A stretch of 34,777 nt of DNA. It comes from Nitrosotalea sp. (GTDB lineage: Archaea; Thermoproteota; Nitrososphaeria; Nitrososphaerales; Nitrosopumilaceae). Where the stretch lies: the NCBI GenBank assembly GCA_023252235.1, contig JAHEXH010000008.1, positions 1 through 34,777 of the forward strand, given 5' to 3'. The translations under genes were made by a program, and so were the position numbers. Each line of letters begins with the position of its first letter. The first letter of the stretch is position 1. The notes under the pieces were generated by a model that was given only the letters and a program-made list of their open reading frames with translations, made no database searches and had not been told where the DNA came from. This document shows, piece after piece, positions 1 through 34,777 of this stretch.

Positions 1-120
1 ATATCGACAGACAATCATTTTCACAAGCCAGTCTTGTCTACTCCTCAAGCAAATGCATTACTGAAAATATTAAGAAAAGAGGCCATGGAAGGATTCCTAC
101 AGATTCCTCACTGGCTATAA
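1..120 (+). CDS. C-terminal 39 codons of an unidentified protein (cut by window edge)
   Basis: Frame 1 is open from the first base to a TAA at 118-120 and encodes 39 residues ending in FLQIPHWL. The gene begins outside the window. The piece is mildly basic with a short helical-looking stretch (ANALLKILRKEAMEGF) and no recognisable motif. It lies 33 bases upstream of csl4 on the same strand. A TATA-like box falls in the gap, so csl4 probably has its own promoter. I do not recognise the family. That it is coding rests on the open frame, the compact context and its natural ending just before csl4. Confidence 0.5.
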   Translation: MSTDNHFHKPVLSTPQANALLKILRKEAMEGFLQIPHWL

Positions 121-122
121 AC

Positions 123-131
123 AATTATAAT
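123..131 (+). promoter_or_regulatory. TATA-like box of csl4
   Basis: AATTATAAT is centred about 27 bases before the TTG start at 154. That is the spacing expected for a leaderless archaeal transcript beginning at the start codon. Confidence 0.45.
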
Positions 132-153
132 CATCAAATTTCAAATCAATGCA

Positions 154-708
154 TTGTCTCAAAAACCAACCCTACCAGGAGATAAAATTGCAATAATTGA
201 AGAATATGAAACTGGAGAGAATACCTTTGATGATGGCCAATCCATAAGATCATTGGTAATAGGTACTTCCGAATTTGATAAGACTAATCGCATAGCTAGA
301 ATCAATGAAATGAGAAAGCCTGCAGTTGCTAAAGTAGACGATGTTATTACAGGAAATATCTCAGCACTAATGAATAACATGTTTGCGATAAACATTTTGT
401 ACATAAATGGAAAGCCCACACATTCAGGTCTAGAATGTATTTGTCAGGCAAAAGGAGCAAAAAAGAGGATCCTTGTAAGAGTAGGCGATATTGTAACTGC
501 AAAAATAATTAGTCATCTAAATGGAGTGATACATGCTACAATTAGTGAACCTGAACTTGGAGTTTTGTTTACGCAGTGTAACAAGTGTGGAGCAAAAGTG
601 GTATCAATGGGCAGTAGCATAAAATGTGTAGATTGTGGATACATAGAAGAAAGAAAATTATCAACCAAGTTTGGAAACAGCGATTTTATAAAATTCAATT
701 CTAACTAA
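154..708 (+). CDS. csl4: Exosome complex RNA-binding subunit Csl4
   Basis: Csl4 is a cap subunit of the archaeal RNA exosome. It helps recruit RNA and DnaG to the Rrp41-Rrp42 ring. The 184-residue product has the family order: an N-terminal domain opening with the typical LPGD (residues 7-10), a central S1-like beta-barrel (about 60-135, VDDVITGNI... and VRVGDIVTAKI), and a C-terminal zinc ribbon with Cys142/Cys145 (CNKC) and Cys158/Cys161 (CVDC). The length is normal for archaeal Csl4. The start is a TTG, chosen because it places LPGD near the N-terminus as in homologues and because a TATA-like box lies 27 bases upstream. pheA follows after only four bases, so the two are probably co-transcribed, though I see no functional link. 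Confidence 0.9.
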   Translation: MSQKPTLPGDKIAIIEEYETGENTFDDGQSIRSLVIGTSEFDKTNRIARINEMRKPAVAKVDDVITGNISALMNNMFAINILYINGKPTHSGLECICQAKGAKKRILVRVGDIVTAKIISHLNGVIHATISEPELGVLFTQCNKCGAKVVSMGSSIKCVDCGYIEERKLSTKFGNSDFIKFNSN

Positions 709-712
709 GAAT

Positions 713-1528
713 ATGTTAAAAGTAGCATTCCAAGGTGAACCTGGAGCTTATAGTCAAGCAGCGGCAGTAAGTTTTTTCAAAGAGCCAATCGATACAATAC
801 CTAATCCTACATTTTATGAGGCATTAGACTCAACAGAAAATGGAAGGTCAGATTATACAATACTTCCTGTAGAAAATTCACTTGAGGGAAGTGTGGGTGA
901 AAGTTATGATTTACTACTTACTACCAAACTCAATGCCGTGGGTGAAATATATCACAGAATATCACATTGCCTCATAGGTTTACAAAATCTAGAAAAAATT
1001 GATACAGTATATTCTCATCCGCAGGCACTTGGTCAGTGTAGAAAATTTATACAGAAAAATCATTTGAAGCCCATACCAACGTATGATACTGCCGGTAGTG
1101 TGAAAATTCTCTTGGAGTTAAACAAAGACAATATTGCATGCATTGCTAGTAGAAAAGCTGCTGAGATCTATAATGTTCCAATAATAAAAGAAGGAATAGA
1201 GGATAATCCTAATAATTATACAAGATTTCTCATCTTGACAAACAATAAAAAAGAAAAAACATCTAAAGATAAAACATCCATAATTTTTGCAATAAAACAT
1301 CTTCCTGGCGCATTATACAGTATCCTTGAAAAATTTAATGCAAATAGAATCAATCTAACAAAAATTGAATCTCGTCCTACAAAGAACACTCCTTGGGAAT
1401 ACAATTTTTATGTCGATTTTGAGGGCCATCAAGATGACAGAGACATTTCAGATACTATTGAAAAGATACGACCAAATACAACATTTCTTAAGATACTTGG
1501 TTCATATCCAAGAGCTGAATTAATCTAG
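713..1528 (+). CDS. pheA: Prephenate dehydratase
   Basis: Converts prephenate to phenylpyruvate, the committed step to phenylalanine, in the cytoplasm. The 271-residue protein is a monofunctional dehydratase without a chorismate mutase domain. The N-terminal catalytic domain begins FQGEPGAYS and continues through LPVENSLEGS (about 51-60) to the catalytic TRF motif (Thr170-Arg171-Phe172). A C-terminal ACT domain (about 187-268) has the GALY (199-202) and ESRP (219-222) motifs that bind phenylalanine in feedback-inhibited enzymes, so allosteric inhibition by Phe is likely. The ATG at 713 gives a full N-terminus. The stop overlaps by four bases the 3' end of the convergent membrane-protein gene. 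Confidence 0.95.
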   Translation: MLKVAFQGEPGAYSQAAAVSFFKEPIDTIPNPTFYEALDSTENGRSDYTILPVENSLEGSVGESYDLLLTTKLNAVGEIYHRISHCLIGLQNLEKIDTVYSHPQALGQCRKFIQKNHLKPIPTYDTAGSVKILLELNKDNIACIASRKAAEIYNVPIIKEGIEDNPNNYTRFLILTNNKKEKTSKDKTSIIFAIKHLPGALYSILEKFNANRINLTKIESRPTKNTPWEYNFYVDFEGHQDDRDISDTIEKIRPNTTFLKILGSYPRAELI

Positions 1529-1989
1529 AATCCCTTGGGTCTTCGAATTGAAAACACTGCACTAATTCCAATTATTAGAACTCCTGAAGATATAACAATA
1601 AGATGAGATGTGAATATTAGCGGATTTGTAATAGCTTGTAATTTTCCAGTCACATGAAGAACAGAGCCTCCCGTATTTGTTATATTTATGAAATGTTTCC
1701 CATTCTCAAGACTAAACCAATCAAGACTTATCTCATTTTTAAAATCATTATCAATTTTCAGACCGTCAGCTGGCGTCTTCATTGTTACATGAAATGAACT
1801 TCCTGTAACATTAAGAGATTCATGATAATGCTTTTGTGCATCAAATTGGAAAACATCACTTTTTCCAATATCTACAATATCACTCACATCATGTACATTA
1901 CTTGTAAGTGATTGTAATAGAAAAAATGTACCCAAAATAACAGCAACTGAACCTATTCCTATTCCAATTGCAGATTTTTTTGTAAGCAT
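1525..1989 (-). CDS. Small membrane-anchored protein of unknown function
   Basis: A 154-residue protein with two hydrophobic segments: residues about 7-27 (an N-terminal anchor or uncleaved signal) and about 122-147 near the C-terminus, followed by a basic RRPKGF tail. The middle 95 residues are polar and rich in alternating beta-type residues (FHVTMKT, HFINITNTGGSVLHVTGKL). This suggests a small beta-sandwich domain outside the cell, held between an N-terminal and a C-terminal helix. No catalytic motif is visible and I cannot name a family. The ATG at 1989 directly precedes the first membrane helix. The 3' end overlaps pheA by four bases. guaB ends 35 bases upstream on the same strand. Confidence 0.75.
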   Translation of the reverse strand: MLTKKSAIGIGIGSVAVILGTFFLLQSLTSNVHDVSDIVDIGKSDVFQFDAQKHYHESLNVTGSSFHVTMKTPADGLKIDNDFKNEISLDWFSLENGKHFINITNTGGSVLHVTGKLQAITNPLIFTSHLIVISSGVLIIGISAVFSIRRPKGF

Positions 1990-2024
1990 TGTAAAAATTG
2001 ATCCTTAATAATATTTAAAGTAAA

Positions 2025-3464
2025 TTACATTAGTTCAACATCGTGCGGTTGACTTTCTGCATATCCCGCAGTTGACATTTTTATAAATTCTGCATTTTGT
2101 TGCATTTGTGGAATGTCATTTGCACCGCAATAGCTTAAACCAGAACGAATTCCTCCCGTTAGTTGTTTTATGATATCAGTTACACTTCCCTTATAGGGGA
2201 CCATTGCTTCAACACCTTCTGCTACATAATCATTAAGATCTTCTACCACAAAAGCATTACTTGTTTCCTTGCTCTTTCTTCCAAGAGCTGCATAAAATGA
2301 AGCCATGCCTCTGTAAATCTTGTACCGTTTGCCATTTTTCATTACAAATGAACCAGGACTTTCATCTGTTCCTCCCAATAAGCTTCCAACCATTACAGTA
2401 GATGCTCCTGCAGCAAGTGCTTTTGTAGCATCACCAGATGTTCTTACGCCACCATCAGATATTATTGGGATATCATATTTTTTGCCAACTTGTGCACAGT
2501 CCATTACAGCAGTAAGTTGAGGTACTCCAGAACCAGTGATTACTCTAGTGATACATATGGAACCAGAACCTACTCCTATCTTTACTGCATCTACACCAGC
2601 TTTGATAAGATCCTCCGTACCTTGGGCGGTTGCAACATTTCCTGCTATTAATTCACAGTTTGGAAAAGCTTTCTTTATCAATCGAACTGTATTAATTGCA
2701 TTTTCACTATGTCCATGTGCGATATCTACAACTATGACATCAGCACCTGCATCTAGCAATGCCTCTGTTCTTTCCATGAAGTCTCCCTTTACACCTACTG
2801 CAGCTCCAACTAATGGTCTTCCCTTCTTGTCTTTTGATGCATGTGGATAATTACCTGCATTAATGATATCCTTACTAGTGATCAGTCCTTTGACATGCCC
2901 TCTCTCATCTAAAAGCGGTAATTTTTCAATACAATTTTTTCTAAGTATATCTTTGGCGTCAACTATGCCTATTCCCGACTTTGCGGTAATAACGTCACTT
3001 GTCATGACCTCGTTGACTTTTTTACTCTCATCTTTTGGTTCTAGCATAACAATATCTCTTCTTGTCAGTATTCCAACAAGTTGACCTTGATTATCAGTTA
3101 CAAGCAGTCCCGAAGCTCCTTTTTCACGCATGGATTCAATAGCTTCACGCACTGTTTGTTCTGGTTCTATAGTATACGGGTTTTCTATTATTATGCTACC
3201 TGAACGTTTTGTTTTGAGTACTTCGTTTACCTGTTCTGAAATAGTTAGAAATCTGTGTATAATTCCAATTCCTCCTTCTCTTGCAATTGCCACTGCCATG
3301 GCAGATTCAGTTACAGTATCCATGTTTGCACTAATGATCGGTATGTCAAGAGAAATATTTCTTGAAAGTTTTGTTTGTAAACTTGTTTGAGACCTAGTAA
3401 CTATACCTGATCGTTTAGGAACAAGAAGTACATCATCAAATGTTAGTCCTTCCCTTATTTCCAA
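2025..3464 (-). CDS. guaB: Inosine-5'-monophosphate dehydrogenase
   Basis: Oxidises IMP to XMP with NAD+, the first committed step to GMP. GuaA, which finishes the pathway, lies about 2.3 kb away on the other strand. The 479-residue protein shows the full IMPDH layout: catalytic barrel start ([10 protein letters not shown], 8-17), an inserted pair of CBS domains (about 93-205), phosphate-binding and catalytic loop [11 protein letters not shown] with the nucleophile Cys304, the flap beginning [12 protein letters not shown], and [11 protein letters not shown] of the mobile active-site region. Canonical enzymes often read CTTR after the glycines. CITR here is a mild variant. The start is TTG at 3464, chosen because [12 protein letters not shown] matches the family N-terminus. 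The CBS pair suggests nucleotide feedback. Confidence 0.95.
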
Positions 3465-3494
3465 TGAAACCTTCTTGATTAGAATGAAAATCTG

Positions 3495-4361
3495 TTATAA
3501 GCCTTTCTTGAGATTTTTTAAGTTACTTACGATCTTGATAACATCATTTGTAGCTTTTACATTATGAGTTCGTAGTATATCAGCACCATTTAGAGCAGCA
3601 AAAGTTTCCACTGCAAGAGAACCATAGATTCGCTCTTCTGGATCTGGTTCATTTAATATTTTCCCTATGAACGACTTTCGTGAAATTGAAACAAGAATGG
3701 GGTATCGATCTTTTATTTCATTCAGGTTTTTCAATATCATCACATCTCTTTGTAACCAATCAGAATTTATTTTTGTAAACAACACACCTTGTGCTTTTTT
3801 TCTAAAGAAACCAATCGCAGGATCTACTACGATCTTGTTCTTTGGAATTCCAGATTTCAATGCCATTTTAACACTTTGACTAAGCAATTTTTTTGCCTGT
3901 AACACTTGATTACCTTTAATCAAATCATTACTAAATGCACATACAATAACAGATGGACAAAATTCTTCAAGTACATTAATCATGTTTTTATCATATTTTA
4001 GACCTGAAACATCATTGAGTATTTCTGCTCCTAGTTGAAGAGCAGCCCTTGCCACCCTTGCTCTACACGTATCAATAGAGATAGGTAATTTTGAGACTTT
4101 TTGAATAGATTCTATGGCACTCGTAATTCTTTTGATTTCTTGATCCTCTGATACCATGGTTTTGATATATGGTGCGGTAGACATTCCTCCAACATCAATA
4201 AAATCAGCGCCATCTTCTTCCATCAATTTTGAAATCTTGCTTATAGTTCTCTTATCAGTAAATACCGATTTTTTATAAAATGATTCTGGACTTGTATTAA
4301 TAATTCCCATTATCCGTATAGGATTAGAACCACCTATCCTCACCCCTGCTAGTTTATGCAT
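3495..4361 (-). CDS. folP: Dihydropteroate synthase family protein
   Basis: Joins a hydroxymethylpterin pyrophosphate to an aminobenzoate-type acceptor in pterin coenzyme synthesis. From the ATG at 4361 it has 288 residues with all DHPS landmarks: RIMGIINTSPESFY, GADFIDVGGMSTAP, ISIDTCRARVARAA with ILNDVSG, the SRKSFIG loop, and RTHNV near the end. A longer frame starts at 4418 (307 residues) but would overlap the divergent mptE start by 21 bases. The inner ATG gives the family N-terminus (MHKLAGVRIGG) and has a TATA-like box 23 bases upstream. Divergence from an MptE-like pyrophosphokinase, which would supply its substrate, supports the call. Whether the acceptor is pABA for folate or a methanopterin-type precursor cannot be told from sequence. 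Confidence 0.88.
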   Translation of the reverse strand: MHKLAGVRIGGSNPIRIMGIINTSPESFYKKSVFTDKRTISKISKLMEEDGADFIDVGGMSTAPYIKTMVSEDQEIKRITSAIESIQKVSKLPISIDTCRARVARAALQLGAEILNDVSGLKYDKNMINVLEEFCPSVIVCAFSNDLIKGNQVLQAKKLLSQSVKMALKSGIPKNKIVVDPAIGFFRKKAQGVLFTKINSDWLQRDVMILKNLNEIKDRYPILVSISRKSFIGKILNEPDPEERIYGSLAVETFAALNGADILRTHNVKATNDVIKIVSNLKNLKKGL

Positions 4362-4379
4362 ATGGTTTATGATTAACCC

Positions 4380-4387
4380 ATATACAT
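4380..4387 (-). promoter_or_regulatory. TATA-like box of folP
   Basis: On the minus strand this reads ATGTATAT, centred about 23 bases before the ATG at 4361. It supports the shorter start. A weaker element for the divergent gene (TTTATGATTA at 4366-4375, 28 bases before 4398) lies in the same 36-base gap. Confidence 0.4.
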
Positions 4388-4397
4388 TTAGACTTAC

Positions 4398-5135
4398 ATG
4401 ACTTTGAACGGTTGGCATAAAAAATATCAGGAAATTCTAAATGAATTTAATTATGATAGATCAAGAGAGATAAGATCAGCCAGAATCCTTAATTCACTTC
4501 TAAAGACCAGACTTGGATTAAACAGACTAGAAAGAAAAATTAAAAACAAAACTGTTTTTGTGATAGGAGCGGGACCATCTCTTCGTTCTTCCTTACCATA
4601 TATAAAAAAATTCAAAAATTTTACAAAGATTGTGGCTGATGGAGCTACACAAGCCTTGATTGAAAATAATATAATTCCAGATATTGTAGTAACGGATCTT
4701 GATGGAAACATGGAATTTCTCAGAAAAGCGTCAGAGTCAAAATCAATAATGATTGTACATGCACATGGAGACAACATTAACAGATTACCATATGCAATTT
4801 CATTCAAATATTGTCTAGGAACTACAGAGGACAATCCATTTAGAAAAATTAGAAACTTTGGTGGATTTACAGATGGTGATAGGTGCGTATTTCTTGCAAA
4901 TCATTTCGGGGCATCTAAAATTATTCTAATTGGAATGGATTTTGGAACTCATATAGGAAAATATTCCAAGGTAGGAATACATAACAAATATTTAAAACTA
5001 AAAAAGTTAAAGAAAGGAAAATTACTCTTAGAGTGGTTAGCCTCAAAAGGTAATTCGGATCTTTATACAACATCTAAGCCAATAACAGGATTCAAAAATA
5101 TGAAATTGGCAGATCTTCAAAGATTGGTCAGATAG
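4398..5135 (+). CDS. mptE: 6-hydroxymethyl-7,8-dihydropterin pyrophosphokinase, MptE-like (DUF115)
   Basis: Predicted to pyrophosphorylate 6-hydroxymethyl-7,8-dihydropterin with ATP, giving the substrate of dihydropteroate synthase. Archaea use this DUF115 enzyme in place of FolK. In the 245-residue protein, the nucleotide-binding motif GAGPSL (57-62), ADGAT (80-84) and TDLDG (99-103), followed by HAHGDN and FTDGDR, match the archaeal MptE pattern. The charged N-terminal 50 residues look helical. The divergent neighbour folP encodes the next enzyme, which strengthens the assignment. The ATG at 4398 starts 36 bases from the preferred folP start. I assign it by motif and context only. Confidence 0.82.
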   Translation: MTLNGWHKKYQEILNEFNYDRSREIRSARILNSLLKTRLGLNRLERKIKNKTVFVIGAGPSLRSSLPYIKKFKNFTKIVADGATQALIENNIIPDIVVTDLDGNMEFLRKASESKSIMIVHAHGDNINRLPYAISFKYCLGTTEDNPFRKIRNFGGFTDGDRCVFLANHFGASKIILIGMDFGTHIGKYSKVGIHNKYLKLKKLKKGKLLLEWLASKGNSDLYTTSKPITGFKNMKLADLQRLVR

Positions 5136-5150
5136 TAGAGCTTGTTTTAA

Positions 5151-5158
5151 TATTTATT
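5151..5158 (+). promoter_or_regulatory. TATA-like box of the gene at 5182
   Basis: TATTTATT is centred about 27 bases before the ATG at 5182, which fits a leaderless transcript. Confidence 0.4.
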
Positions 5159-5181
5159 ATCCATTCAACAATAGAAAAAAC

Positions 5182-5739
5182 ATGGATTATTCAGAGGAGA
5201 ACATGCGTGATATTTTAGAATTAAGAGAATGGATCTCTGAAGAAATTGAAAAGAGGGAAAGAGAAATAGACAAATTTCAGCAAAATCTTCGCATTCTGGA
5301 TTCTCTTGTAAAACAATCAAGTTTTAGTAAAGCTTCATCACTTGTATCATCTAATAAACAGACTGTACAATCAAGTCAGCAAACATCCTCTGTAATACCA
5401 ATTAAAACACCAGACAGTAAAATTTTGGCAAATGCACATGTAACTCCCGATGAACTAGTAATTATCCCGTCAGAGGACATCATGCTAGATGTGGAAACAC
5501 ATCCATTCAAGTCATTTTTTCTTGGAAGAATAATAGGCGGAATGGAAAGTCAAGATAGATTAGACGTCCAGAGTGACAAGATTCCCCAAAATGCAGCCAT
5601 ATCATGTTTAGTAAATAAGGACGGTAACAGAATCAAAGAAATTCTTATCAAGAATTATCGTCAAAAGGAAAGAGTAACCGAGATAATAAATACAGTAACG
5701 TGGTCATTTTCCAGAATGATTGAAAATTCTCAAAAGTGA
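5182..5739 (+). CDS. Uncharacterised coiled-coil protein upstream of guaA
   Basis: I do not recognise the family of this 185-residue soluble protein. Residues about 5-47 are strongly charged and heptad-like (ELREWISEEIEKREREIDKF), so a short coiled coil or helical hairpin is likely. Residues about 48-80 are rich in Ser, Gln and Thr and look like a flexible linker. Residues 85-180 appear folded, with mixed strands and helices (DELVIIPSEDIMLDVETHPF, FFLGRIIGG, then a C-terminal helix). No metal-binding or catalytic motif is visible. It lies between mptE and guaA on the same strand. Its TGA ends four bases before the guaA ATG, so it is probably co-transcribed with guaA. The layout, helical dimeriser plus linker plus small domain, could suit an adaptor, but that is only a guess. 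Confidence 0.8.
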   Translation: MDYSEENMRDILELREWISEEIEKREREIDKFQQNLRILDSLVKQSSFSKASSLVSSNKQTVQSSQQTSSVIPIKTPDSKILANAHVTPDELVIIPSEDIMLDVETHPFKSFFLGRIIGGMESQDRLDVQSDKIPQNAAISCLVNKDGNRIKEILIKNYRQKERVTEIINTVTWSFSRMIENSQK

Positions 5740-5743
5740 TATC

Positions 5744-7267
5744 ATGGATAAAATAATCGTACTAGATTTTGGTTCGCAGTATAGTCATCTCATTTGTAGA
5801 AGAATTCGGGAATTTTCAGTCTATTCCGAACTTGTTCCGTATAACATATCACCTGAAGAACTAAAAAAAATGAATCCCAAAGGAATTGTATTCAGTGGAG
5901 GACCTGCAAGCGTATACAATAAAGACTCGCCTCATCCAGCAAATGAAATATTTGAGATAGGGCTTCCGGTACTTGGAATATGTTACGGTCACCAATTAAT
6001 TGTTAATAAATTTGGAGGCAAGGTAAAACGCTCTCACAAGGAATACGGTTCATCAGTACTTAGCATAGATAGTAATTCTGATCTACTTTCTGGGATGGGT
6101 CAATCAACAAGGGCATGGATGAGTCATGGAGATGCTGCTGAAAGTTTGCCGGAAGGATTTGAGGTGATAGGACATACTGAGAATTCTTTTGCAGCGGCAA
6201 TTGCAAATAGAAAAAAAATGATATATGGTATACAATTTCATCCAGAGGTAGTACATACTGAAAAAGGAGTTCAAGTTCTAAAGAATTTTGTTCTAGACAT
6301 ATGCAAAGCAAAACAAGATTGGACTTTGGAGAACTTTATAGAAACAACAGTGTCAGAAATTTCAAAGATTGACGGTAATGTATTATGTGGAATAAGCGGA
6401 GGTATTGATTCTACAGTAGCTGCGTTATTGATTCAAAAGGCAATAGGGAGTAGACTCAAGTGTGTTTTTGTCGATAATGGTCTTTTGCGGCTAGATGAAG
6501 AAGTAGAAGTCGAAGACATGTTTGAAAATAATTTTGGTATGAATTTTTCAGTAATAAATGCCAAAGAAAGATTTCTTACTAGATTCAAAGGAGTAACCGA
6601 TCCTGAACAGAAACGAATGATCGTAGGGGAAGAATTTGTTAAAGTTTTTACAGAGTTTGCTGAAAAGAATGGCCCCTTCAAATGGTTGGCTCAAGGTACA
6701 CTTTATCCTGATGTCATAGAAAGTGGAATTTCCAAGGGTCCAGCAGCAGTAATCAAGACTCATCATAACGTAGGAGGATTACCATCATGGCTAAACTTGC
6801 AAGTTTTAGAACCTCTCAGATTTCTTTACAAGGATGAAGTAAGAAAAGTTGGTAAAATTTTAGGAGTACCTGACAAACTTCTCTATCGTCATCCATTTCC
6901 AGGTCCCGGTCTTGCTGTAAGAGTAATGGGTGAATTGACTCCAGAAAAATTACAGATCTGTAAACACGCAAGTAAGATTGTTGAAGATGAACTTGCTTCT
7001 TCAGGATGGTATGGTAAGGTTTGGCAAGCCTATGCAGCGGTAGGAGATGACAGAGCAGTAGGAGTAGTTGGAGATGAGAGAAAGTATGGTCATGTGGTTC
7101 TTGTCAGAGTAGTAGATTCTATTGATGCCATGACTGCAGATTGGACTAGATTACCATCTGACATACTTGAAAGAATCAGCAATAGAATTACAAATGAAGT
7201 TGAAGATGTGGCTTGGGTAAGCTATGTAATTTCGAGTAAACCACCAGCTACAATAGAACCTCAGTAA
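5744..7267 (+). CDS. guaA: GMP synthase (glutamine-hydrolysing), fused two-domain form
   Basis: Aminates XMP to GMP using glutamine and ATP. The 507-residue protein has, in order, a class I glutaminase domain with the triad Cys80 (GICYGHQ), His166 and Glu168 (FHPEV); an ATP pyrophosphatase domain with the P-loop SGGIDS (218-223); and the C-terminal dimerisation domain with RHPFPGPGLAVR. Many euryarchaea encode the two halves as separate genes, so the fused form is notable here. The start is the ATG at 5744. A longer frame from TTG at 5720 lies inside the upstream gene and adds eight residues absent from homologues. guaB, encoding the previous enzyme, is nearby on the other strand. Confidence 0.96.
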   Translation: MDKIIVLDFGSQYSHLICRRIREFSVYSELVPYNISPEELKKMNPKGIVFSGGPASVYNKDSPHPANEIFEIGLPVLGICYGHQLIVNKFGGKVKRSHKEYGSSVLSIDSNSDLLSGMGQSTRAWMSHGDAAESLPEGFEVIGHTENSFAAAIANRKKMIYGIQFHPEVVHTEKGVQVLKNFVLDICKAKQDWTLENFIETTVSEISKIDGNVLCGISGGIDSTVAALLIQKAIGSRLKCVFVDNGLLRLDEEVEVEDMFENNFGMNFSVINAKERFLTRFKGVTDPEQKRMIVGEEFVKVFTEFAEKNGPFKWLAQGTLYPDVIESGISKGPAAVIKTHHNVGGLPSWLNLQVLEPLRFLYKDEVRKVGKILGVPDKLLYRHPFPGPGLAVRVMGELTPEKLQICKHASKIVEDELASSGWYGKVWQAYAAVGDDRAVGVVGDERKYGHVVLVRVVDSIDAMTADWTRLPSDILERISNRITNEVEDVAWVSYVISSKPPATIEPQ

Positions 7268-7300
7268 AAATAGATTATGTCTTCATCAGAATTTGAGAGT

Positions 7301-7328
7301 TAATTTTAAAAGAAAATTTTTAAAATTA
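7301..7328. terminator. AT-only inverted repeat between convergent genes
   Basis: The arms TAATTTTAAAA (7301-7311) and TTTTAAAATTA (7318-7328) are perfect inverse complements of 11 bases around a six-base loop. The repeat sits in the 66-base gap between the ends of guaA and the convergent PKD gene, so it may end transcription in both directions. With no G-C pair the hairpin is weak. Archaeal termination relies more on T-runs, which are present on both strands. Confidence 0.45.
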
Positions 7329-7333
7329 GAGAA

Positions 7334-8779
7334 CTAGGGTACTACGTTTATCCTAGAGGTTGGTGGTTCGTTACCTAGAGTTACAGTAATCTTTACTGTA
7401 CTGGTATCTTTTCCATACTGGTTACTTACAGTGAGTTTGAACTCTACTACTTTTGTCTGGGTATAACCAACACTTGGTGAGTAGAATGCTGGATGAGCAG
7501 TTCCACTTAGTATCAAAGTCACTGGATCACCACTGATTTGTTCCCACTTGTATTTTATGCCTACACCTGTGCTAGCACTTCCATCCAATACAACTCGGCT
7601 ATTTGGTGAGACTGTTTGAGCTGGACCTGCGTCAGCAATTGGTGGTTGTCCTGCTACTGGTAAATTGTTAATCTTTACAGTAACTGAGCATGATGGAATA
7701 TCAACAAGATTATCGGTAACATCTAATGTAAACTGAAGTGTGCCACTTTGACCATTTGGTGTTGGTGCTACAAAGGATGGACTCATAGCAGTGTTAGATG
7801 ATAATTTTACTGGTTGTCCAGAAACCTGTCTCCAGTAATAGGATATTGCGTCACCACTTGGGTTTGCAACTGATACTGGTAGTCTAACTAGTGAGTTGGA
7901 GTTAACTGCAGCATCTTGACATGTAACAGTTGGATCCTGATGAGTGCTCTTGACAGTGACTTTGGTCATAGCAGCTGCTTTACCTCCATGTCCATCATCT
8001 GCAGTAAATACGAATAACATTGATTGAGTTTTACCTGGTGCTACAGAAGGAGCTGTAAATGTTGTAACAGTATTAGCATTAGATGATAATTGGACGCTAG
8101 AACCGGAATATTGACCCCAAGATAATGTGAGTGGATCATTGTCTGCATCTGTTGCAGTACCTTTCAGGGTAACTTGTGTTCCCTCATCAACAACTTGATC
8201 AGGGTTTACTTTAACAACCGGAGGATGGTTAACATGTAATATTACTACATTAAATGTTGTAGTATCCTTTCCGCCATATCCATCGTTTACAGTTAATGAT
8301 AATTTCAAACTTTTTACCTCGTTAGCAGGGACTGCTGGACTAATGAAAGATATTACTGGAGCACTAGAAGTTGGAGAAAATGTTACCTTATCACCAGAAA
8401 CTTGGTTCCATTGATAAGATAATTTCTGGCCAGCATCTGGATCTGTTGACTTTAGACCTGAAAGTGTTACTTTTGTATTCTCATAAACTACAATGCTATT
8501 TGCCAATGAACCTTGTAAGAAATATTGGTTAAGAGTACCGGATTTAGCAGCAGTTGTTGTGTAGAATTTAGCACAGTAAACATGATCTGAGCCTTGGAAT
8601 TGTTGAATGCATTGTTGAAGGAATTTTCCTGCATCATCGCTGTTTCCTTGACTAGTTTGTGCATATGCAGACATTGGTAGCACAGAAGAGAAAATCATTA
8701 CAGCTAGTATCGGTGCAAAAAATTTGTAATTCAACTTGTCAGATCTAAATTTTAGATTATTAAAAAACCTTTCTCTCAA
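7334..8779 (-). CDS. Secreted PKD-repeat protein
   Basis: A 481-residue exported protein. A basic N-terminus and hydrophobic core (about 19-36) lead to a probable signal-peptidase site after AYA (residue 40). Then come about 50 residues with two cysteines and four PKD/REJ-like Ig-fold repeats at about 98-182, 188-276, 285-372 and 382-466. Each repeat has the SYxWxQxSG core and a closing strand such as TVNDGYGGKDTTTFNV. No membrane anchor or catalytic domain follows. The protein ends 15 residues after the fourth repeat with NEPPTSRINVVP, which resembles the lead-in to a further repeat, so domains may have been lost. A role in cell-surface adhesion is inferred from the repeats. The TTG start lies inside an inverted repeat. 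A TTG at 8734 would give a more typical signal peptide. Confidence 0.88.
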   Translation of the reverse strand: MRERFFNNLKFRSDKLNYKFFAPILAVMIFSSVLPMSAYAQTSQGNSDDAGKFLQQCIQQFQGSDHVYCAKFYTTTAAKSGTLNQYFLQGSLANSIVVYENTKVTLSGLKSTDPDAGQKLSYQWNQVSGDKVTFSPTSSAPVISFISPAVPANEVKSLKLSLTVNDGYGGKDTTTFNVVILHVNHPPVVKVNPDQVVDEGTQVTLKGTATDADNDPLTLSWGQYSGSSVQLSSNANTVTTFTAPSVAPGKTQSMLFVFTADDGHGGKAAAMTKVTVKSTHQDPTVTCQDAAVNSNSLVRLPVSVANPSGDAISYYWRQVSGQPVKLSSNTAMSPSFVAPTPNGQSGTLQFTLDVTDNLVDIPSCSVTVKINNLPVAGQPPIADAGPAQTVSPNSRVVLDGSASTGVGIKYKWEQISGDPVTLILSGTAHPAFYSPSVGYTQTKVVEFKLTVSNQYGKDTSTVKITVTLGNEPPTSRINVVP

Positions 8780-8795
8780 TTTGCAACATTGAGAG
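8773..8795 (-). repeat. Perfect inverted repeat across the PKD-gene start codon
   Basis: CTCTCAAT (8773-8780) and ATTGAGAG (8788-8795) are exact inverse complements of eight bases with a seven-base loop. On the mRNA strand the proposed TTG start (8779-8777) lies in the 3' arm. If transcribed, the hairpin could hide the start codon. It could instead be a DNA operator, or be irrelevant if translation starts at the TTG at 8734. Confidence 0.5.
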
Positions 8796-8863
8796 GATCA
8801 ATTTTTGATCTAAAAACACTTGGATGATGTCAATTTCATCAATTTTACACAATAATTGAAGAC

Positions 8864-9877
8864 TCATCGATCATTATCCTCAATAAATGACAAAACTTCA
8901 CTCATTGTTGGTGGAATTCCAAGAGAATTACCAACATATAATGAGGCTACGGCATTTGCAAACCCAAGTCTTTCAACAGGATTTAGAGTAGCAAGATATC
9001 CAAGTAGATTGGCAGCATCCCAGACATCTCCAGCTCCAGTTACAAACTTTGGTGGGACTTGGAAAGACTTGACAAATTCAGTCTCTTTTCCGTTTGACCA
9101 ATAAGATCCTGTAGAAGTATGAAGATCTATAGACACAGAAGATCTCTTGGATAATTCAAGTACCAGTTTTCTGGTTTCTTTTTCTCCAGAAATTACATCT
9201 AATCCCAGCTGTTTGAGGAGAACATTACATTCATTTTCATTAATACATAAAGAATCCAAGTTATCTGCAAGTTGGGTTAATGCTTCTTTGAATTCATCTG
9301 GTCTTGTCTGGATATCAGCAGGATCCAAGAAATGAAGTGCCGATAAAGATTCTGAAAATGCAAATTGTGAAAGTTCAGTTCCTTTTTCATTACTTGCCCA
9401 GTTTGTTACAATCACAGCATCTGCGTTTTTTATCACATCTTGTTCCTTCACTCCAAGCTTTTCAGGTCCAAAATTTCCATTATCACCTAAATCAGAGATC
9501 ATTATGTTTACAATGTTTCCAGCATTGTTAAATTCAAGCGATGTTGTTCTGCCAGGTTTTCCATCAATTATAAACAGTGAGACATTACTAAATTCAGAAA
9601 AAATTTCTTTTATCATATGAGAACAAGTTTTGTCTGCAATTGTAATTAATGAAACTGGACATCCAAGTCTTGCAAGTGCATAAGCAACATTTGTTGCATT
9701 TCCACCCTTCAGATCTGTTTGTGGAATTCCACGAATGCTTCCACCCAATGTACTTTTTTCTAAAATTTTGGTGTAAAGATCATCCAAGTTTTGGATCTTG
9801 ATAATACGATCTAGAAAAAAATCATTTAGAACAACAACTGAATTAATTAGCTTTAGATTTTGTAGCTTTTCTAACAT
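8864..9877 (-). CDS. PfkB-family carbohydrate/nucleoside kinase
   Basis: A ribokinase-fold enzyme that phosphorylates a sugar or nucleoside; the substrate is unknown. In the 337-residue product the substrate-side motif GGNATNVAYALARLG (58-72) corresponds to PfkB signature 1. VTGAGDVWDAA, with the catalytic base Asp284, corresponds to signature 2. The lid strands (about 10-55) and the central Rossmann-like sheet are of normal length. The ATG at 9877 starts eight bases after the thermosome stop, so the two genes are probably read together. Candidate roles in archaea include ribose-1-phosphate, nucleoside or ketohexokinase activity. Nothing in the sequence lets me choose. Confidence 0.85.
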   Translation of the reverse strand: MLEKLQNLKLINSVVVLNDFFLDRIIKIQNLDDLYTKILEKSTLGGSIRGIPQTDLKGGNATNVAYALARLGCPVSLITIADKTCSHMIKEIFSEFSNVSLFIIDGKPGRTTSLEFNNAGNIVNIMISDLGDNGNFGPEKLGVKEQDVIKNADAVIVTNWASNEKGTELSQFAFSESLSALHFLDPADIQTRPDEFKEALTQLADNLDSLCINENECNVLLKQLGLDVISGEKETRKLVLELSKRSSVSIDLHTSTGSYWSNGKETEFVKSFQVPPKFVTGAGDVWDAANLLGYLATLNPVERLGFANAVASLYVGNSLGIPPTMSEVLSFIEDNDR

Positions 9878-9885
9878 GAAAAGGC

Positions 9886-11511
9886 TTAGCCCATTGGAGG
9901 ACCTCTTCCGCCGCCACCTCGGCCGCCGGATGAGGCAATAACATCATCGATTCTAAGTATCATGCATGCAGCTTCTGTTGCAGATTTTATTATCTGTTCT
10001 TTTACTGCAACAGGCTCGATAATATCAATAGAATACATGTCTGCAACTCTAGTATTTCTTGCATCAATACCTGTCCATTTCTTTCCTTGACTGTGCTTTG
10101 CACGGAGTGTAACCATAGTATTGATTGGATCCATTCCTGCATTTTCAGCAATTGTAAGTGGAATTATTTCAAGAGCTTCAGCATATTTTTTGATTGCAAG
10201 TTGTTCTCTTCCTTCGAATCTATCAGCCCATTCCTTTAGATGTGAAGCCAAGTATTCTTCTGGGGCTCCACCTCCAGCTACAACTGCTGGTTTTTCTATT
10301 ACATCCTTTACAACCATTAGTGAATCATGCATTGATCTATCAACTTCGTCCACTACTCTCTGGGATCCTCCTCTGAGCAATAATGTGATAGCTTTTGGAT
10401 TCTTGCAGCCTTCAATGAAGACCCATTTGTCTGTCTCTACTTTTCTCTGTTCAACAAGTTCTGCTGCACCCAAATCTTTTGGGGTCATGTCATCAATATT
10501 ACTACTAATTCTACCTCCAGTTGCCTTGGAAAGCTTTGTCATATCACTTTCTTTTACTCTTCTGACTGAAAGTATGCCTTGTTTAGCTAGATAATGTTGT
10601 GCAATGTCATCTATACCCTTTTGGCAAATCAGTACATTTGCGCCAATTTCATGAATCTTGTCTACCATAGATTTTAGCATTCTATTTTCTTCTTCTAGGA
10701 ACATCTGCATCTGAGTGGGATCACTAATTCGAATTTCTGCACTCATCTCAGTTTTTTCTATTTCTAGAGCTGAATTTAGTAATGCAATCTTTGCCTTTTC
10801 TATTTTAGTTGGCATACCACTATGAACCACTTCTTTGTCAAGTACTATGCCTTTGATAAACTGAGTATTTCTAATAGAGCCACCTGCTTTCTTTTCCACT
10901 TTGATATTATCGAGATCCACTTTATGTCCATCTGCTTCTTTTTCTACAACTTGTAGAATTGAATCTACTACAAGTTTAGATAACATATCACTGTCTTCTG
11001 AGATGAGCTTTGATTGCATACTGGTTTTTGCAATTTTAAGTAGAACTTCTTTTTCATTTGGACTTACTTGCTTTGCAAGCTCTGTAAGAAGCAAAAGTGC
11101 TTTTTCTGCTGCTGCTTGATAGCCTTCAATAATTACTGTAGCATGAACATCCTTTTCTAGAAGCTCTTCAGCTTTTGCTAAAAGAGCACCACCAAAGACT
11201 ACAGATGATGTGGTTCCATCACCTACTTCATTATCAACAGTTTTTGAAATCTCAACCATCATTTTTGCAGCTGGATGTTGTACATCAATTTCTTTGAGGA
11301 TGGTTGCGCCATCGTTTGTAATTGTAACGTCACCTAAAGAATCAACAAGCATTTTATCCATTCCACGTGGACCAAGACTAGTTCTTACAAGTTCGGCAAC
11401 TAACTTTGCTGCAGCAATGTTATTCCTCTGTGCATCTCGTCCCTTTTGTTGTAATGCGCTTTCTTTTAATACTAAAACAGGTCCTTGTGGTGTTTGTTGA
11501 ATAGATGCCAA
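9886..11511 (-). CDS. Thermosome subunit (group II chaperonin)
   Basis: ATP-dependent cytoplasmic folding chamber with a built-in lid. The 541-residue subunit carries the hallmarks: [22 protein letters not shown] (65-72), the nucleotide loop GDGTTSSVV (97-105), GGGAPE in the intermediate domain, and a C-terminal Gly-rich tail ([13 protein letters not shown]) expected to project into the cavity. The length is standard. The start is TTG at 11511, directly before [16 protein letters not shown], the usual N-terminus. It lies 44 bases downstream of the adenine deaminase-like gene. A TATTAAAA element (about 11548-11555) suggests a separate promoter and a leader of about 14 bases. Which paralogue (alpha, beta or gamma) cannot be decided. 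Confidence 0.96.
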
Positions 11512-11555
11512 AATTAATCCCTTAGTTCGTGTAATTAGTTGCCCCTTTTAATACC

Positions 11556-13334
11556 TTATCGGTTCATGTCTAAGATCTTCAGATATCTTCTATTTTTCAC
11601 ATCTACAACACCAGTGTACAAGATTCTGATCTCAGGTAATGCAAGAAACGGTAAGAAAAGAGGTATTAGATGAGGGTTTCTGAATTTACACCCCGTTTCT
11701 ACTAGTTTAGAATCTATGCTAGAATATTCATCCAATGTTTTTTCAAAAGGTAAGGAGGATATCAGACCGGCAAGCGGTAATGAGAATTTACTTAGAATAT
11801 TACCATTTTTAGCTACTAGTATACCCCCTTGCATCTTAATCAGATTATTTGCAACAAAGGCCATGTCTTTTTCATTTGAACCTATAACCAGCATATCATT
11901 TTCATGAAAACTCTGGGTACATCCAAATGCTCCAATGTCAGCACCAAAATTTCTCAAAAACGCTACAGTCTTTTTTCCAGTGCCATATGTCCTATCAATG
12001 GCAGATACCTTCCACACATCCTTATCGTGTGATGCCATCACATTACCATCCCTTACTTGAAGTTCTTCCTGATCCATTTTTGTTATTATTTCTGTGTCAA
12101 GTCTGATAACCAATGCTTGTGCAGAATTTCCTTTGCTTCGTATAACAAAGTCTTTTTCTCCAAACTTTGTTCTTGTCTTTACAGTTCTTTTCATCCAACT
12201 TGGGATTACAGTCTTGGGTACGTCCATTACAAGACTACTATGAGCTACTGCCAATTTGCCTCCTACAAAGACCTTGCTTGGTTTGATCTTTTCCAAATCA
12301 TCAAAAACAAGAATATCTGCTAATTTGCCAGGTGCAATTGCACCACGGTCTTTGCTCATACCATAATACTCAAAGGAGTTCCTTGATGCAATTGTTATAG
12401 CGTCTATTGGGTCCATACCAATAGAGATAGCTTTTCGTATACAATGATCAATCATTCCATATTCAACAATATCCTTTGGGTTTACTCCATCTGTACAGAA
12501 CATTAGTCTATCAAGATAGGTTTTATGAGATAGGACGTTCGGTAAAATTTTATCAAGATCTCGTCTTATAGAACCTTCTCTCATCATAACCCACATTCCA
12601 AGTCTTAGTCTTTCCAAGACTTGATCATAATCAATCGGTTCATGACATGAGAAAATTCCAGAGGCTATGTAGGCATTTAGCTTTTTATCACTTGCACCAG
12701 CTGTATGACCATTTATGATACCATTATTTTTTAAAACATTAGATATGCTTTCAATAGTTTTGGGATCCCTTGTTGTAACTTTGGTCCAAGAGAACACTTC
12801 ACCTAGGCCAACTACATTTTCCATGTTTAGTCCATTGATCTCTTCTTTCTCTGTCAACGTTCTTGCATGACTAAATTTTCTATCAACAGGTAATCCTCCT
12901 GGAATTACATGGTAAACCCTGATTGGAAGACTCTGAGTCATTTTAACAAATTCCTTGAACCCTTTGTAACCGCAGACACTTACAACGTCAATTGGGTCTG
13001 AAAATAAAGTCGTAGTACCTGACAAAAGCGATTTTTTTGCAAGTTCTGATGGAAGGATGTATTGATCTATGTGTATATGAGGATCGACAAATCCTGGTGT
13101 GATGTATTTGTCTTGTAAATCAATAACACCAGTCTTCGCTCCAACGGTGTGAGATGCATCTTTTCCCACATATGCAATCCTATCTTTTTTTATTGCCACA
13201 TGGATTTGAGGTATTATTTCTCTAGAATAGACATTAACTAGCCTACAATTTTTTAAGACAAGATCCGCCTTGTTTTCACCCATGGCTACTGCATTGAGTG
13301 ATAAAATCATGGAGGCAAGTGAGCTGGCCTTCAT
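11556..13334 (-). CDS. ade: Adenine deaminase-like amidohydrolase (divergent active-site surroundings)
   Basis: This protein has the whole-length architecture of AdeC-type adenine deaminase (adenine to hypoxanthine), with 592 residues: a beta-sandwich start (ADLVLKNCRLVNVYS), a metal-dependent barrel and the C-terminal Ade domain. Metal-site residues look intact: HIH (86-88), Glu179 in GLGEV, His210 (NGH), His231 (SCHE) and Asp282 (CTDG). REGSIRRDL and RGAIAPGKLADILV are also typical. Several motifs differ from the family as I know it: HIHIES is HIHIDQ, DPHEI is DPIDV, CTDDR is CTDGV, and the late VAHDSHN is QSFHEND. The substrate may therefore not be adenine. The ATG at 13334 restores the usual N-terminal helix and has a TATA-like box 27 bases upstream. 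Confidence 0.8.
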   Translation of the reverse strand: MKASSLASMILSLNAVAMGENKADLVLKNCRLVNVYSREIIPQIHVAIKKDRIAYVGKDASHTVGAKTGVIDLQDKYITPGFVDPHIHIDQYILPSELAKKSLLSGTTTLFSDPIDVVSVCGYKGFKEFVKMTQSLPIRVYHVIPGGLPVDRKFSHARTLTEKEEINGLNMENVVGLGEVFSWTKVTTRDPKTIESISNVLKNNGIINGHTAGASDKKLNAYIASGIFSCHEPIDYDQVLERLRLGMWVMMREGSIRRDLDKILPNVLSHKTYLDRLMFCTDGVNPKDIVEYGMIDHCIRKAISIGMDPIDAITIASRNSFEYYGMSKDRGAIAPGKLADILVFDDLEKIKPSKVFVGGKLAVAHSSLVMDVPKTVIPSWMKRTVKTRTKFGEKDFVIRSKGNSAQALVIRLDTEIITKMDQEELQVRDGNVMASHDKDVWKVSAIDRTYGTGKKTVAFLRNFGADIGAFGCTQSFHENDMLVIGSNEKDMAFVANNLIKMQGGILVAKNGNILSKFSLPLAGLISSLPFEKTLDEYSSIDSKLVETGCKFRNPHLIPLFLPFLALPEIRILYTGVVDVKNRRYLKILDMNR

Positions 13335-13356
13335 AGAAGAGACATAACTTAAGAGA

Positions 13357-13365
13357 CTATTAAAG
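13357..13365 (-). promoter_or_regulatory. TATA-like box of the adenine deaminase-like gene
   Basis: The minus strand reads CTTTAATAG, centred 27 bases before the ATG at 13334. It is one half of a compact divergent promoter pair with the box for eL42. Confidence 0.45.
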
Positions 13366-13370
13366 CGATG

Positions 13371-13379
13371 TTTAAATTA
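13371..13379 (+). promoter_or_regulatory. TATA-like box of the eL42-eS27 pair
   Basis: TTTAAATTA is centred about 27 bases before the ATG at 13402, which favours that ATG over the in-frame ATG at 13408. Confidence 0.5.
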
Positions 13380-13401
13380 CGGTCAACGCAGCTCATTTTT
13401 T

Positions 13402-13680
13402 ATGAACATGCCAAAGGAGATCAACAGATATTGTCCTAAATGCAAGAAGCATACATTGCAGAAGGTCTCCATATACAAGGCAGGAAAGAGAAGAGGTTCT
13501 GCTATTGGTGAAAGAAGACACGCAGAAGATAAGAAAGGTTATGGTGGTCAGAAATTCCCCAAGTTAGCAAAGCCAGCAAAGACCACCAAGAAGATTACTC
13601 CCATTATGACATGTCCTGAATGCAAGAAGAAATGGAATGTATCCGGAATAAGATTAAGAAAATTGGAGTTAGTTGCATAA
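13402..13680 (+). CDS. rpl44e: Ribosomal protein eL42 (L44e)
   Basis: A zinc-binding protein of the large ribosomal subunit, near the E site. In the 92-residue product, the paired motifs YCPKCKKHT and MTCPECKKKW supply four cysteines for one zinc ion. Between them lies the basic arm KRRGSAIGERRHAEDKKGYGG, cut here for length, which is typical of the family. The last residues (GIRLRKLELV) also match. The upstream TATA box supports the ATG at 13402; the ATG at 13408 would remove two residues. The TAA shares its last base with the ATG of eS27, so the two are translationally coupled. Confidence 0.96.
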   Translation: MNMPKEINRYCPKCKKHTLQKVSIYKAGKRRGSAIGERRHAEDKKGYGGQKFPKLAKPAKTTKKITPIMTCPECKKKWNVSGIRLRKLELVA

Positions 13681-13877
13681 TGAAAAGAGCTCATATTTGG
13701 ATACCAAAACCAGGTAGCAAATTTCAAAGAGTACAGTGTAAAGAATGCGGAGAAGAAAGCGTTGTTTATTCACATGTTTCTTCAATAGTTACATGCAAGG
13801 CTTGTGGTAACACTTTAGCTGAACCAACGGGTTCCATCGCAAAAACCAATGGAAAAATTTTAGGTAGCGCAGATTAG
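13680..13877 (+). CDS. rps27e: Ribosomal protein eS27
   Basis: A zinc-ribbon protein of the small ribosomal subunit. The 65-residue product starts MKRAHIWIPKPGSKF and contains CKECG and CKACG, giving the C-x2-C...C-x2-C zinc site. The ATG at 13680 overlaps the eL42 stop by one base. A longer frame from 13620 exists but would run inside eL42 and adds residues foreign to the family, so it is rejected. The 3' end overlaps by 18 bases the end of the convergent cobY gene. Confidence 0.95.
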   Translation: MKRAHIWIPKPGSKFQRVQCKECGEESVVYSHVSSIVTCKACGNTLAEPTGSIAKTNGKILGSAD

Positions 13878-14444
13878 ATCATAATCTTTCTGTGTATTCA
13901 AATTAGTTGCTATTCGTTTATCATCAAGAATGATGTATGATTCTGTCACATATTGCATATTTTGTATTCGTTTAGGATCAATAACAGATATTCCAGTATA
14001 AACACATTCTTCACCATTACAATCAACAAAAAATTCTGCTTCAAATCCAAGAGATTGAAGAAAACTTTTCCTTACCAATACACTTGTCCATACATTTTTT
14101 TCATTTACTAATTTTATAATTTTTTTAATTATTTCAGAATCTAAAAGTGGCATGTCACCAGAGGCTACAAAAATTAATTCGTCAAACTTGAGCAGAGATT
14201 GACCTAGATCGTCGACATATCCGCTTCCCTTTGTTTCAAGTATATCAACTTGCATCTCAGAAACAAACTCACGTGTCTTTGGTGCATTATTACTTGTAAC
14301 ACATACTACCTTTGAAAAAATTTCTGAATTTTCAAAAGCATTTAGAACGTGTTCTATCATTGGTTTTTTGTATTTTAAAAGTAGTTTTTCCTCTGATGAT
14401 TTCATCCTAGTGCCTTTACCTCCACACATAACTAATCCTATCAT
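13860..14444 (-). CDS. cobY: GTP:adenosylcobinamide-phosphate guanylyltransferase
   Basis: The archaeal replacement for the nucleotidyltransferase part of CobU. It transfers GMP from GTP to adenosylcobinamide phosphate, giving the GDP-activated corrinoid used by CobS. The 194-residue protein has the nucleotidyltransferase signature MCGGKGTRM at the N-terminus and the metal/nucleotide strand VASGDMPLL. It ends at about the usual CobY length. As last gene of the cob operon its ATG overlaps the cobS stop by four bases. MobA-type enzymes share the fold, but the operon settles the role. Confidence 0.88.
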   Translation of the reverse strand: MIGLVMCGGKGTRMKSSEEKLLLKYKKPMIEHVLNAFENSEIFSKVVCVTSNNAPKTREFVSEMQVDILETKGSGYVDDLGQSLLKFDELIFVASGDMPLLDSEIIKKIIKLVNEKNVWTSVLVRKSFLQSLGFEAEFFVDCNGEECVYTGISVIDPKRIQNMQYVTESYIILDDKRIATNLNTQKDYDLICAT

Positions 14445-15166
14445 ACTGATGCAAAAATCAATAGTGATGCCAGTCTAACCAACTCATTACTTGCTCCAAA
14501 TACATCACCTGAGATTCCTCCAAAGCTCCTGTTTGCAACTGCAAGCAACAGAAAAGAAAGTCCTACGCAGGAGATGACTACAAACACCCCTGTCATACCC
14601 CCCAAAATCACAGTAGGTACTATAGCCAATCCTACAGCCACAGCAAGTTTTCGTTGGTCTTTCATGGATTTGGTAAAAGGAGAACTGAGTCCTTCCCAAG
14701 CTGAAAGGCCGCGGTTTGCTTGTATCACCATTGAGAGTTTAGCCATAAGTTCACTTAGCAGAATTGCCTCAAACAATTCAAAGCCCTTCATCATGGAAAT
14801 AGCCAGTATCATACCCGCAGCATACAATACTATAGTCATCACTCCTGCAGAACCAACTGCGGGATCCCTCATTGCTTTGAGTTTCTTTTCTTTTGTTCCC
14901 TTTGCCATAAGTCCGTCTGCAAAATCACAAAGTGCGTCAGTGTGATGCAGTCCGGTAAGGATGGCAAGTGCTCCTGTCAAGATTAACCCAGTAATCAGAG
15001 GTTGAATAAACAAGGAGAGACCATAACCTGCTGCTCCAATTATCAATCCAATCAAAGCTCCAGCAGGTGGAAAAAGATACATGTTTTTTGCAACAGTTTC
15101 TAGTTCGCTATTCTTAGAAGGGATAACGGTTAGAAATGATACTACTGATGATATTCTCTTAAACAT
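14441..15166 (-). CDS. cobS: Adenosylcobinamide-GDP ribazoletransferase (cobalamin synthase)
   Basis: An integral membrane enzyme joining adenosylcobinamide-GDP to alpha-ribazole (phosphate) in the final assembly of adenosylcobalamin. The 241 residues from the ATG at 15166 contain about six hydrophobic segments and the family signature: HHTDALCDFADGLMA, then KLKAMRDPAVGSAGV, the acidic metal-binding loop. A longer frame from 15199 adds MCCCHLLVGGL, which is absent from homologues. MFKRISSVVSFLTVIP is the family start. It overlaps cbiB by eight bases and cobY by four. Confidence 0.92.
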   Translation of the reverse strand: MFKRISSVVSFLTVIPSKNSELETVAKNMYLFPPAGALIGLIIGAAGYGLSLFIQPLITGLILTGALAILTGLHHTDALCDFADGLMAKGTKEKKLKAMRDPAVGSAGVMTIVLYAAGMILAISMMKGFELFEAILLSELMAKLSMVIQANRGLSAWEGLSSPFTKSMKDQRKLAVAVGLAIVPTVILGGMTGVFVVISCVGLSFLLLAVANRSFGGISGDVFGASNELVRLASLLIFASV

Positions 15167-16151
15167 TAAACCACCAACCAAGAGATGACAGCAACACAAT
15201 CACAGGAATTGTAAAAATTAAAACAAACAATATTGTAGTCAGTTTCATGATAGAAATTGTAGATTTGAAATGTCTTTCATTTATTTCGGAATTACCATCT
15301 CCTAATACATAATGCTCGATCTTTTCAAATCGAATTCCAAGTGCACCAGCTAGAGTAGCCATTGGATAACCAGCGTTTGGACTTTCAGTCTTTGAACCAT
15401 CTCTTTTCATGATATGAAATGAATGTCTCCAATCTTCTTTTAGTATAATACAAGAAAGTACCATCACGAGACTTGTAAGTCTAGAAGGAAGAAAGTTAAG
15501 CGTTTTGTCACAATTAGCAGCAAACCAACCTACATTTCTAAATATCTCTGTCTTGTATCCAATCATAGAATCAGCTGTATTTACAATCCTGTAGACAAAT
15601 GCACCTACTAGGCCAAAAATTGAGAAGTAAAAAAGAGGACCAGTTATGCCGTCAACAATGTTTTCACCGATGCTTTCTAGAGTTGCAGAAATGATGTGTT
15701 GTTTGTCTAAATTCTTTGTATTTCGCTTTACTATCATGGAAAGTTTCACTCTAGCATCATCTAGGTCATTTTTTGACAAGGCAATCATAATTTTTGATGC
15801 ATGGTTTTCCATGCCTTTTATTGCAATAGTGGTTTTTAGAAGAAGACTAATTGAGATAATGCTTAAACCTAGGAACAGAATTTTATAGAGTCCATTTGAA
15901 TCAAAATTTTCTACATATTTTAGAATAGAAGAAAATGAGACTATTAGGATAGAAACTATCGTTACAACTGAAACAAGGAGAATTATTCCATTAATTTTTT
16001 CAATTAATGGTGTGATAGATCTTGCAGACGGTACAAATTTGCCTATCAGTATTCCCACCCAAACAGTTGGATGGTATCTATTTTTTGGATCTCCAAAAAG
16101 AAAATCCAAAACAAGAGCAAGTATGACTGCAATGATTGGTATTAGAATCAA
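15159..16151 (-). CDS. cbiB: Adenosylcobinamide-phosphate synthase
   Basis: A membrane protein (CbiB/CobD of other nomenclatures) that attaches the aminopropanol phosphate arm to adenosylcobyric acid. The 330-residue protein opens with a hydrophobic helix and FGDPKNRYHPTVWVG, the family signature. It continues with several membrane segments, the conserved ENIVDGITGPLFYF region, and GYPMATLAGALGI near residue 265. The TTG start at 16151 forms a TTGA overlap with the cobQ stop. The arm it attaches is made by CobD, encoded first in the same operon. Confidence 0.92.
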   Translation of the reverse strand: MILIPIIAVILALVLDFLFGDPKNRYHPTVWVGILIGKFVPSARSITPLIEKINGIILLVSVVTIVSILIVSFSSILKYVENFDSNGLYKILFLGLSIISISLLLKTTIAIKGMENHASKIMIALSKNDLDDARVKLSMIVKRNTKNLDKQHIISATLESIGENIVDGITGPLFYFSIFGLVGAFVYRIVNTADSMIGYKTEIFRNVGWFAANCDKTLNFLPSRLTSLVMVLSCIILKEDWRHSFHIMKRDGSKTESPNAGYPMATLAGALGIRFEKIEHYVLGDGNSEINERHFKSTISIMKLTTILFVLIFTIPVIVLLSSLGWWFNV

Positions 16152-16993
16152 TTTAACATATCCCCGATCTTTTTCATATCTAGATTTTTTTTCACAACAT
16201 TAGCCAAGTGATCTATTTCTTTATCTAGTATAGTAAGATATTTTTTTGTCCATGAGACTTGTTTTGGGTTTGCGTGTAGAGAATCTTCATCTGGTATATC
16301 AAATTCAATTAGAGGAATTGTACCAATTACTGGCCTCAAAGTTTTCTTTTTTAATATAGAATAGCTTGGACGCAGAATCGCTATATCTCCCCTGAATTTA
16401 TTTATGACAAATCCTTTGATGAATTTCTGGTATTTTTTATCAAGAAGAGATAATGTTCCCATTATGCTGGCAAAACTTCCTCCCTTATCTATGTCGGTCA
16501 CTAGAATTACTGGCGATTTACAATACTCTGCCATTCTCATGTTAGCAATATCATATCTTTGCAAGTTTATCTCAGCTGGGGATCCTGCTCCCTCTAGTAT
16601 TACAATATCATTTGTCCTTAATAATTGGTCAAGTGCATTTTTTGATTCTTTAAGACCTGTTGAGAGTGCAAATTTTTCATAATAATCACTGGCATGCATT
16701 TTTCGATAAAATACACCATTAACAAAAACTTGACTTGTGTAATTCCCCAGGGGTTTTAGTAGAATAGGATTCATTATAGGAATTATTTCGGTTCTTGCTG
16801 CAATTGCTTGAATCGCTTGCGCTCTTGAGATTTCAAATTCTTTTCCAATATAGGAATATGATGACATGTTTTGGGACTTGAATGGTGCTACTTTGTATCC
16901 TTTATCAGAGAGAATTCTACAGAGAGCTGTTACTAGAGTTGTTTTTCCCGCTCCTGAGGAGGTTCCCTGTATCATCAAAGTTTTTGCAGTCAT
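16148..16993 (-). CDS. cobQ: Cobyric acid synthase lacking the glutaminase domain
   Basis: CobQ/CbiP amidates four side chains of adenosylcobyrinic acid a,c-diamide using glutamine and ATP. The usual length is near 480-510 residues; this one has 281. The dethiobiotin-synthetase-like ATPase domain is complete: P-loop GTSSGAGKTT (10-19), KSQNMSSYS, EGAGSPAEIN, VTDIDKGG and NKFRGD. Where the class I-like glutaminase domain should follow, there is only a short linker (about 240-255) and then EIDHLANVVKKNLDMKKI, which resembles the extreme C-terminal tail of full-length CobQ. This looks like a clean internal loss of the GATase domain and not a truncation. The reading frame is intact and both ends overlap neighbours by four bases. 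The enzyme may use free ammonia or a separate glutaminase. Confidence 0.85.
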   Translation of the reverse strand: MTAKTLMIQGTSSGAGKTTLVTALCRILSDKGYKVAPFKSQNMSSYSYIGKEFEISRAQAIQAIAARTEIIPIMNPILLKPLGNYTSQVFVNGVFYRKMHASDYYEKFALSTGLKESKNALDQLLRTNDIVILEGAGSPAEINLQRYDIANMRMAEYCKSPVILVTDIDKGGSFASIMGTLSLLDKKYQKFIKGFVINKFRGDIAILRPSYSILKKKTLRPVIGTIPLIEFDIPDEDSLHANPKQVSWTKKYLTILDKEIDHLANVVKKNLDMKKIGDMLN

Positions 16994-18075
16994 AACTCTC
17001 TTAACGCCTCAATTAGTTTGAGATTTTCTTTGCGAGTTCGAACTGCAATTCTTATGAAGTTGTTGTCTAATCCACGAAATGTGCTACAATCCCTTACGAG
17101 AATATTTTTTTTCAACAATCTATTTTGAATTTGATTTGATTTTATCTTTGATTTTATCAGGATAAAATTTGTGGCTGAATTGTAACAAGTAAAACCCTTT
17201 ATCTTGAATATGGAATCTATGAGAAATTTAGATTCTTTTCTTATTAAATTGAGTGTCTTTGATAAATGAGATTTATCAGACAATGCCCTGATTGATGATC
17301 TTTGTGCAATTCCACTAACATTCCATGGGATCTTTACCTTTTGTAGGATTTCAATCATTTTTTTGTTGCCAAGCCCATATCCAATTCTCAATCCTGCTAA
17401 TCCAAATGATTTTGTCAAAGATCTAAGAATAAAGAGATTATCAAATTCTTTCAAATATGAAATAACACTCTCATCTCCAGATGGAACTAGCTCAATAAAA
17501 CATTCATCAATGAAAACCATCACAGATTTGTCATATGCGGATTCCAAGATCTTTAACATATTTTTTCGTTTTATGAGAACTCCTGTGGGATTATTCGGAT
17601 TACATAAAAACATACAGTTTTTCTTTGAAATCATATCTTGAAATTCTGATAAATTTTTGTTCAGATCCATTGTTTTAAAGAAATGAAGTATTGCACAGTT
17701 CAATTTTGCAGCAGATTCGTATTCACCAAATGTAGGAATTGGAATTAGCACCTTTTGCTTTCTTAAAAATGCATTACAATAGTTATAGATTATTTCTGTT
17801 GCTCCGTTTCCAACTACAATTTGATTTTTTGGAATTTCTGTGTATTTTTGAAGGTGAGTTCTTAATTCATTCGAATTAGGATCTGGGTAAACAGAAACTT
17901 GTGAAAGATTTTTGAAAACATTCCTTACTTTGGATGGAAAACCAAGAGGATTAACATTTGAACTAAAGTCAAGTAAACTTGAATCATTTTCAATGCCATG
18001 CGAAAATATTCCTCCATGGGCAACTACTTTGTGATTTGCTATGGCCTGTTCTACTTTAATTCTCACATTTTCCAA
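16990..18075 (-). CDS. cobD: Threonine-phosphate decarboxylase, CobD-type
   Basis: A PLP enzyme of the aminotransferase I/II fold. It converts L-threonine phosphate to aminopropanol phosphate, the arm of the nucleotide loop. In the 361-residue product, HGG and DFSSNVNPLG at the N-terminus are typical of CobD and related HisC. NPNNPTG (159-165), Asp190 (FIDECF) and Lys222 in SLTKSFGLAGLRIGYG make up the PLP site. HisC is the main alternative, but the first position in a cob operon and the N-terminal HGG favour CobD. The start is TTG at 18075. The gene diverges from the aspartate-semialdehyde dehydrogenase-family gene over 76 bases. Confidence 0.87.
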   Translation of the reverse strand: MENVRIKVEQAIANHKVVAHGGIFSHGIENDSSLLDFSSNVNPLGFPSKVRNVFKNLSQVSVYPDPNSNELRTHLQKYTEIPKNQIVVGNGATEIIYNYCNAFLRKQKVLIPIPTFGEYESAAKLNCAILHFFKTMDLNKNLSEFQDMISKKNCMFLCNPNNPTGVLIKRKNMLKILESAYDKSVMVFIDECFIELVPSGDESVISYLKEFDNLFILRSLTKSFGLAGLRIGYGLGNKKMIEILQKVKIPWNVSGIAQRSSIRALSDKSHLSKTLNLIRKESKFLIDSIFKIKGFTCYNSATNFILIKSKIKSNQIQNRLLKKNILVRDCSTFRGLDNNFIRIAVRTRKENLKLIEALREL

Positions 18076-18121
18076 ATATCCATAACGGTATTTAGTTGTG
18101 TTTTGTTCGTACTTCTAAAAG

Positions 18122-18130
18122 AATATTAAT
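18122..18130 (+). promoter_or_regulatory. TATA-like box of the asd-family gene
   Basis: AATATTAAT is centred 26 bases before the ATG at 18152. It supports that ATG over the upstream in-frame ATG at 18134, which would lie too close to the box. Confidence 0.45.
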
Positions 18131-18151
18131 TGTATGAGGACCATTTTTGTT

Positions 18152-19228
18152 ATGAAACGCGTAGCCATCATAGGAGTTACTGGCGCAGTAGGACAGGAAT
18201 TCGTTCTTGCTTTAGACAAACATCCATGGTTTGAGGTAAAACAGATAGCTGCATCTGAACGATCTGCCAAGAAAAAGTTTGTAGATGCGATCAGAGACCC
18301 AAACAGTGGTATTTTGAAGTGGCACCTAAGAGAGCCAGTTCCGGAATATGTAAAAAATATGACTGTAGATTCAGTAGAGGATATTAATCCAGATAATCTT
18401 GATTTAATTTTCAGTTCAGTAGAAAGTGAAGCTGCAAGAGACATAGAAACAAAATTTGCAAAAACTACTCCAGTAATCAGCACATCTGCAGCTTATAGAT
18501 ATGAGGCAGATGTACCCATTTTGATTCCTGGAATAAATGACGATCATATTGCATTACTAGATGTTCAAAGAAAGAATCGTGGCTGGAAGGGATTTGTTGC
18601 ACCATTACCAAATTGTACTACAACGGGACTTGCAATTACAATGAGACCACTCTTAGACAAGTTTGGGGCTCAAAAGATAATCATGACTTCCATGCAGGCA
18701 ATGTCAGGAGCTGGCAGATCACCCGGTGTTTCTGCACTAGATATTACTGATAACATAATTCCATACATACCAAAAGAAGAAGACAAAGTAAGACTAGAAA
18801 CAGGAAAGATACTTGGCAAGTTAGTAGATGGAAAGATTGATCCAGCAAAAATGAAAGTTAGTTGTACATGTACCAGAGTTCCAGTATTAGATGGACATAC
18901 TGAAACCGTTTTTGTTGAGACTGCTATTCATGTTGATCCAGAAAATGTCAAAAAAGCTATGCAAGACTTTTCAAGCAGTGTAAGTGTTACTGGTTTACCC
19001 TCCGCCCCAAAAGAATACCTCATGGTTAACGAAGATCCTACAAGACCACAACCAAGATTAGATAGAGAAATCAATGAGGGAATGACTACAGTCGTTGGAA
19101 GATTAAGAGAAGACACAGTATTTGATAACGGCATAAAGTATGTACTGTTCTCACATAATGAGAAGATGGGTTCTGCAAAGGGTGCTGTATTATTAGCAGA
19201 AATGCTATACAAAAAAGGCTACATCTAG
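18152..19228 (+). CDS. asd: Aspartate-semialdehyde dehydrogenase family enzyme
   Basis: Most likely reduces aspartyl phosphate to aspartate semialdehyde (threonine, methionine and lysine precursors). From the ATG at 18152 it has 358 residues. A Rossmann start, VAIIGVTGAVGQEF, is followed by SSVESEAA and the catalytic cysteine Cys155 in PLPNCTTTG. Then come SMQAMSGAGRSPG and TRVPVLDGHTE, with the substrate and catalytic residues of the archaeal/fungal ASD subgroup. The archaeal malonyl-CoA reductase known from Sulfolobales belongs to the same family, so a carbon-fixation role cannot be excluded. No lysine or threonine operon is near. The upstream ATG at 18134 adds six residues. Confidence 0.85.
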   Translation: MKRVAIIGVTGAVGQEFVLALDKHPWFEVKQIAASERSAKKKFVDAIRDPNSGILKWHLREPVPEYVKNMTVDSVEDINPDNLDLIFSSVESEAARDIETKFAKTTPVISTSAAYRYEADVPILIPGINDDHIALLDVQRKNRGWKGFVAPLPNCTTTGLAITMRPLLDKFGAQKIIMTSMQAMSGAGRSPGVSALDITDNIIPYIPKEEDKVRLETGKILGKLVDGKIDPAKMKVSCTCTRVPVLDGHTETVFVETAIHVDPENVKKAMQDFSSSVSVTGLPSAPKEYLMVNEDPTRPQPRLDREINEGMTTVVGRLREDTVFDNGIKYVLFSHNEKMGSAKGAVLLAEMLYKKGYI

Positions 19229-19233
19229 CAAAT

Positions 19234-19256
19234 TATAAAATTATAGAAATTTTATA
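19234..19256 (+). terminator. AT-rich inverted repeat after the asd-family gene
   Basis: TATAAAATT (19234-19242) and AATTTTATA (19248-19256) are perfect inverse complements with a five-base loop, starting six bases after the stop codon at 19228. It is a possible terminator. The arms hold only A and T, so a chance origin in AT-rich DNA is possible. Confidence 0.35.
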
Positions 19257-19304
19257 CTAACAACTTTAATAAGATCCATTTATTCACAATAATCGGTGTT
19301 TTGA

Positions 19305-19763
19305 ATGACAAAAGTTGATGATTTAGACATGATAATCTTATCGGAATTATCACAAGATGCAAACATATCAGTTCCACGAATTTCAAAGAAGATTAACGTA
19401 AATTCTTCTGTAGTATATAGTAGAATTAAGAGACTAATCAAGAGAAAGCTCATTGAACGTTTTACAATAGTGGTAAACGATAGAGAACTAGGTTATACCG
19501 TAAAAGCACTCACTGGAATAAACATGGATTCAAAGATGAGAGATAATGTAATTCAGGAACTAATGAAGATCCCAGAAGTCAGAGAAATTTCAGAAGTAAC
19601 AGGAAGATTTGACATTATTGTAACCATGTATGCCAAAAACCTTGATGAAATGCATCGACTAATATCTGAAAGATTGGGAAGAATTCAAGGAGTTCAGCGT
19701 TCAGAGAGTTTCATTGAAATGAAAAGAACGACAAAGCCTATGCCTTACAAACCAGCAAAATAG
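19305..19763 (+). CDS. Lrp/AsnC-family transcription regulator
   Basis: A 152-residue regulator with an N-terminal winged helix-turn-helix (about 5-60: LDMIILSELSQDANISVPRISKKI, cut for length, followed by VVYSRIKRLIKRKLI). The C-terminal RAM ligand-binding domain (about 65-145) contains EVREISEVTGRFDIIV and DEMHRLISERLGRIQGV. The length and domain order are normal. Such proteins form dimers to octamers and respond to amino acids. The asd-family gene upstream makes amino-acid-linked control plausible but unproven. The ATG at 19305 gives MTKVDDLDMIILSEL, the usual start. Archaeal Lrp paralogues are numerous, so I give no symbol. Confidence 0.92.
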   Translation: MTKVDDLDMIILSELSQDANISVPRISKKINVNSSVVYSRIKRLIKRKLIERFTIVVNDRELGYTVKALTGINMDSKMRDNVIQELMKIPEVREISEVTGRFDIIVTMYAKNLDEMHRLISERLGRIQGVQRSESFIEMKRTTKPMPYKPAK

Positions 19764-19782
19764 CTAAAAGTACCTTTTCAAC

Positions 19783-19791
19783 CTATAAATA
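19783..19791 (+). promoter_or_regulatory. TATA box of the heme O synthase gene
   Basis: CTATAAATA, a close match to the archaeal consensus, is centred 22 bases before the GTG at 19809. Confidence 0.5.
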
Positions 19792-19808
19792 AGTAATAAG
19801 TTCCAAAT

Positions 19809-20726
19809 GTGAGTAAGAGTGTGCTAACAACAAAAGCAAGTTCAAGAATTAAGGTATACTATGAAGTTACCAAGCCAAAGATATGGTATCTCCTAGTTTT
19901 TACGGCGATAGGAGCAGCTTTTACTGCATCTAATCTTTACCATATTCCAATATCACCATTAACTTGGGGTCTTCTTATAGGTAGCGTAATAGCTGGTTCT
20001 GCTGCTGCAAATACGCTGACGAATTATAATGACAGAGACATAGACGCCATAATGGAACGTACAAAGGATAGACCAATTCCAAGTAGAAGAATTTTCCCTG
20101 CTGAAAAGGCATTATACTTTGGATTAATTCTTGCTGGAATATCATTAGTCAGTTCGTTTGCCATAAACACATGGGCGGGAATTTTCATGGCCTTTGGACT
20201 TGCGGATAACATTCTGGTTTACAGCAAGTTACTCAAAAGGAGAAGTAGAACAAACATTGTTTTAGGAGGATTTTCGGGAGGAGCACCTGCAATGATTGGA
20301 TACGTAGCAGTTACAACTACAGGTCTATGGGATTTAGGATTAGTAATGGCAGGATTAGTTTTTGTTTGGATTCCAATGCACATATGGAGTCTTACACTTC
20401 ACGTAAAGGATGATTACAACAAAGTCAATGTTCCCATGTTGACTGCTGTAGAGTCTGAAAAGACATCAGTTCGTGTAATTGCTGGAACAACTCTTATGAT
20501 GGTTCTTTTTAGCATACTTCCATTTTTCATGATGGGTGCGTCTGGAAAACACCTATTTCATGAAGTATATCTTTACACAGCGATTGTTTCTGGTGCAATA
20601 ATGGTTGCACTAAGTGTATGGTTACTTGTAAAACCATCTGAAAGAGCATCATGGACATTGTTCAAGTTTTCAAGTCCATATCTCGCAATATTGTTTATCG
20701 CATTGATGATTGATTCTGCACTTTAA
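19809..20726 (+). CDS. ctaB: Protoheme IX farnesyltransferase (heme O synthase)
   Basis: A membrane prenyltransferase of the UbiA superfamily that farnesylates heme b to heme O, the precursor of heme A for terminal oxidases. The 305-residue protein has about eight or nine hydrophobic segments. The first Asp-rich site is NTLTNYNDRDIDAIMERT (from Asn68), with RPIPSRRI after it. The second loop, DDYNKVNVPML, matches the CtaB pattern (YxxxxxPML), separating it from chlorophyll or quinone prenyltransferases. The start is GTG at 19809, supported by a good TATA box; no in-frame ATG is close. No oxidase gene lies in the window. Confidence 0.9.
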   Translation: MSKSVLTTKASSRIKVYYEVTKPKIWYLLVFTAIGAAFTASNLYHIPISPLTWGLLIGSVIAGSAAANTLTNYNDRDIDAIMERTKDRPIPSRRIFPAEKALYFGLILAGISLVSSFAINTWAGIFMAFGLADNILVYSKLLKRRSRTNIVLGGFSGGAPAMIGYVAVTTTGLWDLGLVMAGLVFVWIPMHIWSLTLHVKDDYNKVNVPMLTAVESEKTSVRVIAGTTLMMVLFSILPFFMMGASGKHLFHEVYLYTAIVSGAIMVALSVWLLVKPSERASWTLFKFSSPYLAILFIALMIDSAL

Positions 20727-20740
20727 TTTTAATGCAATTT

Positions 20741-22075
20741 TTATTTCAGGTAATTTCTTAATGATATCTTTTCTGCACCAGGAATTTTAGCAATTTCAAA
20801 TCCCTCTGCCCTTTTTGAGAAAGATTTTGTAGCATCAATTCCCATCTTAGTAGTAAGAAGATTTTTTTGATCACTTGATGGGTCTAGACTAGAGCCTCTC
20901 ACTTTGGGTACTATTACTAGATCCTTGTCTGCTTGGAATCTAGTAGCCATTGCATATTCGACGGCAATTGGATCAGATGGATCAATGTCGTCATCCACCA
21001 CTACCACATTCTTAAGAGATCTGTGAGCAGAAAATGCAGCATCAATTGCCCTCTTTGGGTCTGAATCATGTTTTTTGGAAATTTGAACTACTGCGTGTAA
21101 CCATTTACAGCCTCCCGCAGTTAGTACAACATTCTTAGTTTGAGGCAAGACTTGCTTTAGTTCCTTGTTTATTTTAGCTTCAATAGGCATCCCCATTAGT
21201 AATTGATGCTCTGCAAATCCAGCCAATACATCATGAAAGATAGGATTATTTCTATAGTATATTCTATCGAGCTCAAAAACTGGTTGGGCCCTTTTGAAAT
21301 CATATGTGCGAAGCATTTCAACCATCCATTCTTTGTGTGTCTTGTCTTTGAGAATCCTTCCTTCGATTATTATTTCTGATTCGGATGGCACATGCATTCC
21401 GGAATAAGGTGATATGGAAAGAGCAAGTTTTTTGTGTAGTAACTCATTTGCGATATTAAGTTCATCTTTTCCCCAATCAGCCTGATATGCTCCTGCAATA
21501 GAAACAGCTGGATGCACACCTATCGATATGGCAACTTTAAGATCTTCACCGTGTTCTTTTGCATAGACAAATGTTCTATGTAGATGTCTTCCTTCCACCA
21601 TTCTAATTGAGAAGTGTTTTTTGTCAATTCTCAACAATCTATTGAATGATGAGTTTTGTGTACCCATTTCCTGATTTTTTGTATAAATAATTGCTGAAGT
21701 GATAAAAGGACCCGGTTCTTTTTCAAAATGAGTTACTATAGGCAAGGTAAAAAGATCCCTTGATTGATTTTCCGTGAATTTGGCTTTTTTAATTATTTTG
21801 GGTTTTGATGCATGTTTTATGGAAGAAATTACTTTTTCATGAATCTTGTCTTCAGGAGCACCAACTGCATAAGCAAATCTTTTCCGTGTACCAACTAAAT
21901 TTGAAACTACACGGAATTTACTATCTTTAACATTTTCAAATAACAGTGCTTTTGAACCATCCATCTTGGCGGTTACTGCCGCAATCTCAAATTTTGTAGA
22001 AACCTTCTTTTTTATTACAGCCAATTCACCCTTTTTGGAAAGGATGTCCAGATAGCTTCGCATGTCAGAAGTCAT
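20741..22075 (-). CDS. UbiD-family decarboxylase
   Basis: A prenylated-FMN-dependent decarboxylase. The 444-residue protein has the whole UbiD layout: N-terminal domain (MRSYLDILSKKGELAVIKK), flavin domain with NSSFNRLLRID and GRHLHR, SIGVHPAVSIAGAYQ, and a C-terminal dimerisation region with VVVDDDIDPSDPIAVEYAMATRF, cut for length. Classical UbiD acts in ubiquinone synthesis. A closely related archaeal group removes CO2 from anhydromevalonate phosphate in the archaeal mevalonate pathway, a more likely job here. The flavin prenyltransferase UbiX is not in the window. The ATG at 22075 overlaps by four bases the stop of the PAC3-like gene, so the two are co-translated. Confidence 0.85.
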   Translation of the reverse strand: MTSDMRSYLDILSKKGELAVIKKKVSTKFEIAAVTAKMDGSKALLFENVKDSKFRVVSNLVGTRKRFAYAVGAPEDKIHEKVISSIKHASKPKIIKKAKFTENQSRDLFTLPIVTHFEKEPGPFITSAIIYTKNQEMGTQNSSFNRLLRIDKKHFSIRMVEGRHLHRTFVYAKEHGEDLKVAISIGVHPAVSIAGAYQADWGKDELNIANELLHKKLALSISPYSGMHVPSESEIIIEGRILKDKTHKEWMVEMLRTYDFKRAQPVFELDRIYYRNNPIFHDVLAGFAEHQLLMGMPIEAKINKELKQVLPQTKNVVLTAGGCKWLHAVVQISKKHDSDPKRAIDAAFSAHRSLKNVVVVDDDIDPSDPIAVEYAMATRFQADKDLVIVPKVRGSSLDPSSDQKNLLTTKMGIDATKSFSKRAEGFEIAKIPGAEKISLRNYLK

Positions 22076-22410
22076 TGCTTTACAATCTCCATTAATTCGT
22101 TCATTAGAACTTTCATACTATCAAGATCTAAATCTTTTTCAATATTTAATGAAAAAATACAGATCCCGTTTATAGTTGAAGCTACACGCTCTGACACCAT
22201 CTTAAGGAAAATTGTTTCCGATTTTGATGGTATAACAGCAGCTGTACTTACTCGACCGCCTGAACTAATAGAAACAACTAGTGTTCCTATCCTATCCTTT
22301 CCCTCAGTAATAGAAATAAAATTTCCATTATCGTATGGAAGAATCTGTACCAAGAAATCTCGATGATTCACCTTGACGGTTTTTTTTGTATAACCGACCT
22401 GTGATATCAA
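22072..22410 (-). CDS. Small protein resembling proteasome assembly chaperone PAC3 (Pba3)
   Basis: A 112-residue soluble protein without membrane segments or cysteine motifs. Its order of blocks, TVKVNHRDFLVQILPYDN, then NFISITEGKDRIGTLVVSI, STAAVIPSKSETIFLKMVSERV, and a final helix MKVLMNELMEIV, resembles eukaryotic proteasome assembly chaperone 3. Shared features are the FVVVTxxGKMGTLV-like hairpin, a long helix, a strand, and a C-terminal helix with the pattern MEGLKALREVI. The comparison is from memory of the family, not an alignment. The alternative is a UbiD-associated accessory protein, because the stop overlaps ubiD by four bases. The start is TTG at 22410, 23 bases after the zinc-ribbon gene. 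Confidence 0.6.
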   Translation of the reverse strand: MISQVGYTKKTVKVNHRDFLVQILPYDNGNFISITEGKDRIGTLVVSISSGGRVSTAAVIPSKSETIFLKMVSERVASTINGICIFSLNIEKDLDLDSMKVLMNELMEIVKQ

Positions 22411-22433
22411 CAGTTTACTTCAGCTTACTACGT

Positions 22434-22829
22434 CTATATTGCTACCGGCGCTACAGTTACTTTCTTCGTAACCTTTGCAATTTTAGCAGTCTTTGCCTTT
22501 GCAATTTTAGCAGTCTTTGCCTTTGCAATTTTAGCAGTCTTTGCCTTTGCAGGCTTTACTACCATTGGCTCTAACTCAATCTCCTCTACTTCTGCAGCCT
22601 TTACAGCAACAGCTTCTAGTTGATCAGCTTCGACTCTAGCTCGTAATTTTGCTTTGTACTTTAGGTTTCGTGGTTTAGTTCTCAGTCTGTATCCGCAGCA
22701 AGGGCACCAAAGACCTTCCCATTTTATGAAAATTTCACAAATCTGGCATCTTTTTTGTCCTGATGCGTAACGACCAGTTCCTACTGGCTTCTGTGCTTTG
22801 TATCTTGTGCATATTCCTTTACATGTCAT
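22434..22829 (-). CDS. Zinc-ribbon protein with Lys/Ala repeat tail
   Basis: A 131-residue basic protein. The N-terminal 60 residues hold seven cysteines: Cys3, Cys7, Cys28/Cys31 (CQIC) and Cys42/Cys44/Cys45 (WCPCC), then GYRLRTKPRN. This looks like one or two small zinc-binding units. A charged linker (65-90) leads to a tail with AKAKTAKI repeated three times (94-117) and then TKKVTV. Such Lys/Ala tails are typical of histone H1-like and other nucleic-acid-binding proteins, so DNA or RNA binding is likely. The exact function is unknown. I believe related zinc-ribbon heads occur widely in thaumarchaea, but I cannot verify that. The ATG at 22829 follows a TATATGATATAC stretch about 20 bases upstream. 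Confidence 0.8.
   Translation of the reverse strand: MTCKGICTRYKAQKPVGTGRYASGQKRCQICEIFIKWEGLWCPCCGYRLRTKPRNLKYKAKLRARVEADQLEAVAVKAAEVEEIELEPMVVKPAKAKTAKIAKAKTAKIAKAKTAKIAKVTKKVTVAPVAI
22474..22545 (+). repeat. Three exact 24-base tandem repeats inside the zinc-ribbon gene
   Basis: The 24-base unit beginning TTTGCAATTTTAGCAG occurs three times without mismatch at 22474-22497, 22498-22521 and 22522-22545, with a partial fourth copy after it. Each unit encodes eight residues (AKAKTAKI on the minus strand), so copy number can change without a frameshift. Confidence 0.95.
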
Positions 22830-23061
22830 ATGTTGTTACCTGTATATCATATAGTAATAGTAATTATTTAAGCATGGATCAAAAATTTTTATTGTTTTAA
22901 GAGACATTTTATCAAATAATTATAATAGATCTAATTTGGAACTAGATAGTTTTCAAGAAAAAAATGAAAATCCATATAAATATCTATCGTTCTTTTACAT
23001 CTTGATCTAAAGATCATCCTTAAATGAAACATCGGTAGGTTTTTGATCGATTTTGATATTT

Positions 23062-23688
23062 TTACCCCATTCTAGAAAGAGGGAGAATAAGATGACGCCT
23101 GTAGCCTTCCCTTTTTGTGATAAATCTGGCTGATATCTTATCACGCTCTCCCCTCTTGTTACAATTTCTTATTTTCAATGATGTTTTACGCTCATCTACA
23201 AATTCTAGTTCAAAGTGTGAACAGAATCGGAGATTGAGTGAGTTTACAATCTGTCGAGCAATTCTCATTGTGCCATTTCCTATTTTTACAACTTTTCTTT
23301 GGGCGTTTATCCCTACCAAAATTTTGACAATGTGTGATACTAAATCATCAGTTGATGTGTAAAATGAACTCTCAATTTCTTTTTCATAGTAAAAAACCGA
23401 TAGCCCTATTCTACTACCTGGATCAATTCCAATTACCAATGAACTATAGCTAAGTCCAGATTGTAATTTTTCGACTATTTTTGCGCGTATAATAGTAGGA
23501 TGATAATTGAATTCATCATCTAAAAGAACTAAATTAGTTGGTATTTTGGAAGATTCATGTACGGTAGTTAGAATTAATCTTTTATCTGAACTTGTTATTT
23601 CTTCTGGCAACACAGAATCAAAATTTAGTTTAAGACATCTTAGGATATTTACAAATTTAAAATATGATTTTCCTGATACCGTTGCCAC
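23062..23688 (-). CDS. RuvC-like RNase H-fold protein of unknown role
   Basis: A 208-residue protein. Residues 83-100 (SLVIGIDPGSRIGLSVFYY) match the first strand and DPG signature of RuvC/YqgF-type RNase H folds, with Asp89 as first metal ligand. Later acidic residues fit the remaining positions: ELEFVDE (about 160-166) and KRGERDKISAR with Asp183. The first 80 residues look like a separate small alpha/beta domain (LILTTVHES, NLVLLDDE). It may be a nuclease acting on branched or structured nucleic acid, but archaea normally resolve junctions with Hjc, so the role is open. The only usual start codon is the GTG at 23688. The frame stays open about 12 codons further upstream, so the true N-terminus is uncertain. 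Confidence 0.7.
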   Translation of the reverse strand: MATVSGKSYFKFVNILRCLKLNFDSVLPEEITSSDKRLILTTVHESSKIPTNLVLLDDEFNYHPTIIRAKIVEKLQSGLSYSSLVIGIDPGSRIGLSVFYYEKEIESSFYTSTDDLVSHIVKILVGINAQRKVVKIGNGTMRIARQIVNSLNLRFCSHFELEFVDERKTSLKIRNCNKRGERDKISARFITKREGYRRHLILPLSRMG

Positions 23689-23721
23689 TGCTATGTTATT
23701 TTGTGGTTGATAGGGTATGAT

Positions 23722-23736
23722 TAAGAATAATTCTTA
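23722..23736. promoter_or_regulatory. 15-base perfect palindrome upstream of the RuvC-like gene
   Basis: TAAGAATAATTCTTA reads the same on both strands (seven-base arms around one base). It lies 34-48 bases before the GTG at 23688, just downstream of a TTTAAAT box at about 23741-23747 on the minus strand. The position suits a repressor operator, but AT-rich palindromes also arise by chance. Confidence 0.35.
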
Positions 23737-23780
23737 GAAAATTTAAAGATTGTTTGTGTGTTGTTTTTAATCAATGAATT

Positions 23781-24122
23781 TCATTTAGTTGTCAATAGCA
23801 ATATCGCTCTTGCAAGATCTCCTTTTGCTTCAGTCAAGGCATTTGTCGCCTCTTCTGGAGATACGTTAGCCTGTTGTGCTACAAGTAGTATATCTTCTTG
23901 GCTAAAGATAGGTACTTCGAGTTCTCTTTCTTCATAGCTCTCTGCAATTATTTGAAAAATTGAATTATCTTTTGCCTTCATTTCTGTAACAGAGGGTTTT
24001 GAAATTATGATTTCTTTTGTATCTGTCTTAATTATGACCTCTTGTACATTTAGTACATCTTTCATTTCAAGACCCATTTTGTCTAACATTCTCCGCATCT
24101 CGCGGTTTCCGCCACGCATCAT
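23781..24122 (-). CDS. nac: Nascent polypeptide-associated complex protein (NAC)
   Basis: Archaeal NAC, a homodimeric ribosome-associated chaperone that binds emerging chains. From the ATG at 24122 the product has 113 residues. The N-terminal MMRGGNREMRRMLDKMGLEM is the typical basic/hydrophobic start. The NAC beta-barrel follows (about 22-60: VLNVQEVIIKT, EIIISKPSV). A C-terminal UBA domain (about 75-113) contains QEDILLVAQQANVSPEEATNAL, cut for length, and KGDLARAILLL. A longer frame from 24140 adds MEYEYT and overlaps the upstream PUA gene; the family start makes 24122 more likely. It lies seven bases after the PUA gene, so the two are probably one transcript. Confidence 0.92.
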   Translation of the reverse strand: MMRGGNREMRRMLDKMGLEMKDVLNVQEVIIKTDTKEIIISKPSVTEMKAKDNSIFQIIAESYEERELEVPIFSQEDILLVAQQANVSPEEATNALTEAKGDLARAILLLTTK

Positions 24123-24129
24123 GGTATAT

Positions 24130-24597
24130 TCATACTCCACTGTTTGTACTTTTTAAACTATCCCTGATCTTTATCGCTACTCCTTTCTTAAATGACATTA
24201 TCATTCTTGTAGATAACACAGCCTTACCAACTGCTATTACTTTGTTATTGTGAAGAACTGCTACATCCCCACCTATCATTATGTTTTTTCCACACCAGGT
24301 TACATGCTTACAGAAGACAGAGCTGCCTTCTTGAACAAAGGCCTTTGATTCATCATCAATTTCAAGGCAGTTTTCCTTGAACTTTTTACTTTTCATGAGT
24401 ACCTGAGCAAAAAATGGAGTAATAGCAAGACCGCCATCTGTTCTTAATGTACAAAGCAAGTTATCATTTTGGTGTACATGTTTTATTCGTCCCGTATTTT
24501 TTGAATATGTTACTGTTACGTCCTTTGGAAGATATTTTGATACTCCTTGACCAAAAAGTGCATCTAAAGTATACTTGATTTTAAGGACTGAATCCAT
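24130..24597 (-). CDS. PUA-domain protein like the C-terminal half of archaeosine transglycosylase
   Basis: A 155-residue RNA-binding protein. The first half (LDALFGQGVSKYLPKDVTV, NTGRIKHV, LLCTLRTDGGLAITP) resembles the C2 domain, and the second half (about 80-150: CLEIDDESKAFVQEGSSVF, GDVAVLHNNKVIAVGKAVLS, FKKGVAIKIRD) is a PUA domain. Together they match the C-terminal region of archaeal tRNA-guanine transglycosylase (TgtA), which flips out G15 of tRNA. Some archaea encode this part separately, so this may be the stand-alone partner of a catalytic TgtA encoded elsewhere. MCT-1-like translation factors also contain PUA and are the main alternative. The ATG at 24597 gives a full domain. nac follows directly. 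Confidence 0.78.
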   Translation of the reverse strand: MDSVLKIKYTLDALFGQGVSKYLPKDVTVTYSKNTGRIKHVHQNDNLLCTLRTDGGLAITPFFAQVLMKSKKFKENCLEIDDESKAFVQEGSSVFCKHVTWCGKNIMIGGDVAVLHNNKVIAVGKAVLSTRMIMSFKKGVAIKIRDSLKSTNSGV

Positions 24598-24670
24598 ACA
24601 ATTGATGTTAATTTACCCGTGTTAATTATTTTTGCAACATGAAAGTGACCTATATAGTAATACCTAACAA

Positions 24671-24678
24671 CTATATAG
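24671..24678 (+). promoter_or_regulatory. TATA box of the AbrB-PhoU gene
   Basis: CTATATAG is centred 25-26 bases before the ATG at 24700 and only 16 before the ATG at 24691, which favours the later start. Confidence 0.5.
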
Positions 24679-24699
24679 AATAATCATCATATGTGTAAT

Positions 24700-25743
24700 A
24701 TGGGAACAAATGAGGAGATGAGAAAAATACAATTTACAGGAAAATCTTCGTACATTGTTTCACTTCCAAAACAGTGGATAATGGATATGGGCCTTAAACA
24801 GGGTGACCAGGTTGCCGTAGTAAGACAGGGAGTTTCCAATTTACAAATTGTGCCATTAAAACATCATAACAAACCTGTAGGTACAGAGGAAGCAACAATC
24901 GAAATCAAACCAGAAGATGAAGATTCCACAATAGTTAGGAAATTAATTTCACTTTATCTTCTTGGATTTACCATCATAAATGTAAAATCAAAGGTTGGAA
25001 GATTAAAGCCGTCTCAGAGAAATTCCATCAAAGATGCAGTAAAGAGCATTTTAATGGGAACTGAGATTACTGCTGATTCTATTGAGGGCATTACCATTCA
25101 AGTACTCATCAATTTATTCGAACTTTCAGTTGATGGGGCACTAAAAAGAATGTTGATAATAGCAAAATCAATGCAAAATGATGCCCTACTAGCACAGGAA
25201 GAGGCAAATTTTGATCTAGCAAAAGAAGTCATAAACAGCGATGATGAAGTTGATAGATTTAGTTTCTACATCATGAGACAACTCAAGATAGCCATACAAA
25301 ATGAACATATGTTAAATGAGATGGGAATAGAGAGTCCCTACCATTGTTTGGGGTACAGATTAATAGTGAAAAATATAGAACGTGTAGGAGATCACGCAAC
25401 AGAAATAGCAAAAGATTTACTTGAATATAAAAAACCAATCAAGAAGTCAGTACTTGAACCCATACATGAGATGAACACCTTTACTTTATCAGTATTGGAC
25501 GAGGCATGTTTATCACTATTCAAAAAGGATTCCAATCAAGCAGAACGAACGGTACAGAAAACTGCCGAAATTACAAAATATGAAAAGAAGGTTCAGGAAG
25601 GTATGAAAACATTGAAAGACACTGAAGAGATCTACAGGGTAAGAAGAATGAGTGAAAATATTCGGAGAATATCAGAATATGCAAGCGACATAGCAGAAAT
25701 TGTACTAGATGTTACGATAGAAAAAACTCTGCGAAAGCAATAA
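24700..25743 (+). CDS. AbrB-PhoU domain phosphate-uptake regulator
   Basis: A 347-residue protein joining an N-terminal SpoVT/AbrB-type DNA-binding domain ([29 protein letters not shown]) to two three-helix PhoU repeats (about 95-345; [14 protein letters not shown] is the metal-binding PhoU signature, and [13 protein letters not shown] the second). PhoU proteins restrain phosphate uptake and signalling. The attached AbrB domain suggests direct DNA binding, a common archaeal combination. No pst transporter genes lie nearby, so control would be in trans. The in-frame ATG at 24691 adds three residues; TATA spacing supports 24700. hflX follows after four bases. Confidence 0.85.
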
Positions 25744-25747
25744 GATA

Positions 25748-26896
25748 GTGAAGGATGACGATAAGATATTGACAGATTCTGCAATTCTCATAACATATGA
25801 TAGAGAAGATTCACTAAAAGAAGCGCTAGGTCTTTGTGATGCTGCAGGATATAAAGTTAGCAAAATTATACAACATAGATTTCTAAATAAATCAAAGTAT
25901 GGTCTTGGAGAAGGAAAGGTGGAGGAAATCAAGGAAATGTTGAGTACCATCAAACCTGATGTCATAATCTTTGATGAAATACTCAAACCAAGTCAGAATT
26001 ATAATTTAGCCTCTACTCTTAAAATGAATATCCTAGATAGAGAAGCTCTAATTCTTCAAATCTTTGAACGAAGGGCAAAGAGTTCGGAATCAACCTTACA
26101 GGTAAAGATGGCACAATTAAGATATGAAATGTCAAGGGCCAGGGAAAAAGTCAGACTAGCAAAGATGGGAGAACAGCCAGGATTTATGGGAATAGGAAAA
26201 TTCGAAGTAGATGTCTATTTTAATGATATTAAAAATAGAATGAATGGTGTAAAAACAAAGTTAGCGAAAGCATCAACACAACGTGCACTTCATAGACAAG
26301 CAAGAGAAAGATTTGGGTTTAAGACAATCTCTCTTGCTGGATACACATCAGCGGGAAAGACTACACTTTTTAATATACTAACAGGAGAGGAAAAAGAAGA
26401 AAGTTCAAAACTTTTCACTACTCTTTCTACAACTACACGAAAGATTACTCTCAAAAATTCAGAGGTTTTAATTTCAGATACTGTTGGTTTCATAAGTAAA
26501 CTCCCATCATATATGGTAGCAGCATTCAAGTCAACTCTTGAAGAGCTCGTGTATACAGATGTTGTAATAGTTGTAATCGATATAAGCGATAATATTTTAG
26601 AGTTAAGAAAAAAATTCAGAAGTTGTATTTCTACTTTAGATGAGATTGGAGTAAGCAAAGATAAGATGATTTTTGTTCTCAACAAATCAGACTTGATTTC
26701 AAAAGAAGAAATTTCAGAGAAAGCTAATCAATTAGGCATGGATGATGTTAAAAAGTGGTTACCAATATCTTCCACAACCAGATACAACATCACTCAATTA
26801 AAGTCTCTAGTATATCAGGTAATAGAGAATATACCAATAACAGGCAGAAAAACCGAAATACCAAAACCACCAAAGATAAGAAAAATGCAGAGATGA
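25748..26896 (+). CDS. hflX: HflX GTPase (ribosome-associated)
   Basis: HflX splits or rescues stalled ribosomes using GTP. The 382-residue protein has the HflX N-terminal domain (about 1-115), including [11 protein letters not shown] and [14 protein letters not shown] helical linker follows (about 116-190), with [12 protein letters not shown]. The GTPase domain has G1 GYTSAGKTT (198-206), G3 SDTVGF, and G4 NKSD. The length and motif order are normal for archaeal HflX. The start is GTG at 25748, four bases after the PhoU-type gene. Its TGA overlaps the trm56 start as ATGA, so the two are translationally coupled. Together with Trm56 and TFE downstream this is a translation/transcription cluster. 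Confidence 0.93.
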
Positions 26897-27432
26897 AAAT
26901 TGAAGTTTTACGCATTGGTACGCGCCTTGTCAGAGATGATAGAGTAACAACACATGTTACTCTAGTATCCAGAGCATTTGGTGCCTCAAAAATATACATG
27001 TACGATGCAAATCCAGAGATTAAAGAAACTATTTCTAAAGTAAATAAAATGTGGGGTAGTGATTTCAAAGTAGAAATTATTGAGAACTGGAAGGAGATTA
27101 TCAGATTAAAAAAGAAGGAATCATTCAAGATAGTTCATTTGACAATGTATGGTGAAAACATTAACACTATACAGGATGAGATAAGGAAGGAAGATAAAAT
27201 TTTGATTATTGTAGGGGCTGAAAAAGTTCCAAGGGAAGCATATGATATGTCTGATTACAATGTTGCAATTGGAAATCAGCCACATTCAGAGATTTCAGCT
27301 CTTGCAATATTACTTGACAGAATTTTGCAAGGGCAGTATCTTCAGAAAAAATATTCTGATGGAGAACGAGAGATAATACCGACAAAAAAAGGAAAAAATG
27401 TAATTACCAAAACTACAAATTTATCTGACTAA
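26893..27432 (+). CDS. trm56: tRNA (cytidine(56)-2'-O)-methyltransferase
   Basis: A SPOUT-fold enzyme that methylates the 2'-OH of C56 in the T-loop of archaeal tRNAs with SAM. The 179-residue product begins [20 protein letters not shown], the family N-terminus, followed by [13 protein letters not shown]. Near the C-terminus are the knot motifs [31 protein letters not shown], here condensed: [19 protein letters not shown] and [10 protein letters not shown] longer frame from 26755 would lie inside hflX and adds an Asn/Lys-rich leader foreign to the family, so it is rejected. The ATG overlaps the hflX stop. Confidence 0.93.
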
Positions 27433-27482
27433 ATATCAATTTTGAGTCACGTATCAGATAAAAACAGGTTTAAAACCATTGA

Positions 27483-27490
27483 TTAAATAT
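27483..27490 (+). promoter_or_regulatory. TATA-like box of tfe
   Basis: TTAAATAT is centred 27 bases before the ATG at 27514. The short palindrome GGTTTAAAACC (27467-27477) lies just upstream of it. Confidence 0.4.
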
Positions 27491-27513
27491 GGATATCAGG
27501 AAGGAAATGTACG

Positions 27514-28023
27514 ATGTCAGTTGAGCATGAAGATCCTTTTGTAAAAATTGCTGCATTAATTGGAGGAGATGAATATCTCAAGGTTGCACGTTCTTTGCTT
27601 AATACAGAGGATGCCACTGATGAGGAAATTGCAAGCTCAACTGGACTTAGAATCAACATAGTCAGGAAGGTCTTGTATGATCTTTTCGGTAAAGCTTTGA
27701 TAACAGGAATAAGAGTAAAGGACGAAAAGAAAGGTTGGTTTGTCTACAGATGGAGAGCAAGAAGAGACGAAGTAGATAATTTCATAGAGAATCAAAAGAA
27801 AAAGATTGTAGATAGATTACAACAGAGAGTAGATTATGAAAACTCTGCAGACTTTTATCATTGTGGAAATGAAGACTGTCAAAAACTAACCTTTGAAAAA
27901 GCTCTTGATCTTTCCTTCAAATGTCCAACTTGTGGAAAATTGGTAAATCTTTCAAAAAATGAAAAGCTCAAAAAAGCACTACAAAGCAAAATTGATCAGT
28001 TACGTGATGATCTAAAACATTAA
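27514..28023 (+). CDS. tfe: Transcription factor E (TFE alpha)
   Basis: The archaeal homologue of TFIIE-alpha. It binds RNA polymerase and helps open the promoter. The 169-residue protein has an extended winged helix (about 8-95, including TDEEIASSTGLRINIVRKVLYDLF, shortened, and GWFVYRWRARRDEV). A zinc ribbon uses Cys117, Cys122, Cys137 and Cys140 (YHCGNEDC, KCPTCG), and a charged C-terminal helix follows. The first ribbon pair has four residues between cysteines instead of two. An AGGAAGG stretch lies nine bases before the ATG, yet a TATA-like box at -27 also allows a leaderless message. The stop overlaps by four bases the end of convergent arfC. Confidence 0.94.
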   Translation: MSVEHEDPFVKIAALIGGDEYLKVARSLLNTEDATDEEIASSTGLRINIVRKVLYDLFGKALITGIRVKDEKKGWFVYRWRARRDEVDNFIENQKKKIVDRLQQRVDYENSADFYHCGNEDCQKLTFEKALDLSFKCPTCGKLVNLSKNEKLKKALQSKIDQLRDDLKH

Positions 28024-28664
28024 GAAACATAATGTAAAACTATTTCATTTTGTATTTTCTCAATCTTTTTTAATTTAAAGGAATTAGGTATTTCTCTAAA
28101 ACCATCACCTTCAACTAGAGAAATTGCAGTATTACCTCCTAGAACATATGGTGTAACAGTTATTGCAATCTCATCCACTAGTTTTTCCTTGAAAAAATAC
28201 CAGTTAGTTGTACCTCCACCTTCAACAATAATTCTCTTGACTCCCTTTTTTCCAAGAATTTTTAATAATTTCTTTAGATCGATTTTGTTCTTTCCACATC
28301 TTATTACTCCAACTCCCTTTGCAACAAATCTCTCAACTTTTCTTGGAGCATTTTCTGACACTACAAGTATTGTAGGAATTTGTTTTGCAGTTCTGATCAC
28401 TTTAGATTTAGAAGATAAACTTCCCTTTGAGTCAAGAATGACACGAATTGGGTTTTTCCCTTTCACATATCTAACAGTAAGCAGAGGATTGTCAACATTT
28501 ATCGTATTTTTTCCAACAAGTATTGCATCAACTGTCTTTCTAAGTTTATGAACTCTTACCAAATCTTTTTTGGATGAAAGATTAGATCTACCAGTACGAG
28601 TAGCTAATTTTCCATCTATACTCATGGCAGCACTAAGTATTACGTAAGGTCTAGATTTTACCAT
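28020..28664 (-). CDS. arfC: 2,5-diamino-6-ribosylaminopyrimidinone 5'-phosphate reductase
   Basis: Reduces the ribosyl side chain to ribityl with NAD(P)H in archaeal and fungal riboflavin synthesis. In that route reduction precedes deamination. The 214-residue protein is a stand-alone RibD C-terminal-type reductase: SAAMSIDGKLATRTG with SNLSS, ILVGKNTINVDNPLLTVR, NPIRVILDS, and IIVEGGGTTNWYFFKEKLVDEI (shortened), all matching the family. There is no deaminase domain, so deamination needs another enzyme. The ATG at 28664 overlaps the end of the amidohydrolase gene by 14 bases. It is the last gene of the riboflavin operon. Confidence 0.92.
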   Translation of the reverse strand: MVKSRPYVILSAAMSIDGKLATRTGRSNLSSKKDLVRVHKLRKTVDAILVGKNTINVDNPLLTVRYVKGKNPIRVILDSKGSLSSKSKVIRTAKQIPTILVVSENAPRKVERFVAKGVGVIRCGKNKIDLKKLLKILGKKGVKRIIVEGGGTTNWYFFKEKLVDEIAITVTPYVLGGNTAISLVEGDGFREIPNSFKLKKIEKIQNEIVLHYVS

Positions 28665-29841
28665 GAACTAGTTTCCCTTCATACATTACTGCTTTTATCG
28701 TATTTTCGGAAGCACGTTGAACGATTGAGGCATGAGGATTATGCATCGGTTCTAAATCGATGGAATGTTTTTCAAGGAATATGCAGTCTGCTATTTTGTT
28801 ATTTTGAATAACTCCAACTTTATCGCCCAAAAGATTTGAAGCGTTTGTAGTAGCCATCTGAAGTATATTTTTTGGCATTAATCTTTTTTTCTTCATACCC
28901 ATTGAGACTTTCCAGAGATAATCCATTTCCCTGAACATATCAGGTGAGTTTATCATAACATTATCAGTACCAATTGCTACATTACAACCAGCATCAAGCA
29001 TTAGATTGACATCAGGAATACCTTCTGCAAGCGAACCATTTGCTCTTGGACATATGACAATGTTTACTTTGTTTTTAGTTGCCATTACAAGATCTTTTTT
29101 TGAGGCATAAGTCATGTGAACTAAAAAATTCGGTTTTGAAAGCAGGGCTCTTTGAGTCTCAGTTTTTCCATACATCTTTTGAGATATTTTGTTACTTTCT
29201 TCAGTCTCGGCTGAATGTATAGCACGAATCTTTTTTGTTGTTGCAAAATATCTTAATACAGAATTACTAAACTCATTTGGACCACTAATTCCAAGCCCAT
29301 TACAATTAGTTAGAATATTTTTTAGATCCAGTTTACCTGATTCTGGAATAGGAATATTGTTCTTGATAGATTTTGAGTCTTGATAGTATTCAATTCGTCC
29401 CAAGATGATAGGTCTTATTGGAATATTGGATGTAGTATTTTTTAATAGGTTAATTCCTTCAATGCCACCCTCTCGAAAATCAATGAACGATGTGATACCT
29501 TTTCTAATCATTGAAATACATGAATTTTTAATAAAACTAGCAAGATGTAATTTATCAGAATTTTTAAGAATTTTTTGTTTGAATCCGCTAACTGGATGTA
29601 TCTTTTCTTCAACATCAGAGTCAATACCTACATCTTTTGCTATAGAATCACCAATATGGGTATGTGAGTTAATTAGTCCAGGCATCATTAGTAGACCTTC
29701 ACAGTCAAGTATTGATTCATCGTCATGTGGCGAGAGTTTTGTCCCTATCTGTTCAATATATTTTCCAGAAATTCGCACATTGGTATTTTGAATATAATCT
29801 AGTTCTTTACCATAAAGAAGACTGATATTTTTTATCAGCAT
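28651..29841 (-). CDS. Amidohydrolase-superfamily deaminase-like enzyme inside the riboflavin operon
   Basis: A 396-residue metal-dependent hydrolase of the ATZ/TRZ, guanine and SAH deaminase branch. The N-terminal and C-terminal strands form the beta-sandwich (ISGKYIEQIG, KAVMYEGKLV). The barrel holds every expected residue: PGLINSHTH with His60 and His62, His209 with Glu212 in HSAE (the HxxE acid of deaminases), His242 in VHMTYAS, and Asp293 in GTDN. It should therefore be active. It overlaps arfA by seven bases and arfC by 14. Archaeal riboflavin synthesis needs a deformylase (ArfB, usually creatininase-like) and a pyrimidine deaminase that has not been assigned, to my knowledge. This gene is placed to supply one of them, and its motifs favour deamination. 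A purine-salvage role is the alternative. Confidence 0.85.
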   Translation of the reverse strand: MLIKNISLLYGKELDYIQNTNVRISGKYIEQIGTKLSPHDDESILDCEGLLMMPGLINSHTHIGDSIAKDVGIDSDVEEKIHPVSGFKQKILKNSDKLHLASFIKNSCISMIRKGITSFIDFREGGIEGINLLKNTTSNIPIRPIILGRIEYYQDSKSIKNNIPIPESGKLDLKNILTNCNGLGISGPNEFSNSVLRYFATTKKIRAIHSAETEESNKISQKMYGKTETQRALLSKPNFLVHMTYASKKDLVMATKNKVNIVICPRANGSLAEGIPDVNLMLDAGCNVAIGTDNVMINSPDMFREMDYLWKVSMGMKKKRLMPKNILQMATTNASNLLGDKVGVIQNNKIADCIFLEKHSIDLEPMHNPHASIVQRASENTIKAVMYEGKLVHGKI

Positions 29842-30587
29842 GTTATCTCAAGAATTCGTGTATCTTTTTTGCCCGAATCTCTAAGTTCACGGATCTTATC
29901 TAACGATTGAGTAGCTAACTTGGCTGCATCTCTTCCGGTCTTTGCTGTTCCGATTCCACAGTTAAAAGAAATATCATATTTTTGTTTTACAATTTCAAGA
30001 AATTTTGTTATTTCTTCCTTATTGACATCTGAACTCATTATCATAAAATTATCTCCTCCCATAAAAAATGCAAGTGAATTTCTTTGCAGAAAGAATTCGG
30101 ACATTTCTGAATATAATTTGATAATAAGCAATGATACTTCATAAGGTGATTTTTTTGCAGAGACTGAAGTAGAACCATCCACATCCATGTGTATAATCTG
30201 AACTAAATCTTCATCTTTTCTTAGTGGCAATCCAAAAATATTATGATCCTTGCTTAACACTGTATTAGAACGTCGCGCCTTGTCAGCATTTGAACTTGCT
30301 TCAAATGGAGTGTTACCTTGTCCTATAGACATAGACAAGCCCAATTCAAAGGACTTTACTAGTTGCTTTTGAATTTCTATATGATCATAAATTGAAAGAC
30401 CATTAGTTATTACAAAGATTTCATCAAATCGGTTAGGAAATGCAATACAACTTCTTTCTGAAAACAAATTTTGTATCTCTTTGTACAATGATGCTTGAAG
30501 CATCTGAAGTCTATGTTCTCGATCACTGCCCAAGGTTAGAGTCCATGGTCCATATCCAGTGATCTTAATTATGGTTAGTTGAATCAT
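29835..30587 (-). CDS. arfA: GTP cyclohydrolase III
   Basis: The first enzyme of archaeal riboflavin synthesis. It opens GTP to the formylated 2-amino-5-formylamino-6-ribosylaminopyrimidinone phosphate and releases pyrophosphate. The 250 residues from the ATG at 30587 hold two related nucleotide-cyclase-like halves. The first contains IIKITGYGPWTLTLG, LQASLYKEIQNLF and RFDEIFVITNG. The second contains QIIHMDVDGST, FFMGGDNFMIM, the metal-binding GGDN motif, and CGIGTAKTGRDAAKLA. A TTG at 30593 would add two residues; the ATG gives the family start MIQLTII. It overlaps the ribH end by 23 bases. The product still carries a formyl group, so a deformylase is needed next. Confidence 0.93.
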   Translation of the reverse strand: MIQLTIIKITGYGPWTLTLGSDREHRLQMLQASLYKEIQNLFSERSCIAFPNRFDEIFVITNGLSIYDHIEIQKQLVKSFELGLSMSIGQGNTPFEASSNADKARRSNTVLSKDHNIFGLPLRKDEDLVQIIHMDVDGSTSVSAKKSPYEVSLLIIKLYSEMSEFFLQRNSLAFFMGGDNFMIMSSDVNKEEITKFLEIVKQKYDISFNCGIGTAKTGRDAAKLATQSLDKIRELRDSGKKDTRILEITC

Positions 30588-30999
30588 TTTCAATTTTCTC
30601 TAGCTCTTCAGATAATTTCTTTGCGGCCTCTACAGCTCTCTCAGCAACTGGTCGTATTCGCTGATGTGCCTGTCTATCACTCATTCCAGGTCCTGTTATT
30701 CCTAATGTTACTGGTTTTTGATATTTTATTGAAAGTTCTGCTAATGCTTTTGCAGTAACGGATGAAATGAGTTCATCATGTTTGGTTTGTCCTTTGATTA
30801 CTGCACCTAGAGTTATTACAGCATCAACATCTTTTTTTTGTAATAATTTGTCAATTAAAAGAGGCATGTCAAACACACCTGGTACTTTACAGGTGTACTT
30901 TACATTAATCTTCAATACTTTTGCCTTTTCGGTAGCTAGTTCCATCATTTTTAATGTCACTTCACTATTAAATTCAGCAACAACAATCGCAATATTCAA
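30565..30999 (-). CDS. ribH: 6,7-dimethyl-8-ribityllumazine synthase
   Basis: Condenses 5-amino-6-ribitylaminouracil with 3,4-dihydroxybutanone 4-phosphate. The 144 residues show the family order: IAIVVAEFN at the start, VPGVFDMPL for substrate binding, GAVIKGQTKHDELI with the conserved His74, and the C-terminal helix QRIRPVAERAVEAA. KHDE in place of the bacterial HFEY-like sequence is usual in archaeal RibH. The ATG at 30999 is two bases after the ribB stop, so the genes are tightly coupled. The 3' end overlaps arfA. Confidence 0.94.
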   Translation of the reverse strand: MNIAIVVAEFNSEVTLKMMELATEKAKVLKINVKYTCKVPGVFDMPLLIDKLLQKKDVDAVITLGAVIKGQTKHDELISSVTAKALAELSIKYQKPVTLGITGPGMSDRQAHQRIRPVAERAVEAAKKLSEELEKIENDSTNHN

Positions 31000-31001
31000 A
31001 A

Positions 31002-31682
31002 CTAATGCTCCTTGGTAAATTTAACAAGATTAGTTCCATCAAAATATGGTATAGCACAATCCTTAGCATATTGTTTAGCTTTTTCTGTTGATAATGCAGT
31101 ATACGTTTTGGAATCTAACATTTCACAGATTGCTGTAACTGGTGTGAGTCCTGCAAGTTTCATTAAATAAATTGACATCTCAGTATGTCCAAGTCTATTT
31201 GATAATAACCCTTCTGAAGCAATAAGCATAGGAACGTGACCAGGCGTCTTGAAGGTAGAATTGAAAACTTCTTTCTTTTCATTATTTTCACTGTTGTATA
31301 ATCGTGCCATTTCAGAAATTGTTAACGCTCTATCTTTATCAGTTATTCCAGTGAATGTATTTTTATGATTAATTGAAATTGAAAAAGAAGGCCTATCTCC
31401 ATATGGGGCAGTACCTATAATCATCTTCTTTGAATCAGAATCAAATTTTTGAGAGCTAAAAAGAATTTCATGCATATAGTCAAGACCCAAACTAGTTGCA
31501 AATTCATGATTTACTGACATGCAAATTAGCCCTCCGGCATCATTACGCATACGTGCTATATGCTCCGGAGTTACAAATTCTGCTGCAATTACCATATCTA
31601 CTTCATTTTCTCGTTTGCCTCCATCATGAAGTAAAATAAAATCACCTCGTCTAAGTGATGAAATAGCTTCTTCTAAAGACAT
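31002..31682 (-). CDS. ribB: 3,4-dihydroxy-2-butanone 4-phosphate synthase
   Basis: Makes the four-carbon unit of riboflavin from ribulose 5-phosphate. The 226-residue single-domain protein has the acidic loop DGGKRENEVDMVIAAE, MRNDAGGLICMSV, then TPGHVPMLIAS and LGHTEMSIYLMKLAG with the catalytic His/Glu. It is not fused to a GTP cyclohydrolase II domain, as expected where ArfA is used. It is the first gene of the operon ribB-ribH-arfA-amidohydrolase-arfC. The ATG at 31682 has a TATA-like box 28 bases upstream and a cluster of TGGTA half-sites further up. Confidence 0.94.
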   Translation of the reverse strand: MSLEEAISSLRRGDFILLHDGGKRENEVDMVIAAEFVTPEHIARMRNDAGGLICMSVNHEFATSLGLDYMHEILFSSQKFDSDSKKMIIGTAPYGDRPSFSISINHKNTFTGITDKDRALTISEMARLYNSENNEKKEVFNSTFKTPGHVPMLIASEGLLSNRLGHTEMSIYLMKLAGLTPVTAICEMLDSKTYTALSTEKAKQYAKDCAIPYFDGTNLVKFTKEH

Positions 31683-31706
31683 TATATGATCAGCTTTTCA
31701 TTATTG

Positions 31707-31714
31707 TTATAAAT
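31707..31714 (-). promoter_or_regulatory. TATA-like box of the ribB operon
   Basis: The minus strand reads ATTTATAA, centred 28 bases before the ribB ATG at 31682. Confidence 0.45.
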
Positions 31715-31727
31715 CTTACTAGAAAAT

Positions 31728-31750
31728 TGGTAACTACCAAAATAATGGTA
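31728..31750. promoter_or_regulatory. Three alternating TGGTA/TACCA half-sites upstream of ribB (operator candidate)
   Basis: TGGTA at 31728-31732, TACCA at 31735-31739 and TGGTA at 31746-31750 form two overlapping inverted repeats with spacers of two and six bases. They lie 14-43 bases upstream of the TATA-like box, in the 73-base gap between ribE and ribB. The place suits a regulator of the riboflavin operon. Some archaea use RbkR for this; no regulator gene is in the window. Confidence 0.4.
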
Positions 31751-31755
31751 ATTGA

Positions 31756-32346
31756 CTAATCATCAGATAAAATATATTTTCCCAGTATGTCAGTTTCGAT
31801 ATTAACTTTATCGCCAACTTTTTTGTAATTCAGATTAGTTATCTTCATAGTATGTGGTATTATTGAAACGGAAAATTGATCCTTGAGTACATCTACAACT
31901 GTCAGACTAATACCATCAACTGTAACAGATCCCTTTTTGATAATGTATTTCGATAATTCTTTTGGAACTTTTGTCCATATTTGTATTTGATTTGGTTGCT
32001 TTTCCATCTTGGAAATTATACCAACACCGTCAACATGTCCTAATACAAAGTGTCCCTCAAGTCGTTCACCAACTTTGAGACTTCTTTCAATATTGACTTT
32101 ATCACCACTTTCTAAGGAACCAAGATTAGTTTTTTTTATTGTTTCACCAATCATTTCAAATTCAGCAACATCTTTTGAAATATTTATTGCAGTAAGACAT
32201 ACACCATTTATTGCAACACTATCTCCGATTTTAAGTCCTTTTGCAATTTTACCTAGTTTTATTTTCATTTTTGCAGCACTACGGTTGCTTGTTTTTTTAT
32301 CAAATCTGACAATATTGCCCAAGCCTTCAATTATTCCAGTAAACAT
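31756..32346 (-). CDS. ribE: Riboflavin synthase, bacterial-type (two lumazine-binding repeats)
   Basis: Dismutates two 6,7-dimethyl-8-ribityllumazine molecules to riboflavin. From the ATG at 32346 the 196 residues begin MFTGIIEGLG, the canonical start, and contain two homologous barrels (about 1-90 and 95-190). Marks are GDSVAINGVCLTAI in the first, and GHFVLGHVDGVG with GSVTVDGISLTVV in the second. Many archaea instead use RibC, which is related to lumazine synthase, so the bacterial trimeric type suggests past transfer. A longer frame from 32391 adds 15 residues absent from the family. It is separated from ribB by a 73-base promoter gap but shares its strand and pathway. Confidence 0.93.
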   Translation of the reverse strand: MFTGIIEGLGNIVRFDKKTSNRSAAKMKIKLGKIAKGLKIGDSVAINGVCLTAINISKDVAEFEMIGETIKKTNLGSLESGDKVNIERSLKVGERLEGHFVLGHVDGVGIISKMEKQPNQIQIWTKVPKELSKYIIKKGSVTVDGISLTVVDVLKDQFSVSIIPHTMKITNLNYKKVGDKVNIETDILGKYILSDD

Positions 32347-32479
32347 GATTGATAAGTTCTTATTTGTATCTAGATGATTTATGTTTATCAAATAATAGAC
32401 AGATCTACAATTTAGTCATATATCTGCTGCATCATATTTTATCTTCAATAGAAAATTATGAAGGAATTTTAGATGAGAA

Positions 32480-33352
32480 TTATGAATTTATTTTATTATT
32501 TTTTACTGAATTCAACAGAGTTACAGCCCTTTTGTAATGTACTTCGTCAATCATTTTCCCGTCAACTGTTGTAGCTCCCCTTTTCTTTTTCTTGGCTAAA
32601 TCATATGCATTAATGACTTTTTTTGCCCATTCTATTTCCGAGGGAGTTGGATAGAATACTTTGTGAACAATATCGATTTGGTTTGGATGAATAATGCTTT
32701 TACCCACATAGCCCAAGTTTTTGGCAGTAAGGGAATCCTGCTCTAATCCTACAACGTCATCAATATCTTGCCAGATTGCATCAATTGCATATTTTCCTGC
32801 AGCTCTTGCATCTACTGGAATTTTTGTTCTTGAATATATGGACCCTTCTGAGTTTTTAGTATATTCCACACCTAGATCATTTAATAAATCAAACACCCCA
32901 AAGACTAATGCTGATACTCTTTTACTAGATGAAGCTATAGCATAAGAATTTACAACTCCCATCGTAGATTCAATCGATGCAATGATTTCAATTGGTTGTA
33001 GTTTACGTTTCTTTTCTAGTCCAATCATAGTCTTTTCAATTTTTTTTATATCATTTGCCGTGTCTACTTTTGGAATCACAACACCATCGACACCTTTTTG
33101 AATAATTTCTTTCAAGTCATCAGGTATCAAACCAGATGCCGGAGAATTTGTTCTCACATAAATTTCAGAATGATATTCAGATCTATTTTTTAGTGCATTT
33201 TTTATTAGATTTCTTGCTGATTTTTTTTCTTCAAAGGGAACAGAATCTTCCAGATCAAAGCAGATAATGTCTGCACGTAGAGACTTGGATTTTTCTAAAA
33301 AGCGGCTATTATTACCTGGAACAAACAAGAGACTACGAAGGAGCCTTGCCAT
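32480..33352 (-). CDS. CitE-like lyase (HpcH/HpaI aldolase family)
   Basis: A 290-residue TIM-barrel protein of the citrate lyase beta/malyl-CoA lyase family, which cleaves or forms CoA-linked beta-hydroxy acids. Conserved points are SLLFVPGNNSRFLEKS, CFDLEDSVPFEEK, the substrate arginine in YVRTNSP, the metal ligands Glu in ASIESTMGV and Asp in FGVFDLLNDLG, and KSIIHPNQIDIV. Without citrate lyase alpha and gamma subunits nearby it is unlikely to be part of citrate lyase. Malyl-CoA or citramalyl-CoA lyase or thioesterase activity is more plausible. The ATG at 33352 is 13 bases from the end of the MDR gene, so the two may be one transcript. Confidence 0.85.
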   Translation of the reverse strand: MARLLRSLLFVPGNNSRFLEKSKSLRADIICFDLEDSVPFEEKKSARNLIKNALKNRSEYHSEIYVRTNSPASGLIPDDLKEIIQKGVDGVVIPKVDTANDIKKIEKTMIGLEKKRKLQPIEIIASIESTMGVVNSYAIASSSKRVSALVFGVFDLLNDLGVEYTKNSEGSIYSRTKIPVDARAAGKYAIDAIWQDIDDVVGLEQDSLTAKNLGYVGKSIIHPNQIDIVHKVFYPTPSEIEWAKKVINAYDLAKKKKRGATTVDGKMIDEVHYKRAVTLLNSVKNNKINS

Positions 33353-33371
33353 AAATAGAATTTATTTATGG
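33349..33371 (-). repeat. Perfect inverted repeat joining two genes
   Basis: CCATAAATA (33349-33357) and TATTTATGG (33363-33371) are exact inverse complements with a five-base loop. The repeat covers the stop codon of the MDR gene (33366-33368) and the start codon of the CitE-like gene (33350-33352). It could be a hairpin controlling the second gene, or a symmetric TATA region. Confidence 0.5.
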
Positions 33372-34415
33372 TTTGAGCAATATTTTGCCAACCAGTCCTT
33401 TTCCAGTAAGCATTTTAGTATGTGCTTCGGCTGCATTTTCAAAGCTATATTCTGAATCTATTATAGCTTTAATTTTCTTTTTACCCATCCAGTACAATCC
33501 TTGTTCTAATTCTGCTTTTGTTCCCTGTGTTGATCCTAAGATGTTTGTTCCTTTGAAGAATATGTGTCTCAAATCGGTTTTTGCATCGTATCCAGTGGTT
33601 GCTCCACATGTAACCAATGTTCCACCATACTTTAGCAAAGTGAGTTGGTCATTCCAGTGAGTTTGACCTATGTGATCAAATGAAATGTCTATACCACCTA
33701 GTGGTTTTGCAATTTGTCTTACTTCTTTGCTCCAATCTGGTTTTCTATGATCAACAGCAAAATCTGCTCCAAGTTCTTTTAGTTTGTCTAGCTTATCTGG
33801 GCTTCCTGTAGCGATAACGTTACAATTGTATAGTTTTGCGATCTGAATTCCAAAGCTTCCTACACCAGATCCACCTCCCATGATAAGGACTGTTTGACCG
33901 GGATGAATTTTTGCTCTCCCTACAAGCATGTGCCATGAAGTAAGTAATGTCATAGATGCAGCTGCTGCTTCATCATAGCTTAGACCTTCTGGAATTTTTG
34001 CAACATTAACTTCAGGTAAGTGAGTAATTTCAGAGAACGCACCCCACAATGGTCCTGTTTGGAATCCCCAAATGCTTCTCTTTTGACAATCAAATTCTCG
34101 TCCATCAGTACATGCTTCACAGACTCTACATGACATGTTTGAATGAGAAACAACTCGGTCACCAACTTTGAAGTTTGTAACATCTTCTCCTACTGCAATA
34201 ACTTCACCTGCAGCATCGGAACCAGAAATGTGTGGTAATGGAACTGGTACTGGCTGTCCTCGCATTCCCCAGATATCATTATAGTTTAAGGCTGCTGCCT
34301 TTACACGGAAAACAACCTCGTTTGGCTTTGGTTTTGGATCAGGTACTTCTTTTACATTTAGAATTGACTTGTAATCATCATTTGGAGCATATTTTTCATA
34401 AACAACTGCTTTCAT
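33366..34415 (-). CDS. MDR-family NAD(P)H-dependent reductase (zinc-type alcohol dehydrogenase-like)
   Basis: A 349-residue medium-chain dehydrogenase/reductase. The N-terminal catalytic domain has Asn46-Asp47 (LNYNDI) where zinc alcohol dehydrogenases have the catalytic Cys. SGSDAAG replaces GHE. So there is no catalytic zinc site, as in quinone and enoyl reductases. The structural zinc lobe is kept: Cys96, Cys99, Cys102, Cys110. The nucleotide motif is GGGSGVGSFG (about 180-189). Crotonyl- or acryloyl-CoA reductases share this pattern, so a CoA-ester reductase is possible, including one in the 3-hydroxypropionate/4-hydroxybutyrate cycle. A quinone reductase is the other option. The start at 34415 is an ATG (MKAVVYEKY), standard for the family. 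Confidence 0.85.
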   Translation of the reverse strand: MKAVVYEKYAPNDDYKSILNVKEVPDPKPKPNEVVFRVKAAALNYNDIWGMRGQPVPVPLPHISGSDAAGEVIAVGEDVTNFKVGDRVVSHSNMSCRVCEACTDGREFDCQKRSIWGFQTGPLWGAFSEITHLPEVNVAKIPEGLSYDEAAAASMTLLTSWHMLVGRAKIHPGQTVLIMGGGSGVGSFGIQIAKLYNCNVIATGSPDKLDKLKELGADFAVDHRKPDWSKEVRQIAKPLGGIDISFDHIGQTHWNDQLTLLKYGGTLVTCGATTGYDAKTDLRHIFFKGTNILGSTQGTKAELEQGLYWMGKKKIKAIIDSEYSFENAAEAHTKMLTGKGLVGKILLKP

Positions 34416-34458
34416 ATTTGTAACCGTTCAATTTACCCCTAATATATTTTCCTTAGAA

Positions 34459-34737
34459 TTACTTGCGGTTAATCTTAAAATCTCGCTTGGGTTGTTGAAT
34501 AGATAATAGAATTTGCTTTAACTGATCGTCAGAGATTTGCGAATTTAATCTTCCCTGCGATGCCAATCCTAAGAGATAATTCTCAACCATTGCTGCAAGG
34601 TCAGGTTTAACCATTCTAACATTATTTAGTCTCAATCTTGCTTCAGCAGTAAGAAGAGTTTTTAGTGCATTATCCTTTAAGGCAGAAACTTCTGCATCGC
34701 TTGGATTTCTATCATCATTTGGGTTATGAGTGCTCAT
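34459..34737 (-). CDS. PDCD5-like DNA-binding protein
   Basis: The archaeal member of the PDCD5/TFAR19 family. The 92-residue, mostly helical protein binds nucleic acid; the cellular role is unsettled. After a polar N-terminus (MSTHNPNDDRNPSDAE), the conserved core contains LLTAEARLRLNNVRMVKPDLAAMVENYLL, here quoted in part: TAEARLRLNNVRMVKP. The basic end PKRDFKINRK follows. The core matches the family motif of arginine-rich helix plus a proline turn. It starts seven bases after the end of eS19, which it commonly accompanies in archaea. Confidence 0.9.
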   Translation of the reverse strand: MSTHNPNDDRNPSDAEVSALKDNALKTLLTAEARLRLNNVRMVKPDLAAMVENYLLGLASQGRLNSQISDDQLKQILLSIQQPKRDFKINRK

Positions 34738-34744
34738 AATACAA

Positions 34745-34777
34745 TTAGGAATATTTCTTTAGATTTGGATTCTTTGC
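34745..34777 (-). CDS. rps19e: Last ten codons of ribosomal protein eS19 (cut by window edge)
   Basis: The minus-strand frame that ends with TAA at 34747-34745 reads AKNPNLKKYS. It resembles the end of archaeal eS19 (a P-x-L-K-K-Y terminus), and eS19 is a frequent upstream neighbour of PDCD5-like genes. Only ten residues are visible, so the call rests largely on context. Confidence 0.5.
   Translation of the reverse strand, partial: AKNPNLKKYS

Follow-up and report, generated by a model that had tools for sequence, protein, structure and literature searches.

An amidohydrolase gene located inside the riboflavin operon of the archaeon Nitrosotalea sp. probably codes for the deaminase of the ArfC product, 2,5-diamino-6-ribitylamino-4(3H)-pyrimidinone 5'-phosphate. 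If the order of its action relative to ArfC is left aside, comparison of sequences and gene neighbourhoods makes it highly probable that the encoded protein is the deaminase of the riboflavin pathway. Such a role is strongly supported by the co-occurrence of the gene with ArfA, by its clustering with riboflavin genes, by the lack of a RibD deaminase half in the genomes that carry it, and by ten genomes in which no PF00383 match was found. The gene lies in a window (the whole stretch of DNA analysed) of 34,777 nucleotides. The original prediction had left two roles side by side, deamination of the ArfC product or replacement of the deformylase ArfB. The former is sustained by gene clusters, the phyletic profile, the absence of RibD/RIB2 and the HxxE motif; the latter had to be given up, since the protein coexists with ArfB.

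The riboflavin operon of the window

The riboflavin genes form a run on the minus strand, in the order RibE, RibB, RibH, ArfA, amidohydrolase, ArfC:

28020..28664, minus strand: ArfC, 2,5-diamino-6-(ribosylamino)pyrimidinone 5'-phosphate reductase (TIGR01508, 212 bits, cut-off 186)
28651..29841, minus strand: amidohydrolase (COG0402-like, NF005552), candidate 2,5-diamino-6-ribitylamino-pyrimidinone 5'-phosphate deaminase (396 aa, ATG start)
29835..30593, minus strand: ArfA, GTP cyclohydrolase III (PF05165, 181 bits; PDB 2qv6, E 3e-38)
30565..30999, minus strand: RibH, lumazine synthase (TIGR00114, 136 bits, cut-off 85)
31002..31682, minus strand: RibB, dihydroxybutanone-phosphate synthase (TIGR00506, 210 bits, cut-off 177)
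31756..32391, minus strand: RibE-type riboflavin synthase (NF006767, 232 bits, cut-off 155)

ArfC of the window has no deaminase domain: the RibD model TIGR00326 matches it solely from position 138 on. The overlaps of the amidohydrolase ORF initially read from the sequence, 7 bases with arfA and 14 bases with arfC, are borne out by the coordinates. Counting the window, 28 loci of its family contain arfA, the amidohydrolase gene and arfC; with ORF starts assigned mechanically, the 7-base overlap is found in 22 of them, and the 14-base overlap likewise in 22. Because the same overlaps recur in this way, the arrangement of the genes is not a matter of chance.

Two other genes of the minus strand may be mentioned here. 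A CitE-like lyase (32480-33352; 230 bits, cut-off 443) lies upstream of the riboflavin genes, and a second protein of the amidohydrolase superfamily (11556-13334), adenine-deaminase-like, scores 385 bits on TIGR01178 (cut-off 472) and bears a PF13382 C-terminal domain. Rfam gave no match within the window.

Protein family and metal site

The amidohydrolase passes the NCBIfam model NF005552 (PRK07213; cut-off 294 bits), which carries the generic label "chlorohydrolase": it scores 335.9 bits over profile positions 2-378 of 382. Its Pfam matches at E <= 0.01 are PF01979 and PF07969 only. At this threshold the ORF contains no PF00383 cytidine-deaminase domain; it matches neither PF02633 in the Pfam scan nor NF033501 in the search of its own genome. 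The full metal site, composed of H60, H62, H209, E212, H242 and D293, was found at the positions predicted for it and is invariant in all 28 aligned relatives. The HxH, HxxE, H and D elements of the cytosine/guanine deaminase branch are likewise invariant in 61 of 61 rows of the clade delimited below. HxxE is a signature of deaminases. A single-sequence AlphaFold model of the protein has a pLDDT of 32; the distorted TIM-barrel of this branch would be the fold to expect, as profile matches to solved members of the superfamily may suggest. The top match among these structures is TM0936, an SAH/MTA deaminase, followed by guanine, SAH/MTA and triazine-hydrolase types.

TM0936 and the SAH/MTA/5'-deoxyadenosine deaminases (NF012037, NF005557) thus share a superfamily branch with the window protein, and the named families that come next after NF005552 are of salvage type. 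Both this and the nearest solved structure would suit a salvage or housecleaning deaminase, acting on guanine, SAH/5'-deoxyadenosine or oxidised purines and placed in the operon incidentally. We consider such a function decidedly improbable, as the protein scores far below the cut-offs of the respective equivalog models: 62 against 375 bits for guanine deaminase, 71 against 779 for MTA/SAH deaminase and 93 against 522 for 5'-deoxyadenosine deaminase.

A clade separate from the deaminase paralogues

A quick tree of 59 rows, from which most near-identical members of the window's family were left out, is divided by one branch. On its one side stand 30 proteins from clustered loci, 5 from unclustered loci and 5 NF005552 proteins of euryarchaea, on the other side 19 paralogues including the DadD-like ones; the support of the branch in this quick tree is modest (SH-aLRT 80). 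The HxH/HxxE/H/D elements are common to the clade and the DadD-like paralogues. Paralogues of the SAH/MTA/5'-deoxyadenosine type differ from the clade in the residues that mark the latter: D65 (61 of 61 clade rows versus 0 of 19 paralogues), K88 (61/61 versus 1/19), E124 (61/61 versus 2/19), R266 (60/61 versus 0/19), N294 (61/61 versus 0/19) and R376 (58/61 versus 0/19). R149 is present in 57 of 61 clade rows and 0 of 19 paralogues. It is not conserved in the groups f10 and f22, and the protein of genome G071 lacks R266, P300 and R376 in the alignment. The tree, at its modest support, and these conserved residues indicate a clade distinct from the DadD-like deaminase paralogues. That the two are parted while living in the same genomes is further evidence against a salvage function of the window protein.

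Co-occurrence with ArfA and ArfC

The assembly to which the window belongs is 54% complete, and relatives were therefore used for the phyletic profile. The sample comprised 200 genomes of the phylum, the window's own and 199 others at least 80% complete. Members of the clade are carried by 76 of the 199; 34 of these carriers pass the NF005552 cut-off, and the rest were joined to the clade by the tree or by the residues. The expected co-occurrence with arfA and arfC was found among these relatives: all 73 genomes with ArfA have a clade member, versus 3 of 126 without ArfA, and ArfC is present in 75 of the 76 carriers, all figures being plain counts over related genomes and thus not independent trials. 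No salvage reason is evident for a tie of 73 in 73 to ArfA. Ten genomes have an ArfC-like match and no clade member; ArfA was matched in none of the ten.

All three carriers without ArfA (G018, G097 and G103) keep the clade gene beside arfC. ArfA is present in two relatives from the group of G097, whose own completeness is 93%. In G103 (95% complete) and G018 (98%), the pair of amidohydrolase and ArfC (loci L001 and L011, respectively) occurs without any ArfA match, which suggests that another enzyme takes the first step of riboflavin synthesis in these two. One member of the window's family has a second GTP cyclohydrolase III-like ORF outside the riboflavin operon (G066:C9:5396-6088, 138 bits).

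Several weak matches were left out of these counts: one to ArfA in G137 (19 bits, under cut-off), those to the reductase half of TIGR00326 in G112, G125, G172 and G198 (each below 50 bits), and one to ArfC by a 98-aa fragment in G092 (50 bits). When NF005552 is used alone, ArfA is found in 58 of 61 carriers, and 15 genomes with ArfA are left without a clade member. Group f10, with 14 ArfA-containing genomes and weak NF005552 matches, was considered as a counter-example and dismissed, one clade member being found in each of its genomes by the more sensitive clade profile A1. The f10 members carry the clade residues; in G135 the match is split into two pieces of one ORF. As the A1 profile together with the residue check resolved the 15 exceptions, the table based on NF005552 alone was replaced. 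Three proteins matched by A1, in G094, G050 and G112 (435-457 aa, 160-161 bits), were assigned to the paralogues: that of G094 on its position in the tree, the other two solely on length and resemblance.

Clustering with riboflavin genes

Had the gene belonged elsewhere, its orthologues should lie mostly outside riboflavin clusters, and this is not the case: 53 of the 76 carriers, from 11 of 14 family-level groups, have the gene clustered, that is, near arfA, arfC, ribH or ribB. In the window's family, it adjoins ArfA and ArfC in each of the 30 genomes sampled (27 loci were read; G003, G052 and G078 were judged from coordinates). The distant group f19 includes the order RibB-RibH-ArfA-amidohydrolase. 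The surroundings of 20 amidohydrolase paralogues served as a control; over about 6 kb on each side, with two of the loci cut by contig ends, none held ArfA, ArfC, RibH, RibB or an ArfB candidate. The gene is unclustered in 23 carriers: every one of the 14 f10 genomes, four genomes from f22, three from f12, and in addition G131 and G071. According to the coordinates, ArfA and ArfC of the 14 f10 genomes are encoded at other places; 1.5 to 6 kb were read on each side of the amidohydrolase. The loci L049 and L153 have ArfA, an ArfB candidate, ArfC, RibB, RibH and the amidohydrolase together; given this gene content, the deaminase and the phosphatase are the steps left over.

Absence of RibD/RIB2-type deaminases

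The chemistry proposed here would equal that of the RibD deaminase domain and fungal RIB2, with an identical or closely similar substrate. These enzymes have the cytidine-deaminase fold (PF00383), in contrast to the PF01979 and PF07969 matches of the window protein; because the protein families differ, one and the same step would be served by enzymes that are not homologous. The expected absence of RIB2-type enzymes was confirmed: the RibD deaminase half (model positions 1-136) was matched at E <= 0.001 in none of the 76 carriers, versus 27 of the 123 non-carriers. The 27 matches are weak, at most 46 bits and none over the cut-off, and many of them may be dCMP deaminases.

Ten genomes, nine of them single contigs and 99-100% complete, combine ArfA, ArfC and the clade gene and gave no PF00383 match. 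PF00383 is likewise unmatched in M. jannaschii and S. acidocaldarius, both used as controls, and in the Methanococci G200, G202 and G204; the assembly of G202 comes from a single cell, measures 1.0 Mb and is possibly incomplete. In the window's family, each of the 30 sampled genomes has one PF00383 protein, and the RibD deaminase half has no match in any of these 30 members. The one PF00383 protein inspected (L210) matches ComEB, a dCMP-deaminase-like family, below the cut-off and by its sequence looks like a dCMP deaminase. Four genomes of the sample (G076, G088, G124 and G142) possess an ArfC-like reductase and a weak RibD-deaminase-half match and lack the clade amidohydrolase; it is possible that a cytidine-deaminase-type enzyme serves the deamination step there.

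Relationship to ArfB

Archaeal ArfB, a creatininase-family formamide hydrolase, and, as far as the accessible part of PMC9478397 goes, BrbF of Sinorhizobium act in the same pathway and belong to a different protein family than the amidohydrolase. It had been noted at the outset that no creatininase-like ArfB is encoded in the window. This proved correct: at E <= 0.001, nothing in the 54% complete genome, the window included, matches the ArfB model, and Pfam or NCBIfam scans of 24 of the window's 48 ORFs revealed no creatininase. If the amidohydrolase substituted for ArfB, taking the formyl group off the ArfA product, this lack of a match would be explained, and the tight co-occurrence with ArfA would fit as well. 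A creatininase-family protein is nevertheless encoded elsewhere in 30 of 30 family members; the ArfB model, whose cut-off is 180 bits, gives it 26-57 bits, scores low enough to suit a substitution. In the same-genus genome G084, the corresponding protein (L155:6478-7188) reaches 177 bits on PF02633 and scores higher on MftE (146 bits, cut-off 172) than on ArfB (58 bits). Judged by sequence, the creatininase-family protein of the window's family is likely ArfB. In L155 (5623-7188) this candidate starts directly after an ORF with a formyltransferase domain (PF00551), and a formate/formyl link between the two neighbours is conceivable.

Substitution of ArfB was rejected. A full-score ArfB (288-340 bits) stands beside an NF005552 protein over the cut-off in all five euryarchaeal genomes (four of them named as methanogens or Methanococci), and the creatininase-family ArfB candidate shares a cluster with the amidohydrolase and arfC in L032, L049 and L153. 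ArfB is thus present alongside the amidohydrolase. The three ArfA-less carriers, in which the amidohydrolase is retained beside arfC, and the deaminase signature HxxE also speak against a deformylase, and we hold this reading to be extremely improbable.

Proposed reaction

As a metal-dependent member of the cytosine/guanine/adenosine-deaminase branch, the amidohydrolase would hydrolyse the 2-amino group of the ArfC product and yield 5-amino-6-ribitylaminouracil 5'-phosphate, thus acting between ArfC and the still missing phosphatase. The metal would be held by H60, H62, H209 and D293, and the metal-bound water would attack C2, with H242 and E212 as presumable proton carriers. In cytosine deaminase, an active-site glutamate serves ring protonation, and by analogy E212 might protonate the ring here. 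The clade-specific basic residues K88, R149, R266 and R376 may hold the 5'-phosphate and the ribityl chain.

The same deaminase could also follow the bacterial order, acting before ArfC on the ribosyl compound made by ArfB, or accept both compounds; the sequence does not fix the order, and the operon holds both enzymes. We consider this unlikely, as the available part of a 2026 review (PMC13028884, citing Graupner 2002) has archaea reduce first and deaminate second. Deamination of the ArfC product thus is the preferred assignment. The later steps of riboflavin synthesis are described as the same in bacteria and archaea (PMC9478397 and PMC13028884, in the parts available).

Relation to earlier proposals

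A 2021 survey (PMC8305020) lists HVO_2483, 34% identical to MJ0699, in a row that follows ArfC and precedes a gap for EC 3.1.3.104; it credits the prediction to Rodionova et al. 2017 (NAR) and notes "also predicted for MJ0699". In the accessible part of the survey this row names neither reaction nor family, and we take it as the deaminase because of its place after ArfC. In M. jannaschii, hmgA is mj_0705 (PMC6616113, in the part available). The gene order in the sister species Methanocaldococcus sp. SG1 is HMG-CoA reductase, a HisA-like protein, a 102-aa ORF overlapped by an opposite-strand ORF, DNA polymerase II small subunit, PriL, MscS and the orthologue of the window gene. The orthologue is therefore six genes from hmgA, and corresponds to MJ0699 if the 102-aa ORF is counted. 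It scores 559 bits on NF005552, where the window protein scores 336, and the two belong to the same family with 34% identity over 354 aligned positions. Its gene is situated away from the riboflavin genes, whereas that of the window's family is locked between arfA and arfC. The synteny in SG1 and the common family and clade point to orthology of the window protein with MJ0699.

As the SG1 orthologue maps to MJ0699, the idea of a deaminase seems to be in print already: such a role of the clade was apparently proposed in 2017 for the relatives MJ0699 and HVO_2483, as far as the accessible part of the survey tells. By its sequence, the window protein is a new member of this already proposed, predicted deaminase family. 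The initial expectation that it fills a real gap in the pathway is accordingly only partly upheld. The gap looks open in the open-licence literature, where we found no experimental proof of an archaeal riboflavin deaminase among the papers listed; the family itself had apparently been proposed in 2017 (PMC8305020, in its accessible part).

Implications

The archaeal riboflavin deaminase has been a pathway gap with a predicted gene only, and the present analysis narrows it to one clade and removes the ArfB reading. Archaea whose riboflavin synthesis begins with GTP cyclohydrolase III probably owe the deamination step to one ancient amidohydrolase clade, whose members share D65, K88, E124, R266 and N294 as a putative substrate signature and are not related to the RibD/RIB2 deaminases that bacteria, plants and fungi use. 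If this is true, the label "chlorohydrolase" of NF005552 could be corrected across archaea, and archaeal synthesis of vitamin B2 would differ at its first, second and fourth steps through the use of non-homologous enzymes.
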